In this document: piece by piece, positions 1-60,336 of the stretch
Position numbering within the stretch: position 1 is the stretch's first letter
How the letters are laid out: each line of letters begins with the position of its first letter
Origin: Candidatus Tenebribacter burtonii
Lineage (GTDB): Bacteria; Cloacimonadota; Cloacimonadia; Cloacimonadales; TCS61
Direction: 5' to 3'
DNA length: 60,336 nucleotides
Assembly: GCA_030765625.1 (NCBI GenBank)
Contig: JAVCCF010000076.1
Location: 1-60,336 of the forward strand
The notes under the pieces: generated by a model
Databases searched by the model: none
What the model saw: only the letters and a program-made list of their open reading frames with translations
What the model was told of the DNA's origin: nothing
Translations under genes and position numbers: made by a program

Positions 1-2
1 CT

Positions 3-3000
3 TCCGGTGAAAGTCGTAGCGAAGCATTTATCAGAGCCGGTTCTTCCGGTAATCCAACCGGTGCTATTGCAGCAATAGGAACTGCAACCAGCGGTACACA
101 CACGAACTTCAATAACTGTATTGATGCTGGTATATATTATGGAATATTTACTGATGGTATCTATAATCCGGGTGGAGCGGTTAATAGAGGTAAGATTGCT
201 TTGTATGAGCATTATCCTCAAAATCCGGGTGGTTATACAGAGAATTTCACACATATGAATACGCTTATAGGTGATCCTGGTGTTGCGCTCTGGACAGGAG
301 TTCCACAGGATATTATTGCAGATTATGAAACAGAGATCTCTCCTGGAACAAATTATCTTGAAATTCAGGTAGAAAATAGTTCAGGATTTCCAATAGCTGA
401 TGCCTGGGTTACAGCACTGATGGGTGATGATGAAATATTTGCAACCGGATACACAGATGAGAATGGCTATATTGCACTGGAGATCAATGCAATGTTAGAA
501 GGAACAGCTACCCTTACAGTAACAAAACATAATTATATTCCTCACCTTGGTGGATTTGATGTGGGAGAAGTAGATAAATTTATCAATGTATTCGAAGTGA
601 TAATAGATGATGATAACGCAGGAACCTCATCCGGTAATGATGATGGATATATTAATCCGGGTGAAGATATAGAGTTGAGGGTAAGCCTGAAGAACTTTGG
701 TACTCAAACTGCCAACTCAGTTACAGCTACAATTATAACAAACGATGATTTTGTAACGATTACCGATGCAGTAGAAAATTTTGGTAACATTCCATCAGGC
801 AACTCAGTATATTGTACCGATGATTTCGATTTTTCAATTGCTGAAGATGTGTTAGGTGGCACAGAGATCAGATTAGATATTGTAATTGAAGATAATGCCG
901 GAAACACCTGGAACGATATAATTTTCCTTGTTGTAGAAGGCGCTAACCTTGATGCAGCAGATTATGAAGTGCTAGACGGTGGCAACGGAATACTTGATCC
1001 TGGTGAAGTAGTAGAAATGACCGTTTCATTACAGAATTTGGGTAGTGTAACTGCAGATGCAGTTTATGGCGAGTTGACTTCAACTAATAGTCGTATTACA
1101 GTATCTGATGATAATGGATATTTTGGTAATATCATTGCTGGTGAACAAGCATCTAATATAACAGACACATTTGAATTAATTGCAAATACACAACTTGTGG
1201 TTGGAACTCAAGTAATCATGGAAATTCATCTGCATAATACCGATGGATACGATAATACGACTCAGTTTATTCTGAATGTGGGGGAAGTTATAATAACCGA
1301 TCCATTAGGTCCTGATGCATATTCTTATTTTTGTTATGATGATGGTGATCTAAGCTATTTCAATGTACCATCTTATGATTGGATTGAGATAAATAATATT
1401 GGAAGTGATCTTAATTTATATGATCCTGGTAATACCGGTGCTATCGCGACTATTAGTGAATTTCCAATTACCTTTAAAATGTATGGAGAAGAGTATGATA
1501 TAATGACGGTATGCTCTAATGGCTGGATAGCTCCGGGAGGAAGTACCCAAGGTTCATTTATGAACAGTCCTATCCCCGGACCTCAAGGTCCATCACCAAT
1601 GATAGCACCTTTCTGGGATGATTTAAAAACAGGCAGTGGTGATGTTTACTGGCATTACGACTCTTCATTGCATACTGTGATTATTGAATGGGATCATTTG
1701 CAAAATGATCCTAACCAGGAAGAAACATTTCAAGTAATTCTATATGATGCAAACTACTATCCTACATTCACAGGAGATAGTGAGATCAAGTTCCAATACA
1801 AAGTTGTCCATAATACCAGTGCCGGTTCTTATCCATCTCAACATGGACAATATTCCTCAGTTGGGTTAGAAGATCCTAGTGGAACTATTGGATTGGAATA
1901 TACATTTAACAATTCATACCCAATTGCTGCCAAAACTCTACAAAACCAAATGGCACTTCTTTTTACAACTTCTTCACAGTATTGGGGATTTATTGCGGGC
2001 GAAGTTACTTTAATTGGAGGAAGCGGTAACATTGATGAGGTAAATATCACAAATGGAGTCACATATACCAATCCAGATCAAATGGGTGACTACATATATC
2101 CACAGCTTCCTGGAACCTATGATATAACAGCTAGTTTGGTCGGTTATACATCAATTACAGAAAATGACATTGAAGTTATTGAAAATGAGACTACGTTTGT
2201 TGATTTTATATTGGAAGCACTTCCTATCCCAACCGGATTCATCAGTAATGCAATTGAATATAATGATGTGGAATTGACCTGGAATTTACCAGAATCAGTA
2301 AGTAGAGAAACAAATGTAACAGGACATAAAAAACATTCTTCGGAGAATAGCCGAGAACATATTGGTTATAAAGTATACCGCGATGGTACTGAAATTGCAA
2401 CGATTGCTGATCCTGCAATATTAACTTATGCAGATCTTGCACTACCTGCAGGAACTTATAACTATTATGTAACTGCAATTCATGATTTAGGAGAATCGCT
2501 ACCATCCAATCAGGATGAAGTGATGATAAATTTCCCCGCTCCACAAAACCCACAAGCCGTAACACAGGGATTAAATATTTTTGTGACATGGGATGAACCT
2601 GCAACCAGGGAACTTGTGAGTTACAAGGTCTATCGTAACCTGATAATGATAGCTGATGGAATTGAGGTAACTTCCTATCTGGATCCTGAAATGGAAAACG
2701 GAACATATTCTTATAATGTAAGAGCGATTTATAGCGGTGATTATCAATCTAGTTTGTCTATAGATGCTGTCATCGACCATATTCAAACAAATACAGAGGG
2801 TATCCTTATTCCCAAAACAACCTATCTTGAAGGAAACTATCCAAATCCATTTAACCCTGAAACAGTTATAAATTATGCTTTACGTTCTAATTCACAAGTT
2901 CTTATTCAGATATACAATGTTAAGGGTGAAAAGGTTAAAAAGCTTATTGACGGCAAAATAGATGCTGGATTTCATTCCACTGTATGGAATGGAAAAGATA

Positions 3001-3092
3001 ATAATGGGAAAAATGTTGCAAGCGGGATCTATCTTTACCGATTCAAAACTATAGGAATAGATCAAACTAAAAAAATGATGTTAATTAAATAA
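3..3092 (+). CDS. C25 (gingipain-like) family surface protein, C-terminal part, 5' end outside window
   Basis: The reading frame is open from base 3, so the gene begins upstream; the first ATG in the window (codons near 200) is internal. The first ~90 residues match the end of a gingipain-type peptidase C25 domain (segments GESRSEAFIRAG, ATSGTHTNFNN, NTLIGDPGVALWT); the catalytic His/Cys region is not in the window. After this come CARDB-like beta-sandwich segments (NFGTQTANSV near base 700), a domain with an SNGWIAPG motif near base 1510, two fibronectin type III-like domains (about 2230-2770) and a FlgD-like/Por-type sorting domain (NYPNPFNPET near 2838, ending KKMMLIK). It is probably exported and sorted to the cell surface. 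It is a tandem paralogue of the next gene, which starts 11 bases after its stop, but it lacks that gene's dockerin. Family assignment is good; proteolytic activity cannot be judged. Confidence 0.85.
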   Translation, partial: SGESRSEAFIRAGSSGNPTGAIAAIGTATSGTHTNFNNCIDAGIYYGIFTDGIYNPGGAVNRGKIALYEHYPQNPGGYTENFTHMNTLIGDPGVALWTGVPQDIIADYETEISPGTNYLEIQVENSSGFPIADAWVTALMGDDEIFATGYTDENGYIALEINAMLEGTATLTVTKHNYIPHLGGFDVGEVDKFINVFEVIIDDDNAGTSSGNDDGYINPGEDIELRVSLKNFGTQTANSVTATIITNDDFVTITDAVENFGNIPSGNSVYCTDDFDFSIAEDVLGGTEIRLDIVIEDNAGNTWNDIIFLVVEGANLDAADYEVLDGGNGILDPGEVVEMTVSLQNLGSVTADAVYGELTSTNSRITVSDDNGYFGNIIAGEQASNITDTFELIANTQLVVGTQVIMEIHLHNTDGYDNTTQFILNVGEVIITDPLGPDAYSYFCYDDGDLSYFNVPSYDWIEINNIGSDLNLYDPGNTGAIATISEFPITFKMYGEEYDIMTVCSNGWIAPGGSTQGSFMNSPIPGPQGPSPMIAPFWDDLKTGSGDVYWHYDSSLHTVIIEWDHLQNDPNQEETFQVILYDANYYPTFTGDSEIKFQYKVVHNTSAGSYPSQHGQYSSVGLEDPSGTIGLEYTFNNSYPIAAKTLQNQMALLFTTSSQYWGFIAGEVTLIGGSGNIDEVNITNGVTYTNPDQMGDYIYPQLPGTYDITASLVGYTSITENDIEVIENETTFVDFILEALPIPTGFISNAIEYNDVELTWNLPESVSRETNVTGHKKHSSENSREHIGYKVYRDGTEIATIADPAILTYADLALPAGTYNYYVTAIHDLGESLPSNQDEVMINFPAPQNPQAVTQGLNIFVTWDEPATRELVSYKVYRNLIMIADGIEVTSYLDPEMENGTYSYNVRAIYSGDYQSSLSIDAVIDHIQTNTEGILIPKTTYLEGNYPNPFNPETVINYALRSNSQVLIQIYNVKGEKVKKLIDGKIDAGFHSTVWNGKDNNGKNVASGIYLYRFKTIGIDQTKKMMLIK

Positions 3093-3103
3093 TTGGAGGA
3101 GAT

Positions 3104-6100
3104 GTGAAGAGATTTCTTTTATTAACGCTACTGTTATTTACAGTATATTCACTTTTTGGAATATTAGAATATCAAAGATCCGGGGATGGATTGAGAATCA
3201 CTTTTATTAATGATGATAACACAATGGAACAAAATAATATTAAGACAGTAATTGCATTACCATCAAGAAGTATTGATATTATTGTTAATGAATGTGAAAT
3301 AGCTGAATATTCCGATGATGAAGAATTACTTAGAACAATTTCTAGAGGCGGAGAAGATTATATCGAATTACAAAATAGCTTTGTGATGCGAGATTTTTAT
3401 GCTCATCAATTTACTATAAGCAAAACTAAAAATACAGAGGGAATATCCGCTGTGCTAAAGAGTATTGAAATTGAAGTGAGAATGATTGATCCTGTTCAGG
3501 TACCACAAAAGATATCTGCAGCATTTTTACCACTTTATCGTTCTATAGCAGATAACTTTGAAAGATCATATCTTAGAGATGCAACTGTTGCACCATCTAA
3601 AATGCTTATTATAACTCATGATAGCTTATTGGTTAATTTGCAATATCTAACTGATTGGAAAAACCAGAAAGGTATTGAAACACAGGTTGTAACAAAAGAA
3701 GATATTGGCAATACAAGTGATCAAATCAAAGCATACATCCAAAATGTTTATAATACATCAGAAGATCCACCAGATTATATTCTAATTACCGGAGATGTAG
3801 ACGACCTTTTTCAAATTCCTTCTTTCTATATAGTTAGTTCTGGGGGAGACAGTAATGTTACTGATCATCCTTACACTTTATTAGATGGTGATGATTATTT
3901 TCCAGAAATGATCATTGGAAGATTGTCTTTCGATAGTTTGATAGAGTTTCAAACTATTATCGCAAAAATACTATCCTATGAAAAAGAACCTTTCATGGAT
4001 AGTACGCATTGGTTTGAGAATGCTACTTTAGTAGCTGGAAATTACAGTTCTTCTCCACCTTTACCGTCTACTCCTGTAAAAGTTACGAAATGGCTTCGTG
4101 ATAAGATGTATAACTATGGTTATAATGAAATCGATGAGATATATTATCCTCCTAACAATCCGGGAACATCTCTAATAACAGCTTCTATAAATGAAGGTGT
4201 GGGAGTTGTGACTTATCGAGGTTGGGGAGATGCCAATGGCTGGCACTTTCCATATTATCATATTGATAATCTGGAAAATTTGGATAATTATCGTATGTTA
4301 CCTATTATGACATCAATTGTATGTAATACAGGAGATTTTGCAAACACAAATGTTGACCCTTGTTTCGGTGAAGCCTGGTTAAGATTAGGAACTCCTGGGA
4401 ATCCACGAGGTGGAGTAATCTTTATAGGTCCGTCTGATCTGCATACAAGTACAAATTTGAATAATTCAATATTCTCAGGACTCTGGTATGGGGTGCTCAA
4501 TGAAAATAATCTTGCTTTTGGAAGCGCTGTATTACGTGGGAAATATGAGCTTTATGATAATTTCCCATTAGACAGAGAACCGGGTGGTGATGTTGAGTTT
4601 TATTTTAATGTTTATAATATTCTCGGTGATCCTTCATTATCTATCTGGACAACAGTTCCACAGGAAATTTCTTGCACTTTACCTTTGGAAGTTAATGTGG
4701 GAACAAACTTTATTGAGATAGATCTAAACGGAATGGAAGGAGCAATTGTAACAGCTATTAAAGATGATGAATTTTCATCAACTGCTATTGTAGAAAACGG
4801 ATCTGCTCTTATTTACCTTGAGTCATTAACAGCGGGTGAAATTTTACTAACTATTACAAAACCAAATTATTATCCGTTACAACAGACTATTGAAGTAGTC
4901 CAAACTAATGTTGATCTTGGTCTTGAGAATGTTTCTCCGGTAAGTGCAATTGTTGCAGGAGCAACTGTGCAGCTTGACCTTACTTTGAAGAATTTTGGAA
5001 CTCAAACTGCAAACTCAGTTTCAGCAGATCTTACTTCAGATAATAGTAACGTGAATATAATTACGGCTTCTGCTGATTTTGGTGATATTAACGCCGGGGC
5101 TACAGCAATAGAAGGATATGAGATCGAAATAAGTTCTAATTGCCCGAATAATGAAATTATCGAATTTAACCTGTCAATTTCTAATGGCAGTACTTCAAAA
5201 TTCCAAATTATCGTTAGCAGCTTAATTTTTGAATTTGAGAATATTGTTGTGAATGACGAGAATGGTATACTGGAACCGAACGAAGAAAGTGATATTTCAG
5301 TTTCATTCAAGAATATCGGTTCCTTTGATGCAACTTCTCTTACTGCTGAATTGATTGCACTAACTGATGATGTGAATGTAACAACTTCCAATTTTGCTAT
5401 TGGTAATGTTAGCATTGACGAAACAGCAACGGCTGAATTTACAATTCATTCTGTCGAAAACTGTTTTGTTGGAATTAATGTTCCTTTCCAAATAAATATT
5501 TCCGATGCTGATGGACTTACAACAACAATTTATTTTAGCTTGGAAATTGGAGATGTGGATCAGAGGGCACCAACAGGTCCGGATACTTTTGGATACTATG
5601 CTTATGACAGCAATGACCAATTTTATATAAATTGTCCTGAATATGAATGGATTGAAATAGATCCCCAGGAAGGTGGCAGCGGACAGGTTTTTGAATTAGG
5701 TGATGATAGATCAGTTGTAATTCCGATGCCATTCGATTTCCCATTTTATGATGAGATAAGTGACAGTTTGACAATATGTACAAATGGATGGGTATCAATG
5801 TACCCGACTTGGGAAACATATTTTAGAAATTGGAATATTCCTTCTGCTCTGGGTCCCTACGGAATGATAGCTCCATATTGGGATGATCTTATTGGAGAAG
5901 AAATTGGATACGAACAATATGCTGATATGAGGATCTGTTATTACTATGATGAAACTGAAAATATTTTTGTCATTGAGTGGAATGAATGCATTAACAGAAT
6001 CGATATGACATCTATTGAAAAATTCGAAATAATTCTTTATGATCCTGCTTCGTATCCAACTGTAAGTGGTAATGGTGAGATTCAATTTAATTATAAACTG

Positions 6101-7219
6101 GCAAATAATCCAGATTGGAAAAGTAATTATGTAACAGTTGGAATTGAAAATTATAACCAATCTGCAGGATTACTTTATACTTATGCAAATATCTATCCCG
6201 GGAGTGCTTCACCTCTTCAAAATGAATTATCAATAAAATTCACAACTGAGGAACCTGAATTTGCTGCTCCTGTAGTTCCAATTGCAGATTTTACTGCTGA
6301 AAGAACTTATGGTATTGCACCGTATGAAGTAAGTTTTACTAATCTCACATCTCCACCATATTTTTATAATGAATTCATATGGGAATTTGGTGATGATAGT
6401 GCCAATTCTGAAGAGCGTCATCCTGTTCATAATTTCACCGATCCTGGTAGTTATGATATAACTCTTTCTGTTGAGAATTCTGAAGGCTCAGACGAAATCA
6501 CAAAAAGTGGTTATATTAATGTATTCTCAACTGATGGTCTGATCTGGCCTGGAGATACAAATCTTAATGGAATTGTTAGCGTAGAAGATATCTTACAGAT
6601 TGGTATTTATTGGCGTCAGATCGGTAATGCCAGAACAACTATATCTCTTGTCTGGGCAGCTAATGATTATCCCGGTGGATGGAATATTGATGTAGCATCA
6701 TTGGCAGATTGTGATGGTAATGGAGAAGTTAATATTGCTGATGTTTTTGCAATTGGATTAAACTGGGGAGCTACTCATAGTTCAGCTCTGGGCTTGCCAC
6801 CATTCAGCCCGGAAGAATTAGAAGCAAATCGTTCTAATTTTGAAGATATTTACTATTCTCTGGGAAATACAGGAAATGAACTGCTGATAAAAAATTACAT
6901 TGCTCGTGAATTTGATCTGCCAATAATTCAACCAATCGAGATAAATAACTTAAGACAGAATTATCCTAATCCTTTTAATCCTGAAACGAACATTTCCTAC
7001 TCTATTGCAGATAATGGTTCAGTTGAATTATCTATCTACAATATTAAGGGTCAGCTTGTAAAAGAACTCGTGAATTCTTCAATGAATGCAGGTGAACAAA
7101 ATGTTGTATGGAAAGGAAAAGATTCAACTGGTAGGAAAGTAGGTAGTGGATTGTATTTCTATAAATTAAAAGTTAATGGAAAAACAATTGATACAAAAAA
7201 AATGATATTATTGAAATAG
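3104..7219 (+). CDS. C25 (gingipain-like) surface protein with PKD, dockerin and Por-type C-terminal domains
   Basis: A 1371-residue exported protein. The start is GTG, chosen because GGAGG ends 4 bases upstream and the overlapping ATG meets a stop at once. A signal peptide (about 1-19) and propeptide-like region precede a peptidase C25 domain (about 165-530). The nucleophile is visible as Cys407 (SIVCNTGDF), followed by DPCFGEAWLR. The position of the catalytic His, 33 residues upstream as in gingipains, is Trp374 in YRGWGDANGW. Further on are CARDB-like beta-sandwich repeats sharing NFGTQTANSV with the upstream paralogue, a PKD domain (about 1060-1142), a type I dockerin with two calcium loops (D1151-N1153-N1155 to D1162; D1202-D1204-N1206 to D1213), and a FlgD-like sorting domain (about 1284-1371). 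The protein is probably surface-located. Activity is uncertain because of the His to Trp change. The dockerin points to the cohesin-like lipoprotein encoded next. Confidence 0.88.
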   Translation: MKRFLLLTLLLFTVYSLFGILEYQRSGDGLRITFINDDNTMEQNNIKTVIALPSRSIDIIVNECEIAEYSDDEELLRTISRGGEDYIELQNSFVMRDFYAHQFTISKTKNTEGISAVLKSIEIEVRMIDPVQVPQKISAAFLPLYRSIADNFERSYLRDATVAPSKMLIITHDSLLVNLQYLTDWKNQKGIETQVVTKEDIGNTSDQIKAYIQNVYNTSEDPPDYILITGDVDDLFQIPSFYIVSSGGDSNVTDHPYTLLDGDDYFPEMIIGRLSFDSLIEFQTIIAKILSYEKEPFMDSTHWFENATLVAGNYSSSPPLPSTPVKVTKWLRDKMYNYGYNEIDEIYYPPNNPGTSLITASINEGVGVVTYRGWGDANGWHFPYYHIDNLENLDNYRMLPIMTSIVCNTGDFANTNVDPCFGEAWLRLGTPGNPRGGVIFIGPSDLHTSTNLNNSIFSGLWYGVLNENNLAFGSAVLRGKYELYDNFPLDREPGGDVEFYFNVYNILGDPSLSIWTTVPQEISCTLPLEVNVGTNFIEIDLNGMEGAIVTAIKDDEFSSTAIVENGSALIYLESLTAGEILLTITKPNYYPLQQTIEVVQTNVDLGLENVSPVSAIVAGATVQLDLTLKNFGTQTANSVSADLTSDNSNVNIITASADFGDINAGATAIEGYEIEISSNCPNNEIIEFNLSISNGSTSKFQIIVSSLIFEFENIVVNDENGILEPNEESDISVSFKNIGSFDATSLTAELIALTDDVNVTTSNFAIGNVSIDETATAEFTIHSVENCFVGINVPFQINISDADGLTTTIYFSLEIGDVDQRAPTGPDTFGYYAYDSNDQFYINCPEYEWIEIDPQEGGSGQVFELGDDRSVVIPMPFDFPFYDEISDSLTICTNGWVSMYPTWETYFRNWNIPSALGPYGMIAPYWDDLIGEEIGYEQYADMRICYYYDETENIFVIEWNECINRIDMTSIEKFEIILYDPASYPTVSGNGEIQFNYKLANNPDWKSNYVTVGIENYNQSAGLLYTYANIYPGSASPLQNELSIKFTTEEPEFAAPVVPIADFTAERTYGIAPYEVSFTNLTSPPYFYNEFIWEFGDDSANSEERHPVHNFTDPGSYDITLSVENSEGSDEITKSGYINVFSTDGLIWPGDTNLNGIVSVEDILQIGIYWRQIGNARTTISLVWAANDYPGGWNIDVASLADCDGNGEVNIADVFAIGLNWGATHSSALGLPPFSPEELEANRSNFEDIYYSLGNTGNELLIKNYIAREFDLPIIQPIEINNLRQNYPNPFNPETNISYSIADNGSVELSIYNIKGQLVKELVNSSMNAGEQNVVWKGKDSTGRKVGSGLYFYKLKVNGKTIDTKKMILLK

Positions 7220-7235
7220 AAAAATGGAGAATAAA

Positions 7236-7778
7236 ATGTTGAGAACTGTGTTTAATCCTGAATTGCATGGGAAAAGAATACTCTTATTGATAATAATTGC
7301 TGTGATGATATTTTCATTATCCTGCTCAAGTGATTCAACAGAACCGGGAAAAGAAAATCTTAAATTAATGTTTAGTCCGGCAGAACAAACAGTACCGATA
7401 AATACGGAAGTAGAATACGCTATCAGTGTAGAAAATGCTAAGAAATTGTTTGCATTTTCTGCAGAAATTGTATTTGATAATTCAGTAGCTGAATTAGTTC
7501 AAAATGCTGTGGTAGTTGGAGGATTCTGGAATTCCGATCTAATAGAATTGAGCGTTGAAGAAGATGATAGATTAAGTATAGCTATCAGTTTGCAACAGAC
7601 TTCAAATGAAGATGGAATTGATGGTTATGGAGAACTTTTTAGTTTTAGCATTAAAGGCATAGCAATAGGTGAAAGTACACTAACTTTTGAGAATCTGCAA
7701 ATGATCGATGAGAATGGAAATGATGTTTCAAATTTTGATGAACTTGAAGTTACAAACGGGGGAATAATAGTAGAATAA
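7236..7778 (+). CDS. Cohesin-like domain lipoprotein
   Basis: A small predicted lipoprotein (180 residues from this start). An ATG also exists at 7224, but the GGAGA at 7226-7230 is correctly spaced only for 7236. The N-terminus is a hydrophobic stretch ending FSLSC-SSDS, a lipobox-like site though not canonical at -3. The mature part resembles a cohesin domain: SPAEQTVPINTEVEYAISVENAK, FAFSAEIVFDN, a GGFWN turn, a LSIAISLQQT strand, ELFSFSIKGIAIGESTLTF and a closing strand TNGGIIV. Cohesins bind dockerins, and the gene directly upstream encodes a dockerin protein, so the likely role is to anchor that protein to a membrane. pgsB starts 1 base after the stop. The fold call rests on pattern recognition only; a generic bacterial Ig-like domain is the main alternative. 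Confidence 0.68.
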   Translation: MLRTVFNPELHGKRILLLIIIAVMIFSLSCSSDSTEPGKENLKLMFSPAEQTVPINTEVEYAISVENAKKLFAFSAEIVFDNSVAELVQNAVVVGGFWNSDLIELSVEEDDRLSIAISLQQTSNEDGIDGYGELFSFSIKGIAIGESTLTFENLQMIDENGNDVSNFDELEVTNGGIIVE

Positions 7779-7779
7779 T

Positions 7780-8946
7780 ATGTATGGTTTGATAATTGGT
7801 CTGCTGCTATTAATCACTTTTGGAATCTATGAATTCCAGAAATGTAAGATAAGTAGAAAAAAAATTCCCATGATTATTCATGTTAATGGAACAAGAGGTA
7901 AATCCAGCGTTACCCGTCTTATTGCTGCCGGTCTACGTACCGGAGGGAAGAAAACAATTGCCAAGACTACCGGTTCTGCTCCAACCCTGATTTATGAGGA
8001 TGGAAGTGAAACACCGATCATAAGGCATCATGGTGCTAATATCAAGGAACAGGTTAAGATCATTCAATTTGCTGCAAAGAAAAAAATCGATATTCTTGTT
8101 CTTGAGTGTATGGCAGTTACGCCTGAATATCAATGGGTAACAGAGCATGAAATAGTTCAATCTAATATTGGAATTATCACAAATTCCAGATTGGATCATC
8201 TAGATGTTATGGGACCCGGACTTAAAAATGTAACACGCTCTCTTTGCAATACGATTCCCAAACACGGTGTTCTTTTCACTGCTGAAAAGAAAGTTTTTCC
8301 TATTATCCAAAAAGAAGCTGAAAAAGTTCATTGTGAGATCATTCAATCTGAGGATTCAGGAATTTCCAACGAAGATATGCAGGGATTTTCCTATATTGAG
8401 CATAAGGAAAATGTTGCCCTTTCATTGAAGGTTTGTGAGCATTTTGGGATTGATAAAAAAATTGCTTTAGAAGGTATGTATACCGCACAACCGGATATTG
8501 GAGCAATGGAAATTTATAAACACAAAAGTAAGGATAAAGAGCTTCATTTTGTTCATGCTTTTGCAGCTAATGATCCTGAATCTACTGAATTTGTTATCAA
8601 TTCCGTAAAGGAACTTTATCCACATACTCATGCAGTTGTTATTGTGTTAAGTACCAGAGCGGATAGGATATATCGTTCCAAACAGCTAGTCCAAATGCTT
8701 AAAAACGTAGAGTATGATCACCTTTATTTGATCGGTGAACAAACAAATACAATATATTCGTATGCTATGTACAACAAATTAGATAAGAGTAAAATTACTA
8801 ATTGCAGTTGGATAACAGGGCTTAAGTTGACAAATTGTGCGGTAAAATTACCAGCGAAAGAGATACTTATGCTTGGTATTGGTAATATTGGTGGTAATGG
8901 CGGTCTCATAGTAGATTATTATAAAAAAAGGAATAAAAATGTTTGA
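7780..8946 (+). CDS. pgsB: Poly-gamma-glutamate synthase subunit PgsB/CapB
   Basis: A 388-residue member of the PgsB/CapB family, the ATP-dependent amide ligase that polymerises glutamate through its gamma-carboxyl at the cytoplasmic membrane. It has an N-terminal membrane helix (1-17), then the ligase P-loop HVNGTRGKSSVTRLI (about residues 31-45), followed by KTTGSAP and a Mur-ligase-like core (NIGIITNSRLDHLDVMGP). Length is normal for the family. The start lies 1 base behind the lipoprotein stop and the end overlaps pgsC by 8 bases, so translational coupling is likely. The family is well recognised. Polymer chemistry and stereochemistry cannot be read from sequence. Confidence 0.93.
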   Translation: MYGLIIGLLLLITFGIYEFQKCKISRKKIPMIIHVNGTRGKSSVTRLIAAGLRTGGKKTIAKTTGSAPTLIYEDGSETPIIRHHGANIKEQVKIIQFAAKKKIDILVLECMAVTPEYQWVTEHEIVQSNIGIITNSRLDHLDVMGPGLKNVTRSLCNTIPKHGVLFTAEKKVFPIIQKEAEKVHCEIIQSEDSGISNEDMQGFSYIEHKENVALSLKVCEHFGIDKKIALEGMYTAQPDIGAMEIYKHKSKDKELHFVHAFAANDPESTEFVINSVKELYPHTHAVVIVLSTRADRIYRSKQLVQMLKNVEYDHLYLIGEQTNTIYSYAMYNKLDKSKITNCSWITGLKLTNCAVKLPAKEILMLGIGNIGGNGGLIVDYYKKRNKNV

Positions 8947-9388
8947 AGTTGCAATTGGTTTAGGAGTATTGATAAGTTTGTTCTTTTTGGAGACATTTGG
9001 AGCAGCAGCAGGTGGAATTGTGGTTTCCGGTTATGTTGCAATGCATTTACATCAGCCTATCACAATCTTAGCAACATTATCAATTAGTATTATCGTATTT
9101 ATCATAGTTAAATTTATTGGAAAGTTCATGTTTATTTACGGTAGAAGACGAATGGTAATAACCGTTCTTCTTGGATTCATCATTGGTTGGATGGCTAGAT
9201 ATTATGGTATTTTTGCCAATCTGTCGTCTAGCTATTCTGTAAATGTAATTGGATTTATTATCCCTGGACTTATTGCTAATGCAATGGAAAAACAAGGCAT
9301 TATTAAAACACTTTCTGTCATGGTTGTAGCAGCCGTGATAGTACGGTTTTTATTAGTATTGATATTTGGTGGAGAAATCATAGGATAA
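8939..9388 (+). CDS. pgsC: Poly-gamma-glutamate biosynthesis membrane protein PgsC/CapC
   Basis: A 149-residue integral membrane protein with four to five hydrophobic segments. It opens with FEVAIGLGVLISLFFLETFGAAAGGIVVSGYVAMHL, matching the typical PgsC N-terminus (large Gly/Ala-rich helix with GGIVVPGY-like motif). PgsC is the small partner of PgsB in the membrane synthase complex. It overlaps pgsB by 8 bases and is followed 8 bases later by pgsW, with GGAG before the latter. The combination PgsB-PgsC-PgsW, without a PgsA/CapA-type phosphoesterase-fold protein in the window, is the arrangement known from several diderm lineages. Confidence 0.9.
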   Translation: MFEVAIGLGVLISLFFLETFGAAAGGIVVSGYVAMHLHQPITILATLSISIIVFIIVKFIGKFMFIYGRRRMVITVLLGFIIGWMARYYGIFANLSSSYSVNVIGFIIPGLIANAMEKQGIIKTLSVMVVAAVIVRFLLVLIFGGEIIG

Positions 9389-9396
9389 GGAGAATT

Positions 9397-10500
9397 ATGT
9401 TTATTCCAAGTGCAAAATCAAAATTAAGTTTGATTTTATTGATGCTTGTTGCAATAATATTATTTATATGGGTAGAAAATTCACGAGTTTTTATTAGTGA
9501 TAAATATTATGAAGAGAAGTTAGCAGCAGCAAAATTGATGCAAAGAGCTGAATTGGCTATAAAGGAATATCGAAATTCAGAAGGTATTTATATTGATGAA
9601 GTGAACGATCCAAACATGACTGCAATGATCGGTGATAAACAATCTCCAATTGTTACAGATCGTGGTGATCTAACTTCCAAATTAACAAGTTTGAATCCAA
9701 ATTTTGCAGCAATTATTGTAGAGATGTTCAAAGAAGCAAATTTAAAAAAGGGTGATAAGATCGCAATTAGCTATACAGGTTCTTTTCCAGCATTGAATAT
9801 TGCCGTTTTAAGCGCTGCACAAGTTTTGGAATTGGATCCCATTATCATATCATCGGTCGGGGCTTCAATGTTTGGAGCAACAGATCCTGAATTTACCTGG
9901 CTTGATATGGAAGATTTTTTTATCCAAAAAAATATATTTGAATATAAAAGTATAGCATCTTCTATTGGGGGTGGACGTGATCTTGGAAGGGGATTGAGTA
10001 AAATCGGACGTGAATTGATCATAGAAAATATTAATAAGCATAACATTCAATTAGTTCATACAGAAACGCTGGAGCAGAATATACTACGAAAAATGAAAAT
10101 TTATGAAGCTTTCAGTAAAAATAATATTGCACTTTATATAAATATTGGAGGTGGGCTTTCTAGTATAGGGGCTACTGTAAACGGAAGATTAATTGACCCT
10201 GGTTTACATCGGTATCTAACATTAACCAATGTACCTCTTAAAGGCACTATGTTGCTTTATGCAGATGAAGGAATTCCTGTTATTCATTTGTTAGACATCA
10301 CCAAACTTGCAGAAGAGAATAAACTTCCACTTGCTCCTGATCCTCTCCCTGAACCTGGAAACGGAAGTATGTTCTTAGATGAAAAGTACAATTTGACAGT
10401 TGCAGCCATTTCTTTTGCAATATTGTTTATTTTAATATTAATTGTTATCTTTTTTGATCATAAAGAATTAAGAATAAAGGATGATGAGATTAATGTTTAG
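9397..10500 (+). CDS. pgsW: Poly-gamma-glutamate system protein PgsW
   Basis: A 367-residue protein with one N-terminal membrane anchor (about 7-25), a periplasmic domain, and a C-terminal membrane helix (about 331-352). Recognisable PgsW-family segments are VTDRGDLTSKLTSLNPNFAAIIVEMFKEA, KKGDKIAISYTGSFPALNIAVLSAAQ, SIGGGRDLGRGLSKIGRELI and INIGGGLSSIGA. The function is not established experimentally to my knowledge; family members always travel with pgsB and pgsC, so a part in synthesis or export of poly-gamma-glutamate is inferred. Its last 20 bases overlap the next gene. Confidence 0.85.
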   Translation: MFIPSAKSKLSLILLMLVAIILFIWVENSRVFISDKYYEEKLAAAKLMQRAELAIKEYRNSEGIYIDEVNDPNMTAMIGDKQSPIVTDRGDLTSKLTSLNPNFAAIIVEMFKEANLKKGDKIAISYTGSFPALNIAVLSAAQVLELDPIIISSVGASMFGATDPEFTWLDMEDFFIQKNIFEYKSIASSIGGGRDLGRGLSKIGRELIIENINKHNIQLVHTETLEQNILRKMKIYEAFSKNNIALYINIGGGLSSIGATVNGRLIDPGLHRYLTLTNVPLKGTMLLYADEGIPVIHLLDITKLAEENKLPLAPDPLPEPGNGSMFLDEKYNLTVAAISFAILFILILIVIFFDHKELRIKDDEINV

Positions 10501-11380
10501 AATTAATAAGATTTTTCTATCATTTGCATTATTTGGAATCACACTCTGCTTAATGGCTTCCGACATTCAATATAATTCAAATCCCGATGAGTTTCTCATA
10601 TATAACAGAAGAAACAGTAAGATATACAATTATTTTCTTTTAAAACCTGCTGAGAGTACTTCCTGTGTACTTATTAATATTGATTCACTGAGTGTCTTTT
10701 CACGAGCAATTATTATTAATGGAACATCAATTGATTATCAATATAAGGTTAGAATTGGGAATGAAGAATTGATCTTAAATAAATCTGCCAAGTTAAGTGA
10801 TTCAAGCAGAGGTGTGAACGGGGAAAATATTTCCAGTTATAATAAATATGTAACAAAAATTTATGAAGGGAAAGTAAATTTTTCAATAACTAATATTTCG
10901 AATAATGATCTGGTTTTTAAGATTTCCGGAAATAATATTGTTACTTCCAATAGGGAGATTGATTATATTCGTTATTCGCCAATTTTCTATGGAGATGTAA
11001 AAACGTTGGTTCTTGATGAAAAAGAATATACATATTATGTACCTAAATCAGGTAAAATCCAACTAACTCTTGAAGGCCCAATAGTTCTAAAAATTATCAG
11101 CAGAATGTTATTCAACACTAATTATATTAATAATTCAGGTTATCGCTTCAGGGTATTTGATAATAGAGATTATTTTGCAGAATTTACAGAGGAAGCTTAT
11201 AAATCAAAAAGGAACTGGATCAAGAATGAACCCGATATAATTCCTTCCACCGGTGATGTGAACATCATTAAATTACCTGTGGGAATTCATCACATCTCCA
11301 TAGAAAATAAAGATAAAAACAAAGATCTGATTTTTAGATTTTTTATTAATAAAGCTTCAGTTGATATAGGTAGACAATGA
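10481..11380 (+). CDS. Secreted beta-rich protein of unknown function in the pgs operon
   Basis: A 299-residue protein I do not recognise. In-frame ATGs lie at 10481, 10484 and 10493. The last gives the neatest signal peptide (MFRINKIFLSFALFGITLCLMAS), while AAAGG at 10476-10480 does not discriminate well. The mature part is rich in alternating hydrophobic strands and Asn/Tyr, with no Cys-rich or catalytic motif, and looks like one or two beta-sandwich modules. It overlaps pgsW by 20 bases and the following barrel gene by 4 bases, so it is almost certainly co-translated with the poly-gamma-glutamate genes and probably works in the periplasm or at the surface with that polymer. Function unassigned. 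Confidence 0.75.
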   Translation: MMRLMFRINKIFLSFALFGITLCLMASDIQYNSNPDEFLIYNRRNSKIYNYFLLKPAESTSCVLINIDSLSVFSRAIIINGTSIDYQYKVRIGNEELILNKSAKLSDSSRGVNGENISSYNKYVTKIYEGKVNFSITNISNNDLVFKISGNNIVTSNREIDYIRYSPIFYGDVKTLVLDEKEYTYYVPKSGKIQLTLEGPIVLKIISRMLFNTNYINNSGYRFRVFDNRDYFAEFTEEAYKSKRNWIKNEPDIIPSTGDVNIIKLPVGIHHISIENKDKNKDLIFRFFINKASVDIGRQ

Positions 11381-12417
11381 AGAATTATTTAATACTATTT
11401 GTTATCATCTATGCAATTTCCCTTACAGCACAGAATTTTACATTCTATTCTGATATCACGGTAGAAACTAAATATAATAGTAATATCCTCAACCTCTCAC
11501 AAAGTGATCTGGATAGATTTGAAAGTGGAATTGAACCTAATAAATTTTCTCTTGAAACTTCTGATGATATGATCACTTCAGCAAAAGTAGTATTGAATTT
11601 GAAGCACAGATTGATGGCTGGACATACACAAATAAATAGAATTACTGTAAAATATGATAAGTTCTTAAAAAACGGTTTTGAAGATAATTATTATATGGAG
11701 TTTGCCTTAAAACAATATCTTAGTAAAAAATTGAATTTTGGAATTTATTACTATTATCATCCGGGAATATACGTTAATAGATACGATAGTGTATTAGATG
11801 ATGAAAACATATTCCGTGATTTTACCTACAGCAAGAATAATTATATATGGAAAGTAAATTATTCCTTAAATTCAAAATTTCAATTCAATTACAAATTTGG
11901 TTTTTCACAACTTTTTTATAACGAATATTTCACAGAGTATGATGCAGAAAATTTTGAAAACGGCATTGAAATAAAAATAATTCCAAAAGATTGGATAAAC
12001 ATAAACGCAGGTTACATATTTAAAATATCAAATGCAAAAGCAGGGGATGCTTTTAGTTGTCCAGAGTTAGTAACTATAATAAAGAATGGATCTTATATAA
12101 CTGACATATTTGATCTCACAATAAATTTCCCAGCATTAATTTCGGTTTTTTCAAAACCTGTTAATTTTACTCTTGGGGCAAAATATGAGGATATATTTTT
12201 CCAAGCGGAAAATCAACTTGATGAATATCATTATGGAAGAGAAGATAAAATTGTAACCTTTGATTCTGATGCAAAATACAAAATTACTAATGATTTTTCA
12301 CTAAAGTATTTTTACAAATATAAGTTCAGGAATACAAATTCTCCATTCACAAATGTTGAAGTTGATAAAGAATATAACTTATACGAAACAGGGCTATTAA
12401 TAGTTTTTTCTCTTTAA
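11377..12417 (+). CDS. Putative outer-membrane beta-barrel protein of the pgs operon
   Basis: A 346-residue protein with a signal peptide (MKNYLILFVIIYAISLTAQ). The rest is a series of alternating, aromatic-rich strands such as YYMEFALKQYL, LNFGIYYYYHPGIYV, FQFNYKFGFSQLFY, WININAGYIFKIS and FSLKYFYKYKF, ending with a hydrophobic strand ETGLLIVFSL. This is the pattern expected of an outer-membrane beta-barrel of about 14-16 strands. It overlaps the upstream gene by 4 bases (ATGA) and closes the operon that includes pgsBCW. An export channel or surface receptor for poly-gamma-glutamate would fit but is only inferred; a structural prediction would be decisive. The convergent gene ends 17 bases further on, with no clear terminator hairpin between. 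Confidence 0.72.
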   Translation: MKNYLILFVIIYAISLTAQNFTFYSDITVETKYNSNILNLSQSDLDRFESGIEPNKFSLETSDDMITSAKVVLNLKHRLMAGHTQINRITVKYDKFLKNGFEDNYYMEFALKQYLSKKLNFGIYYYYHPGIYVNRYDSVLDDENIFRDFTYSKNNYIWKVNYSLNSKFQFNYKFGFSQLFYNEYFTEYDAENFENGIEIKIIPKDWININAGYIFKISNAKAGDAFSCPELVTIIKNGSYITDIFDLTINFPALISVFSKPVNFTLGAKYEDIFFQAENQLDEYHYGREDKIVTFDSDAKYKITNDFSLKYFYKYKFRNTNSPFTNVEVDKEYNLYETGLLIVFSL

Positions 12418-12434
12418 GATTATTTCTAATAGAA

Positions 12435-14114
12435 CTAACGTGATAAATTTTCTTGCAAAATATAGCTTTGAATAGGCTCACCTGTTATAAATATAGCAAT
12501 CTCAGATACTGGTAGATTCTTCTGTTTAAATTCATCTGAAGCTGCCATAAAATAGATTGCTCTTTTCAAGTCGGAAATTGTAAACTCGATATTTTTTAAT
12601 TTCATTTTACCAATTATTTTTTGAGAATTTAATAATTCTTTTCCAATTTGTTTTGCTTTAACGTTCAATTCCGATTTCAGAAATTCAGGATAATAATGTG
12701 ACTTTGCCTGTAAGCACCAATCCCATCTCAAACAATCAAAGAAAAAATCAGTCTGATCAGGGAACTTTTTATTTGCAAATTGCTTTAACTCTACACCATT
12801 CTTCTGCCAGTTTTTTGTATGCAAATCGAAATTATTAGCTTTCAGAAAATATAGAAGCTCATTAAAAAAAATAAATGGAGATTTAAATTCTGGGATTAAA
12901 TACTTAAGAGTTATTTTGAATTTATTTGAATTTGAGAATATTTCCAATAAATCTTCAATTTTGTGAATTTTATTAATTTCATTAAAAGACAGCCAGTTAT
13001 TTTTTAGAATAATATAAGGGCTTATCTTAGTTGATGTGATCCCAAATTTTTTTGCATTCTCAGACATTTCTGTTCCTGGTAGAATTTTCAGAAATCCCAG
13101 TTGAAAATGATCTGTATTCAGATTGAATATATCGTTAAATGATCTTTCAAATCCTGACATATCTTCAAAAGGTAAACCTGCAATAAGATCGACATGAATG
13201 TGAATATTCCCAAAAGACATTAGTTGATATACAATATAAGTTGTTTTTTCCCAATTATTTACACGGTGAATTGCATTTAATGTTTCGTAATTAGTAGACT
13301 GAATTCCGATCTCAAATTGGAATAATCCTTTTGGACATGTTTTAAGGATTTGCAGGTCTTCATCCTCAAGTAGTTCAGGATGAATCTCAAAATGGAATGT
13401 GATATGAGGATCAAGTTCAATTAAGAATTTCCAGATCTTACGGGAATGTTCCTTTTTTGCATTGAATGTTCGATCAACAAATTTTATGATTCTGGGTTTT
13501 TGTTCAATAAGGAATTTCAATTCTTTTTTCACACTTTCAAGATCACGAAATTGCAGTGCTTGATCTATGCGTGAAGATAGGCAATAACTGCATTTAAAAG
13601 AACATCCTCTGCTTGATTCATAATAGAGATATTTATCATTTATTTCTGGGAAATCAGATTGTAAATATGGAAATGGAATCTCAGAAAAATGTGGATTCCT
13701 CATCCTGAGGATTTCATTTTGAGTATTTAGATTATTTTCTAAAAGATATTTTAATCCTGCTTCTCCGGCACCGCAAACTATGAAATCAATTTCAGGAAAT
13801 TTACTTAGCCAATCTTCCGGATTATAACTAACTTCCGGACCACCCAGAATGATCTTTATTTCAGGCAGAATTTTCTTGATTTCAGATAATAATAGATAGG
13901 TAATCTCAGTATTCCAGATATATACGGAGAATGCTAAAATATCAGATTGTGTATGTTCAATTTGTTCCAATATTTCTAAGAAATCCTGATTAATAGAAAA
14001 TTCTAATATTTTACTTTTGTATTCAAGTTCAGCTACAAAATTCCTGAGATATCTTAATGCAAGATTTGAATGTGTGTACCGTGCATTAATTCCAACGAAT
14101 AAAAGTTTTTTCAT
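12435..14114 (-). CDS. B12-binding domain radical SAM protein (DUF4080-type)
   Basis: A 559-residue protein from the ATG at 14114 (MKKLLFVGINARYTHSNLALRYLRN); upstream in-frame codons overlap the previous gene and look untranslated. The N-terminal ~120 residues resemble a cobalamin-binding Rossmann domain (LGGPEVSYNPEDWL). The radical SAM cluster motif follows as C171-x3-C175-x2-C178 (GCSFKCSYC), then KFVDRTFNAKK and a TIM-barrel-like region with HVDLIAGLPFED. The C-terminal ~180 residues correspond to the helical domain typical of DUF4080 proteins. Substrate unknown. It starts 4 bases after the stop of the nucleotidyltransferase gene without its own visible ribosome binding site, suggesting translational coupling. 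Confidence 0.85.
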   Translation of the reverse strand: MKKLLFVGINARYTHSNLALRYLRNFVAELEYKSKILEFSINQDFLEILEQIEHTQSDILAFSVYIWNTEITYLLLSEIKKILPEIKIILGGPEVSYNPEDWLSKFPEIDFIVCGAGEAGLKYLLENNLNTQNEILRMRNPHFSEIPFPYLQSDFPEINDKYLYYESSRGCSFKCSYCLSSRIDQALQFRDLESVKKELKFLIEQKPRIIKFVDRTFNAKKEHSRKIWKFLIELDPHITFHFEIHPELLEDEDLQILKTCPKGLFQFEIGIQSTNYETLNAIHRVNNWEKTTYIVYQLMSFGNIHIHVDLIAGLPFEDMSGFERSFNDIFNLNTDHFQLGFLKILPGTEMSENAKKFGITSTKISPYIILKNNWLSFNEINKIHKIEDLLEIFSNSNKFKITLKYLIPEFKSPFIFFNELLYFLKANNFDLHTKNWQKNGVELKQFANKKFPDQTDFFFDCLRWDWCLQAKSHYYPEFLKSELNVKAKQIGKELLNSQKIIGKMKLKNIEFTISDLKRAIYFMAASDEFKQKNLPVSEIAIFITGEPIQSYILQENLSR

Positions 14115-14118
14115 TAGA

Positions 14119-14835
14119 CTAAAGAGAGAACATATCCTTTGCTCTTGCCAGATCTTCTGGAAAATCAATTTCTATACAAAGGATACCATCTGTAGGAATT
14201 GCTTTTAATATCTTGTCTTTTACAAGCAGATCAACCGCATATTCAAAATAATTATTCGATTGTCCATTATCAACACCAAATTGGAGATAATGCACAAAGC
14301 GTTCTAAAATATCTTTATTAAATTTTCCGATACCAATGAATTCACCTGCACATTTTGGAATAGGAAGTTGTTTACTGATCTGCAGAATGCGCATATCATT
14401 ATCAATTATCATTTTAACTTCTTCTTCAGCACAAGATTTTGTTTCTAAAAGTAACTGAGAATATTGCGATTCTTCGGATATTTTTTTAAGCAGATCACTT
14501 TGAAAAAAAACATCTGCATTGAAATAAATAAAATCGTCATCCAGATAATCTTTTGCAAGCCATAAAGAATGAAGAGTATTTGTAATATGGTAAATAGGAT
14601 TTTCGATAAATATAACTTGATCACTTTTTATTTTTTCTAAAATATGAGCTTTGAGTTGGTTCATTTTAAATCCCAATACGATTACAAACTTGTTAATGCC
14701 AACATTTATGCAACTTTCAAGCTGATGGTGAATTATTGAGCTTTCTCCGATCTTGATCATACTCTTCGGAAGACCTCCCGAAAACTTCTGTAATCTTTTT
14801 CCCATACCCGCAGCTAAAATAACAGCTTTCATCAT
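14119..14835 (-). CDS. LicC-like sugar/phosphocholine nucleotidyltransferase
   Basis: A 238-residue nucleotidyltransferase. The signature is at the N-terminus (KAVILAAGMGKRLQ...LPKSMIKIG), with the metal-binding DVFF segment (YFNADVFFQSD) and IENPIYHITNTLHSLWLA, which is very like the phosphocholine cytidylyltransferase LicC subgroup. The predicted reaction is transfer of CMP (or another nucleotide) onto a phosphorylated small headgroup or sugar for surface glycan or lipid decoration. Two ATGs are adjacent; AGGAG is spaced better for the second (14832). First gene of a two-gene minus-strand unit; its upstream region (14836-15045) is shared with the divergent mrp gene. Exact substrate is uncertain. 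Confidence 0.82.
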   Translation of the reverse strand: MMKAVILAAGMGKRLQKFSGGLPKSMIKIGESSIIHHQLESCINVGINKFVIVLGFKMNQLKAHILEKIKSDQVIFIENPIYHITNTLHSLWLAKDYLDDDFIYFNADVFFQSDLLKKISEESQYSQLLLETKSCAEEEVKMIIDNDMRILQISKQLPIPKCAGEFIGIGKFNKDILERFVHYLQFGVDNGQSNNYFEYAVDLLVKDKILKAIPTDGILCIEIDFPEDLARAKDMFSL

Positions 14836-15045
14836 TTCTCCTTTTCCATATCAATTTGCTTTTTCTATTTCAGAACTGTTCAATTAGTCAATGATTTTCT
14901 TATTTTTGCGATAATGTTCTAAAATTATGAATTTTACAATTTCATAGACAACAATTACTAATATTTTTATTTGTCATTAGTAAAAGATTAGTTAAATTTA
15001 AATTAATAAAAGATAATAAAAACATCGGAAAGATGTGGAGGAAAA

Positions 15046-15879
15046 ATGGAACCTGTTGATTTCAAAAAGCCGGAAAAGACAAAAGAAGAAATTCGCATAG
15101 ATGCAAATTTAGATAGAATCAAACGTAAGCTGATCGTAATAAGTGGTAAAGGTGGAGTTGGTAAAAGTACTGTTGCTGTAAATGTGGCTTACGGATTAGC
15201 TTCACAAGGTAATAAGGTGGGTGTACTTGATGTAGATATTCATGGTCCGTCTATAGCAAAAATGTTGGGAATAGAAGGAAAAAAACTCAAAATGACGGGT
15301 AAGAGCGAATTTCCTGAACCTATAAAAGTTACGGATAATCTTTATGCGCTGACTATTGCAACTTTAGTAGAGAATCCAGATGATCCGATCATCTGGCGTG
15401 GACCTCTAAAAATAGGTGTAATTAAGCAATTCATGCAGGATATTCAATGGCCAGAACTTGATTACCTTATTGTAGATTCTCCTCCCGGAACCGGAGATGA
15501 ACCTTTGAGTGTAATTCAAACATTAAAAAAAGTTGATGGTTCACTTATAGTTTCAACATCACAAGACATTGCTTTATTAGATGCCAGAAAAACTATCAAA
15601 TTTTCTCAGAAAATGAATGTTCCAATTTTAGGAATTATCGAGAATATGAGTACATTTGTTTGTCCTCATTGTGGTGAGAAAACTGATATTTTTGCAGGTA
15701 ATGGTGTAAAAAAAGCTGCAAGCGATTTTAATATTGATATTTTAGGAAGTATTCCAATTGATGTTAATATAGTAAAATCGGGAGATACAGGAGAAGCTTA
15801 TCTCAAGAATAATGAGAATCAGACTTCTGCAAAGGAATTCCAGATAATAATTTCTAAAATAGCTGCTAAAATGAAATGA
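15046..15879 (+). CDS. mrp: Mrp/NBP35-type P-loop ATPase (Fe-S carrier)
   Basis: A 277-residue cytosolic ATPase of the Mrp/ApbC/NBP35 family that carries Fe-S clusters to apoproteins. The deviant Walker A is SGKGGVGKST (33-42), the switch region DVDIHGPS follows, and Walker B-like VDSPPGTGDEPLS. The cluster-binding CPHC is at Cys206 and Cys209. Length is normal for the short form, without the N-terminal DUF59 domain. A strong GGAGG lies 5 bases before the start. It appears to be a single-gene unit, with a 166-base promoter-bearing gap upstream and a terminator hairpin right after it. Confidence 0.92.
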   Translation: MEPVDFKKPEKTKEEIRIDANLDRIKRKLIVISGKGGVGKSTVAVNVAYGLASQGNKVGVLDVDIHGPSIAKMLGIEGKKLKMTGKSEFPEPIKVTDNLYALTIATLVENPDDPIIWRGPLKIGVIKQFMQDIQWPELDYLIVDSPPGTGDEPLSVIQTLKKVDGSLIVSTSQDIALLDARKTIKFSQKMNVPILGIIENMSTFVCPHCGEKTDIFAGNGVKKAASDFNIDILGSIPIDVNIVKSGDTGEAYLKNNENQTSAKEFQIIISKIAAKMK

Positions 15880-15898
15880 TCATTAATTAATAATTATT

Positions 15899-15926
15899 AG
15901 GCGATGCATATGCATCGCCTTTTTTT
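15899..15926 (+). terminator. Intrinsic terminator after mrp
   Basis: A perfect inverted repeat (AGGCGATGCA / TGCATCGCCT around 15899-15920) is followed by a run of T. It lies 20 bases past the mrp stop and before the promoter of the kinase gene. Confidence 0.88.
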
Positions 15927-15993
15927 AATGCAAAAAATAAGTTATTGTAAAATATATAAATAATAACTAAATGAAATTTACATTATCACTTTC

Positions 15994-16021
15994 TTGACAA
16001 CGAATATAGACTAATTAATAA
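15994..16021 (+). promoter_or_regulatory. Sigma-70-like promoter for the hybrid kinase gene
   Basis: TTGACA at 15994-15999 and TAATAA at 16016-16021 are separated by 16 bases. AAGAGGTGA at 16033-16041 is a strong ribosome binding site for the ATG at 16046, leaving a short leader of about 20 bases. The -35 is a full consensus match, the -10 partial. Confidence 0.6.
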
Positions 16022-16045
16022 AGGAAAACAGGAAAGAGGTGAATA

Positions 16046-19000
16046 ATGATAATTGACTCAAGGTATAAAGTAGAAAAGAAATTAGGTGCTGGTGTTTGGG
16101 CAACTGTGTATAAAGTGATTGATGTAAGGACACAGAAGAAATATGCTCTTAAATTATTCCAGATGCTTGAGGCGAATAGTCTTTATGAAAAATTGTCTGC
16201 TGAGAACATGCACCACATTACTAAATTACATCACCCAAACCTAATACAGGTGAACGATTTTGGTGGTTTTGAGAATCATGTCTATTATATATGTGAATAC
16301 TATGAAGGCAAAACACTTTCAAATTTCAAGTACCGTAAATCCAACGAAGAATTATTTTACGACATAATAGTACAGATTTGTTATGCCTTAAGTGCTTTGC
16401 ATAGTCAGAAGATTATTCACAAAAACCTTAAACCCAATAATGTAGTATATAAGATTAAGAATAATAAACCTGTATTGAAATTAATGGATTATGGCTTTAC
16501 TAAGATAGATATTAAGAGAACTAATCAGGGAATTGGTAATGTTCTTCCATATTTAGCACCTGAAGTGTTTACTAAAAACGAAGCTGTCACGCAGAGTGAT
16601 TTTTATTCACTTGGTGTTATGTTATATCAGATTACAACAGGAACTTTGCCATATACAATTGAACAGCTTACAGCTATTCTTGCTGGTGATGAATTTAATT
16701 TATTTCCTAAATTCCCAACAGAATTAAATCCTGATATACCGGACGACCTGGAGAAGATAATTTTAAAATTATTAGAAAAAGATCCAAAAGACAGATTTGA
16801 CGATGCAGAAAGTATTATTCATCAGATAAATCAAATCCAACCTAAAAAATACCTTTTTTCAAGAAAGCAATCGATCGTTAACAATATTAAATTCAGTGAT
16901 TATATTGTTCGTGAAGATTACTCACATAGATTGCTCGATTATATACCGATCATTAGTAAGGACAATGGAAAGATTATCTCATTATCTGCTGGTAAGGGGT
17001 CAGGAAAAAATAATGTACTGACACTTTTCCGGTACCACTTATTAACAGATAAATATAACATATTTGATTACACTTGCAGTTCTTCCAATCAAGATCCTTT
17101 CTTTGCTCTGATAAAAGAATTTTATCGAGCTGCAAAAACTAATAAAAAGTTAGCTTCTGATTTAAAAAAAATATCACTTACATTAAGTGGATACTTATTT
17201 GATTCTGAGAGATCACAGCAGGAACAAAAGCTTACAAGAAAAGATCTTGAACTGGATTTCAAAACAACATCAAGTTTTATTTATCATCTTTCTGAAGAGA
17301 AACCGCTTATCTATATAATTCGCCAGGCAGAATTTTTGACTAAAGATGTATTCAATTTCTTAAACTATATTTCCAAAGAAGTAACAAGACGTTCGATACT
17401 TATAATTCTAAGTATTAATGATCCACGTAAATTAACTGGATTGGTGCATCCGGTTCAAATAACTATTAATGCTCTTACTTATGTACAAACTGAATTATAT
17501 ATATATAGGTTATTATTGAAAACTCCACAAGCAAGTTTTGTTAAAAAAATATGGTTACGTTCAAATGGTAATCCAATGTTTATTGAACAGATTCTTATTG
17601 ATCTAATTAATAAAAGATTGATCTGGAATTCCAATAAGTTCAATTTTGAATATGATCTGGATAAATATGAGTTACCTAAAGATATTTTAGATGCTATCGA
17701 ACTTAGAATTGAACATCTATCAAAATCAAGTTATCAATACCTGAAAAAATTAGCATATATTGAAACTCCTCTTTCAAATTCACTAATAAAATCAATATTA
17801 GGAATAGATGATAAAACCTTATTTTTTCTTCTTTCAGATGGGATTAACAATGAGTTACTTAAAAAAGTGGATGAAAATTATTATTTCACTTTCAGAGAAG
17901 CACAAGAACATTTTATAAAGGAGTTTCCGGAGAATAAAAAAAAGTTGATTTCAAATAAAGTTCTGAAATATTTCAAGGATCAGCAAATTTCAATTTTGCC
18001 AGTTTTAGATGGTATTATTAAACATGCTGAATTTGTTAATAATTATGAAGCAGTTCATAAATACTTATTGCTCTCTGTAGATTTTTTTACAAGACTAGGG
18101 CAGCATGAAGTTGCTTTTGAGCAAATTGCAAAAGTAGTAATACTAGATTTATCACAAGAATTGAGAATTAAAGAATTTGATCTGCACATGGATCTTAAAC
18201 TCTTAATGGAAAAATCAGAATGGGTTTCAGATAAACAAATTTCTGAAAATCTTAAACTTAAAGTAATACACATGCCAGATATCCCTGAGAAGCATATGAT
18301 AATTGGTATGTTCTACTTTGTAATGGAAAAATTATCTCATTGCAAAAGAAGATTTGAAAAAGCATTAGAAAGTAAAATTTCAGGTAGTTTGAGAGTAGAA
18401 ATCCTTATCAATTTGTGTAGAACTATGCTTTCTATGAATAGAATTGATGAGATGGGTGAATATATTAAAGAACTGGATGGATACACACTTTCTGGGGAAC
18501 AGGAAATTTGCTTTATAACTCATAAAGGACTTTATTATGGTTTTAGTGGTAGTTTAAATGAAGGTATAAACATTATTGAAGATCATTTGCAAAACATTAA
18601 AACTCAGAATAATCCAAACTATTTTATCAAGTTGGGAAGGCTTCATAATGCTCTGGGAGTTCTATATAGGAATAAAAAATTATTAGATGAAGCCGACAGG
18701 AATTTTAAAGTTGCCAAAAAGATTTGGGAACGTGTTAATTATAAGCGTCAACTTGTGGCAGTTTATAACAATATTGGAGATGTTGCTTTAACAAAAGGTG
18801 ATACAAATAAAGCGTTTGAGTATTTTAAAAAAGCAGAAGTTATCTCTGAACAGATCAACTCAAAACGCTATGGAGTGCTTGTTCTTCTCAATCAGGGTGA
18901 AACTCATATTAAACTTGGGAATTTTGCAATTGCAGAAAATTTCTTGGAGAAAGCATATATTGCTTCCAAAAAATTGGAAACGAAACCGTTTTATAAATCT

Positions 19001-21484
19001 ATTATTAATAATCTGGCAATTGCCAAAAGTAAGATAAACAATTTTAACTACTATTACATATTTATAAAAGAGCATGTCCCAAGCCTGATAAAGGGAGAAA
19101 TTAACCAAATTACACCTTTAACAAAAACTTTTTTCTATTATCTTTATGAAATTGGTGATTATGAGATGATAGAACAAATGCTGAAAAAATACGAAGAGAT
19201 GTTTTTGGAAAGTCATGAACACGAATTCTATTTTCAAATGCTTGGCTTTCTGAAAATAATTAAAACAAATTATGCTGCAGGACTTAAAATAATAGATAAA
19301 GCATTTTCATATTCCAAACAAAACAAAAGTGATTATGCTCAGACAATAAATAGTATACGTCTTTCTGAATGTTATACTGGTCTTGAAGAAGCAAACAAGG
19401 CAATATCAACATGCCAAATAGCTGAAGAACTTTGTGAAAAAAATAATTTCAAATACTGGGAAACTGTTCTGGAGATCATGAAAATAAAAATTCATCTTCT
19501 CGATGGGAATATGAATTTGAGAGTTCTATTACGCAATCTTTTTAATTTGATAGGATATGTACAGAGGAATAATCTTTACTTATTGGAAACTGAAGTTTAT
19601 GGGTTAATAGTTCAGATATATACATATTTAAACATGAGACGGAAAGCAAAAATGTTCTTTGATAGGTATAAACAATCAATTATGACAAATACAAAAAGTC
19701 TTCATGGACATGACAAAGAACTGTATTTTAGGAAAACAAAATTCTTCTTAACCGATTTTACTGGATTTAAAACTATTAAGATAGAACCACGATTTACTGA
19801 ATCAACAGAGAAATGGCAGGAAGAACTGTATGATATTCTAAAATTAAGAGATACACACAGAATGAAATTTTTTATTGATAAGACAATAACAAAATTACTT
19901 GCTCCACATTATTATGCGATAATACTAAAAGATGAAATAGAGAAACGCAAAAAAACTTTTTTAAAACTCAATGTTGAAACTGAATATTTGTATTCAGATA
20001 AGTTGTTTAAATTTATTCAGGAATGTTTAGCTGTAAATAAATTGATATCCAGAAAGATCAATAAATCTCATATTCTTTTTGTTCCCTTGAAAATTAAAAC
20101 TGCTGAAGTTGGATGTTTAGTACTTGCGGATAAAGGCGAATTTATTTATCAGAAAAAAGAAATAGAGATTGTTAAGAATCTGAGACTACACTTAACATTT
20201 GTTCTTACTCGTATTGACGAATTTATTACTTTGAATAAAGATATGGAATCAATGTCAAAATTAATTGATATTACTCGAAAATTCTTTGCAATTCTTAATT
20301 TAGATAAATTAGAGCAGGAAATTGTATCATTTACAATGGATTTTACAGGATGCACACGTGGGTTTTTAATTAAAAAGGATCAATATGAAAATTATACTTA
20401 TAAAGTAGCGATGGACGACTCTAAGCAAATATTAACTAACTATCTATATATTAGCAAAAGTATCATAAGTGAAGTTCAAAGGATAAAACAACCAATTCAT
20501 ATTGTAAATGCAAAAGAAGATAATATATTTAGTAATTATGCTGAGCTTAATAATGAAGTTCTATCTATCTATTGTGCTCCACTGATCGTTGATGGGAATA
20601 TTTATGGTTTTCTATATTTGGATAATCTCAGCAGTGAGAAAAGCGAAATGCAGATAAATCCTGATTTCATGAAATTAATGCTGACTCAGATATCCACAGC
20701 TATAAAAAATGCACAGCAATATGAAGTGCTAACCCAAACCAATAAAGAAATAAGCTCACTTGATGATCTTAAAAAAGACTTCATTAATATTGTCTCTCAT
20801 GAACTTAAGACTCCTCTTGTTGCAATTCAAGGATATACACAACTTCTAAGTAAGGTTAAACTACAGGCAAAAGAGAAAGAAATTGTAAAAGCTTTATCTA
20901 ACAGTTCACATAAATTAGATAATACAATTAATGATATTATCAATTTTAATAGATATCAAATGTTGAAAAAGATTCATAAAGAGAAAACTAATATTCTCGA
21001 TCTTCTCACGGAATTGAAGAACGAAGGTGAACGCATATCAGAAAAAAGGAACATGATCTTTCGACTTGAGGTAAAAACCGCACTTCGAAAAGTAGATATT
21101 AATTGGAATGCCTTCTACTTAATGATGTTCAATATTGTACATAATGCAATTCGCTTCACGAAAGATTTTGGAACAATAACTATCGGAGCACGCCATTCTG
21201 CATTCCAGCAGGAAGAGATCGATGGAAAGGAGAGTTTAGTATTATACATTAATGATAATGGAATAGGAATTCCTGACATAGAGCATGAAAAGATCTTCCA
21301 AAAATTTTATGAATTAACCGACATCATTTCACACAGTTCTGGTGATACTGAATTCCATTCTAGCGGATTGGGTCTTGGTCTTTCCACAGCAAGGCTAATT
21401 GCAAATCTGCATAGAGGCAAAATCTGGATCAATAGTAAGGAAAATGAAGGTACTACAGTTTTTGTAATAATTCCTTTTAATTAA
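16046..21484 (+). CDS. Hybrid Ser/Thr kinase-like - ATPase - TPR - GAF - histidine kinase
   Basis: An 1812-residue cytosolic multidomain sensor. The order is: protein kinase-like domain (1-270; Lys36 in ALKLF, then HKN at 125-127 in place of HRD, D148-Y-G in place of DFG, APE motif kept); a NACHT/AAA-like ATPase region (about 290-560) whose P-loop AGKGSGKNN (315-323) has Asn where Ser/Thr is expected; a long TPR-like helical region (about 640-1230); two GAF-like domains (about 1285-1390 and 1405-1565); and a HisKA/HATPase module with phospho-accepting H1585 (VSHELKTP), N-box HNAIRFT and G-boxes DNGIGIP and GLGLGLS. The same overall architecture occurs in large bacterial signalling kinases. 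The histidine kinase part looks intact. The N-terminal kinase is predicted to be a pseudokinase. No response regulator is encoded nearby. The next gene starts 10 bases downstream. Confidence 0.9.
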   Translation: MIIDSRYKVEKKLGAGVWATVYKVIDVRTQKKYALKLFQMLEANSLYEKLSAENMHHITKLHHPNLIQVNDFGGFENHVYYICEYYEGKTLSNFKYRKSNEELFYDIIVQICYALSALHSQKIIHKNLKPNNVVYKIKNNKPVLKLMDYGFTKIDIKRTNQGIGNVLPYLAPEVFTKNEAVTQSDFYSLGVMLYQITTGTLPYTIEQLTAILAGDEFNLFPKFPTELNPDIPDDLEKIILKLLEKDPKDRFDDAESIIHQINQIQPKKYLFSRKQSIVNNIKFSDYIVREDYSHRLLDYIPIISKDNGKIISLSAGKGSGKNNVLTLFRYHLLTDKYNIFDYTCSSSNQDPFFALIKEFYRAAKTNKKLASDLKKISLTLSGYLFDSERSQQEQKLTRKDLELDFKTTSSFIYHLSEEKPLIYIIRQAEFLTKDVFNFLNYISKEVTRRSILIILSINDPRKLTGLVHPVQITINALTYVQTELYIYRLLLKTPQASFVKKIWLRSNGNPMFIEQILIDLINKRLIWNSNKFNFEYDLDKYELPKDILDAIELRIEHLSKSSYQYLKKLAYIETPLSNSLIKSILGIDDKTLFFLLSDGINNELLKKVDENYYFTFREAQEHFIKEFPENKKKLISNKVLKYFKDQQISILPVLDGIIKHAEFVNNYEAVHKYLLLSVDFFTRLGQHEVAFEQIAKVVILDLSQELRIKEFDLHMDLKLLMEKSEWVSDKQISENLKLKVIHMPDIPEKHMIIGMFYFVMEKLSHCKRRFEKALESKISGSLRVEILINLCRTMLSMNRIDEMGEYIKELDGYTLSGEQEICFITHKGLYYGFSGSLNEGINIIEDHLQNIKTQNNPNYFIKLGRLHNALGVLYRNKKLLDEADRNFKVAKKIWERVNYKRQLVAVYNNIGDVALTKGDTNKAFEYFKKAEVISEQINSKRYGVLVLLNQGETHIKLGNFAIAENFLEKAYIASKKLETKPFYKSIINNLAIAKSKINNFNYYYIFIKEHVPSLIKGEINQITPLTKTFFYYLYEIGDYEMIEQMLKKYEEMFLESHEHEFYFQMLGFLKIIKTNYAAGLKIIDKAFSYSKQNKSDYAQTINSIRLSECYTGLEEANKAISTCQIAEELCEKNNFKYWETVLEIMKIKIHLLDGNMNLRVLLRNLFNLIGYVQRNNLYLLETEVYGLIVQIYTYLNMRRKAKMFFDRYKQSIMTNTKSLHGHDKELYFRKTKFFLTDFTGFKTIKIEPRFTESTEKWQEELYDILKLRDTHRMKFFIDKTITKLLAPHYYAIILKDEIEKRKKTFLKLNVETEYLYSDKLFKFIQECLAVNKLISRKINKSHILFVPLKIKTAEVGCLVLADKGEFIYQKKEIEIVKNLRLHLTFVLTRIDEFITLNKDMESMSKLIDITRKFFAILNLDKLEQEIVSFTMDFTGCTRGFLIKKDQYENYTYKVAMDDSKQILTNYLYISKSIISEVQRIKQPIHIVNAKEDNIFSNYAELNNEVLSIYCAPLIVDGNIYGFLYLDNLSSEKSEMQINPDFMKLMLTQISTAIKNAQQYEVLTQTNKEISSLDDLKKDFINIVSHELKTPLVAIQGYTQLLSKVKLQAKEKEIVKALSNSSHKLDNTINDIINFNRYQMLKKIHKEKTNILDLLTELKNEGERISEKRNMIFRLEVKTALRKVDINWNAFYLMMFNIVHNAIRFTKDFGTITIGARHSAFQQEEIDGKESLVLYINDNGIGIPDIEHEKIFQKFYELTDIISHSSGDTEFHSSGLGLGLSTARLIANLHRGKIWINSKENEGTTVFVIIPFN

Positions 21485-21494
21485 TAGGAAAAAA

Positions 21495-22376
21495 ATGAAA
21501 TTACTTAAGAAAATATTTAATCGCAAATTATCATGGGAACCACATAACTTTACAGATAACGTAACATCAGGAGAAAAGATAGTTATATTTTGCCCAGAAG
21601 ATTCATATAAAACATTTTTGATATTATCGCGCGTCTTAGGCTGGAAAAATCATTTCCAACAAATAATAATGATACTTCCTAATTATGAATTTGCCTTTTT
21701 TAATAAGATTTATCAAAATAAAATAGTAAAATATTATAATGTTGATGATGAAATTAAATCATTCAATAATTCTGTTATCTTTAACTTTAGCTTATTGAAA
21801 AAAAATCGTAAAATTCTCGATCACTGCAAGAATTCATCGATATTGAATATAACTAATCCTGCAAACCTACAGTTTATTCCAATTCCAAAAGACTCGTTAT
21901 CTCTTTTAAAGAAATTTGCAGATTTTTTTGGTTTTCCATGGGAGAGTTATCAATTTAATATTGAATTTTCAAAATCTGAGTTATTAGGGATGGAAGATCT
22001 GTTCATTAAAAACAGATTTAAAAATTTTATTCTGGATTTCAGTAGTCAGTTTTCTTCCAAAAAGATTGAAAAAATTGTTCAAACTGTTAAAAATGAATTT
22101 TCAGCTAACATTTATTTTACAGGTAAGAAAATCCATTATAAAGATTTTATTAATATTGAAGAAATTGAAGTTGCAAATTTACTGGAACTGCATAATCTTG
22201 CAAAAGTGAGTGATTTATTTATAACTGATAAACCAGGAATAGCAGGATTATTTGCTTATCTTGATATAGATCAGATTTTTTTGGGATCGAACTTTGACTG
22301 TGGATCATTAAAATGTGTAGAACAGAAGAACATTTTCGAAATGAAAAATGTAATAGAAGATATATTGAAGAAATAA
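21495..22376 (+). CDS. Hypothetical protein, weak resemblance to glycosyltransferase family 9
   Basis: A 293-residue soluble protein without a signal peptide. The N-terminal half has Rossmann-like beta strands (KIVIFCPEDSYKTFLILSRVL). The C-terminal segment LLELHNLAKVSDLFITDKPGIAGLFAYLDIDQIFLG resembles the nucleotide-sugar-binding part of GT9 heptosyltransferases (LAALIxxADLFIGxDSGPMHLAA), but the SGP motif is only partly kept as KPG. It is therefore either a divergent GT9-like enzyme or an inactive relative. It sits between the hybrid kinase and the TPR protein with gaps of 10 and 16 bases, so it is probably co-transcribed. Function not established. Confidence 0.6.
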   Translation: MKLLKKIFNRKLSWEPHNFTDNVTSGEKIVIFCPEDSYKTFLILSRVLGWKNHFQQIIMILPNYEFAFFNKIYQNKIVKYYNVDDEIKSFNNSVIFNFSLLKKNRKILDHCKNSSILNITNPANLQFIPIPKDSLSLLKKFADFFGFPWESYQFNIEFSKSELLGMEDLFIKNRFKNFILDFSSQFSSKKIEKIVQTVKNEFSANIYFTGKKIHYKDFINIEEIEVANLLELHNLAKVSDLFITDKPGIAGLFAYLDIDQIFLGSNFDCGSLKCVEQKNIFEMKNVIEDILKK

Positions 22377-22392
22377 CTATTTTGAGGTATGA

Positions 22393-25260
22393 ATGAAAAA
22401 AATTATTATCATAAACTTAATTCTGGTTTTAACAATTATGTTGATTGCAAACCAAAAAGAAGACTTACAGTTCTCAGTTGGACTCTATAGAGATAAAAAC
22501 TTTGAGTTAGCAAAAACAGAACTCATAAAATTCCTCACAAATTATCCGCAAAGTGAGGTAGAGGCAGACATCAAATTTCTTCTTGGAAATATTTATCTGG
22601 CAGAAGAAGATTATAAAAATGCTGAAAATTATTTCAGTGAATTATACGTCACTTCAACACATCCGGCAATTCGTGCAGAAGTAGCATTAGGGCTGGGGCA
22701 GAGTAGTTTTTTTCTGAATCAATATAAGAAAGCGAGAATTGTTTTCAGGAAATTTGTGAATGATTATTCTGATAATCTATTAGCATGGAAAGCATATTAC
22801 TATCTTGGTAAGATAGATTTTATTGAAACTGATTTTGATAGTGCATTATTAAACTTAGAAAAGGCTCTTTCTTTAAATCAGGATACAATAATATTATCTG
22901 CTATGTTAGAACTGAGAATTGCTCAGAATAATATTTCAGATATTGATGATGTTGCACATGACATTATGCAAAAACCTGATTCTGAAAATAAATTCAGAGC
23001 TATTCTATTATATTACAATTACAATCTTTCTCATGAAAGATCAGATAAAATATTTGCTGTTGGCTTAGATGTAATTCCTTCAACTTCCCAATATTATAAT
23101 AATTATAATTTAATTATTGGAACTGCTTTCTATGAAGTTGAAAGATTTGATGAAGCATTAGATAAATTGAAAAAGCTGAATTCGGAGAAAGCTCGATACT
23201 ATTCTGCTTTATGTTATTATGAATTGCAAAACGAAAACAAAGCGAAAAATATTCTGAATGATTTAATTAGTTCTGCTGATATACAAATAAGTTCAAATAG
23301 TATTTTCTATCTTGCAAAAATAGATAATGATATAGAAATATTAAAAAGATTTATTGAAGATTACCCTGATCATGAATTAATTCCAGTTGCTTATTATCAA
23401 CTTGGCTACAACTGTTTCGTGAATAGTGATTTCAGTAGTGCTTTATCATTTTTTACTATTGTCAGAAACACAGGAAATACTACTGTAAGTGAAGTTTATG
23501 AATCTATCAAAGCAAAAACATACTATCTTATTGCAGAATCAAATTTTCTGATAAATAAAAAATCAGAAGCACTTAATGAATATGAGCTTTATCTTTTATT
23601 TTTTCCCAATGGTAAATTTAATGATGAAGCTAATTTTAAAATAGGTCTGATTAATTTTCAGGAAGGAGAATTTGAGACAGCTGAAACAAATTTCAATAGA
23701 GTCAGGAATCAATTTCAAAATTCTGAAAAAGTAGGGATGAGTAACTATTATCTAGGTGACATCTATTTTAAAAAAGGTGATTATTCTAGAGCACTGCAAT
23801 ATTATCAAAATGCACTGGAAGGTGTTTGTGATATTGGATTCACATGGGAAAGAATCGGGAGTATACAATATTCTCAGAAGAATTATATAAAAGCTAGAGA
23901 ATCTCTCGAAAATATTCCGTCAGATAAGAAGTACTTATTTGATAAGTTCTTATTACAGGGAAATATAGAGTTTGCTGAAAGTGACTATGTCAAAGCTCTG
24001 AATGCTTATTCAATCGCTTCAGATAATGCTGATAATTCTATCCATGAAGAGGCTGTTCTCTCCAGAAAAGCTTGGACACTATATCAACTCAAAAGATATG
24101 AAGAAGCATCACGGCTGTACAGCAGGCTTTCAGGAACAGTATCTTCACCAGAAAAGTATATTATTAAAGCAGCAACTTCTGCTTTCAGCGCAGAGGACTA
24201 TCTAAATGCTATAAAATATTTTAAACAGTATACTTTGAATTTCCAATCTGCTCCTGATTATTATTCAGCAATTCTAGGCATAGCAGATTCATACTACAAT
24301 TTGGGAGATTTTAATAATGCTGTAAGACACTATTCCATTCTAATTCAACCAGGTGTTGAAGATAAAATTATAAATAATTCCATTAATGGTCTGCGCTGGG
24401 CATCTGAACAATCCGAGACAATTGATTTTACTGAACACGTAAATGAAATTTTGGCAAATTGTTCCGACAAAAGGATCCGGGTAGAGTTACTGGATAGGAA
24501 GATCTATTATCTTTATAAACAAGGGAATTGGCAAGAAGCTATTAATACAAGTAAGGAACTTGAGATCCTTGAACCTGAACATAAGAATATTTTAGAGATT
24601 AAATTAATGAAAGCACTTTGTTATGAGAATATCAATGATTTTCAGAATTCTGAAGCAACTTATGAAAAATTATATTCTAATAAACAAGACCCAAGTGTTC
24701 TAAGGCATTGGGCAAAATTACTAATAAAAATGGATAATAATATTGATGCAATTGACAAATTGAGAAAAGCTTCAACGCTTACTAGACGTGAAGATATTTG
24801 GCTGGAATTGCTTGAACTTGAGTTGGAACAAGATAACGAGTTTTTTGATAATGATTACAATAAATTCATGGAGTTCGCAACAGGTAAAGATAGAGAACTT
24901 GCACAATTATTAGAAGTTGAGTGGAAAATGAATCTCAATGAGTTTGCAGAACTTGATTCTCGAATAAAGATTTTGAGCAAAAGTAAACACAAAATAGTAA
25001 AAGCTAGATCTCAATTTCTAAAAGGACTTTTATTGATCAAGAATGGAGATAACCAAGCTGCTATTCCTGAGCTTTTGCGTCTGCGGTATCTTTATCCTGA
25101 GTTTGAAGAAATTCGCAATAAAGCAGAAGCACTTGTGTGCATTTCTTACATAAAAGTAAACAACTATGATGAAGCTGCAAAGCTCTTTGAAGTGATAAAA
25201 AATGATATATCGGTGGAAATGAAAAATAAACTAGAGAATCTACTGAAAGAGGAGAATTAA
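22393..25260 (+). CDS. Large exported TPR-repeat protein
   Basis: A 955-residue protein with an N-terminal signal peptide (MKKIIIINLILVLTIMLIANQ) followed almost entirely by TPR units, many of the YfiO/YbgF-like type (FELAKTELIKFLTNYPQSEVEADIKFLLGNIYLAEEDYKNAENYF; FETAETNFNRVRNQFQNSEKVGMSNYYLGDIYFKKGDYSRALQYY). Such proteins act as periplasmic scaffolds in envelope assembly. It lies 16 bases after the GT9-like gene and 2 bases before an outer-membrane barrel gene, which favours an envelope complex with that barrel. No enzymatic motif seen. Confidence 0.82.
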   Translation: MKKIIIINLILVLTIMLIANQKEDLQFSVGLYRDKNFELAKTELIKFLTNYPQSEVEADIKFLLGNIYLAEEDYKNAENYFSELYVTSTHPAIRAEVALGLGQSSFFLNQYKKARIVFRKFVNDYSDNLLAWKAYYYLGKIDFIETDFDSALLNLEKALSLNQDTIILSAMLELRIAQNNISDIDDVAHDIMQKPDSENKFRAILLYYNYNLSHERSDKIFAVGLDVIPSTSQYYNNYNLIIGTAFYEVERFDEALDKLKKLNSEKARYYSALCYYELQNENKAKNILNDLISSADIQISSNSIFYLAKIDNDIEILKRFIEDYPDHELIPVAYYQLGYNCFVNSDFSSALSFFTIVRNTGNTTVSEVYESIKAKTYYLIAESNFLINKKSEALNEYELYLLFFPNGKFNDEANFKIGLINFQEGEFETAETNFNRVRNQFQNSEKVGMSNYYLGDIYFKKGDYSRALQYYQNALEGVCDIGFTWERIGSIQYSQKNYIKARESLENIPSDKKYLFDKFLLQGNIEFAESDYVKALNAYSIASDNADNSIHEEAVLSRKAWTLYQLKRYEEASRLYSRLSGTVSSPEKYIIKAATSAFSAEDYLNAIKYFKQYTLNFQSAPDYYSAILGIADSYYNLGDFNNAVRHYSILIQPGVEDKIINNSINGLRWASEQSETIDFTEHVNEILANCSDKRIRVELLDRKIYYLYKQGNWQEAINTSKELEILEPEHKNILEIKLMKALCYENINDFQNSEATYEKLYSNKQDPSVLRHWAKLLIKMDNNIDAIDKLRKASTLTRREDIWLELLELELEQDNEFFDNDYNKFMEFATGKDRELAQLLEVEWKMNLNEFAELDSRIKILSKSKHKIVKARSQFLKGLLLIKNGDNQAAIPELLRLRYLYPEFEEIRNKAEALVCISYIKVNNYDEAAKLFEVIKNDISVEMKNKLENLLKEEN

Positions 25261-25262
25261 TA

Positions 25263-26690
25263 ATGAAGAAATTAATTATTATCCTACTCAGTATTCCTTT
25301 TTTTATTCTATCAGCTTTTGAAAGTGATCCACTTGATCTTGGTAATGTAATAATTCAAGGTGAAATTGAATCTCTGGAAGATACTTTGAACTCAGCCAAA
25401 AATCTCGATGAATATTGTTTGCTTACTACAATAGAAAAGTTTGAATATAGTGCTTATTATTCTCCAATAATCATCGATCCTGCTGTAACTTATCCTGTTC
25501 AAAAGAGCACAGCACTTCTGTTAAAAGGTGGAATGGAGAATTTTGCTGGTATTCAGGGTATAATATCTTTCAGTAATATTTGGAACTTTTCTGCAGATCT
25601 ATTACATCATCAGAGATCTAAAGATTGGAAAGAGGATATTTACAGTTTACAATGGCAGCCTGAAATTAATGAACATAAGATGATTCTCGATTTTTCTAAC
25701 AAGGAATTTAGTGAAACTAAAATTTCAGGTGGTTATGTTTCGTATGTGAAAAAAGATCTTGTTATTTCTCAAATTCATAAAATTTCATTTGATATCAATT
25801 TTAAAAGTGCATTTAATGAATTTAAACAACTGCAAGCTACGGCCACAAATTTTGATGTTAATTCAAAGATTGGGATCAAATATTACATATATAATGGAAA
25901 CATAAGCGTAAATTTGCTGAAACAAAAAGTTTCAGGTTATTTTGATGCTGGAATTACCGGACTGAAGTTCTTTGATGAAATTGGATTGTGGTGTGCTTAT
26001 GATGAAGATGAAGTTTATCCATCAATTCATTTTAATTCTAAGATCAGTCTTTATAATAATCTTAGAATCAGGTTTGAAAACAATCCAACTATTTCTTCTC
26101 TTTCATGTACCGATGGATTTAATGAAAACTTGCTTCAAGACCTATTCCCGGGTGATTCCCAAACTAAAAAAATACTGAATTCATTTATCATATTAGAAAG
26201 TGATTTTGTCTTGCCAATTTCAATATATCACAATGCCAGCATAGAAAGAGATCATTTATTGTATTATGATGATGTGGCAGATTCAAACGGTTTTTACAAA
26301 CAAGAAAACATTGATTGCCTGATACACAAAGTGGGATTGAAAGCAGCTTATAAACATGGAGATTTTACTTTAATTCAAAATATGGAATATAAAATATCGG
26401 ATGAGGATCTTTATTTTGAACCACTACTGGTAACTTCCACGAAACTTGAAATGAATAAAAATCATTATTATATTACAATTGATCTGCAACTTCTTTCAGG
26501 TGGGGTAGATGATATTGATGAAGAACTGAAAAATGCTTTCTTAGCCGATATGTCAGCAAGTTATCGATTAAGTGATAAACTATCCATTCTGGCAGAAGCG
26601 AGGAACCTATTTGACCAGCAATATAAAAAGTATACCAACTATACTGCTGATGGATTACAGTTACTTTTTGGTGTCAAAATGACATTTTAA
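25263..26690 (+). CDS. TonB-dependent-receptor-like outer-membrane barrel protein
   Basis: A 475-residue protein with a signal peptide (MKKLIIILLSIPFFILSA) and barrel-like alternating strands. The C-terminus matches the last strands of TonB-dependent receptors (ASYRLSDKLSILAEARNLFDQQYKKYTNYTADGLQLLFGVKMTF), ending in Phe as is usual for outer-membrane proteins. It is shorter than a full receptor and shows no clear plug domain or TonB box. It may therefore be a small barrel that pairs with the TPR protein encoded 2 bases upstream. GGAG precedes the start. Last gene of the unit that begins with the hybrid kinase. Substrate unknown. Confidence 0.75.
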   Translation: MKKLIIILLSIPFFILSAFESDPLDLGNVIIQGEIESLEDTLNSAKNLDEYCLLTTIEKFEYSAYYSPIIIDPAVTYPVQKSTALLLKGGMENFAGIQGIISFSNIWNFSADLLHHQRSKDWKEDIYSLQWQPEINEHKMILDFSNKEFSETKISGGYVSYVKKDLVISQIHKISFDINFKSAFNEFKQLQATATNFDVNSKIGIKYYIYNGNISVNLLKQKVSGYFDAGITGLKFFDEIGLWCAYDEDEVYPSIHFNSKISLYNNLRIRFENNPTISSLSCTDGFNENLLQDLFPGDSQTKKILNSFIILESDFVLPISIYHNASIERDHLLYYDDVADSNGFYKQENIDCLIHKVGLKAAYKHGDFTLIQNMEYKISDEDLYFEPLLVTSTKLEMNKNHYYITIDLQLLSGGVDDIDEELKNAFLADMSASYRLSDKLSILAEARNLFDQQYKKYTNYTADGLQLLFGVKMTF

Positions 26691-26810
26691 ATGATGAGGT
26701 AGGAAATCATAGAAGACATCGTTCTAAAAAAATGTTGTATATACTCATAAATATCCAAAACATTAGTGATTATAATTAAGTGAATAATAAATATAGAACA
26801 AGGGGTTAAA

Positions 26811-28181
26811 ATGCTAAAAAAAATATCTATGTTGCTTTTTGCAGGAATCTTGTTAATCATTGTTTCATCTTGTTGTGAAGATAGTATTACTTCACCTCCA
26901 CAAACAATAGATCCAACAGCAAGTATGCCAACAAATTTTACTATTCAAAATCCTGATATCAATGTTTTAGAGCTGTCTTGGGAAGATAATTGTAACTGGG
27001 AAAAGGAGCTTAGAATTGATAGAAGAATTGATGATGATGAAGATTATACAGAATGGATAAACATCGCACGATTATCTGCAAATTCAACTTCCTTTACTGA
27101 TAACAACGTACCTTATCAAACATATATGCAATATAGAGTTTATGCATATTATGATGACACTATGCACTCCGAATATGCAATTCTTGATTATTATATAACA
27201 TTATCAATTCCCGATAGCATTGAAATAACAAAACTAGATAGTTCAACTTTGAGAATTACTTGGTCCAATATACAAGGTTGGATTGATGGTTATAAAATTC
27301 AAAGAAAAACTTCTTGGAGTGACTGGGAGGATTATGCAACTCTTGATAAAAACGTAGATGAATTTGTTGATGATAATCTTGATCTAGAAGGATATCATCT
27401 CTATAAACTTTTCAGTTATAAAGGTGAAGAAACTTCTTATAACAAAGTAGTTGGGTATAATAAAGTTGAAATGATTTATGTTGAAGGAGGTATATTCACA
27501 ATGGGGAATACTTGGGAGGATATTACAGGTAACCCTGATGAATATCCCATTCACGAAGTAACTTTGTCTCCTTTTTATATTGGAGAATACGAAATCACTG
27601 ATCTTTCTTATGATTTATTTAGAGGATACTATAGTGATACATCCTCTTCACCGATAGTACCTGCTGGTTGGACTTTTTGGTTTGAAGTTTGTGGATTTTG
27701 CAATTATTTGAGTGAGGTTGAAGGATTAGATCCTTGTTATACTTTTGAAGAACAAGCAAATAATTACGATGAAGTAATACTTGATCTTTCTGCTAATGGA
27801 TTTAGGCTACCTACTGAAGCTGAATGGGAATTTGCAGCTCGCGGAGGTATTCACTCTATTGACAATTATAAATATAGTGGAAGTAATGAATTTTTAGAAG
27901 TAGGATGGGATAGTTGGGGAAACGAAATCGGACAAAAAGAACCTAATCAACTTGGTATTTATGATATGAGTGGTAATTCTAAAGAATATTGTTGGGATAA
28001 TTATGGAGAATATACTTCTGAAAATCAAACAAATCCGATAGGTCCAGAGAATGGAGAATATAAAGTAATAAGAGGAAATTATTATTATTCTCACAAAACT
28101 GTATCTCTAAGAGATAATTGTCAAATTTACGGTTCTGCTGGTGGAGAAAATGGCTTTAGAATTGTAAGAAATGCTGACTAA
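26811..28181 (+). CDS. Lipoprotein with fibronectin III-like repeats and an FGE-sulfatase-fold domain
   Basis: A 456-residue lipoprotein with signal peptide and lipobox VSSC (Cys20 region). Two fibronectin III-like modules (about 38-130 and 130-218) precede a formylglycine-generating-enzyme fold domain (about 219-456): MIYVEGGIFTMGN, YIGEYEITDLSYD, FRLPTEAEWEFAARGG, NQLGIYDMSGNSKEYCWD, NGFRIVRN. The Cys-x4-Cys pair that true FGE uses near the C-terminus is absent, so sulfatase activation is unlikely; this fold is also used as a binding scaffold. A paralogous domain is encoded at 53844-54662. AAGGGG lies before the start. It stands alone between the barrel gene and the beta-helix gene. Confidence 0.83.
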   Translation: MLKKISMLLFAGILLIIVSSCCEDSITSPPQTIDPTASMPTNFTIQNPDINVLELSWEDNCNWEKELRIDRRIDDDEDYTEWINIARLSANSTSFTDNNVPYQTYMQYRVYAYYDDTMHSEYAILDYYITLSIPDSIEITKLDSSTLRITWSNIQGWIDGYKIQRKTSWSDWEDYATLDKNVDEFVDDNLDLEGYHLYKLFSYKGEETSYNKVVGYNKVEMIYVEGGIFTMGNTWEDITGNPDEYPIHEVTLSPFYIGEYEITDLSYDLFRGYYSDTSSSPIVPAGWTFWFEVCGFCNYLSEVEGLDPCYTFEEQANNYDEVILDLSANGFRLPTEAEWEFAARGGIHSIDNYKYSGSNEFLEVGWDSWGNEIGQKEPNQLGIYDMSGNSKEYCWDNYGEYTSENQTNPIGPENGEYKVIRGNYYYSHKTVSLRDNCQIYGSAGGENGFRIVRNAD

Positions 28182-28250
28182 ACTGGACTTGACTTCGCGG
28201 AAGCTTAGCGACAGTGGAGTTAAGAACAGTTTATTTTGACCTTTCAACCA

Positions 28251-28276
28251 TTGCGGAGGACGATGTCCATCCGCAA
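28251..28276. repeat. Hairpin repeat upstream of the beta-helix gene
   Basis: TTGCGGA (28251-28257) pairs with TCCGCAA (28270-28276), and GGAC with GTCC inside it, around a GAT loop with one bulged A: an 11-base-pair stem. The surrounding sequence (about 28190-28290) is less AT-rich than its neighbours and has no gene. TTGACA follows at 28299-28304, but no convincing -10 sits at the right distance. GGAGG lies before the next start. Confidence 0.6.
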
Positions 28277-28363
28277 AGTCGCAGGTTTAGCAAAATCCTT
28301 GACACACAACTTCTAATTCTTCACATAGTAACCATAAAATAAATCTCCAATCAGGAGGACAAA

Positions 28364-31300
28364 ATGTATAAACGTTATCTAATTACTTTCTTACTTTTTA
28401 TATCTTTAACCCTATCTGCTATCATTATAAACGTACCTGCAGATCAACCAACCATCCAAGCTGGCATCAATGTTGCAGTAGAATCAGACACGGTACTGGT
28501 AGCACCCGGAACTTATACTGAAAGTATCAATTTCAACGGTAAAAATATTCTAGTAGCTTCATGGTATATCACAGCTGCAGATTCCAATTATATAGACCAA
28601 ACGATAATTGACGGTAACCAGACAGACAGAGTTGTTACCTTTGAGAGCGGCGAGGACACTACTGCAGTATTATGCGGCTTTACCATTCAAAATGGTGCGG
28701 CAATTGAAGGCGGTGGGATATCCTGCATTAACAATTCAAGCCCAACTCTAGATCATCTTCTCATTAAATACAATGATTCTGATAAAGGTGGTGCTATATT
28801 CAGTTCTCTTTCGTCACCAAAGCTTTTTAACTGCACAATAGCAGCGAATACATCTCAATTTGGGGGTGCTGTTTATGCAGAAGTAAATTCTCAAATAGAA
28901 GTTGTAAACTGTATTCTCTTTGGCAATACACCACAGGAAGTATATTTCTCAGATGAAGATTATCTTATACTGCAAACACTGGAAAATATGACAACCAACG
29001 AAGCAGATAGTAACATGATAACAATTGATCTGAACGAATATATAACCACAAGTACGCCTTTGGAAGATCTTACAATTGATGTAACAGCCACATTCTCTGC
29101 TATTGATTGTGAAGTTACTATTGATGAATATTTTATGCTCACAGCTGATTTCTTCCCGCAATTAGATTATGCTTATCATGTATATAATGAACTAATTCTT
29201 ACTCTCACTGTCTCTGATGGTACAACTTCGTTAGAAGAAACTGCTGTTTGGATATATCAGCCTGAATACAAAGGATTGCACGGCTATATAACCGAGCTGT
29301 ACAGCAATGAAATTGTATACGGAAGCAATGTGTTTAGTGATACTAATATTGGGAACATCCTCACGAATGCAGACAGCAGTGAGTTTATAGCCTTTTATGC
29401 AATAGCTGATACTTCCGCTAATGTATATATATTTAAAGATGGCTATTATGAAAGCCACCGCTATATTGGCGGCTGTGTGCATGAACTCAATGGTGACACC
29501 GAATTTGGCTTCACCTTTGTTCCCATAATATACGACCCTGAGTTGAATGATGATAGACACGAGTTGGCTTTTACTACAACTTTTAGATTATATGGTGAAA
29601 CTATTAGATACTATGAGCCTCCAACAATTGTTATTTGTGATTATCCTTATTATGATAATTATAATCCTAGTGCTGCAGAGGTTCAGTTGGCTGTTGATGC
29701 TGTTAATTGGTTGGATGAGTTTACTGATGATTTTTATGTTCCTGTTTTGGGTGATAGTTATATTATTGTTAATACTTTTGCTGATTGTGATTATTATTAT
29801 AGCCATGAAGGTGTTATGAGCATTTATTGGAAGCCAACACTTCCATTTTCAGGGAGTAATAGTATTACTCCTAATGCAGATTATACCATACATGACAGTC
29901 GGGTGAAAATTAAGAATGCGGCTGTTAATTTAAATATTTATATACAGGAGGTTTTTCAGGCAATGGGGCCCACTATTGACAATGGTTATTTCAATCCTAG
30001 TTCTTTTTGTGATACTACTTGCGCGATTCCTTATGAGCCTACAATTGTTGATTTGGAGTTTGGTCATAGACAACATTCTCGTATGCCAAGAAATCAATAT
30101 CATGATATAGACTGGCTAACAATACCAGGTAATAGAGACAGCAACTTTTTTGCTAAAGTATGGAGATATTTTGATGCTTCTGTTAATGGCAATAAAGTAC
30201 GTGCCAGAAAACTTATCGGCTACCAAAGAGAAAAAGGCGGTGAGATAGTAAAGATAAAACCAGAGAGTGAAACTATATTAGAAGGAGTTCAGATGGGACA
30301 TCTCATCGATCTCACTCCCAAAGAAGGTATCTCTTTCCAAACCGTAATGTGTCCCAAAAGTAAGCCAAGCGTTTTCACTTCACGCATAGAAGACAATATA
30401 CTCACTCTTAATTGGAACTCAATGGATCTAAATGTTGTAAATGCCAACAGAGAAGATAAACTTAAGAAGAGCTACTGCAATATATACATGAGTATTGGTC
30501 AGAGTCAATTTGAACTATTGGAAAGCACACTATCAGATAATTATGAGTTCGAGTTAGAGAACGATGGTGTTTACCGTTTCTATGTAAATATAGTCTATAA
30601 TGATGAAAAGATCTCAACAGATTCCGATATAATTGAAATTGCCTATCAATGTGAAGCACCAAGACGTTTCACAAAGCTTTGCAGTAAATCCACTCCCAAA
30701 CTATCCAATAAGGTCAATGAAGATAATATTCATTTGGAATGGGAGATCATGCCAACAGGTAGTTATGATAAAAATGGTGAGAGTTTTTACATGGAATATT
30801 GTAGTTCACTTATCTATGTGAGTTATGAAGGTAAAGATTACCAACTATTATATGAAACCGAAGATACAAAATATGATTTTACTCCACCGAGGAAAGGAAA
30901 TTATAACTTTTATGTTCAAGCCGTTTACAATCAGGATCAAATCACACCTCGTTCCAATCCTGCAATTATAGATTTTGGAAGAGAAGAACTTATTCTGGTC
31001 TATTCCTATGAGAATGAGATGAAGCAGAAGCATAAACAATCCCAACCCAAAGACCTCAGTCGTGAAGTAGATCTTAGCTCAATCACTATAAGTTACAGTG
31101 ACATTCAAGGTGGAGAAGCTGCCATAATTTCCAACGATATGGCAGACATTTATTGGCAGGAAGGTAATCTTGAAGAAGATCCAATGTTCGATAATGATTA
31201 TCATCTTACTGAAGGTTCCCCCTGTATAGATACTGGTGATCCTAACTCACCTCTTGATCCTAACAATACTATTTCTGATATAGGTGCATTCTATTATCCA

Positions 31301-31897
31301 GATCAGGGCATTGTTGTTGAAGAGATCTATCCTGATACTGGTGAATTAACTATCTCCGAAGGTGATTCCATCAATTTCTATATTACAGCTTATGATCCAG
31401 ATGGAGAAGAGCTTTCATACAGCTGGAAATTAGATGAGGATGAAGTGTCAACCAATAGTGGTTACACATTTTTCACCGATTACAACTCTTCTGGTGAGTA
31501 TGAAGTGACATTAGATGTAACAGATAATTTCGGAACCAGAGATAGTAGAAATGCTCTTAATTTTGTTTGGAATGTGACCGTAGAAGATATCTCATCAATA
31601 CAAGAAGAACTGCTACCAACAGTCACAGCTATCTATCAGAATGCACCTAATCCATTTAATCCAAGTACAACCATCCGCTTTGACTTAAGCAAACCTGCAG
31701 CTGTAAGTTTGGATATCTACAATACAAAAGGGCAGAAGGTTACATCTCTTGTAAACCAGCAACTTGAGAGAGGAATTCATACCTATAACTGGGAAGGAGA
31801 AGATGCAAGTGGTAAGATGGTAACCAGTGGAGTATATTTCTACAGGTTCCAGGCTGATGATCTGGTTCAGATCCGCAAAATGATGGTGCTGAAATAG
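28364..31897 (+). CDS. Beta-helix surface protein with long internal insertion and Por-type C-terminal domain
   Basis: A 1177-residue exported protein with a signal peptide (about 1-19). Residues 24-195 form a right-handed parallel beta-helix of the Pmp-like kind (TIQAGINVAVESDTVLVAPGTYTESINFNGKNI, GGGISCINNSSPTL, NCTIAANTSQFGGAVYAEVNS, VVNCILFGNTPQEVYFS). The helix signature resumes only near residue 905 (ITISYSDIQGGEAAI...EEDPMFDNDYHLTEGSPCIDTGDP). Between them lie about 700 residues with a possible cadherin-like stretch, an unrecognised Tyr/Asp-rich domain and two fibronectin III-like units with internal similarity. An Ig/PKD-like domain (about 990-1080) and a FlgD-like/Por-type sorting domain (NAPNPFNPSTT to RKMMVLK) end the protein. 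It is probably surface-exposed; a binding or adhesive role is inferred. Confidence 0.83.
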   Translation: MYKRYLITFLLFISLTLSAIIINVPADQPTIQAGINVAVESDTVLVAPGTYTESINFNGKNILVASWYITAADSNYIDQTIIDGNQTDRVVTFESGEDTTAVLCGFTIQNGAAIEGGGISCINNSSPTLDHLLIKYNDSDKGGAIFSSLSSPKLFNCTIAANTSQFGGAVYAEVNSQIEVVNCILFGNTPQEVYFSDEDYLILQTLENMTTNEADSNMITIDLNEYITTSTPLEDLTIDVTATFSAIDCEVTIDEYFMLTADFFPQLDYAYHVYNELILTLTVSDGTTSLEETAVWIYQPEYKGLHGYITELYSNEIVYGSNVFSDTNIGNILTNADSSEFIAFYAIADTSANVYIFKDGYYESHRYIGGCVHELNGDTEFGFTFVPIIYDPELNDDRHELAFTTTFRLYGETIRYYEPPTIVICDYPYYDNYNPSAAEVQLAVDAVNWLDEFTDDFYVPVLGDSYIIVNTFADCDYYYSHEGVMSIYWKPTLPFSGSNSITPNADYTIHDSRVKIKNAAVNLNIYIQEVFQAMGPTIDNGYFNPSSFCDTTCAIPYEPTIVDLEFGHRQHSRMPRNQYHDIDWLTIPGNRDSNFFAKVWRYFDASVNGNKVRARKLIGYQREKGGEIVKIKPESETILEGVQMGHLIDLTPKEGISFQTVMCPKSKPSVFTSRIEDNILTLNWNSMDLNVVNANREDKLKKSYCNIYMSIGQSQFELLESTLSDNYEFELENDGVYRFYVNIVYNDEKISTDSDIIEIAYQCEAPRRFTKLCSKSTPKLSNKVNEDNIHLEWEIMPTGSYDKNGESFYMEYCSSLIYVSYEGKDYQLLYETEDTKYDFTPPRKGNYNFYVQAVYNQDQITPRSNPAIIDFGREELILVYSYENEMKQKHKQSQPKDLSREVDLSSITISYSDIQGGEAAIISNDMADIYWQEGNLEEDPMFDNDYHLTEGSPCIDTGDPNSPLDPNNTISDIGAFYYPDQGIVVEEIYPDTGELTISEGDSINFYITAYDPDGEELSYSWKLDEDEVSTNSGYTFFTDYNSSGEYEVTLDVTDNFGTRDSRNALNFVWNVTVEDISSIQEELLPTVTAIYQNAPNPFNPSTTIRFDLSKPAAVSLDIYNTKGQKVTSLVNQQLERGIHTYNWEGEDASGKMVTSGVYFYRFQADDLVQIRKMMVLK

Positions 31898-32063
31898 AGA
31901 TTGCGTTACCTTCGAAATAGTGCATTGGCTTTACGAAGTAAAACGATGCCGGAACTCTCCTTGCCTAACAAATGGTCAAGCGAAGCAAGACCTTGCGAAT
32001 GGTGACAAATCAAAATTACCTTCCAATCATAACAGTAAATTAGAGTAAAACAGTGGAGGAACA
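31898..32063. repeat. Intergenic region with small palindromic repeats
   Basis: This 166-base gap holds TTTACGAAGTAAA (near 31930), GGTC...GACC around 31974-31992, and ACCTTGCGAATGGT at 31990-32003. The last 14-mer occurs again, identical, inside pyrC at 50447-50460. The composition is GC-richer than the neighbours. It looks like a REP-like or degenerate miniature element. GGAGG before 32064 serves the next gene. Confidence 0.55.
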
Positions 32064-32321
32064 ATGAGTTCACGAAATGAAAGTAAGTACTTATTGCCTA
32101 TAGCAGACAAGGTAATTGTAGTGTTGATTATGTTAGGATTGGTTTTAGTTATTATCCAAGGTAATCAGGAAATAAATAAATACTTTTTAAAATTAGGACA
32201 ACAAATTGGATTTCCGGTACCATTAATACTTAAATTAATAATACTGGTTTTAATTGTAATCATTTCATTAAAATTCATTTTTAGAAATTATAAAAAATTT
32301 AAAAAATATAATATAAAATAA
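32064..32321 (+). CDS. Small membrane protein of unknown function
   Basis: An 85-residue protein with two predicted transmembrane helices (about 15-33 and 51-72) and a strongly basic C-terminal tail (RNYKKFKKYNIK). GGAGG lies at proper distance before the start (GTGGAGGAACA-ATG). It is flanked upstream by the repeat region and downstream by a bidirectional terminator. No family recognised. Confidence 0.6.
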   Translation: MSSRNESKYLLPIADKVIVVLIMLGLVLVIIQGNQEINKYFLKLGQQIGFPVPLILKLIILVLIVIISLKFIFRNYKKFKKYNIK

Positions 32322-32349
32322 TTTAATAAAACTGAACGAAGAATAATAA

Positions 32350-32387
32350 AAAAGTCTTCAAGAAAAATAAGAATCCTGAAGACTTTT
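32350..32387. terminator. Bidirectional terminator between convergent genes
   Basis: AAAAGTCTTCA (32350-32360) pairs with TGAAGACTTTT (32377-32387), an 11-base-pair stem with A/T ends on both sides. It lies between the + strand small membrane protein gene and the - strand cyclophilin gene, so it can serve both. Confidence 0.75.
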
Positions 32388-32414
32388 CTACGTAAAAACT
32401 TATAAACTTCTAAA

Positions 32415-32999
32415 CTATTTAACTATTTTAACCGATTCGATTATAATATTTTCTACCGGCCAATCTTGCATTCCTGTTTTAGGATTTACTTGAGTAGGAA
32501 CAATTTTAATTGTATCTACAATATCCATTCCCTTTGTCACTTTTCCAAAAACGCAATAACCCCAACCGCTTTTTTTATCAGTATGATCAAGGAATTTATT
32601 ATCTTTCACATTGATAAAGAACTGGGAAGTTGCAGAATGCGGTTTATTGGTTCTTGCCATGGCAATTGTTCCAACCTCATTTGATAATCCATTATCAGCT
32701 TCGTTTTGAATTGGATCATAAATATCTGTTTTATGAACTCCTTCAATTGTAAATCCACCACCCTGGATCATAAAATTATTAATTACTCTATGAAATACTG
32801 TTCCGTCGAAGAATCCGTCATTTGCATATTTTAAAAAGTTTTCCACAGTTATAGGGGCTTTATCAGCATAAAGTTCTAATTCAATTGTTCCCATGTTCGT
32901 AACCATTTTTACATTTGCATTTTCATTTGCTTCTAAATTGTTCATTGTATACACTCCAATTAGTATTATTGCAATTACTACAAACAGCTTTTTTCTCAT
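32415..32999 (-). CDS. Exported cyclophilin-type peptidyl-prolyl cis-trans isomerase
   Basis: A 194-residue cyclophilin from the ATG at 32999 (MRKKLFVVIAIILIGVYTMNN), which gives a signal peptide; further upstream codons lie in the preceding gene. Family motifs: VTNMGTIELELYADKAPITVENFLKYA, FHRVINNFMIQGGG, GTIAMARTNKPHSATSQFFINVKDN and GYCVFGKVTKGMDIVD. The active-site FHRV...Q and the SQFFI segment are intact. The predicted location is the periplasm, where it assists folding of exported proteins. It starts 1 base after the stop of the phosphoesterase gene, so the two are coupled. Confidence 0.92.
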   Translation of the reverse strand: MRKKLFVVIAIILIGVYTMNNLEANENANVKMVTNMGTIELELYADKAPITVENFLKYANDGFFDGTVFHRVINNFMIQGGGFTIEGVHKTDIYDPIQNEADNGLSNEVGTIAMARTNKPHSATSQFFINVKDNKFLDHTDKKSGWGYCVFGKVTKGMDIVDTIKIVPTQVNPKTGMQDWPVENIIIESVKIVK

Positions 33000-33000
33000 T

Positions 33001-33735
33001 TTAATCACTCTCCTTTTTATATTTATGTAATTTAATTTTTCCATTTTTCATTGTTAGATATGAATCATTGTTTATCCAATCTCCGGCATTTGCATAAATA
33101 CCGTTGTCATATCTTTCAATTTTAGGAATGTGCGAATGTCCGAGGATAACCAGATCTGTCTCTTTTAGTTTCTTTTTTGCAAATTGGATGAGTCCCTTTT
33201 CGCGTTTATTCAAAGTATCATCTGCTGTCTGCTGCTTTCTGCTTGATCTGCTCATTTTCTTGCCAATGCTCAAAGCAATGTCTGGGTGCAGATTCCCAAA
33301 TATCCACATGAAAAATTTATTGCGTATCATCCTGCGGAATACTTGATAACGAAGATCGTTTGATGTATATCTATCTCCATGAGAAACAAAAATATTTACT
33401 CCATCGATTGTTTCACAGAAATCATTTTTAAATACTTCAATTCCTATTGTGTCAGTAAGGAAATTCTTAAACCAGAAATCATGATTACCAGCTATAAATA
33501 AGATTCTTACACCACGCTCCCTTAATTCATGCAGTTTAACTAGTAACGGAAAATATCCTTTAATGATGAATTTTTCCCATACAAACCAGAGATCAAAAAT
33601 ATCTCCATTTAAAATTAATAGATCAGCATCATCTTTTATACTATCTAAAAAATTTATTACTTTATTTCTACGTTCTTTATCTTCTGCATTTTCTTCAAAT
33701 TTCAAATGAAAATCAGAAGCAATATAAACATTCAT
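33001..33735 (-). CDS. LpxH-like UDP-2,3-diacylglucosamine hydrolase / metallophosphoesterase
   Basis: A 244-residue calcineurin-like metallophosphoesterase. The metal ligand motifs are all present: DFHL (residues 8-11, normally DxH), NGDIFDLW, GNHDFW, SHGDRY and LGHSHIPKIERYDNGIYANAGDW. The pattern NGDIFDLWF and the long helical insert with basic residues match the LpxH family of lipid A synthesis, which cleaves UDP-2,3-diacylglucosamine to lipid X at the membrane. Other metallophosphoesterases of this type exist, so the substrate is probable, not certain. The Kdo and Lpt genes nearby make a lipid A role credible. Middle gene of a three-gene minus-strand unit. Confidence 0.78.
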   Translation of the reverse strand: MNVYIASDFHLKFEENAEDKERRNKVINFLDSIKDDADLLILNGDIFDLWFVWEKFIIKGYFPLLVKLHELRERGVRILFIAGNHDFWFKNFLTDTIGIEVFKNDFCETIDGVNIFVSHGDRYTSNDLRYQVFRRMIRNKFFMWIFGNLHPDIALSIGKKMSRSSRKQQTADDTLNKREKGLIQFAKKKLKETDLVILGHSHIPKIERYDNGIYANAGDWINNDSYLTMKNGKIKLHKYKKESD

Positions 33736-33750
33736 AGCTTTTACCTTTTC

Positions 33751-34401
33751 TCAATTCGTCATAATATAATAAAACAAGTTTGCTCCGAACCTAAAAGCTT
33801 GTTCTTTTATATTTTCCGGATCATCATGAACATTGCTCCAACCATCAGAAATATTGGATTCATAAGTATAGAGAAGCATCAATTGTCCATTATCATCAAA
33901 AATTCCAAATGCTTGCGGTCTTTCATCATTATGCTTATGGATTTTTGGAAGTCCGTTTGGAAAATTAAAATAGCAATGGAATATATTATGACTAACCGGC
34001 AATTCAACCAGGTCTTTTTCGGGAAATATTTTTTGGATTTCAGACCGGAAAGATTTATCTAAACCATAATCGTCATCAACATAAAGAAACCCGCCTCGTT
34101 CCAAATAAGTTCTGATATTTTCAGTTTCTTTATTATTAAAGTTAACTGTACCGTGTCCTGTCATAAAAATAAATGGATAATCAAAAAGTTTAGAATCATC
34201 AGGGTTGACAATTGCCTCAATTTTAGAGAAATCAGTATGCAATGTATTATTTAGATATACTACGATATTCGGGATTGTATCTTGATCGTTATACCAATCA
34301 CCACCACCTTTATAATGCAGTCTGGCTATTTGATACTCTGATTCAAGAGCATTCAGAATGCCAAAAACGAATACGATAATTACCAATAATATATTTCTCA
34401 T
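33751..34401 (-). CDS. Exported DUF4159 domain protein
   Basis: A 216-residue protein with a signal peptide (MRNILLVIIVFVFGILNALE). Recognisable DUF4159 motifs: RLHYKGGGDWYNDQDTIPN, FIFMTGHGTVNFNNKE, RTYLERGGFLYVDDDYGLD and LPVSHNIFHCYFNFPNGLPKIH. The fold is related to the glutamine amidotransferase-like/flavodoxin-like proteins; its biochemical function is not known. It is the first gene of the unit with the LpxH-like and cyclophilin genes, 15 bases before the former. No strong ribosome binding site is visible at its ATG. The divergent kdsA gene begins 163 bases away. Confidence 0.82.
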   Translation of the reverse strand: MRNILLVIIVFVFGILNALESEYQIARLHYKGGGDWYNDQDTIPNIVVYLNNTLHTDFSKIEAIVNPDDSKLFDYPFIFMTGHGTVNFNNKETENIRTYLERGGFLYVDDDYGLDKSFRSEIQKIFPEKDLVELPVSHNIFHCYFNFPNGLPKIHKHNDERPQAFGIFDDNGQLMLLYTYESNISDGWSNVHDDPENIKEQAFRFGANLFYYIMTN

Positions 34402-34564
34402 AATTTATATATAAAAGTGATAAATTTTACCTTAAGAAATAAGGCAAGCAAAAAAAATCTGGACACATTAATTTGTGACTTTCAGTTGTCATTTATTGTT
34501 AAATAATTAATAATAAATTTGGTAGATTAAACTTTTAATAATTGATCTACTTTTTGGAGATAAA

Positions 34565-35368
34565 ATGGAGCTTTATAAAGAACTTCGCAGTTGTGATAAA
34601 TTCTTTCTTATTGCTGGTCCGTGTGTGATTGAAGATGAAAAATTAATGATGCAAATTGCGAAGAAATTGGTTGAACTGACTCGTAAAAGAGGAATTCCGT
34701 TAATTTTTAAATCATCATACAAAAAAGCAAATAGAACTTCGATCGAATCTCCAACAGGTCCCGGAATAAAAAAAGGTCTTGAAATTCTATTAAAAATTAA
34801 GAGAAAGTTTAATGTCCCGATCTTAACAGATATACATGAAATAAGTGAAGCTAAAAAAGCTGCAGAAGTGGCAGATATTCTGCAAATACCGGCTTTTTTA
34901 TCGAGGCAATCTGATCTCATTTTTGCGGCAGCAAAAACAGGTAAAATAGTTAATATTAAGAAAGGGCAATTCATGGCTCCCGAGGATATGAAAAATGCGG
35001 CAGAAAAGATATTTGCCGCAAAAAATAAAAATATCCTTTTAACAGAGCGTGGAACAAGTTTTGGTTATCATAATTTAGTGGTAGATTTTCGCAGTTTTGC
35101 AATTATGAAACAGCTTGGTTATCCGATAATTTACGATGTTACACACAGTCTGCAAAAACCTTCCCAAAATAATACTTCAGGCGGGACTCCGCAATATGCA
35201 AAAATGATGGCAAAAGCAGCACTGGCTACCGGTATGGTTGATGGGCTTTTTATTGAAACACATCCAAATCCGGCAGAAGCATTGAGTGACGCAAGTTCTA
35301 TGCTGCCGTTAGATAAGCTTCTGGAACTACTTGATGCTTGCATAAAAATAAAAGATAATGAGGAATAA
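34565..35368 (+). CDS. kdsA: 3-deoxy-8-phosphooctulonate (Kdo-8-P) synthase
   Basis: A 267-residue enzyme that condenses PEP with D-arabinose 5-phosphate to Kdo-8-phosphate, the first step in making the LPS inner-core sugar Kdo. Motifs: FFLIAGPCVIED, FKSSYKKANRTS, GPGIKKGLEIL, LTDIHE, LQIPAFLSRQSDL, NIKKGQFMAPEDM, LTERGTSFGYHNLVVDFR, YDVTHSLQKPS and ETHPNPAEALSDASSMLPL. Length is normal. TTGGAGATAAA precedes the start. kdsC begins at the base after its stop. Confidence 0.97.
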   Translation: MELYKELRSCDKFFLIAGPCVIEDEKLMMQIAKKLVELTRKRGIPLIFKSSYKKANRTSIESPTGPGIKKGLEILLKIKRKFNVPILTDIHEISEAKKAAEVADILQIPAFLSRQSDLIFAAAKTGKIVNIKKGQFMAPEDMKNAAEKIFAAKNKNILLTERGTSFGYHNLVVDFRSFAIMKQLGYPIIYDVTHSLQKPSQNNTSGGTPQYAKMMAKAALATGMVDGLFIETHPNPAEALSDASSMLPLDKLLELLDACIKIKDNEE

Positions 35369-35893
35369 ATGGACTACAGTAAAATCAAATTGATCATCTT
35401 AGATAACGATGGTGTTCTTAGTGATGGGAAAATAATCTATGATAACAATAAATTGGAATCTAAGAATTTTGACGCAAAAGACGGATTAGGAATAAAACTA
35501 TTGCAATTTAGCGATATTAAGCTGGCGATCATAACCGGTAGAAGTTCTAAAATTGTTGAACAAAGATGTGATGATCTTCAAATAAAAATGCTCTTTCAGG
35601 GTGTTAGAAATAAATTGCAAAAAACTACTGAATTACTGAACGAAATAAATCTTGATTGGGAAAATGTGGCATATTTAGGAGATGATTGGAATGATTTTCC
35701 GGTTATGGAAAAATGTAATATTTCAGCAACTCCAGCAGATGCATTCGATGATATAAAAAGCAGGGTAGATCTTGTTACAAAGCGCAGCGGTGGGAAAGGT
35801 GCAGTTAGAGAATTTATAGAACTCATCTTGAAAGAACAGGGAAAATATGAAGAAAGTTTGCAAAAACTTCTTGATCATCTTAAGTCTCAGTAG
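35369..35893 (+). CDS. kdsC: Kdo-8-phosphate phosphatase (HAD family)
   Basis: A 174-residue HAD phosphatase of the KdsC type, removing phosphate from Kdo-8-P. The catalytic motif is D12-x-D14 (ILDNDGVLSDG), followed by DAKDGLGIKLL, the motif II Thr in AIITGRSS and the metal motif GDDWNDFPVM. It starts directly on the base after the kdsA stop (GAGGAATAA-ATG), consistent with tight coupling. Its last 47 bases are shared, in another frame, with the start of lptC. Confidence 0.94.
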   Translation: MDYSKIKLIILDNDGVLSDGKIIYDNNKLESKNFDAKDGLGIKLLQFSDIKLAIITGRSSKIVEQRCDDLQIKMLFQGVRNKLQKTTELLNEINLDWENVAYLGDDWNDFPVMEKCNISATPADAFDDIKSRVDLVTKRSGGKGAVREFIELILKEQGKYEESLQKLLDHLKSQ

Positions 35894-36398
35894 CATTTTT
35901 CTGTTTTCTTGTACTGGAAAAGATGAAGCTTCCAACAGGCTAATAATTAGTGAGATACCAGATGAACAAGCAGATTCGATCAAGATTATTTCTACAACTG
36001 AAGATGTGATTGATTATGAATTAACAGCAGTCCATTATTACAAATATTATAAAACAAAACAAACTTTTGCTGATACTGTATTCGTTACTTTTTTCAATGA
36101 GGACAGCTCTGTAAAATCTACTTTGGAATGCAATAAAGCCAAAGTTGATGATACAAAAAATACATTAACTGGAATTGGTGATGTTGTGGTAGTAAGTGAA
36201 AATGGAATAATGAAAGCTCCATTAATAGTTATAGACAAGAACTCAAATACGTTAAATGCAAAAAATGGTGTCGTTTTGATAAGAGAAGATAATATTCTAA
36301 AAGGTGAGGAAATGGAATCCGACATGGATCTTGATAGGGTAGTTATCACAAAAGTATCAGCTGAAGGGAAATTGAATAAAGATGAAGTCAGTTGGTAG
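35847..36398 (+). CDS. lptC: LPS export protein LptC-like (lipoprotein form)
   Basis: A 183-residue protein with an N-terminal signal ending in a lipobox-like site (SSIFLFSC-TG). It is probably anchored in the membrane as a lipoprotein, unlike the single-helix anchor of the E. coli protein. The following domain matches LptC/OstA-type beta-jellyroll sequence (DYELTAVHYYKYYKTKQTFADTVFVTFFNEDSSVKSTLECNKAKVDDTKNTLTGIGDVVVVSENG...LNAKNGVVLI). Role: takes LPS from the LptB2FG transporter to LptA. The start overlaps kdsC by 47 bases; no later in-frame ATG retains the signal peptide. It overlaps lptA by 17 bases. Confidence 0.85.
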   Translation: MKKVCKNFLIILSLSSIFLFSCTGKDEASNRLIISEIPDEQADSIKIISTTEDVIDYELTAVHYYKYYKTKQTFADTVFVTFFNEDSSVKSTLECNKAKVDDTKNTLTGIGDVVVVSENGIMKAPLIVIDKNSNTLNAKNGVVLIREDNILKGEEMESDMDLDRVVITKVSAEGKLNKDEVSW

Positions 36399-37482
36399 AT
36401 TAGTTACATTATATATTATTTCAATAATTCTTACAATGGTTCAACCACTTTATCCCGAGCAAGAACTACGCTCTTATAAATTGATAAATGCTGATAAATT
36501 AATAATAAATAAAATAGAGGATGAATACATCTCAAATTTGTTGGGGAACGTACATTTTTTCTACGGTGAAACTGAGTTCTTCTGTGATAAAGCAGATATA
36601 TTTGAAATACAGAAGATAGTACGTATGCAAGGGAATGTGAGAGTAAATGAAGATACATTAAACTTGCAAGCAGGTAATGTCGATTACTTCCGCAAAACAG
36701 AACGTTTATTCCTAAGGGGAGATGTATTAACAACTGAGACTCACAGCGATTCAACCATAAGAACATTTGAAGCAGATGAAGTGGAATATTTCCGAAATTC
36801 AAGAGAACTTATTGCTAAAGAAAATGTAATCACTTATGATGAACGGGAAAGTATACATGGAACTTGTGGAGAGTTAAAATATTATTTGAATGAGGGTTAT
36901 GGTTACTTAATGAAAAAGCCTATACTCTCAATAGCTGGTAAAGATACTATCTCCATATCTGCCGAAAAGATCGAATATCTTAAGAACTATAAAAAAGTTG
37001 CTGCTACTTTTAATGTACAAACTTTCTCAAAAGATTTTATTATGAGCAGTGACTTTCTTTTATATTTTTCTGAAGAAGAAAAAGCTGTATATTTAGGTGA
37101 ACCAAAATTTAATTCAGGTCTGGCAGATGCAACTGCAAAGGAATTCCAAATATTCTTTGAAGATCAAAAAATAAAGAAAGCTATATTACAAGATTCTTGT
37201 TATGTACATTTTTCTGAAGTAGAAAATCAACCAAAAAAGAGTTGGGCAATTGGTGATCTAATGGAATTCAATTTTAATTATGGGAAAATTGTTTTCTGTG
37301 AAGCTAAGGGGAATGTTAGTTCCTATTTTCTGCAGGAAACCACTAAAAATAGAAATTTCTCAGCAAATAATACCAAAGGCGAACATCTGATTTTAGAAAT
37401 AGACGATCAAAATAAAATTAAAAGAATTTCAGTAAAAGATAAAGTTGCAGGGATCTATAAATTTGAACATAAAAACTGGTAG
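36382..37482 (+). CDS. lptA: OstA/LptA-like LPS transport protein
   Basis: A 366-residue exported protein with an N-terminal signal segment (about 1-24). The rest consists of OstA-type repeated strands: YISNLLGNVHFFYGETEFFCDKADIF, VRMQGNVRVNEDTLNLQAGNVDYF, LRGDVLTTE and REGLI-like units. It is about twice the length of E. coli LptA, as is common for OstA-domain proteins outside Proteobacteria. It is expected to form the periplasmic bridge that carries LPS to the outer membrane. The overlap with lptC and the following lptB support this. Confidence 0.85.
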   Translation: MKSVGRLVTLYIISIILTMVQPLYPEQELRSYKLINADKLIINKIEDEYISNLLGNVHFFYGETEFFCDKADIFEIQKIVRMQGNVRVNEDTLNLQAGNVDYFRKTERLFLRGDVLTTETHSDSTIRTFEADEVEYFRNSRELIAKENVITYDERESIHGTCGELKYYLNEGYGYLMKKPILSIAGKDTISISAEKIEYLKNYKKVAATFNVQTFSKDFIMSSDFLLYFSEEEKAVYLGEPKFNSGLADATAKEFQIFFEDQKIKKAILQDSCYVHFSEVENQPKKSWAIGDLMEFNFNYGKIVFCEAKGNVSSYFLQETTKNRNFSANNTKGEHLILEIDDQNKIKRISVKDKVAGIYKFEHKNW

Positions 37483-37570
37483 AAAACCTTAACTAAATAT
37501 AAAAAAACATTTTAGATTAGTCGTCAAAGCATATTCTATTCCAAATATGAATTTTAATCATAACATTCGC

Positions 37571-37598
37571 TTGACAAATAAAATGGAAATAATTAAAT
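37571..37598 (+). promoter_or_regulatory. Possible promoter directly before lptB
   Basis: TTGACA at 37571-37576 and TTAAAT at 37593-37598 are 16 bases apart. A start site about 7 bases further would fall within a few bases of the lptB ATG at 37608, where no ribosome binding site is visible, so a leaderless message is possible. The -10 matches only 4 of 6 positions. Confidence 0.4.
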
Positions 37599-37607
37599 CC
37601 ATTCAGT

Positions 37608-38345
37608 ATGAAGAGTTTAAAAACAGATAATTTAGTTAAAATTTATGGAAAAAGAAAGGTTGTGAATAATGTCAGCATCAACCTGCAACAAGGTGAAATT
37701 GTTGGAATTCTAGGACCAAATGGAGCAGGAAAATCTACAACTTTCTATATGATACTTGGCTTAATAAAAGCTAATAGTGGTAATGTTTTTTTTAACGAAA
37801 AACAAATAACTAATCTTCCTATGTATAAACGTGCACAATTAGGAATTGGCTATCTTGCTCAGGAACCTTCCATATTTCATAAACTTACAGTTGAACAAAA
37901 TATCATGGCAATTCTTGAAACTATAAAGATCTCAAAAAAAGAGAGAAAACTAAAATTGGAAGAGCATTTGGAGGATTTGGGTCTTACCAAATTAGCTAAG
38001 CAGAAAGCATTTACTTTATCGGGTGGAGAACGTAGAAAACTTGAAATCACCCGCTCCCTTGTAACATCTCCATCATTTATGCTTATGGATGAACCTTTTG
38101 CAGGTGTAGATCCTCTTGCTGTAGCCGATATTCAGGATATAATAAGAAAATTAAAAGAGAAAAGTATTGGCATTTTAATTACTGATCATAATGTTCTTGA
38201 AACTTTGAAAATTACCGAAAGAGCTTATATTATATTTAATGGAGAAATATTATTCAGTGGAACATCCAGAGAATTGGTGAAAGATGATAAAGCACGAGAA
38301 GTATATCTTGGTGACAGATTCACTAATCCTTTTGTAAATGAATAA
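37608..38345 (+). CDS. lptB: LPS export ABC transporter ATPase LptB
   Basis: A 245-residue ABC ATPase. Walker A GPNGAGKST (36-44), Q-loop AQEPSIFHKLTVEQNIMAILE, signature LSGGERRKLEITRSL, Walker B FMLMDEPFAGVDP and switch ITDHNV are all intact. The short, single-domain form and the LAQEPSIF motif are typical of LptB, which powers LPS extraction from the inner membrane with LptF and LptG (not in the window). It follows lptA after 125 bases, has no evident Shine-Dalgarno sequence, and rpoN starts 15 bases downstream, the order kdsC-lptC-lptA-lptB-rpoN that is also classic in Proteobacteria. Confidence 0.95.
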   Translation: MKSLKTDNLVKIYGKRKVVNNVSINLQQGEIVGILGPNGAGKSTTFYMILGLIKANSGNVFFNEKQITNLPMYKRAQLGIGYLAQEPSIFHKLTVEQNIMAILETIKISKKERKLKLEEHLEDLGLTKLAKQKAFTLSGGERRKLEITRSLVTSPSFMLMDEPFAGVDPLAVADIQDIIRKLKEKSIGILITDHNVLETLKITERAYIIFNGEILFSGTSRELVKDDKAREVYLGDRFTNPFVNE

Positions 38346-38360
38346 AAGAAGAACTATATT

Positions 38361-39818
38361 ATGAATAAATTTAGGCAGACATTAGTTCAAAAGCAAACAC
38401 AAAACCTATTGTTAAAGCCAAAAATGCTTCAGTCTCTAGAAATGTTAGCTATGCCATTAATGCAGCTTGAAACTCATTTAAAACAGGAAATGATCAGTAA
38501 TCCAATGTTAGAACTTCTTGAATACCGTGATGAGGAAGATATCTCATCTGAAAAAGATGATAAAATAAAAGATAGAATTGAAGAAGATATAAAAAAAGAG
38601 AATGAAGATGAAGAGTTGAAAAAAACTCTTGAAGAGACTAAAGAATTAAGTGAAATATTGGATTCATACTCAGAATACTTTAGGGGAGGTTCTGGCATCG
38701 CACACTCTACAGAAGGTATTAATTTCGATCAAATGATAAAAGACCAAGAAAATAAAAAAGATGTTTTTGTTTATCAGATCGAAAGGTTAAATCTTGAAAA
38801 AGATGAGTTTGACTTTGCTTATGAATTGTTTGATAGCACAGATGCACACGGCTTTTTGCCTAATAATTTTGTTATGGAAGAATATGCGGAAGAATTTGGG
38901 ATTGAATTGCAAAGAGCAGAGGAAATTCATTTAAAGCTTCTTCATTTAGAACCAAAAGGTATTACTGCCAGAAGTATTAAAGAATGCTTGTTGGCTCAAC
39001 TTGATCCTGAATTTCATAATGAAAATATTATCACTCTTATCTCGGATCACTTTAATGATCTTATTCATAAACGTTATAAAAATATTGCATCAAGTTTTGG
39101 AACAAGCATTACAACCATTTTAAATTGGAAAAAACAAATCGCAAAATTGGATCCAAAACCTGGTTTGCGTCTTCTTACCAATCACTCCAATTACATTGTA
39201 CCGGATGTTATAATTAAGCGTATTGGAAGCGAATATGAAGTTATAATAAACGATTACTCATTTCCAAGGATACGCTTGAGCAGACGATACAACAAAATCT
39301 TACAAGAAGTAAGAAAAGATAAAGAAGCTCTTAATTATGTTAGAAGCAAGATCAACTCAGCCAAATTCTTGATCAAATCAGTTTATTTACGAAGTAGAAC
39401 TTTAGAGCGTGTCACAAATTCCATTTTACATCATCAATCAGATTTCTTTTATGGGGAAAATAGAGTATTAAAACCACTTACTTATTCAGATATTGCTCAG
39501 GAGCTACAAGTTAATGAGTCCACCATATCGCGTGTTGTTCGTATAAAATATGCCGATACACCATTTGGAATTATGTGCTTAAAAGATTTTTTTACAAGTA
39601 AGGCAGGAAAGGACGATAATTACAATTCAATTTCAAGGCATAATGTTGAGCAAAAAATTACTAGAATGATAGATAATGAAAATGAGGCTCATCCATTGAG
39701 TGATCAGGATATTGTAGGACAACTTTCAAAAATGAGTATACACGTATCACGTCGAGTTATTGCAAAATACAGAAAAGCAAAAGGTATACTGAATAGTAGA
39801 TTGAGGAGAAAAGAGTGA
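38361..39818 (+). CDS. rpoN: RNA polymerase sigma-54 factor RpoN
   Basis: A 485-residue sigma-54. The Gln/Leu-rich region I is at the N-terminus (RQTLVQKQTQNLLLKPKMLQSLEMLAMPLMQLE). An acidic region II follows (about 55-105), then the core-binding domain, the helix-turn-helix (LTYSDIAQELQVNESTISRVVR) and the RpoN box SRRVIAKYR (463-471), which reads -24 promoter elements. All functional parts are present. It implies AAA+ enhancer-binding activators elsewhere in the genome; none is in the window. Its stop overlaps the lpdA GTG start by 4 bases. Confidence 0.96.
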   Translation: MNKFRQTLVQKQTQNLLLKPKMLQSLEMLAMPLMQLETHLKQEMISNPMLELLEYRDEEDISSEKDDKIKDRIEEDIKKENEDEELKKTLEETKELSEILDSYSEYFRGGSGIAHSTEGINFDQMIKDQENKKDVFVYQIERLNLEKDEFDFAYELFDSTDAHGFLPNNFVMEEYAEEFGIELQRAEEIHLKLLHLEPKGITARSIKECLLAQLDPEFHNENIITLISDHFNDLIHKRYKNIASSFGTSITTILNWKKQIAKLDPKPGLRLLTNHSNYIVPDVIIKRIGSEYEVIINDYSFPRIRLSRRYNKILQEVRKDKEALNYVRSKINSAKFLIKSVYLRSRTLERVTNSILHHQSDFFYGENRVLKPLTYSDIAQELQVNESTISRVVRIKYADTPFGIMCLKDFFTSKAGKDDNYNSISRHNVEQKITRMIDNENEAHPLSDQDIVGQLSKMSIHVSRRVIAKYRKAKGILNSRLRRKE

Positions 39819-41212
39819 ATAGATTCAAGGTTGTAATTATTGGTGGAGGACCGGGTGGATATGTAACGGCTATACGGCTTCAACAATATGGAATCGATGT
39901 TGCTGTATTTGAAAAGGAAAGACTTGGAGGAGTTTGTCTTAATCACGGATGTATTCCTACAAAATCACTGGTTAAAGTCGCCGATCTTTATTCAGAGATC
40001 AAAGAATCTGAAAATTTCGGTATATCAATTGAAAGATCCAGAATTGATTATAAAAAAGTATGGCAAAGAAAAAATGATGTTGTAGAAAAACTTGTTTCCG
40101 GTGTTGAATTTATTTTTAATAAACGTAACATTCCAACAATAAAAGAAACAGTAAAGAAAATTGAGAAAACAGAAACCTTTTTTAAAATTGTTACTGATCA
40201 TGATGAGTATCTTGCAGAGTATATAATTATTGCGACAGGTTCAAAACCAAAAGAATTACCCTTTATGAAATGTGACGGGAAAAGTATTCTATCTTCCAGA
40301 GATATTCTCAAAATGAAAGAACTTCCAAAAAAATTGGTAATTATTGGTGGTGGTGTTATCGGATGTGAATTTGCTTCAATATATAATCAATTAGGCGTGG
40401 AAGTGGAAATTGTGGAATTTTTACCAAACCTGATAGATATGGAAGATATTGAAATTTCAAAAAGATTGGGGATGGCTTTAAAACGAAGCGGAATCAAACT
40501 TAATCTCAAAACTGAGGTAAAAAATTATGAAGAAACAGCACATAGTGTTATATTAAAATTATCAAATGGAAAAGAAATTGAAACTGATAAAGTTTTGTTG
40601 AGCGTTGGTAGAATTCCTTTTATGGATATCGAATTTATAAATAGTAATATTTCTATGGATAATGGATTTGTAAATATTGATAAAATGATGAAAACAAATT
40701 TAGAAAATATTTTTGCAATTGGTGATGTTACAGGTAAATCTATGTTGGCTCACACAGCAAGCAAACAAGGTCTAATTGTAGCGGATATAATTCATAACGA
40801 GATAAGTAATACTGAGATTGAAGTTGTTGATCTTGATTATAAGAAGATTCCAGCCTGCACATTTACAAATCCTGAAATTGCATCTGTTGGTTATTCACAA
40901 GAAAAAGCTGAGAAGAAATTTGAAGATGTAATTATTGGAAAATTCCCATTTTCTGCAAATGGAAAAGCGCTTGGATTGGGAGCAACTTTTGGTTTTGTGA
41001 AAGTAGTCGGATTAGAAAATACCAACAAGATAATTGGAGTTCACATCATTGGCCCAAAAGCAACAGAACTAATTGCACAAGCAGGAATATTATTGGGTTT
41101 AGATGCAACTATAGATGATGTAAAAAAAGTTATATTTGCACATCCGACTTTGTCAGAATCTGTGATGGAAGCTGTTGAAGATCTTAAAAAACTTGCAATA
41201 CATAAAATATAA
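39815..41212 (+). CDS. lpdA: Dihydrolipoyl dehydrogenase
   Basis: A 465-residue flavoprotein disulfide reductase, the E3 component of 2-oxo acid dehydrogenase or glycine cleavage complexes. FAD-binding GGGPGG (10-15), redox-active Cys41 and Cys46 (GGVCLNHGCIPTKS), NAD-binding GGGVIGCEFASIYNQLG, FAD motif FAIGDVTGKSMLAHTA, and the C-terminal His-Pro pair in FAHPTLSE. Start is GTG, overlapping rpoN by 4 bases, with GAGGAG upstream. lipA follows after 17 bases, a reasonable link because LipA makes the lipoyl cofactor that this enzyme reoxidises. The E1/E2 subunits are not in the window. Confidence 0.95.
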   Translation: MNRFKVVIIGGGPGGYVTAIRLQQYGIDVAVFEKERLGGVCLNHGCIPTKSLVKVADLYSEIKESENFGISIERSRIDYKKVWQRKNDVVEKLVSGVEFIFNKRNIPTIKETVKKIEKTETFFKIVTDHDEYLAEYIIIATGSKPKELPFMKCDGKSILSSRDILKMKELPKKLVIIGGGVIGCEFASIYNQLGVEVEIVEFLPNLIDMEDIEISKRLGMALKRSGIKLNLKTEVKNYEETAHSVILKLSNGKEIETDKVLLSVGRIPFMDIEFINSNISMDNGFVNIDKMMKTNLENIFAIGDVTGKSMLAHTASKQGLIVADIIHNEISNTEIEVVDLDYKKIPACTFTNPEIASVGYSQEKAEKKFEDVIIGKFPFSANGKALGLGATFGFVKVVGLENTNKIIGVHIIGPKATELIAQAGILLGLDATIDDVKKVIFAHPTLSESVMEAVEDLKKLAIHKI

Positions 41213-41229
41213 GTTATTATTAGGAAGAT

Positions 41230-42108
41230 ATGGAAGTAATGAGAAAGCCTGAATGGCTTAAATCAGAAAAACTCGGTGCTAGAAAAGCCCGGGAAATAAT
41301 AAAAATATTGAGGAAATACAATCTTCATACTGTATGCGAAAGTGCCAAATGTCCGAATCAAGGTGAATGCTTTGAAAATGGAACTGCAACTTTTATGATT
41401 TTAGGAGAAACCTGTACTAGAAACTGCACTTTTTGTGCTATCGATAAAACAAAGAGAAGTCTTGAACCTGCTGATATAAATGAACCAAAAGCAATAGCAA
41501 AAATATCAAATGAATTGGGATTAAAATATGTTGTTGTTACTACAGTAACACGTGACGATCTTGCCGATGGTGGTGCATCCCAATTTATCGAAGTTGTAAA
41601 ACAAATAAGAAAAATTTGTGATCCGGAAACTGCAATTGAATTGTTAATTTCAGATCTCAAGGGTGATCTGGATTTGGTGAAGAAAATTGTTAATGCCGGT
41701 CCGGATGTATTGAATCATAATGTCGAGACCGTTCCGCGTCTTTATGATGCTGTTCGTCCAATGGCAAATTTTGAACGGTCGTTAAGAGTTCTTCAAGCAG
41801 CTAAAAATGCCGATAGCTCGATTCTTACAAAAAGTGGTCTCATGGTTGGTCTTGGAGAAACAAAAATTGAAGTGCTTGCACTTATGAAAAAATTGCGTGA
41901 AGTGGATGTAGATATTGTTACGATTGGACAATACATGGCTCCGTCTAACAAACATCATCCTGTTGCAGAATACATACATCCAGATACATTTGCATTTTAC
42001 AAAAGGGAAGGGGAGAGAATGGGTTTTAAGCTTATTGAATCAGCTCCTCTTGTACGCAGTTCTTATCATGCAGAGCGAGCAAAGAAGATCTTAAACAAAA
42101 GGCTGTAG
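41230..42108 (+). CDS. lipA: Lipoyl synthase
   Basis: A 292-residue radical SAM enzyme that inserts two sulfurs into protein-bound octanoyl groups. Both clusters are present: auxiliary C36-C41-C47 (CESAKCPNQGEC) and radical SAM C62-x3-C66-x2-C69. The C-terminal RSSYHAE serine motif, which binds the auxiliary cluster, is intact. Other motifs: VVVTTVTRDDLADGGA, NHNVETVPRLYDAVRP, KSGLMVGLGET and GQYMAPSNKHHPV. A second in-frame ATG lies 9 bases downstream. No octanoyltransferase gene (lipB/lipM) is adjacent. Confidence 0.96.
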   Translation: MEVMRKPEWLKSEKLGARKAREIIKILRKYNLHTVCESAKCPNQGECFENGTATFMILGETCTRNCTFCAIDKTKRSLEPADINEPKAIAKISNELGLKYVVVTTVTRDDLADGGASQFIEVVKQIRKICDPETAIELLISDLKGDLDLVKKIVNAGPDVLNHNVETVPRLYDAVRPMANFERSLRVLQAAKNADSSILTKSGLMVGLGETKIEVLALMKKLREVDVDIVTIGQYMAPSNKHHPVAEYIHPDTFAFYKREGERMGFKLIESAPLVRSSYHAERAKKILNKRL

Positions 42109-42148
42109 GATATATTTCATTCCCGCAGTATATTAGAAGGAGATAATT

Positions 42149-42673
42149 ATGCAAATTACAATTACTGCACGTCATTTCGACCTAACAAATGCTATCAGAG
42201 ATCATATTGATGGATCCCTTGTGAGATTAGAAAGGTATTTTGATCATATTATGACAGCTAACTTTATTCTTTCATTTGAAAAAAATGGAAACAAAGTTGA
42301 ATTGATTGTTCATGCACCAAAACATAACTTGAAATGTGATACTTTAGAAAAAGATATGTACTTGGCAATTGATAATGCTGTTGACAAAATGGAAAAACAA
42401 ATAAAAAAAATGAAAGATAAATGGTCAGATCATAATAAGAAAAGCCTTAAAGAGAATCTACATTTTGTATATGCAGACCTTATCGAAAGGAATGAAGGCA
42501 AGAAAGTAGTAAAAATAAAAAGAATTTTAGCAGAGAATTTAACTGTTAAGGATGCACTGGAAAAATTTGATAATTTAGATAGTATATATTTGGTATTTAA
42601 AAATCTGGAAACTGATAGAATTAATGTACTAGTAAAAAAAGACAAAGAGCACTATAAATTGATAGAAGCATAA
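42149..42673 (+). CDS. hpf: Ribosome hibernation promoting factor, long form
   Basis: A 174-residue protein. The N-terminal ~100 residues are the HPF/YfiA ribosome-binding domain (MQITITARHFDLTNAIRDHIDGSLVRLERYFD...DMYLAIDNAVDKMEKQIKKMKDKW). The C-terminal ~55 residues form the dimerisation domain of the long form (VVKIKRILAENLTVKDALEKFDNLDSIYLVFKNLETDRINVLVKKDKEHYKLIEA), which pairs 70S ribosomes into 100S dimers at low growth. AGAAGGAGATAATT gives a strong ribosome binding site. It precedes hprK and, as in many bacteria, lies not far from rpoN. Confidence 0.94.
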   Translation: MQITITARHFDLTNAIRDHIDGSLVRLERYFDHIMTANFILSFEKNGNKVELIVHAPKHNLKCDTLEKDMYLAIDNAVDKMEKQIKKMKDKWSDHNKKSLKENLHFVYADLIERNEGKKVVKIKRILAENLTVKDALEKFDNLDSIYLVFKNLETDRINVLVKKDKEHYKLIEA

Positions 42674-42686
42674 AGTTAATAGATGA

Positions 42687-42714
42687 AACCCGTTCCACTT
42701 GACGGGAACGGGTT
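42687..42714. other. Hairpin between hpf and hprK
   Basis: AACCCGTTCC (42687-42696) pairs with GGAACGGGTT (42705-42714), a perfect 10-base-pair stem with an 8-base loop. It is not followed by a T-run, so it may be an mRNA processing or stabilising element or a weak terminator. It is GC-richer than its surroundings. Confidence 0.6.
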
Positions 42715-42734
42715 CACTATTAAAAGTAGGAAAT

Positions 42735-43700
42735 ATGAAAAAAATAAGCGTGAAAGAATTTTATGAACTAGAGAAAAAAGATCTCTCACTTTCCTTGATC
42801 ACTCATCCTAATACGATGCAAGGTAATATTACAACTTCATTCCTGAATAGACCGGGACTAGCATTAACAGGCTATTTTGACAGATTTGAATATAACCGAA
42901 TACAAATATTTGGTGAAACTGAGATTAGCTATCTACAATCTCTAAAAGAAGAAGTACTTTATAATAATATTAAAGAAACACTTGTTTATGATATTCCTGC
43001 TATTATTATAACTAAAGGACTATCTGTTCCAAAACAAATTGAATTTCTTGCTAATGAAATGATGATCCCGATTTTTTCTTCAAGATTATCTACAGATAAA
43101 CTTTTTAATTCTATACGAATATACTTACAAGGTATTTTTGCTGAATCGAAAACGATTCACGGAACATTAATAGATGTTTTTGGCGTTGGAATTCTCTTAA
43201 CCGGTAAAAGCGGGATTGGAAAAAGTGAATGTGCACTGGAACTTGTAGAACGTGGTCAACGCCTGATAACTGATGATGTAGTAAAGATAACTTCAAAAGA
43301 TGATATCCTGGTTGGAGGTGCAACAAACAACTATGGTCACTTCATGGAAGTGAGAGGTATTGGGCTTATTGATGTTGCAAAAATGTTTGGGATACAAGCT
43401 GTTAGGATGAAGAAAAGAATCGATGTTCAGATCGAGTTAATGCCTTGGAAAGATAATATGGATTATGAGAGGATTGGATTAAGTAATCATTCCGTAGATA
43501 TACTTGGGAACAAAATTCCAATTATATATCTTCCAATTTCACCTGGGAAAAACATTGCAGTAATCATTGAGGTAGTTGCAATGAACCATATTTCTAAATT
43601 ATTTGGATACGATGCTGCAAAAGAATATACCAATAAACTTCAAGAAGAACTTACAAGGAAAGCAAAATTGCGTGAAAAGCAGATTGAAGAAAAGAAGTAG
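42735..43700 (+). CDS. hprK: HPr kinase/phosphorylase
   Basis: A 321-residue protein from the ATG at 42735, chosen because TAGGAAAT lies just before it; the longer reading from 42699 would begin inside the hairpin. Walker A GKSGIGKS (157-164), the HprK signature EVRGIGLIDV and the C-terminal region IIEVVAMNHISKLFGYDAA are clear. The enzyme phosphorylates HPr on Ser46 with ATP and reverses this, linking metabolic state to regulation. ptsH lies 21 bases downstream, so kinase and substrate are co-expressed. Confidence 0.95.
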   Translation: MKKISVKEFYELEKKDLSLSLITHPNTMQGNITTSFLNRPGLALTGYFDRFEYNRIQIFGETEISYLQSLKEEVLYNNIKETLVYDIPAIIITKGLSVPKQIEFLANEMMIPIFSSRLSTDKLFNSIRIYLQGIFAESKTIHGTLIDVFGVGILLTGKSGIGKSECALELVERGQRLITDDVVKITSKDDILVGGATNNYGHFMEVRGIGLIDVAKMFGIQAVRMKKRIDVQIELMPWKDNMDYERIGLSNHSVDILGNKIPIIYLPISPGKNIAVIIEVVAMNHISKLFGYDAAKEYTNKLQEELTRKAKLREKQIEEKK

Positions 43701-43721
43701 TTAAATAGGATTTAAATAAAT

Positions 43722-43988
43722 ATGATAAGAAAAACAATAAAGATTGTTAATAAACTTGGGATGCATGCTAGGCCGGCTACAATGATTGTGAAGGCGGCTA
43801 CAAAATACAGGTCAGAATTTAGAATTGTAAAATCTGATATGGAAATTAACGGGAAAAGTATTATGGGCGTAATGACATTAGCAGCAGAATTTGGCTCAGA
43901 ACTTGAATTGGTTGCCGATGGGGTTGATGAAAAATTTTTGATACAAGAAATTGTTGAGATGTTCTTAAATAAATTTGGGGAAGAATAA
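43722..43988 (+). CDS. ptsH: Phosphocarrier protein HPr
   Basis: An 88-residue HPr. Both phosphorylation sites are present: His15 (GMHARPA), the EI/PEP site, and Ser46 (NGKSIMGVM), the HprK site. Length is standard. Encoded between hprK and ptsI, with gaps of 21 and 5 bases. The intact Ser46 matches the presence of hprK. Confidence 0.96.
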   Translation: MIRKTIKIVNKLGMHARPATMIVKAATKYRSEFRIVKSDMEINGKSIMGVMTLAAEFGSELELVADGVDEKFLIQEIVEMFLNKFGEE

Positions 43989-43993
43989 AAAAA

Positions 43994-45691
43994 GTGAAAA
44001 AAATCATAGGAAATTCGGTTTCAACGGGTGTTGCCATTGGTAAGGCAAAGATCATCAATAAGCATGAACTATACATAAAGGATAAGAAGATCCTAAAAAG
44101 TGAAATAAAATTTGAGTTTTCCCGTTTTAAAAAAAATGTTAAATTTGTTATTTATGAATTAGATAAACTTATTCAAAATTATACATACTCAAAAGAAAAT
44201 AGAGATATTTTAGAATCACATAAAATGATCTTGCAAGATCCTGAGTTCAATAAAAGAATATCTATACTAATTTTAGAAGATCAAAACTGTTTAGAACAGG
44301 CTATTAATACATATTTTACAGAGGCTATTGATATTTTTAGTAATGTAAATAATAAGTATCTTTCCCACAAAGTTAATGATTTTGAAGATGTTGCGTATAG
44401 ATTATTAAGTCATATTAAGGGTGAAAGAAAAGATGTTTTTGTTGATGTTGATGAAAACTCAATTCTTATAATGGAGAATATATCACCTTCTTTTGTAACA
44501 ACAGTATTTGATAAGAATATTCAAGGTTTATGCACTGAAAGAGGTAGTAGAAACTCGCACAGTAGTATTATCGCCCGTTCGATGAATCTTCCAATGCTGG
44601 TAAATACTATGGGTTTATTAGGAAATATTAAAGATGGAGAAGATCTGATAATTGATGGGAACGATGGTTATGTAATTATTTCTCCTACAAAAAGTGTGTT
44701 AGAAAAATATAAAGCAATTTATAAAGTAGAACAGAATATTCAAAGAGGGCTTCTGAAATTGATAGATATAGAATCTATTACCAAAGACGGGAAAAAGATA
44801 AGTTTAATGAGTAATATTGAAATTCCTCAAGAAATCGATCAGGTATTAAAATATAATAGTGCAGGAATTGGTCTTTTCCGAACAGAATTTTTATTCATAG
44901 ACCGTGATGATCTTCCTACTGAAGAAGAGCAGTATGAAATTTATAAAAATATTGCAGAGCAATGTATACCAAATCCTATTACTATTCGCACTATAGATGT
45001 TGGTGGCGACAAACTCTCAAATATTTTAAATATTACTTATGAGCAAAATCCTAATTTGGGTTGCCGTGGTATAAGAATTTCTTTGCAGAATGTTCCAATT
45101 TTTAAGCAACAGATAAAAGCTATTGTACGTGCAAATGTACATGGAAATATTAAGATAATGTTTCCTATGATATCCGGCGTAAATGAATTATTGAAAGTGA
45201 AAGAAATTATCAAGATTTGCAGTAAAGAGCTGATCAATACTGGAATTGCATTCAATGCTGATATGGAACTTGGCGCAATGATAGAGATTCCTTCAGCCGT
45301 TATTACTTCAGATTCAATTGCTGAAGAGTGCGATTTTTTAAGTATTGGAACGAATGATCTAATTCAGTATACTTTGGCTGTCGACAGGGATAATCAATCC
45401 ATTTCCGATTATTATAAACCAACTCATCCATCAGTGATTAGATCAATTAAGCTTACAGTTGATAATGCTCATAAAAAAGGAAAAAAAGTTGCTGTTTGTG
45501 GTGAGATGGCTTCCGAAAAAAAATATGTGAAACTTCTTCTAGCTCTAGGTGTTGATGAACTCAGTGTTAGTCCCGGAAGATTATTGATTATTAAAAAAGA
45601 AATTATTGATTGTGATATTGCTGAGATGAGAGCAAAATTAGATAAAATTCTTTCTTGCAAAACTTCAAAAGAAATTAATAAATTAATTTAG
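43994..45691 (+). CDS. ptsI: PTS enzyme I (PEP-protein phosphotransferase)
   Basis: A 565-residue enzyme I, starting at GTG. The active-site His189 lies in [13 protein letters not shown], at the same residue number as in E. coli. PEP-binding motifs follow: [81 protein letters not shown] and VCGEMAS. It uses PEP to phosphorylate HPr on His15. The ribosome binding site (GGGGAAGAA) lies inside the end of ptsH. No EIIA, EIIB or EIIC gene follows; metK starts 16 bases further on. Confidence 0.95.
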
Positions 45692-45707
45692 TATAAAAGG
45701 AAATATA

Positions 45708-46877
45708 ATGAAGAACGAAAAACATTTATTCACTTCTGAATCTGTAACAGAGGGTCATCCCGATAAGATGGCTGATCAGATTTCAGATGCTATCTTAGAT
45801 GCCATTTTAGAAAAAGATCCTGAAGGTAGAGTAGCTTGTGAAACTTTTCTCACAACCGGTATGGCTGTGATCGCCGGTGAGATTACAACAGAATGTTATG
45901 TCGATATCCCCAAAATAGTACGCAATACAATAAAAGATATTGGCTATACCAATGTGGATTATGGAATTGGCTACAAAACTTGTGCTGTACTCACATCAAT
46001 AGATAAGCAGTCAACAGATATTGCTATGGGAGTTGATAAGCATAAAGATCGTGAACAGGGTGCTGGTGATCAGGGTATGATGTTTGGTTATGCCTGCGAT
46101 GAAACCCCTGAATTAATGCCGATGACGATTGCTTTTGCTCACAAACTTTCACAAAGATTAGCAGAAGTTAGAAAAAACAAAACACTCGCGTATCTTCGAC
46201 CTGATGGTAAAACTCAGGTTACAATTGAGTATATCGACCACAAACCCAAGAGGTTAGAAGCAGTTGTTGTATCTACCCAGCATGCACCGGAAATTCAACA
46301 AGATCAGATCAAGAAGGATATTATTGAAAATGTGATCAAACCAATTATCCCAGAAGAACTTATCGATAACAATACGAAATTTTATGTAAACCCAACCGGC
46401 AGATTTGTAACCGGTGGACCACAAGCTGATACTGGACTTACAGGCCGGAAGATCATTGTTGATACTTATGGTGGAAAGGGAAGTCATGGTGGTGGTGCAT
46501 TTAGCGGAAAAGATCCTTCCAAGGTCGATAGAAGTGCATCTTATATGGCAAGATACATTGCTAAGAACATTGTTGCTTCCAGGCTTGCTGCTGAATGTGA
46601 AGTGCAGCTTGCCTATGCAATTGGTGTGGCAGATCCTATCTCTGTAATGGTAGACACTTTCAATACTGGAAAACTCTCTGATCCTCAATTGATCAAGATC
46701 ATTAGAGATATCTTTCCACTAAAACCTCAGCAGATAATTGAACATTTACAGCTTAAAAGACCAATCTATAAAAAAACTGCAGCTTATGGTCATTTTGGCA
46801 GGGAACTCCCGGAATTTACTTGGGAAAGAACAGATATGATTCAAAAGTTAAAAGAAATTTCAAAAGAATATTTATAA
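45708..46877 (+). CDS. metK: S-adenosylmethionine synthetase
   Basis: A 389-residue enzyme that makes S-adenosylmethionine from ATP and methionine. Motifs: [70 protein letters not shown], the P-loop-like [17 protein letters not shown], and the C-terminal YGHFGRE. Length is normal. It has AAAGGAAAT upstream and an intrinsic terminator behind. No SAM riboswitch-like leader is seen, the gene being 16 bases from ptsI. Confidence 0.97.
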
Positions 46878-46910
46878 TCAAATAAAATAAATCTTGAGTT
46901 AATAAAATTA

Positions 46911-46945
46911 TATAAACCGCTGTTAATAGCGGTTTATATTTTTTT
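46911..46945 (+). terminator. Intrinsic terminator after metK
   Basis: TATAAACCGCT (46911-46921) pairs with AGCGGTTTATA (46928-46938) around a 6-base loop and is followed by a run of T. It closes the hpf/hprK/ptsHI/metK stretch and isolates it from pyrD. Confidence 0.92.
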
Positions 46946-47093
46946 GCGTAAATTCATGAACTTTTACCATGATAAAATAATTGACCAATAATCCAGATAA
47001 TATTTTTTAGTATAGCAAGTCAGAGGTAAGAAAAATACAGAATAAAAAAACATTAGCATCTCGAACTAGAAATATCTAAACTAGGAATGGAGA

Positions 47094-48029
47094 ATGCAGA
47101 AAAGTTTAAAAACTGAGTTTTTGGGTAGAACCATAACCTCACCGCTTGTATTACCGGCAGGTGTGATGGGTATGGCATTTTCCGGTTTTAATATTTCAAT
47201 TGAAAATGGCACTGGAATAGTAACAAGTAAATCACTTACATTAGAACCAAGAATGGGACATAAAGGACCCGTAGTTGCGGAATTTGAAGGTGGTTTATTA
47301 AATTGTATGGGATTGTGTAATCCCGGCATTGTCGATGGCATTGCTGAGATCGACCAATTAAAAAAACGCTCCAATATTCCAGTTATTGCGAGCGTTTTTG
47401 CTACAAATACTATAGACTTTCTAAAACTAACTAAACATGTAAATAAATCAAAAGCTGATTTTCTGGAACTAAATCTATCCTGTCCAAATGTATTTGACGA
47501 ATTCGGAATTCCGTTGGCTGCTTCAAAAGTAGAAGTTTATAGTATTGTTAAAGCAATTAAACAAATTTCAACACTTCCGATTATTGCAAAACTTTCACCA
47601 AATGTTTATGATATTGTATCCATCGCAAAAGCTGCAGAAGCTGCGGGAGCAGATGCTTTGTGTATGATAAACACAGTAGGTCCCGGAATGCTGATCGATA
47701 CAAAAATGATAAAACCTGTTCTTTTTAATAAATTTGGTGGTCTTTCCGGACCTTGTATAAAACCAATTGCACTTAAATTAATTTATCAAACATATTCTGC
47801 TGTAAATATTCCAATTATTGGAATGGGTGGAGTAACTTATGGTGAAGACGCAATTGAAATGTTAATGGCAGGAGCGTCAGTGATCGGAGTTGGAACAGCA
47901 GTGTATTATCGTGGAATTGAAGTTTTTAAAAAGATCAATAACGAAATACTTGAGTTTATGGAAGAAAATGAATATCCGAATTTGAAAGATATTCCAAGAT
48001 TAGAAAAAATTATAAATGTGAAATGTTAA
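47094..48029 (+). CDS. pyrD: Dihydroorotate dehydrogenase, class 1B catalytic subunit
   Basis: A 311-residue FMN enzyme that oxidises dihydroorotate to orotate. Motifs: TSPLVLPAGVMG, GAVTSKSLT-like GIVTSKSLTLEPRMG, NCMGLCNPG, ELNLSCPNV with a catalytic Cys in the loop, IAKLSPNVYDIVSIAKAAEAAGADALCMINT, GGLSGPCIKPIALKLIYQ and GMGGVTYGEDAIEMLMAGASVIGVGTA. Class 1B assignment follows from the sequence and from pyrK two genes downstream, which passes the electrons to NAD. AGGA lies 7 bases before the start. First gene of the pyrimidine cluster. Confidence 0.95.
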   Translation: MQKSLKTEFLGRTITSPLVLPAGVMGMAFSGFNISIENGTGIVTSKSLTLEPRMGHKGPVVAEFEGGLLNCMGLCNPGIVDGIAEIDQLKKRSNIPVIASVFATNTIDFLKLTKHVNKSKADFLELNLSCPNVFDEFGIPLAASKVEVYSIVKAIKQISTLPIIAKLSPNVYDIVSIAKAAEAAGADALCMINTVGPGMLIDTKMIKPVLFNKFGGLSGPCIKPIALKLIYQTYSAVNIPIIGMGGVTYGEDAIEMLMAGASVIGVGTAVYYRGIEVFKKINNEILEFMEENEYPNLKDIPRLEKIINVKC

Positions 48030-48050
48030 ATTAGAAATGGAGAATTATTT

Positions 48051-49355
48051 ATGAAAAAGATTTCATTCACTATTTCAATTGTTTTAATTGTTTTGTTGAC
48101 TGGATGCACACAGAACAGCGACAATACAGCAAAGAACTTTACAATGAATTTCCTGAGAAACTATATCAGAGGAACTGGATATGCGATTCTTCAATTGGAT
48201 GATAGTGTTACTTATCAAGAAATAAACGGAGATGAAACTATCGTTTTTGAAAATATTAACACATCTAGGGGTACGGTGATAGTTATTCAAGACTACTTTC
48301 GATATTGGAATGGGGAGCACAGAATTGATATTAATGTAAATATTGATGTTCCTTTGAGAGAGTGGTATCTGAAGGGTTATAATTATCCTGATGGATCTGT
48401 GGGTGAAATTGATGTCACACTAGACTTTACTGGTAATCCTGAAGATTATGAAGGAATGTTAATCTCTCCTTCTAATTATGGTATTATCTTTGCTAATTTT
48501 ATAATTTCCGACTTTCAAGGAGATATTTATCACTTAGATGAGGATGAAGATATTAGTTTTTTCTCTTCAATTTATAATCCAGATACAGATATAGCATTTT
48601 GTGATTGGATTATAGGAGAAAGTTTTGTACAAAATGAGGTCAATGAGTTTTATTTAGAATTAGATAAACCAATGCTTGCGAAAACTATTTCTGTTAACCG
48701 TCCGATCACAAGTTCAAAGATTCATGCATTTAGGAATGGGATGTTAGATTCAAATTTAATGCATTTTAATTCATTTTATGACAATCCAGTTACTGAATTT
48801 ACAGGTTTTTATAATGATGATTTCCCACATAATATGTTTAGTATTTATGTAAATAATTATAATGGTACTGAATTTTATCGTTTTGATAATATCAGTGATG
48901 AAATCCCATCTATACTTGATATCCCGATGAGTTCAATTTCGGCAGTTTTTGATGTTGATAATAATAAATTTACAGAAATTCTAGTTGATGGTTCAGTTGA
49001 TCAAATATCAGCATCATGGACTCAAAGTGATTCTGAAAAATTTGTATCTTTGAATGTTTATAGCATAACGAATGTAGAAGAAATACTTCTTCCGGAAATT
49101 CCATCGGAAATACTAGAACAATTAGATATAGATTTGTCATTGTTTACTTTAAATGATATTAGCATTGTAGATTATGACACTGCGAATAATTCTGATGATA
49201 TCATAAATTTGGAATTTCAACAGCAAACCCCATTGATTTCACTTTACAATCAAAAGTACAATTACACAAGATTTATTGATGCTGAAACTTTACATAGAGA
49301 AAGGAATAATAGATACAGAGATGAAGAAAATAGACCAACACTGGAGAAGTGGTAG
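48051..49355 (+). CDS. Lipoprotein of unknown function between pyrD and pyrK
   Basis: A 434-residue predicted lipoprotein (signal MKKISFTISIVLIVLLTGC, canonical lipobox LTGC). The mature protein is rich in Asp, Asn and aromatic residues with a beta-rich look; I recognise no domain. AATGGAGAATT precedes the start. Its TAG stop shares a base with the best pyrK start (TAGTG), so it sits inside the pyr operon rather than beside it. A role in pyrimidine synthesis is not expected for a surface or periplasmic lipoprotein, so it is more likely passenger cargo. Confidence 0.75.
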   Translation: MKKISFTISIVLIVLLTGCTQNSDNTAKNFTMNFLRNYIRGTGYAILQLDDSVTYQEINGDETIVFENINTSRGTVIVIQDYFRYWNGEHRIDINVNIDVPLREWYLKGYNYPDGSVGEIDVTLDFTGNPEDYEGMLISPSNYGIIFANFIISDFQGDIYHLDEDEDISFFSSIYNPDTDIAFCDWIIGESFVQNEVNEFYLELDKPMLAKTISVNRPITSSKIHAFRNGMLDSNLMHFNSFYDNPVTEFTGFYNDDFPHNMFSIYVNNYNGTEFYRFDNISDEIPSILDIPMSSISAVFDVDNNKFTEILVDGSVDQISASWTQSDSEKFVSLNVYSITNVEEILLPEIPSEILEQLDIDLSLFTLNDISIVDYDTANNSDDIINLEFQQQTPLISLYNQKYNYTRFIDAETLHRERNNRYRDEENRPTLEKW

Positions 49356-50137
49356 TGGAAAAAAGAGTAACTTTAAAAATTGATAAAATTACAGAAGAAG
49401 CACTCAATATTAAAACATTCACATTTAAACATGCTCTTGGTGCAGAACCCGGACAGTTCATTATGCTCACGGATTTCGAAGGAGGAGAGAAACCATTCTC
49501 TATCTCAGATTGTACTAAAGAGGAATTTTTCATAACTGTAAAAAGGATAGGTGAATTCACAGCCCGCCTTTTCCAAAAGTGCGTTGGGGATTTTGTTTCA
49601 ATAAGAGGTGCTTACGGCTCCTCTTTTTTTATATCTAAAAACAAGGTTTTACTTGTTGGTGGTGGATATGCAGTTCCAACATTCTATTTTTTTGCAAAAG
49701 TGTTATTGGAAGCGGGAGCTGACGTAACATTGATAAATGGAGCCCGAACAAAAGATGAACATGTTTTTGCTGATAGATTCAGAGAATTAGATATTAAGGT
49801 GATAAACGTAACAGATGATGGGTCTTTTGGTGAAAAAGGAACTGCTGTAGATATTGCACAGAAAATTATGTCTCAAGATAAATTCGATTTCCTCTATGCC
49901 TCCGGACCGGAAATGATGATGAAAGCACTACAAGATGTTATTGGAGATCTAAATTATGAATTCCTGTTTGAGAGATATATGAAATGTGCGATTGGGATTT
50001 GTGGGAATTGTACGATGGATCCACTTGGGTTAAGGTTATGTGTTGAAGGACCTGTGCTTCCAAAAGAGAAAATTGAATTATTAACCGAATTTGGAAAGTA
50101 TCATCGTGATGCATCGGGGAAGAGGATAACTTTCTAA
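49355..50137 (+). CDS. pyrK: Dihydroorotate dehydrogenase electron transfer subunit
   Basis: A 260-residue FAD and [2Fe-2S] protein. The GTG at 49355 is preferred: GGAG at 49343-49346 is 8 bases away, and it overlaps the previous stop by one base. Another in-frame GTG lies at 49349. Domains: a ferredoxin-reductase-like FAD domain (PGQFIMLTDFEGGEKPFSISD), a NAD domain (VLLVGGGYAVPTFYF, YASGPEMMMKALQ), and the C-terminal cluster motif MKCAIGICGNCTMDPLGLRLC with four Cys. It moves electrons from PyrD to NAD. Followed by a hairpin-rich gap before pyrC. Confidence 0.94.
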   Translation: MEKRVTLKIDKITEEALNIKTFTFKHALGAEPGQFIMLTDFEGGEKPFSISDCTKEEFFITVKRIGEFTARLFQKCVGDFVSIRGAYGSSFFISKNKVLLVGGGYAVPTFYFFAKVLLEAGADVTLINGARTKDEHVFADRFRELDIKVINVTDDGSFGEKGTAVDIAQKIMSQDKFDFLYASGPEMMMKALQDVIGDLNYEFLFERYMKCAIGICGNCTMDPLGLRLCVEGPVLPKEKIELLTEFGKYHRDASGKRITF

Positions 50138-50248
50138 TGAATGAATTAGCAACGAACGAAAGAGTTAACCACAGAGTTTACGGAGATGACACTTTATCTT
50201 TGCGAGGATTCTTACAAAGTGTTTATTCGACACAATCTTATTTTCTTC

Positions 50249-50333
50249 TCGTTACGAAGTTGTACTTCGTAACGAAATTGAAAGCGAAGTTAAACTTCGC
50301 AGAAAAGTGTGTTCCCATGTATAACTTGGGAAC
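50249..50333. repeat. Three consecutive hairpins between pyrK and pyrC
   Basis: Hairpin A: TCGTTACGAAGT (50249-50260) and ACTTCGTAACGA (50264-50275), 12 perfect base pairs around TGT. Hairpin B: GCGAAGTT (50284-50291) and AACTTCGC (50293-50300). Hairpin C: GTTCCCA (50311-50317) and TGGGAAC (50327-50333). They fill the 226-base gap 50138-50363. An open frame runs through the gap from 50137, but its sequence is the translation of the repeats and it is not called. Likely a small repeated element inserted in the operon. Confidence 0.7.
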
Positions 50334-50363
50334 AAGAAAAAGGTTGAACTTGTTAAGAGAAAC

Positions 50364-51704
50364 ATGAAAATATTATTAAAAAATTGTAAGCTTATCGAAG
50401 GATTGAAAGACATTATCATCGAAGATGATAAGATAGTTGATATAAAACCTTGCGAATGGTCAAAGACCTTCGCAATGGTTGATAGTTTTGATCAAGTTAT
50501 CGATATCAAAAATAAACTGGTTATTCCCGGAATGATAGATGCTCATGTTCATGTCCGAGATATGGAACAAAATAATAAAGAGACTTGGGAAACTGCTTCG
50601 TTAGCAGCACTTACTGGTGGTGTGACAACAATTATTGATATGCCGAATACTATTCCTGCTACAACGAATTTGAAAGGATTGAATGCAAAAAGAGAAGCTG
50701 CCAAGAAAGCAAAACTAAATTATAAATTCCATCTCGGAGCTACTGAGAATAACTTACAGGAATTGGAACAAATTCTAAAAAGTTATTCTTTTGATATTGC
50801 TGGAATAAAGATTTTCCTGGCTGGTTCCAGCTCAAATGAAGTTGTTGCAGATGAGAGTAAACTAAAAGAGATTTTTAAATTAGCAAAAAAATATGATAAA
50901 GTCGTTCTTGTTCATACTGAACTGCAGAGCTGTCTAGATAAATGGCAGCAAAAAATTGCTGAGAAAACAATTCAAAATCATGATATTTTACGTAACAGAA
51001 AATGTGCAATTGAAGGAACCAAATTAGTTTTAGAATTAGCTAACAAAATTGGTAACAAACTTTATATCTGTCATGTTTCAACTAGAGAAGAGATAGAATT
51101 GATCCGTAAGGCAAAACAAAAAAGTACAAATATTTTCTGTGAAATTACTCCGCATCATCTCACGCTTGAGGAAAGTGTATTGAACTCAGTTGGAAACTTT
51201 GGAAAAGTAAATCCACCACTTAGGACCAAAGATGATAATAACGCTTTACTGGAAGCAGTAATCGATAGTACAATTGATTGTGTAGGAAGTGATCACGCTC
51301 CGCATACAATCGATGAGAAGATTGAGGATTACTCAATTGCTCCATCCGGCTTTCCAGGACTCGAAACAACTCTACCAATTCTTATAACCGAATTTATTGA
51401 ACGAAAAATCCCATTGAGTAGATTAGTAGAACTAACAAGTACTAAACCAGCAGAAATCTTTGAATTTAAGAAACGTGGAAAAATCGAGAAAGAATTTTAT
51501 GCTGATCTTGCAGTTATTGATGCAGAGCATGCATTTCCAATTATTGCGGCAAAGTTTAACAGCAAAGCAAAATATTCTCCGTTTGATGGAATGATTGGAC
51601 AGGCAAAAGTGAAATTTACTTTTGTTAATGGGAATTCTAAGCTCCCCTTTGGAAGGGGAGATGTCCGGTATTTGCCGGACAGAGGGGTTTATTACGATGA
51701 ATGA
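50364..51704 (+). CDS. pyrC: Dihydroorotase
   Basis: A 446-residue amidohydrolase of the PyrC class I type, closing carbamoyl aspartate to dihydroorotate. Metal ligands: H61 and H63 (IDAHVHVRD), the likely carboxylated Lys149 (GIKIFLAGSS), His in LVHTE and in CHVST, and the Asp in GSDHAPHT. Other motifs: GGVTTIIDMPNT, EITPHHLTL, KVNPPLR, SGFPGLETTLPIL and DLAVID. Two oddities: residues about 28-39 (CEWSKTFAMVDS) are encoded by a hairpin repeat, and the C-terminal ~20 residues are encoded by a second repeat. Both are probably insertions tolerated at the surface. Length is close to normal, and the enzyme should be functional. Confidence 0.93.
   Translation: MKILLKNCKLIEGLKDIIIEDDKIVDIKPCEWSKTFAMVDSFDQVIDIKNKLVIPGMIDAHVHVRDMEQNNKETWETASLAALTGGVTTIIDMPNTIPATTNLKGLNAKREAAKKAKLNYKFHLGATENNLQELEQILKSYSFDIAGIKIFLAGSSSNEVVADESKLKEIFKLAKKYDKVVLVHTELQSCLDKWQQKIAEKTIQNHDILRNRKCAIEGTKLVLELANKIGNKLYICHVSTREEIELIRKAKQKSTNIFCEITPHHLTLEESVLNSVGNFGKVNPPLRTKDDNNALLEAVIDSTIDCVGSDHAPHTIDEKIEDYSIAPSGFPGLETTLPILITEFIERKIPLSRLVELTSTKPAEIFEFKKRGKIEKEFYADLAVIDAEHAFPIIAAKFNSKAKYSPFDGMIGQAKVKFTFVNGNSKLPFGRGDVRYLPDRGVYYDE
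50447..50480. repeat. Hairpin repeat inside the pyrC coding region
   Basis: ACCTTGCGAATGGTC and GACCTTCGCAATGGT form an imperfect inverted repeat around AAA (stems AACC/GGTT, TTGCGAA/TTCGCAA, GGTC/GACC with single-base bulges). The 14-mer ACCTTGCGAATGGT is identical at 31990-32003. In pyrC it is read in frame as about 11 residues between the N-terminal strands of the enzyme. Confidence 0.65.
51642..51687. repeat. Double-hairpin repeat forming the 3' end of pyrC
   Basis: CTCCCCTT/AAGGGGAG (51642-51660) is followed by TGTCCGG/CCGGACA (51662-51681) and AGAGGGG. This order (first hairpin, GATG, second hairpin, CAGAGG) is a recurring layout; a degenerate copy lies at 56127-56183. Here it encodes pyrC's last residues (LPFGRGDVRYLPDRGV). 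Confidence 0.65.
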
Positions 51705-51738
51705 AGTTATTACATTTTTTAGAAAACTTCCTTTAGTT

Positions 51739-51809
51739 CCCCCTTGCAAAGGGGGATGTAATGAATATCCAATATTTAAGAGGAATCGTTTTCTTTCGAA
51801 AATCGATTC
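51739..51809. repeat. Hairpins downstream of pyrC
   Basis: CCCCCTT (51739-51745) pairs with AAGGGGG (51749-51755). GAATCGTTTTC (51783-51793) pairs with GAAAA-T-CGATTC (51798-51809). They continue the repeat-rich stretch that begins in the pyrC 3' end and run up to the next gene. The first could act as a weak terminator but lacks a T-run. Confidence 0.6.
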
Positions 51810-51872
51810 TTTGAATATGGAATGTTAAATAATGAAATATGAAAAGCAACGAACAAGGTAAAGGAGAACAAA

Positions 51873-52385
51873 ATGATAGATAAATTATTAACTAATCTCT
51901 TCTATGAATATACATCAATTTATTTATTCTCAGCATTATTACAGGCAAATGCGGCAATTTTAGCAATTGTTGGTGTGTTTGGAATATTTAGAATTCAATC
52001 AATTCAAACGAAAATTGATTCTATGAAAAATTGGGTTACTTCCACAAAAACAGGTTTTGATCCTGATAATATGGATGATTTTGATAAGAAAACACCTGAA
52101 GAACAAAAGAATCAAATCTCTAATATTCATGAAAGTCCTCTTAATAAAATATTAACAAACATTTTGAAATACAATTACGAAATTAGTTTAATAAAACCAA
52201 TCATTATTTCATCATCAAAATTATTGGGTTTTGGAATCATCATTGATGCAATTGGCATAATATGTTCAAAAACCATACACAATTGTTCATCTATTTTTGA
52301 ATTACTTATTCTTGTTTTAGTTTTGCTTTTCCATATTTATTTAACTCTAACAACAATCAAAAGAATTAGAATAATAATTAGTTAA
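51873..52385 (+). CDS. Membrane protein of unknown function in the pyr cluster
   Basis: A 170-residue protein with predicted transmembrane segments near 20-40, 106-128 and 138-158, and a charged, probably cytosolic stretch between the first two (about 45-95). AAAGGAGAACAAA gives a good ribosome binding site. No family recognised. It lies between the repeat-rich 3' end of pyrC and pyrE-pyrF and does not look related to nucleotide metabolism, so it may be cargo brought in with the repeats. Confidence 0.6.
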   Translation: MIDKLLTNLFYEYTSIYLFSALLQANAAILAIVGVFGIFRIQSIQTKIDSMKNWVTSTKTGFDPDNMDDFDKKTPEEQKNQISNIHESPLNKILTNILKYNYEISLIKPIIISSSKLLGFGIIIDAIGIICSKTIHNCSSIFELLILVLVLLFHIYLTLTTIKRIRIIIS

Positions 52386-52434
52386 TGTTTATATTAATTT
52401 AAGTGTAATGATAAAAAGTAAAGGAGATAATTAA

Positions 52435-53808
52435 ATGACAAAAGAGCAATTTGTTCTGGAACTGGGAAAAATAGGAGCTATTAAATTCGGCAGTTTCACA
52501 CTAAAAAGCGGACTCACTTCACCATTCTATTTTGATCTGCGTGATATGATCAGTTTCCCATATATATTAGAAGGGATCGCTGATCTTTTAGTTGAAAGAA
52601 TCAAAGATATGGAATTTGATGTGATCACTGGAATCCCTTACACAGCCCTGCCAATTGCTTCACTTGTTGCTTCCAAAATGCAAAAACCCTTAGTATATAT
52701 GCGCAAGGAAGAAAAAGCTTATGGAACTGGTAATAATGTTATTGGGAAATTTGAAAAAGGAACTAAATGTTTGGTAATTGATGATCTTATTACAACCGGT
52801 GCGAGTAAAATTGAAACTGCCGAGAAGTATGAGAAAGAAGGAATTGTAATTGAAGATTTTGTAGTTGTGATAGACAGAAGCTCCAACGGAACAGAGGAAC
52901 TTGCCAAAGATGGTTATAAGCTTCATAGCTTAATTTCGCTCGATGAAATAGTTCAGTTATTAAAAGATAAATATCTGATCACTGCTGAAAAAGTAAAAGA
53001 GGTTGAAGAATTTACATCCAGCCTGACAAAACCTGCAAAGAAAGAAAAATATATAAATCCTCTCACACAAAAATTATTAGATAAAATGAATGAAAAAGAA
53101 TCTAATCTAGTTCTTTCGCTTGATGTAACTTCTCAAAAAGAGTTTTTCGAAATGTTGGATAAAGTTGGTGAACAGATAGTTATGCTTAAAACTCATGTGG
53201 ACATTCTCGATGATTATGATGAGAAATTTGTTCCTAAACTGCAGGAATATGCAAAACGGCAAAATTTCCTGATCTTTGAGGACCGCAAATTTGCTGACAT
53301 TGGCAACACGGTTAGACATCAATTTAGAAATGGTGTTTATAAAATTGCGGATTGGGCAGAGTACGTTACTGTGCACATGGTAGCAGGTGAATTGATCTTA
53401 AAAGGATTGTTCGAAGGAATTGAGGGACATGCGGGATTCGTGTTGGCTCGCATGAGTTCCAAGGGTAATCTGTTAAATGAAACCTACACTCGTAAATGTT
53501 TCGAAGCTGCTAAGAAGAATCCGCAATGGGTAGCTGGTTTTGTTGGACATGGTAACAGTGTGGAAGATATAAAGAGATTCAAAGCTAAATTTCCGGGAAG
53601 TGAACTTTTGATGATGCCAGGTGTAAAAAAGGAAAAAAGTTCAGATGCGATGGGTCAACAGTATATCACGATTGAAGATGCAGTTGGTGGAGGAGCTGAT
53701 TGCATAATTGTGGGTAGAGGAATATTAAAAGCTGATGATCCAGGTAAAGAAGCAAGGTTATACCAAGAAAGAGCCTGGAAAGCTTATCAAAAGAGAATTA
53801 ATAATTAA
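52435..53808 (+). CDS. pyrEF: Bifunctional UMP synthase: orotate phosphoribosyltransferase - OMP decarboxylase fusion
   Basis: A 457-residue fusion catalysing the last two steps to UMP. The N-terminal OPRT part (1-190) shows KFGSFTLKSGLTSPFYFDLR, VITGIPYTALPIA, VYMRKEEKAYGTGN and the PRPP-binding loop CLVIDDLITTGAS. The C-terminal OMP decarboxylase part (about 215-457) shows the catalytic D-x-K-x4-D in EDRKFADIGNT (Asp283, Lys285, Asp288), KTHVDILDDYD, MPGV and IIVGRGILKADDP. Order and wording are strikingly like animal and fungal UMP synthase, not like typical separate bacterial pyrE and pyrF. AAAGGAGATAATTAA precedes the start. Confidence in function is high. Confidence 0.95.
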   Translation: MTKEQFVLELGKIGAIKFGSFTLKSGLTSPFYFDLRDMISFPYILEGIADLLVERIKDMEFDVITGIPYTALPIASLVASKMQKPLVYMRKEEKAYGTGNNVIGKFEKGTKCLVIDDLITTGASKIETAEKYEKEGIVIEDFVVVIDRSSNGTEELAKDGYKLHSLISLDEIVQLLKDKYLITAEKVKEVEEFTSSLTKPAKKEKYINPLTQKLLDKMNEKESNLVLSLDVTSQKEFFEMLDKVGEQIVMLKTHVDILDDYDEKFVPKLQEYAKRQNFLIFEDRKFADIGNTVRHQFRNGVYKIADWAEYVTVHMVAGELILKGLFEGIEGHAGFVLARMSSKGNLLNETYTRKCFEAAKKNPQWVAGFVGHGNSVEDIKRFKAKFPGSELLMMPGVKKEKSSDAMGQQYITIEDAVGGGADCIIVGRGILKADDPGKEARLYQERAWKAYQKRINN

Positions 53809-53843
53809 TAATTCAGAATTGAAAATCTAAGATTGGAGTAAAT

Positions 53844-54662
53844 ATGAAAATGTTATTTGGACTACTATTAATAAGTTTATTTATTCTCATTAGTTGTGAA
53901 GAAATACCAACTGAAGTTGATCCTAGCCCACCACAGGGTTTTGTTTTTGTAGAAGGTTGTACATTTGAGATGGGTGATCATTTTAATGAAGGAGAAGACG
54001 ATGAATTGCCGATTCATAATGTAACTTTAAATAGTTTTTATATGGGAATTACAGAAGTTACACAAGCTGAATATGAAGAAGTTGTCGGTGAAAATCCAGC
54101 TTATTTTTATGGAATTGGGAAAAATTATCCAGTATATTATGTAACTTGGTATGATGCAGTAACTTTTTGTAATCTGAAAAGTGAACAAGATAATCTTACA
54201 CCTTGCTATGACCTAATTGATTGGAGTTGTGATTTTTATGCTGACGGTTATCGACTGCCTACAGAAGCTGAATGGGAATTTGCAGCACGCGGTGGAGTTA
54301 ATTGGACAGATAATTATAAATATTCTGGTACTACTGATAATCTCGGAGATTATGCTTGGTTTAGTGATAATTCCTCTACTCATGCTCACGAGGTAAGCAC
54401 AAAATTGCCTAATCAACTCGGCATCTATGATATGACAGGCAACTTGTGGGAATGGTGTAATGATTGGTATAGTGCTGATTATTATAGTAATAGCCCAAAT
54501 GATGATCCACAGGGTCCGATTAGTGGTTCTTGGCGTATAATACGAGGTGCTCCTTACACATATGGTTATAGTAGTTGTCGTGTTTCACATCGTGGTGCTT
54601 TACATTCATATTATTATCTTAGATGGGGCGGATTTAGACTAGTAAAAAATGTTGAATTATAA
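53844..54662 (+). CDS. FGE-sulfatase-fold lipoprotein
   Basis: A 272-residue lipoprotein (signal ending ILISC) consisting of one formylglycine-generating-enzyme fold domain: GFVFVEGCTFEMGD, FYMGITEVTQAEYEEVVGENP, YPVYYVTWYDAVTFCN, YRLPTEAEWEFAARGG, NQLGIYDMTGNLWEWCNDWY, IIRGAPYTYGYSSCRVSHRG and GGFRLVKN. Only one Cys (SSC) lies where true FGE has its Cys pair, so it is probably a non-FGE member of the family. It is a paralogue of the domain at 26811-28181. It sits between pyrE-pyrF and pyrB without relation to pyrimidines, like the other cargo genes of this cluster. Confidence 0.82.
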   Translation: MKMLFGLLLISLFILISCEEIPTEVDPSPPQGFVFVEGCTFEMGDHFNEGEDDELPIHNVTLNSFYMGITEVTQAEYEEVVGENPAYFYGIGKNYPVYYVTWYDAVTFCNLKSEQDNLTPCYDLIDWSCDFYADGYRLPTEAEWEFAARGGVNWTDNYKYSGTTDNLGDYAWFSDNSSTHAHEVSTKLPNQLGIYDMTGNLWEWCNDWYSADYYSNSPNDDPQGPISGSWRIIRGAPYTYGYSSCRVSHRGALHSYYYLRWGGFRLVKNVEL

Positions 54663-54729
54663 TTTGAAAAATTACTTTAAGAAAATTTTTGTGTAAATTC
54701 GTGGTTAAAACTAAAAAAGGAGGAAATAG

Positions 54730-55632
54730 ATGAAAAATCTGATTTCAATGAGAGATTTGAGTAAAGAAGATATTATGCGGCTGATGGATACAGCTGCAAA
54801 AATAGAGAAGGGAGAAATAGTTCCTAATATGCAGAGGAAACTTGCAGCTCTTCTTTTCTTTGAACCTTCCACCAGAACAATGTTCTCATTTGATACAGCT
54901 ATGAAGCGTATGAATGGAGATACGATCATCATGAGTGGAACTGGGAATACTTCTGCAAAAAAAGGTGAAACTTTCGCTGATACTTTACAGACAATTGCCC
55001 AATATTCTGATATTATTATTATGAGAAGTTCAATTGAGGGAGCAGCCAGGTATGCAGCAGAAGTTGTTGATCTCCCTGTCGTGAATGCTGGTGATGGTGC
55101 AAATCAGCATCCAACGCAAGCTTTACTGGACCTTTATTCTATTATAAAAACTCAGGGAAAATTAGACAATTTGAAAATTGGTTTAGCAGGTGATCTTCGT
55201 TTTGGAAGAACTGTGCATTCATTGGCTCAAGCAATGGCAATATTTGGAGCTGAATTCAAATTTATATCTCCCTCGTTCTTACAAATGCCTCAGTATATTA
55301 AAGATGATCTTGCCGAAAAGGATATCAAGTATGAAGAATTTAATGATATCGAGGGGAATATTGATGATCTTGATATACTCTACGTTACAAGAGTCCAGAG
55401 AGAACGTTTTGCAGATCCTGAAGATTATGAAAAAGTTAAAGGATCTTATGTATTAAATAAAAAAATGCTGCAAAATGTAAAAAAATATTTCAAAGTTCTA
55501 CATCCCCTGCCCAGAGTTGATGAAATTCATACCGATGTTGATGATACAGAATTTGCTTACTACTTTCCACAAGCAAAGAATGGAGTTTATGCAAGACAGG
55601 CAATAATATCAATTCTCTTAGAGGAGGTGTAG
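54730..55632 (+). CDS. pyrB: Aspartate carbamoyltransferase catalytic subunit
   Basis: A 300-residue enzyme joining carbamoyl phosphate and aspartate, the committed step of pyrimidine synthesis. The carbamoyl phosphate loop is S47-T-R-T50 (FFEPSTRTMFSF). Other motifs: GDTIIMSGTGNTSAKKGE, DVIIMR-like DIIIMRSSIEGAARYAA, NAGDGANQHPTQALLDLYSI, GDLRFGRTVHSL, YVTRVQRERF and HPLPRVDEI. GGAGG lies 6 bases before the start. The stop is followed after 1 base by pyrI. Confidence 0.96.
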   Translation: MKNLISMRDLSKEDIMRLMDTAAKIEKGEIVPNMQRKLAALLFFEPSTRTMFSFDTAMKRMNGDTIIMSGTGNTSAKKGETFADTLQTIAQYSDIIIMRSSIEGAARYAAEVVDLPVVNAGDGANQHPTQALLDLYSIIKTQGKLDNLKIGLAGDLRFGRTVHSLAQAMAIFGAEFKFISPSFLQMPQYIKDDLAEKDIKYEEFNDIEGNIDDLDILYVTRVQRERFADPEDYEKVKGSYVLNKKMLQNVKKYFKVLHPLPRVDEIHTDVDDTEFAYYFPQAKNGVYARQAIISILLEEV

Positions 55633-55633
55633 A

Positions 55634-56092
55634 ATGAGTCTGGTTAAAACAATAAAAGTAAATGCTATTAAGAATGGAACTGTGATCGATCATATTGCTG
55701 CAGGGAAAGTATTAAAGGTAATTGAAATTCTTAGTTTAGCAGGTGATAATTCAGTTATGATCGGGATGAATCTTGAAAGTAATAAACTTGGCAGGAAAGA
55801 TATTCTCAAGATCGAAAATCGTGAATTAACTAAAAAAGAGGTTAATAGTATAGCTCTTATAGCTCCGAGTGCTACTCTGATCATTATTAATGATTTTGAG
55901 GTTGTAAACAAATCATCGTTAGAAATTCCAGAATATATTGAAGAACATATTATTTGTCCCAATCCAAAATGTATAACAAACATAGAAGATATTCCATCAA
56001 AATACTATATTCATAAAGCTGGATCAGTAACTGCCCGATGTGTCTATTGTGAAAAGAAGTATCTAGTCGAAGATCTGAAGATAAAAGTATAG
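55634..56092 (+). CDS. pyrI: Aspartate carbamoyltransferase regulatory subunit
   Basis: A 152-residue regulatory chain. The N-terminal nucleotide-binding domain shows VNAIKNGTVIDHIAAGKVLKVIEIL and the C-terminal zinc domain has C108-x4-C113 and C136-x2-C139, almost the same positions as in E. coli. It provides feedback control by CTP and ATP and assembles with PyrB into the dodecamer. The start lies 1 base after the pyrB stop with GGAGG inside the end of pyrB, so production is coupled. Downstream lies a repeat and the DUF559 gene. Confidence 0.95.
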   Translation: MSLVKTIKVNAIKNGTVIDHIAAGKVLKVIEILSLAGDNSVMIGMNLESNKLGRKDILKIENRELTKKEVNSIALIAPSATLIIINDFEVVNKSSLEIPEYIEEHIICPNPKCITNIEDIPSKYYIHKAGSVTARCVYCEKKYLVEDLKIKV

Positions 56093-56126
56093 ATATTGAA
56101 TAATGAAAGCTGAAGTAATTTTAATT

Positions 56127-56183
56127 CCCTCTATTGGAGATGTGGATTTGAACCACTTATTAGGTTGTCAGAGACAGGGTGTG
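56127..56183. repeat. Degenerate repeat element 5' of the DUF559 gene
   Basis: CCCTCTATTGGAGATG, then GTGG/CCAC (56142-56156), then CAGAGACAGGGTGTG. The layout parallels the element at the end of pyrC (hairpin, GATG, hairpin, CAGAGG). It ends 17 bases before the DUF559 start, where no ribosome binding site is visible. Confidence 0.5.
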
Positions 56184-56200
56184 TATTTTCACATTAATTC

Positions 56201-56566
56201 ATGAGTTATTTAAAATATAATCCTAAACTAAAAGATAGAGCAAAGTACTTGAGGAATAATTCAACTTTATCAGAAGTGTTATTGTGGCTCCAGTTAAAGG
56301 ATAAAAAGTTGGGCTTTGATTTTCATCGTCAGAAACCAATAGATAATTTTATAGTTGATTTCTTTTGCCCTAAATTATTATTAGCGATAGAAATTGATGG
56401 TTCGAGTTATAATGATAAAGTGCAATATGATAAGTTCAGACAAAAAAAACTAGAAAGCTTAGGTGTTAGATTTATTCGATTCAGAGATAGAGATGTTAAA
56501 AATAATATGCAAGGTTGTATTGATTTTCTAAAAGAGTGGATAGAAGAGAACACATCTCCCGGCTAA
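56201..56566 (+). CDS. DUF559 domain protein (Vsr-like endonuclease fold)
   Basis: A 121-residue protein of the DUF559 family. Motifs: AKYLRNNSTLSEVLLWLQLKDKKLGFDFHRQKPIDNFIVDFFCPKLLLAIEIDGSSYND and LGVRFIRFRDRDV. The D-x-n-ExD pattern (VDF...AIEIDG) fits the very-short-patch-repair/PD-(D/E)XK-like nuclease fold; a substrate is not known. Its last codons (TSPG) are encoded by the downstream repeat element, and a related element stands just before it. Such genes often appear as mobile, multi-copy units, which fits its position between pyrI and guaB. Confidence 0.83.
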   Translation: MSYLKYNPKLKDRAKYLRNNSTLSEVLLWLQLKDKKLGFDFHRQKPIDNFIVDFFCPKLLLAIEIDGSSYNDKVQYDKFRQKKLESLGVRFIRFRDRDVKNNMQGCIDFLKEWIEENTSPG

Positions 56567-56595
56567 AGCCTTACTCCTCTCAAGAGGAGATTTAT
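56551..56595. repeat. Repeat element at the 3' end of the DUF559 gene
   Basis: CACATCTCCCGGCTAAAGCC (GGCT/AGCC hairpin at 56561-56570) is followed by CTCCTCT/AGAGGAG (56574-56589). On the complementary strand this reads hairpin-TAA-hairpin-GGGAGATGTG, related to the pyrC and 56127 elements in inverted orientation. The DUF559 stop codon lies within it. Confidence 0.55.
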
Positions 56596-56635
56596 TCAAT
56601 GCTTTCTTTAATTTAAAATAGTAATAGGAGAATAT

Positions 56636-58132
56636 ATGGCAAAGAGAATAATAACTGAATCATCAAGGACCTTAATGGAATATAGATTACTGCCTGGATA
56701 CACTTCAGTTGATTGCAGTCCTGATAGTATTTCATTGCGAACACCACTTGTGTATTCAGAAGATAATAAGAAAAAATATTACTTGAATGTCCCGCTTGTT
56801 TCTGCTGCAATGCAGTCAGTATCTGGTGCTCAGATGGGAATTGAACTTGCTAAGTTGGGTGGCGCTGCATTCATCTTCTGTTCCCAATCAATAGAATCAC
56901 AAGCAGAAATGGTTAAGAAGATCAAGAATCATAAAGCTGGTTTTGTGAAGCCGCAAACCATGCAAGCTGATATGAAAGTGAAAGAGATGTTTGAGATTCG
57001 TAAGAAATCAGGATATTCAACTTTTCCGGTTGTAGACAAAAATGATTTGTTTGTAGGTCTTATTTCAAAATGGGATTACGATGTATCGCTTCATTCAGAA
57101 AGTTTAATTAAAGGTCGGATGATAAAAAAAGAGAATATTGAAGTGGGAACTAATATTACTGATCTAGTTGAAGCAAATCAAATTCTATTGGAAAGCCATA
57201 AATCTGTACTTCCCATTTTAGATAATGATGGAAAACTTCTCTCTATGGTTTTCAGAAAAGATATAAATGACCAACTTGATTTTCCTTTGGAAATTCATGA
57301 TGAGAAAAAGAGATTGATTACAGTAGCAGCAATTAATACACATGATTTTAAAGAGAGAGTTAAGCTGTTAGCTAAAGAAGAAGTTGATGTTTTAGCAATT
57401 GATTCCTCGGATGGTCACACTCAATATCAAGCAGATACAATCCGCTGGATAAGTGACAAATATACGCAAATTCCAGTGATCGGAGGTAACATAATTACAG
57501 CCGAGGGATTCCGCTTCTTGGTTGAGGCTGGAGCAAGTGCAATAAAGGTGGGAATGGGCGGTGGATCTATATGTATAACACAAGAACAGAAAGGGACTGG
57601 ACGTGGACTTGCAACTACGATTATTGAAGTTGTAGAAGAAAGAGATGATCATTTTAAGGAAACAGGAAAGTATATTCCAGTTATAGCTGATGGAGGTGTA
57701 ACCAGCACAAAAGATGTAACAATTGCCTTAGCTCTTGGAGCGGATTACGTGATGATGGGACGCTATTTTGCCAGGATGGAAGAATCTCCAACAGAAAAGA
57801 TAGTAGTCAATAATCGCGTGATGAAACCATATTGGGGAGAAGGTTCAACCCGTGCTCAAAATTGGAAATCCAAACGTTATAATCAGGGAAAATTTGTGGA
57901 AGGTGTTGAAGGTATGGTAGAATATGCCGGACATCTTCGAGATAACATGGAAGAGACTTTGGCAAAAATTAGATCTTCCATGGGAACATGTGGTGCTATG
58001 AATATTTCTGAATTCCACAAATTAGCAGAACTTGAAGTATTGTCTGCTCTTTCCATAAAAGAAGGAAAACCACATGATATTTATTTGAGTACAGAAAATA
58101 GAGATAATCAAGATTATCATTCTTCCGAATAA
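56636..58132 (+). CDS. guaB: Inosine-5'-monophosphate dehydrogenase
   Basis: A 498-residue IMPDH with two central CBS domains (about 100-215). It oxidises IMP to XMP, the first committed step to GMP. Visible: NVPLVSAAMQSVSG, VDVLAIDSSDGHTQYQ, IPVIGGNIITAEG, the catalytic Cys313 in GMGGGSICIT, IADGGVTSTKDVTIALALGADYVMMGRYFA, and the flap Arg-Tyr in KSKRYNQG. The Cys loop and the flap (YWGEGSTRAQN) differ from the common bacterial GPGSICTT and YRGMGS forms and place it in a divergent IMPDH subgroup. TAGGAG precedes the start. purM follows after 20 bases. Confidence 0.92.
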   Translation: MAKRIITESSRTLMEYRLLPGYTSVDCSPDSISLRTPLVYSEDNKKKYYLNVPLVSAAMQSVSGAQMGIELAKLGGAAFIFCSQSIESQAEMVKKIKNHKAGFVKPQTMQADMKVKEMFEIRKKSGYSTFPVVDKNDLFVGLISKWDYDVSLHSESLIKGRMIKKENIEVGTNITDLVEANQILLESHKSVLPILDNDGKLLSMVFRKDINDQLDFPLEIHDEKKRLITVAAINTHDFKERVKLLAKEEVDVLAIDSSDGHTQYQADTIRWISDKYTQIPVIGGNIITAEGFRFLVEAGASAIKVGMGGGSICITQEQKGTGRGLATTIIEVVEERDDHFKETGKYIPVIADGGVTSTKDVTIALALGADYVMMGRYFARMEESPTEKIVVNNRVMKPYWGEGSTRAQNWKSKRYNQGKFVEGVEGMVEYAGHLRDNMEETLAKIRSSMGTCGAMNISEFHKLAELEVLSALSIKEGKPHDIYLSTENRDNQDYHSSE

Positions 58133-58152
58133 TTAATAAATAAGGAACTCAA

Positions 58153-59220
58153 ATGACTAATTATAAAAAAGCAGGTGTTGACATCCAAATAGGGGATAAA
58201 GCATCTAAGATCGCTTATGAATTTGCTAGATCTACATTTCCTTCCAGGAAGAACATGATCGGTGAACCGGTAATCGATGAAGGTTCGTTTGCCGGAATGC
58301 TGGATATGGGTGATTTTTATATTGTTCAGGGTGATGATGGTGTGGGCACAAAGATGGAAGTTGCAGAACACATTGGGAAGTTTGATACTCTTGGTTATGA
58401 CCTGTTAGCAATGGTTGCTGACGATGCGGTCTGCTTGGGCGCTGAAACTATTTCAATTTCTAACACAATTGATACTAACAAAGTTGATCCAGAAATAATC
58501 AGAGCTTTGATGAAAGGATTAGCAAACGCCTGCATTGAACAGAAGATTGTAATTCCCGGTGGTGAGATAGCAGAAGTGGGGAAATCAGTTAACGGTAATG
58601 TCTGGAATGCAACTACAGTTGGAGTGCTAGAAAAAGGAAAAGTCATATCAGGAAATAATATTAAAGCTGGTAATGTTATCATAGCTTTGCAGGAAAAAGG
58701 ATTTCGCTCTAATGGTTTTTCACTAGTTAGATATATCCTCGAAAAAGAATTTGACGGAAACATATATAATAAACCTTCTCCCTTTGGAAAGAGTTGGGGA
58801 GAGATTATATTAAAACAATCAATAATATATTCTTCAGCTTTATTAGAATTGCTGGGTAGATTTGGTGAGAAAAGAAAATTTAATATTAAGGGGATTGCTC
58901 ATATTACTGGTGGTGGAATTCCCGGAAATGTTAACAGGATACTTAAAAATACAGGTTTAGGTGCAGAATTCAATGATCTGTTTTCTCCATCACCAATGGT
59001 AAAAGAGATCCAGAAAATTGGTAATGTTTCTGAAATAGAAGCATATAAAACATGGAATATGGGTAATGGAATGGTAATCGTAGTTGAAAAGGATGATGCT
59101 GATCAAATCGTGGATGCATTATCTTTAAAAGCTAAAATTGTCGGTTCTGTAATTAAAGATAAAAAAATTATTATAAATTCTCTGGGAGCATTACCAAAGA
59201 AATTGGAATTTGAAATCTAA
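58153..59220 (+). CDS. purM: Phosphoribosylformylglycinamidine cyclo-ligase (AIR synthetase)
   Basis: A 355-residue PurM, forming aminoimidazole ribonucleotide in the fifth step of purine synthesis. Motifs: YKKAGVDIQIGDKAS, QGDDGVGTKMEVA, DLLAMVADDAVCLGAETISISNTID, IPGGEIAEV, LQEKGFRSNGFSLVRYIL, HITGGGIPGNVNRIL and NMGNGMVIVV. Length is standard. AAGGAACTC precedes the start. Other purine genes are not in the window; with guaB it makes a two-gene purine block after the pyrimidine genes. Confidence 0.95.
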   Translation: MTNYKKAGVDIQIGDKASKIAYEFARSTFPSRKNMIGEPVIDEGSFAGMLDMGDFYIVQGDDGVGTKMEVAEHIGKFDTLGYDLLAMVADDAVCLGAETISISNTIDTNKVDPEIIRALMKGLANACIEQKIVIPGGEIAEVGKSVNGNVWNATTVGVLEKGKVISGNNIKAGNVIIALQEKGFRSNGFSLVRYILEKEFDGNIYNKPSPFGKSWGEIILKQSIIYSSALLELLGRFGEKRKFNIKGIAHITGGGIPGNVNRILKNTGLGAEFNDLFSPSPMVKEIQKIGNVSEIEAYKTWNMGNGMVIVVEKDDADQIVDALSLKAKIVGSVIKDKKIIINSLGALPKKLEFEI

Positions 59221-59238
59221 AAAAATAGGGAGATGAAA

Positions 59239-60336
59239 ATGAGAAAACACTTATTTATTTTATTAGCATTATTAGTTGTTTCATTCACATTATCAGCAAA
59301 TGAACGTGGATTGACTACGAAAGAATTGGAACCTGCAATCGATGGTTATGGTGGAGTTGCACCGGAATATGTTCCTCCACAAATCGATAGATCAGGATCA
59401 AAAACCGATCCGATTAATCGTGATACCTGGACTGCTGTCGATTCGATTTATTTTGACACTTATATTTCTACTAATAGTTATCTTGGAGTGAAATTCAATA
59501 CAGGTGATGGAACTTTAGATTACATTTCAAATCTTCTTACACTATCTGTAGAATCAGAAGCGGCTGTTGCCAAATCTCCAGCCTGGATTAGAACTGATTT
59601 GGAAAATACACTTTGTCAATTGACTCCTGACAACCAAACAAAATGGGCTGGAGTTATCAATGATGCTGTAGATCCATACATTGATGAAATCGCATTCTCA
59701 GTAGCTCATTCATCAGTCGAATATTTATCCTCTCCTTATGCCTATGTGGAAGTATTTAAGCAAAACGCATTTTATATCTATGAAATAGACAATGACCTTG
59801 ATTATGTGGAAGTGATAGATTATGGTCATTCCTATACAGATGAAGATTACTATTCCACTACTAAATATTGGAAGGAAGATATTGAAGGTAATCTTTACCA
59901 GATGGAAGTTCCAAAAGAAGTTTATTACTGGTATCTGGTCCATCCTAAAATCACGGATGAGATTCCAGCTTTCATCGATCCTACGATCATTGAGAGTAAC
60001 AGCTTACATAACAATAATATCACAGGTCATGAAGATGGCTTTTTCTGGCGTGATTACCTTTACAACCACAATGACGAAGGCTATCCAAAATTAAAGTATT
60101 ATCTGCAGGATTGCGATGTCGCCTGGAACGGAACCAACCTGGACATGAATACTGCAGTGGGAGCGATAAAAAGATGGATCACTCAATCTATGTCGTTTAC
60201 ATCCAATGCCGAACGTCCGCATCAACCTGTGCGTATATATGCAAAGCATATCGGCCGCTGTGGTGAATATTCCGATTTTACTTCAGCCGCAACCCGTTTA
60301 GCATTGATCCCTAGTACCGGAATTCTAAGCATTTCC
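59239..60336 (+). CDS. Exported transglutaminase-like domain protein, 3' end outside window
   Basis: The frame is open to the last base (366 codons visible). The start at 59239 has GGGAG 6 bases upstream; the in-frame ATG at 59233 abuts it. There is a signal peptide (MRKHLFILLALLVVSFTLSA). The middle is unassigned, rich in aromatic and acidic residues. Near the window end RPHQPVRIYAKHIGRCGEYSDFTSAATRLALIPS is the start of a transglutaminase-like (papain-fold) core with its catalytic Cys in GRCGEY; the expected His and Asp would follow beyond the window. It is probably a surface or periplasmic protein with peptidase or cross-linking chemistry. It lies 18 bases behind purM. Confidence 0.8.
   Translation, partial: MRKHLFILLALLVVSFTLSANERGLTTKELEPAIDGYGGVAPEYVPPQIDRSGSKTDPINRDTWTAVDSIYFDTYISTNSYLGVKFNTGDGTLDYISNLLTLSVESEAAVAKSPAWIRTDLENTLCQLTPDNQTKWAGVINDAVDPYIDEIAFSVAHSSVEYLSSPYAYVEVFKQNAFYIYEIDNDLDYVEVIDYGHSYTDEDYYSTTKYWKEDIEGNLYQMEVPKEVYYWYLVHPKITDEIPAFIDPTIIESNSLHNNNITGHEDGFFWRDYLYNHNDEGYPKLKYYLQDCDVAWNGTNLDMNTAVGAIKRWITQSMSFTSNAERPHQPVRIYAKHIGRCGEYSDFTSAATRLALIPSTGILSIS

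What the first reader, a model, noticed from the sequence alone, without database searches (positions are those of the whole stretch)
6540..7778. Dockerin-bearing C25 surface protein next to a cohesin-like lipoprotein: possible surface anchoring pair
The sequence shows two canonical calcium loops of a type I dockerin near the C-terminus of the C25 protein (D1151 to D1162 and D1202 to D1213). The gene after it, 16 bases away, encodes a small lipoprotein whose single domain resembles a cohesin. Cohesin-dockerin pairs are best known from cellulosomes; here the pair would tether a peptidase-like protein, not a glycoside hydrolase. The same protein also has a Por-type sorting domain, so it may have two attachment routes. 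That the two partners bind each other is inference.
Basis: partly seen in the sequence, partly recalled or inferred. Interest (0 to 1): 0.85.

Follow-up and report, generated by a model that had tools for sequence, protein, structure and literature searches.

The report
Paired dockerin protein and cohesin lipoprotein
In uncultured Cloacimonadota bacteria, secreted surface proteins ending in an unusual dockerin 'plug' are almost always encoded next to a small lipoprotein carrying the matching cohesin 'socket', which suggests a dedicated two-part system for holding chosen exported proteins on the cell surface.

Summary
The lipoprotein (7224/7236-7778) is a cohesin by predicted fold: pLDDT 87, and the 50 best PDB matches are all cohesins. 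Several relatives pass Pfam's cohesin cut-off. The C25 protein (3104-7219) carries a divergent dockerin-like module. Its two Ca loops are canonical, but they lie 51 residues apart, around an insert, and helices follow that belong to the same 136-aa domain.

Across 125 Cloacimonadota genomes this module has 35 hits, and 30 have the cohesin gene just downstream on the same strand. Three of the five exceptions lie near contig ends, and one lies two genes away in the same run. The pair recurs behind unrelated passengers: C25, C10 peptidase, an ~800-aa protein, a PKD/beta-helix protein. All scanned carry a type IX sorting tail, and the own genome encodes SprA.

Most likely the module plugs into a dedicated lipid-anchored cohesin: a 1:1 surface tether rather than a cellulosome. 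Binding itself is untested. The C25 passenger lacks the gingipain catalytic His (Trp in all 15 orthologues), so it is probably a pseudopeptidase. New variant of a known kind.

The parts
3104..7219 (+). C25-family (gingipain-like) secreted protein carrying the dockerin module; 1371 aa
   Evidence: PF01364 223 bits, PF03785, CARDB, PKD_4, Por_Secre_tail; phmmer to gingipain R 1cvr E=1.2e-41
3602..4642 (+). C25 catalytic-like domain (residues 167-513); Trp374 at the position of the gingipain catalytic His, Cys407 kept
   Evidence: alignment to 1cvr, 4ief and 4rbm; W and C in all 15 orthologues
6536..6943 (+). Extended dockerin-like module (residues 1145-1280): two F-hand loops, insert, C-terminal helices; predicted as one compact domain
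   Evidence: AF2 pLDDT 94.5, pTM 0.89; PF00404 in 30 of 31 members; alignments A3 and A5
6554..6589 (+). Calcium loop 1 (D1151-D1162)
   Evidence: sequence; conserved in all aligned members
6614..6682 (+). Conserved insert between the loops (approx. residues 1171-1193; consensus YWRxxGxxRxxxSFxWxxNDYP)
   Evidence: alignment A3: G29, R32 and W39 invariant
6707..6742 (+). Calcium loop 2 (D1202-D1213)
   Evidence: sequence; conserved
6809..6913 (+). Helical extension that belongs to the dockerin module (approx. residues 1236-1270)
   Evidence: AF2 helices H92-97, H99-108, H113-126 with high confidence
6962..7207 (+). T9SS type A sorting domain (Por_Secre_tail, residues 1287-1368)
   Evidence: PF18962 29.6 bits, TIGR04183 37.5 bits, both over cut-off
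7224..7778 (+). Cohesin lipoprotein, 184 aa (probable start at ATG 7236, with GGAG upstream)
   Evidence: 25-member family; AF2 plus Foldseek: 50 of 50 top PDB hits are cohesins
7323..7325 (+). Predicted lipidated Cys34 of the lipoprotein, invariant in 25 of 25 members
   Evidence: alignment A1
7359..7775 (+). Cohesin domain (residues 46-184)
   Evidence: AF2 strands E47-E183; closest PDB 2xdh, Foldseek E=9.6e-12
7780..10500 (+). pgsB, pgsC and a poly-gamma-glutamate system protein, in the same tight gene run directly after the pair (context)
   Evidence: TIGR04012 427 bits, TIGR04011 128 bits, TIGR04332 328 bits; pgs genes follow the C25-type pair in relatives

Best explanation
A dedicated 1:1 surface tether. 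The C25-like protein is exported by the type IX system through its C-terminal tail. Just before that tail lies an extended dockerin module. The next gene makes a lipoprotein whose one folded domain is a cohesin. The cohesin, held in the outer membrane by its lipid, binds the dockerin module and so keeps the exported protein on the cell. If the tail is clipped off after export, as in known T9SS sorting, the module becomes the new C-terminus and the cohesin replaces or backs up covalent anchoring. The module plus its cohesin gene is a portable cassette, used behind several unrelated passengers. Shown here: both folds or families, the gene pairing, the passenger swapping, and T9SS genes in the genome. 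Inferred: binding, calcium dependence, outer-leaflet location, tail clipping.
For: Fold: lipoprotein AF2 pLDDT 87.1; the 50 best PDB matches are all cohesins, best the non-cellulosomal Archaeoglobus cohesin 2xdh at E=9.6e-12. Family profile against PDB: 9 of 12 hits are cohesin or scaffoldin chains, the best two at E=0.003 and 0.009. PF00963 over cut-off in relatives L049, L050, L057 and L124. Dockerin: PF00404 in 30 of 31 modules, over cut-off in L061, L134, L135 and L136. Pairing: 30 of 35 module hits in 125 genomes have the cohesin within 2.5 kb downstream on the same strand; genome co-occurrence 29 both, 3 and 3 single, 90 neither. Of 12 module hits outside the family used to build the models, 9 are paired, although those genomes contributed nothing to the models. 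Same pairing with C25, C10/I69, ~800-aa, PKD and beta-helix passengers. The own genome has exactly two modules and two such cohesins, each adjacent, although it has some 45 T9SS-type tails. SprA and PorU-like genes present. In some relatives an Ig, PKD or similar spacer sits between lipid and cohesin, as expected of a tether.
Against: No binding was measured, and no complex was modelled (the tool gives neither interface scores nor coordinates). The module's best fold match to solved dockerins is weak (Foldseek E=0.19, prob 0.92). Conservation of the inferred cohesin binding face is not significantly higher than that of the other face (p=0.29). The lipobox is loose (SLSC). The genomes are related, so co-occurrence counts are not independent events. 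One module without a cohesin next to it (G119) is unexplained.
Confidence: 0.74

Rival explanations
1. The pair is real and binds, but on the periplasmic side: the cohesin lipoprotein is an export helper that holds or escorts its T9SS substrate before transport, not a surface anchor.
For: Each cohesin is dedicated to one adjacent T9SS substrate, as many export helpers are. Leaflet of the lipoprotein is unknown.
Against: The fold is a cohesin, whose known members act outside the cell (general knowledge). Spacer domains between lipid and cohesin in L048, L054, L057 and L124 suit a reaching tether better than a chaperone. Some 45 other T9SS-type tails in the genome have no such partner.
Confidence: 0.1
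2. The dockerin module is one of many clients of a larger cellulosome-like complex; the small lipoprotein is a general cell-surface socket for several dockerin proteins, and adjacency is only operon convenience.
For: A multi-cohesin scaffoldin with dockerin-bearing C25, S8, GH18 and GH57 proteins was inferred in the Cloacimonadota genus Ca. Stygibacter (PMC8542988). The own genome has another cohesin/dockerin-like cluster on contig C96.
Against: Module and lipoprotein numbers match one to one, and each copy is beside its own partner even where a genome has two pairs (G000, G003). Each lipoprotein has one cohesin. No GH passengers were seen.
Confidence: 0.1
3. The domains are cohesin-like and dockerin-like by fold only and do not bind each other; they sit together for regulatory or historical reasons.
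For: Binding is untested; the binding-face conservation test was inconclusive; the dockerin module is strongly modified.
Against: The two-gene unit stays together while the passenger changes completely. Both halves belong to the two families best known for binding each other.
Confidence: 0.06

Closest known systems
Cohesin-bearing anchoring scaffoldins of cellulosomes (e.g. ScaE of Ruminococcus flavefaciens, sortase-anchored; review PMC12484212)
   Same: A cell-attached protein with a cohesin that holds a dockerin-bearing protein on the surface. ScaE also binds a putative cysteine peptidase through an X-dockerin.
   Different: Here the anchor is a predicted lipid in a Gram-negative-type envelope, the client is a T9SS substrate, the pair is encoded side by side 1:1, and no glycoside hydrolases are involved.
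Cellulosome-like complex inferred in Ca. Stygibacter (Cloacimonadota; PMC8542988)
   Same: Same phylum; dockerin-bearing C25 gingipain-like protein; a T9SS-type C-terminal domain; poly-gamma-glutamate genes in the same organisms.
   Different: There a 3,755-aa scaffoldin with many cohesins and CBMs gathers enzymes. Here one lipoprotein with one cohesin is paired with one neighbour; the passages read of that paper do not mention a cohesin lipoprotein.
Non-cellulosomal cohesin of Archaeoglobus fulgidus (PDB 2xdh)
   Same: Best fold match to the lipoprotein's cohesin (Foldseek E=9.6e-12, TMt 0.80).
   Different: 18% identity; different organism and context.
X-dockerin (type II) of CipA (PDB 3kcp, 2b59)
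   Same: Best, though weak, fold match to the dockerin module; also a dockerin with extra structure attached.
   Different: Here the added structure is an insert between the loops and helices after them, not an upstream X module. E=0.19 only.

Membership tests
Cohesin (PF00963) | Profile match over the curated cut-off | tested here: inconclusive
   Window protein: no match at E<=1. Family members L049 26.5, L050 25.9, L057 28.1 and L124 29.9 bits pass the 24.1 cut-off.
Cohesin (PF00963) | Cohesin beta-sandwich fold | tested here: met
   AF2 pLDDT 87; 50 of 50 top Foldseek PDB hits are cohesins.
Cohesin (PF00963) | Binds a dockerin | not testable with these tools
   Only genetic pairing.
Dockerin type I (PF00404) | Two DxNDxDG-type calcium loops, each followed by a helix | tested here: met
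   Loops at 1151 and 1202; helices after each in the model.
Dockerin type I (PF00404) | About 34 residues between loop starts, domain about 60-70 aa | tested here: not met
   51 residues (50-51 in all members); one 136-aa domain. Solved dockerin 2y3n_B: 34.
Dockerin type I (PF00404) | Profile match over cut-off | tested here: inconclusive
   Window module 17.6 bits against 22.9; relatives L061 24.1, L134 24.8, L135 27.1 and L136 34.3 pass.
Cellulosome | Scaffoldin with several cohesins | tested here: not met
   One cohesin per lipoprotein in the aligned members.
Cellulosome | Dockerin-bearing glycoside hydrolases | tested here: not met
   Scanned passengers are C25, C10, CotH, PKD, beta-helix or unassigned.
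T9SS type A substrate | C-terminal Por_Secre_tail | tested here: met
   TIGR04183 37.5 bits against cut-off 23.
T9SS type A substrate | T9SS machinery in the same genome | tested here: met
   SprA_N 65.6 bits on C131, over cut-off; PorU-like proteins on C46 and C86, below the PorU equivalog cut-off. Other components were not searched.
Active C25 peptidase | Catalytic His-Cys dyad | tested here: not met
   Trp374 at the His position, Cys407 kept; same in all 15 orthologues.
Bacterial lipoprotein | Signal peptide with lipobox Cys | tested here: inconclusive
   Cys34 invariant in 25 of 25 after a hydrophobic stretch; lipobox SLSC is loose; LPAM_1 matches in 2 of 25.

The most novel reading that the evidence does not exclude
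Cloacimonadota use a portable, one-to-one cohesin-dockerin cassette (an extended 136-aa dockerin class plus a lipid-anchored cohesin encoded next door) as a non-covalent surface-retention route for selected type IX secretion substrates, including a catalytically dead C25 protein built into the poly-gamma-glutamate operon.
Probability: 0.55. Interest if true: 0.75.

Novelty: new variant of a known kind. Interest (0 to 1): 0.64.

Why it matters
Cohesin-dockerin pairs are among the strongest known protein-protein contacts but are mostly understood as cellulosome parts. A dedicated, operon-encoded 1:1 version serving the type IX secretion system would show a different use: a plug and socket for retaining chosen exported proteins on a Gram-negative-type surface. 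It would offer a new orthogonal binding pair with an unusual dockerin, make surface retention of T9SS substrates testable with two small purified domains, and give a function to a family of lipoproteins that Pfam and NCBIfam do not recognise in the window's own copy.

Tried and rejected
Pfam Dockerin_1 search of the own genome found nothing: a limit of the profile, since relatives pass it. Direct phmmer of the lipoprotein against PDB gave only noise; the family profile was needed. Conservation of the inferred cohesin 8-3-6-5 face against the other face: no significant difference (p=0.29, strand parity guessed). Distance correlation of dockerin and cohesin (Mantel r 0.86, 0 of 2000 permutations) is not proof of contact, because linked genes share history. 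I prepared a read-through fusion alignment (stop codon read as Gln, A4) to model the complex in one chain, but did not spend the last fold job on it: the output has no interface score or coordinates, and the sorting tail lies between the domains. I used the job on the dockerin module alone. Chagasin-like matches (PF09394, sub-threshold, 6 of 25 members) were considered, as they would make the lipoprotein a peptidase inhibitor. Rejected because the scores are below cut-off, the fold search returns cohesins only, and the passenger is usually not an active cysteine peptidase. A first script with a wrong loop pattern and an alignment call with a wrong interval were redone.

Full report
WHAT IS THERE. 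The window (contig G000:C158) belongs to a Cloacimonadota genome; the closest named records are Candidatus Cloacimonadota MAGs. Reading + strand: the end of a C25-related protein with a type IX (T9SS) tail (3-3092), a 1371-aa C25 protein (3104-7219), a small lipoprotein (7224-7778), then pgsB, pgsC and a third poly-gamma-glutamate system protein (7780-10500). The genes are a few bases apart, and the terminator scan found nothing between C25, lipoprotein and pgsB. The lipoprotein has two in-frame ATGs.

THE LIPOPROTEIN IS A COHESIN. On its own it has no Pfam or NCBIfam match worth the name, and phmmer against PDB gives noise. It belongs to a family: 27 of 40 genomes of its taxonomic family gave a match at a permissive cut-off of E<=0.1, and I aligned 25 members. 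Twelve of the 25 show PF00963 at E<=1, and L049, L050 and L057 pass the curated cut-off, as does L124, found later. A family profile against PDB finds mainly cohesins (best E=0.003). The AlphaFold2 model is confident (pLDDT 87.1, pTM 0.72), and the 50 best PDB matches are cohesins without exception, led by 2xdh at E=9.6e-12.

THE DOCKERIN IS REAL BUT UNUSUAL. The two loops are at the stated residues. In all members the loop starts are 50-51 residues apart, against 34 in the solved dockerin 2y3n_B. The insert is conserved (G29, R32 and W39 of alignment A3 are invariant). The conserved module runs on for about 50 residues beyond the loops, and AlphaFold2 folds 136 residues as one domain with extra C-terminal helices (pLDDT 94.5, pTM 0.89). 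PF00404 matches 30 of 31 modules at E<=0.01 and passes its cut-off in L061, L134, L135 and L136. Foldseek ranks type II X-dockerins of CipA first, but weakly (E=0.19, prob 0.92). I read it as a new, extended dockerin class rather than an ordinary type I dockerin.

THE PAIRING. I built one profile from the modules and one from the lipoproteins and searched 125 genomes of the phylum with each. Of 35 module hits, 30 have a lipoprotein hit within 2.5 kb downstream on the same strand. The exceptions: G011 (module near one contig end, cohesin near the end of another), G122 C110 (module gene ends near the contig end), G100 (a truncated lipoprotein-like gene starts right after and runs off the contig), G025 (same gene run, two genes between), and G119 (unexplained). 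By genome, 29 have both, 3 only the module, 3 only a strong cohesin, 90 neither. Relatedness inflates any p-value here. Two facts reduce that worry. First, 12 of the module hits lie outside the family from which the profiles were built, and 9 of them are paired. Second, the cassette sits behind unrelated passengers: C25, an ~800-aa protein without a catalytic match (L043, L047, L055, L056; L047 and L055 scanned), C10 peptidase with an I69 inhibitor domain (L124), PKD proteins (L126, L134) and a PKD/beta-helix protein (L132). A CotH-kinase protein (L061) carries the module in the same gene run as a more distant cohesin. The own genome has exactly two modules and two such cohesins, each pair adjacent, although some 45 of its proteins end in a T9SS-type tail.

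HOW IT PROBABLY WORKS. The genome encodes SprA (65.6 bits, over cut-off) and PorU-like proteins (below the equivalog cut-off), so the tail should be functional. The module lies directly before the tail. From general knowledge of T9SS, the tail is often removed after export; the module would then be the new C-terminus. A lipid-anchored cohesin could hold it. Some lipoproteins carry a Big_7, PKD, CarboxypepD_reg-like or HYDIN-like spacer between lipid and cohesin, which fits a tether of adjustable reach. Steps not shown: binding, calcium dependence, location of the lipoprotein in the outer leaflet, tail removal.

THE PASSENGER. The C25 domain aligns with gingipain R (E=1.2e-41), but the catalytic His position is Trp374; Cys407 is kept (which residues are catalytic in gingipain is from general knowledge). 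All 15 orthologues have Trp and Cys at these places. It is probably a pseudopeptidase with a binding role. In most of the loci whose downstream sequence is held, a lipoprotein of this family next to a C25 protein is followed by pgsB. A role at the poly-gamma-glutamate capsule is an open lead.

PRIOR ART. A cellulosome-like complex with dockerin-bearing C25, S8, GH18 and GH57 proteins and a large multi-cohesin scaffoldin was inferred for Ca. Stygibacter in the same phylum (PMC8542988). ScaE of R. flavefaciens is a surface-anchoring cohesin protein and binds a cysteine peptidase through an X-dockerin (PMC12484212). Cohesin/dockerin proteins have also been proposed as adhesins in syntrophic sulfate reducers (PMC10553843). 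In the searches made here (open-licence papers only) I found no report of a 1:1 cohesin lipoprotein paired with a T9SS dockerin protein. The verdict is a new variant of a known kind, with strong genomic support and untested binding.

Noticed in passing
window 3602-4642: The C25 domain lacks the gingipain catalytic His (Trp374 instead) but keeps Cys407; identical in all 15 orthologues, so a conserved pseudopeptidase. The neighbouring C25 paralogue in L039 has Tyr there; the C25 protein after the second pair type in L043 has His and Cys.
   Followed up: partly
window 3104-10500: The C25/cohesin pair is a regular neighbour of the poly-gamma-glutamate synthase genes pgsB-pgsC in relatives; a role in anchoring or organising that polymer is untested.
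   Followed up: partly
L059 (G023:C138): A divergent cohesin-like lipoprotein sits between two clostripain-family (C11) proteins that carry a different, N-terminal pair of EF-hand/dockerin-like repeats: possibly an independent instance of the same principle.
   Followed up: partly
L060 (G000:C96, 1-4412): Own genome: a cluster of T9SS-tailed and other proteins with cohesin (PF00963 over cut-off in the ORF 1417-2145) and dockerin-like repeats, not related to the window pair.
   Followed up: partly
L047 (G000:C162): Second complete pair in the same genome: 810-aa T9SS protein with the same module, followed by its own cohesin lipoprotein and two large T9SS proteins.
   Followed up: yes
L058 (G039:C50:3840-4079): A fragment of a second cohesin gene with an internal stop, apparently a decaying copy.
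   Followed up: no
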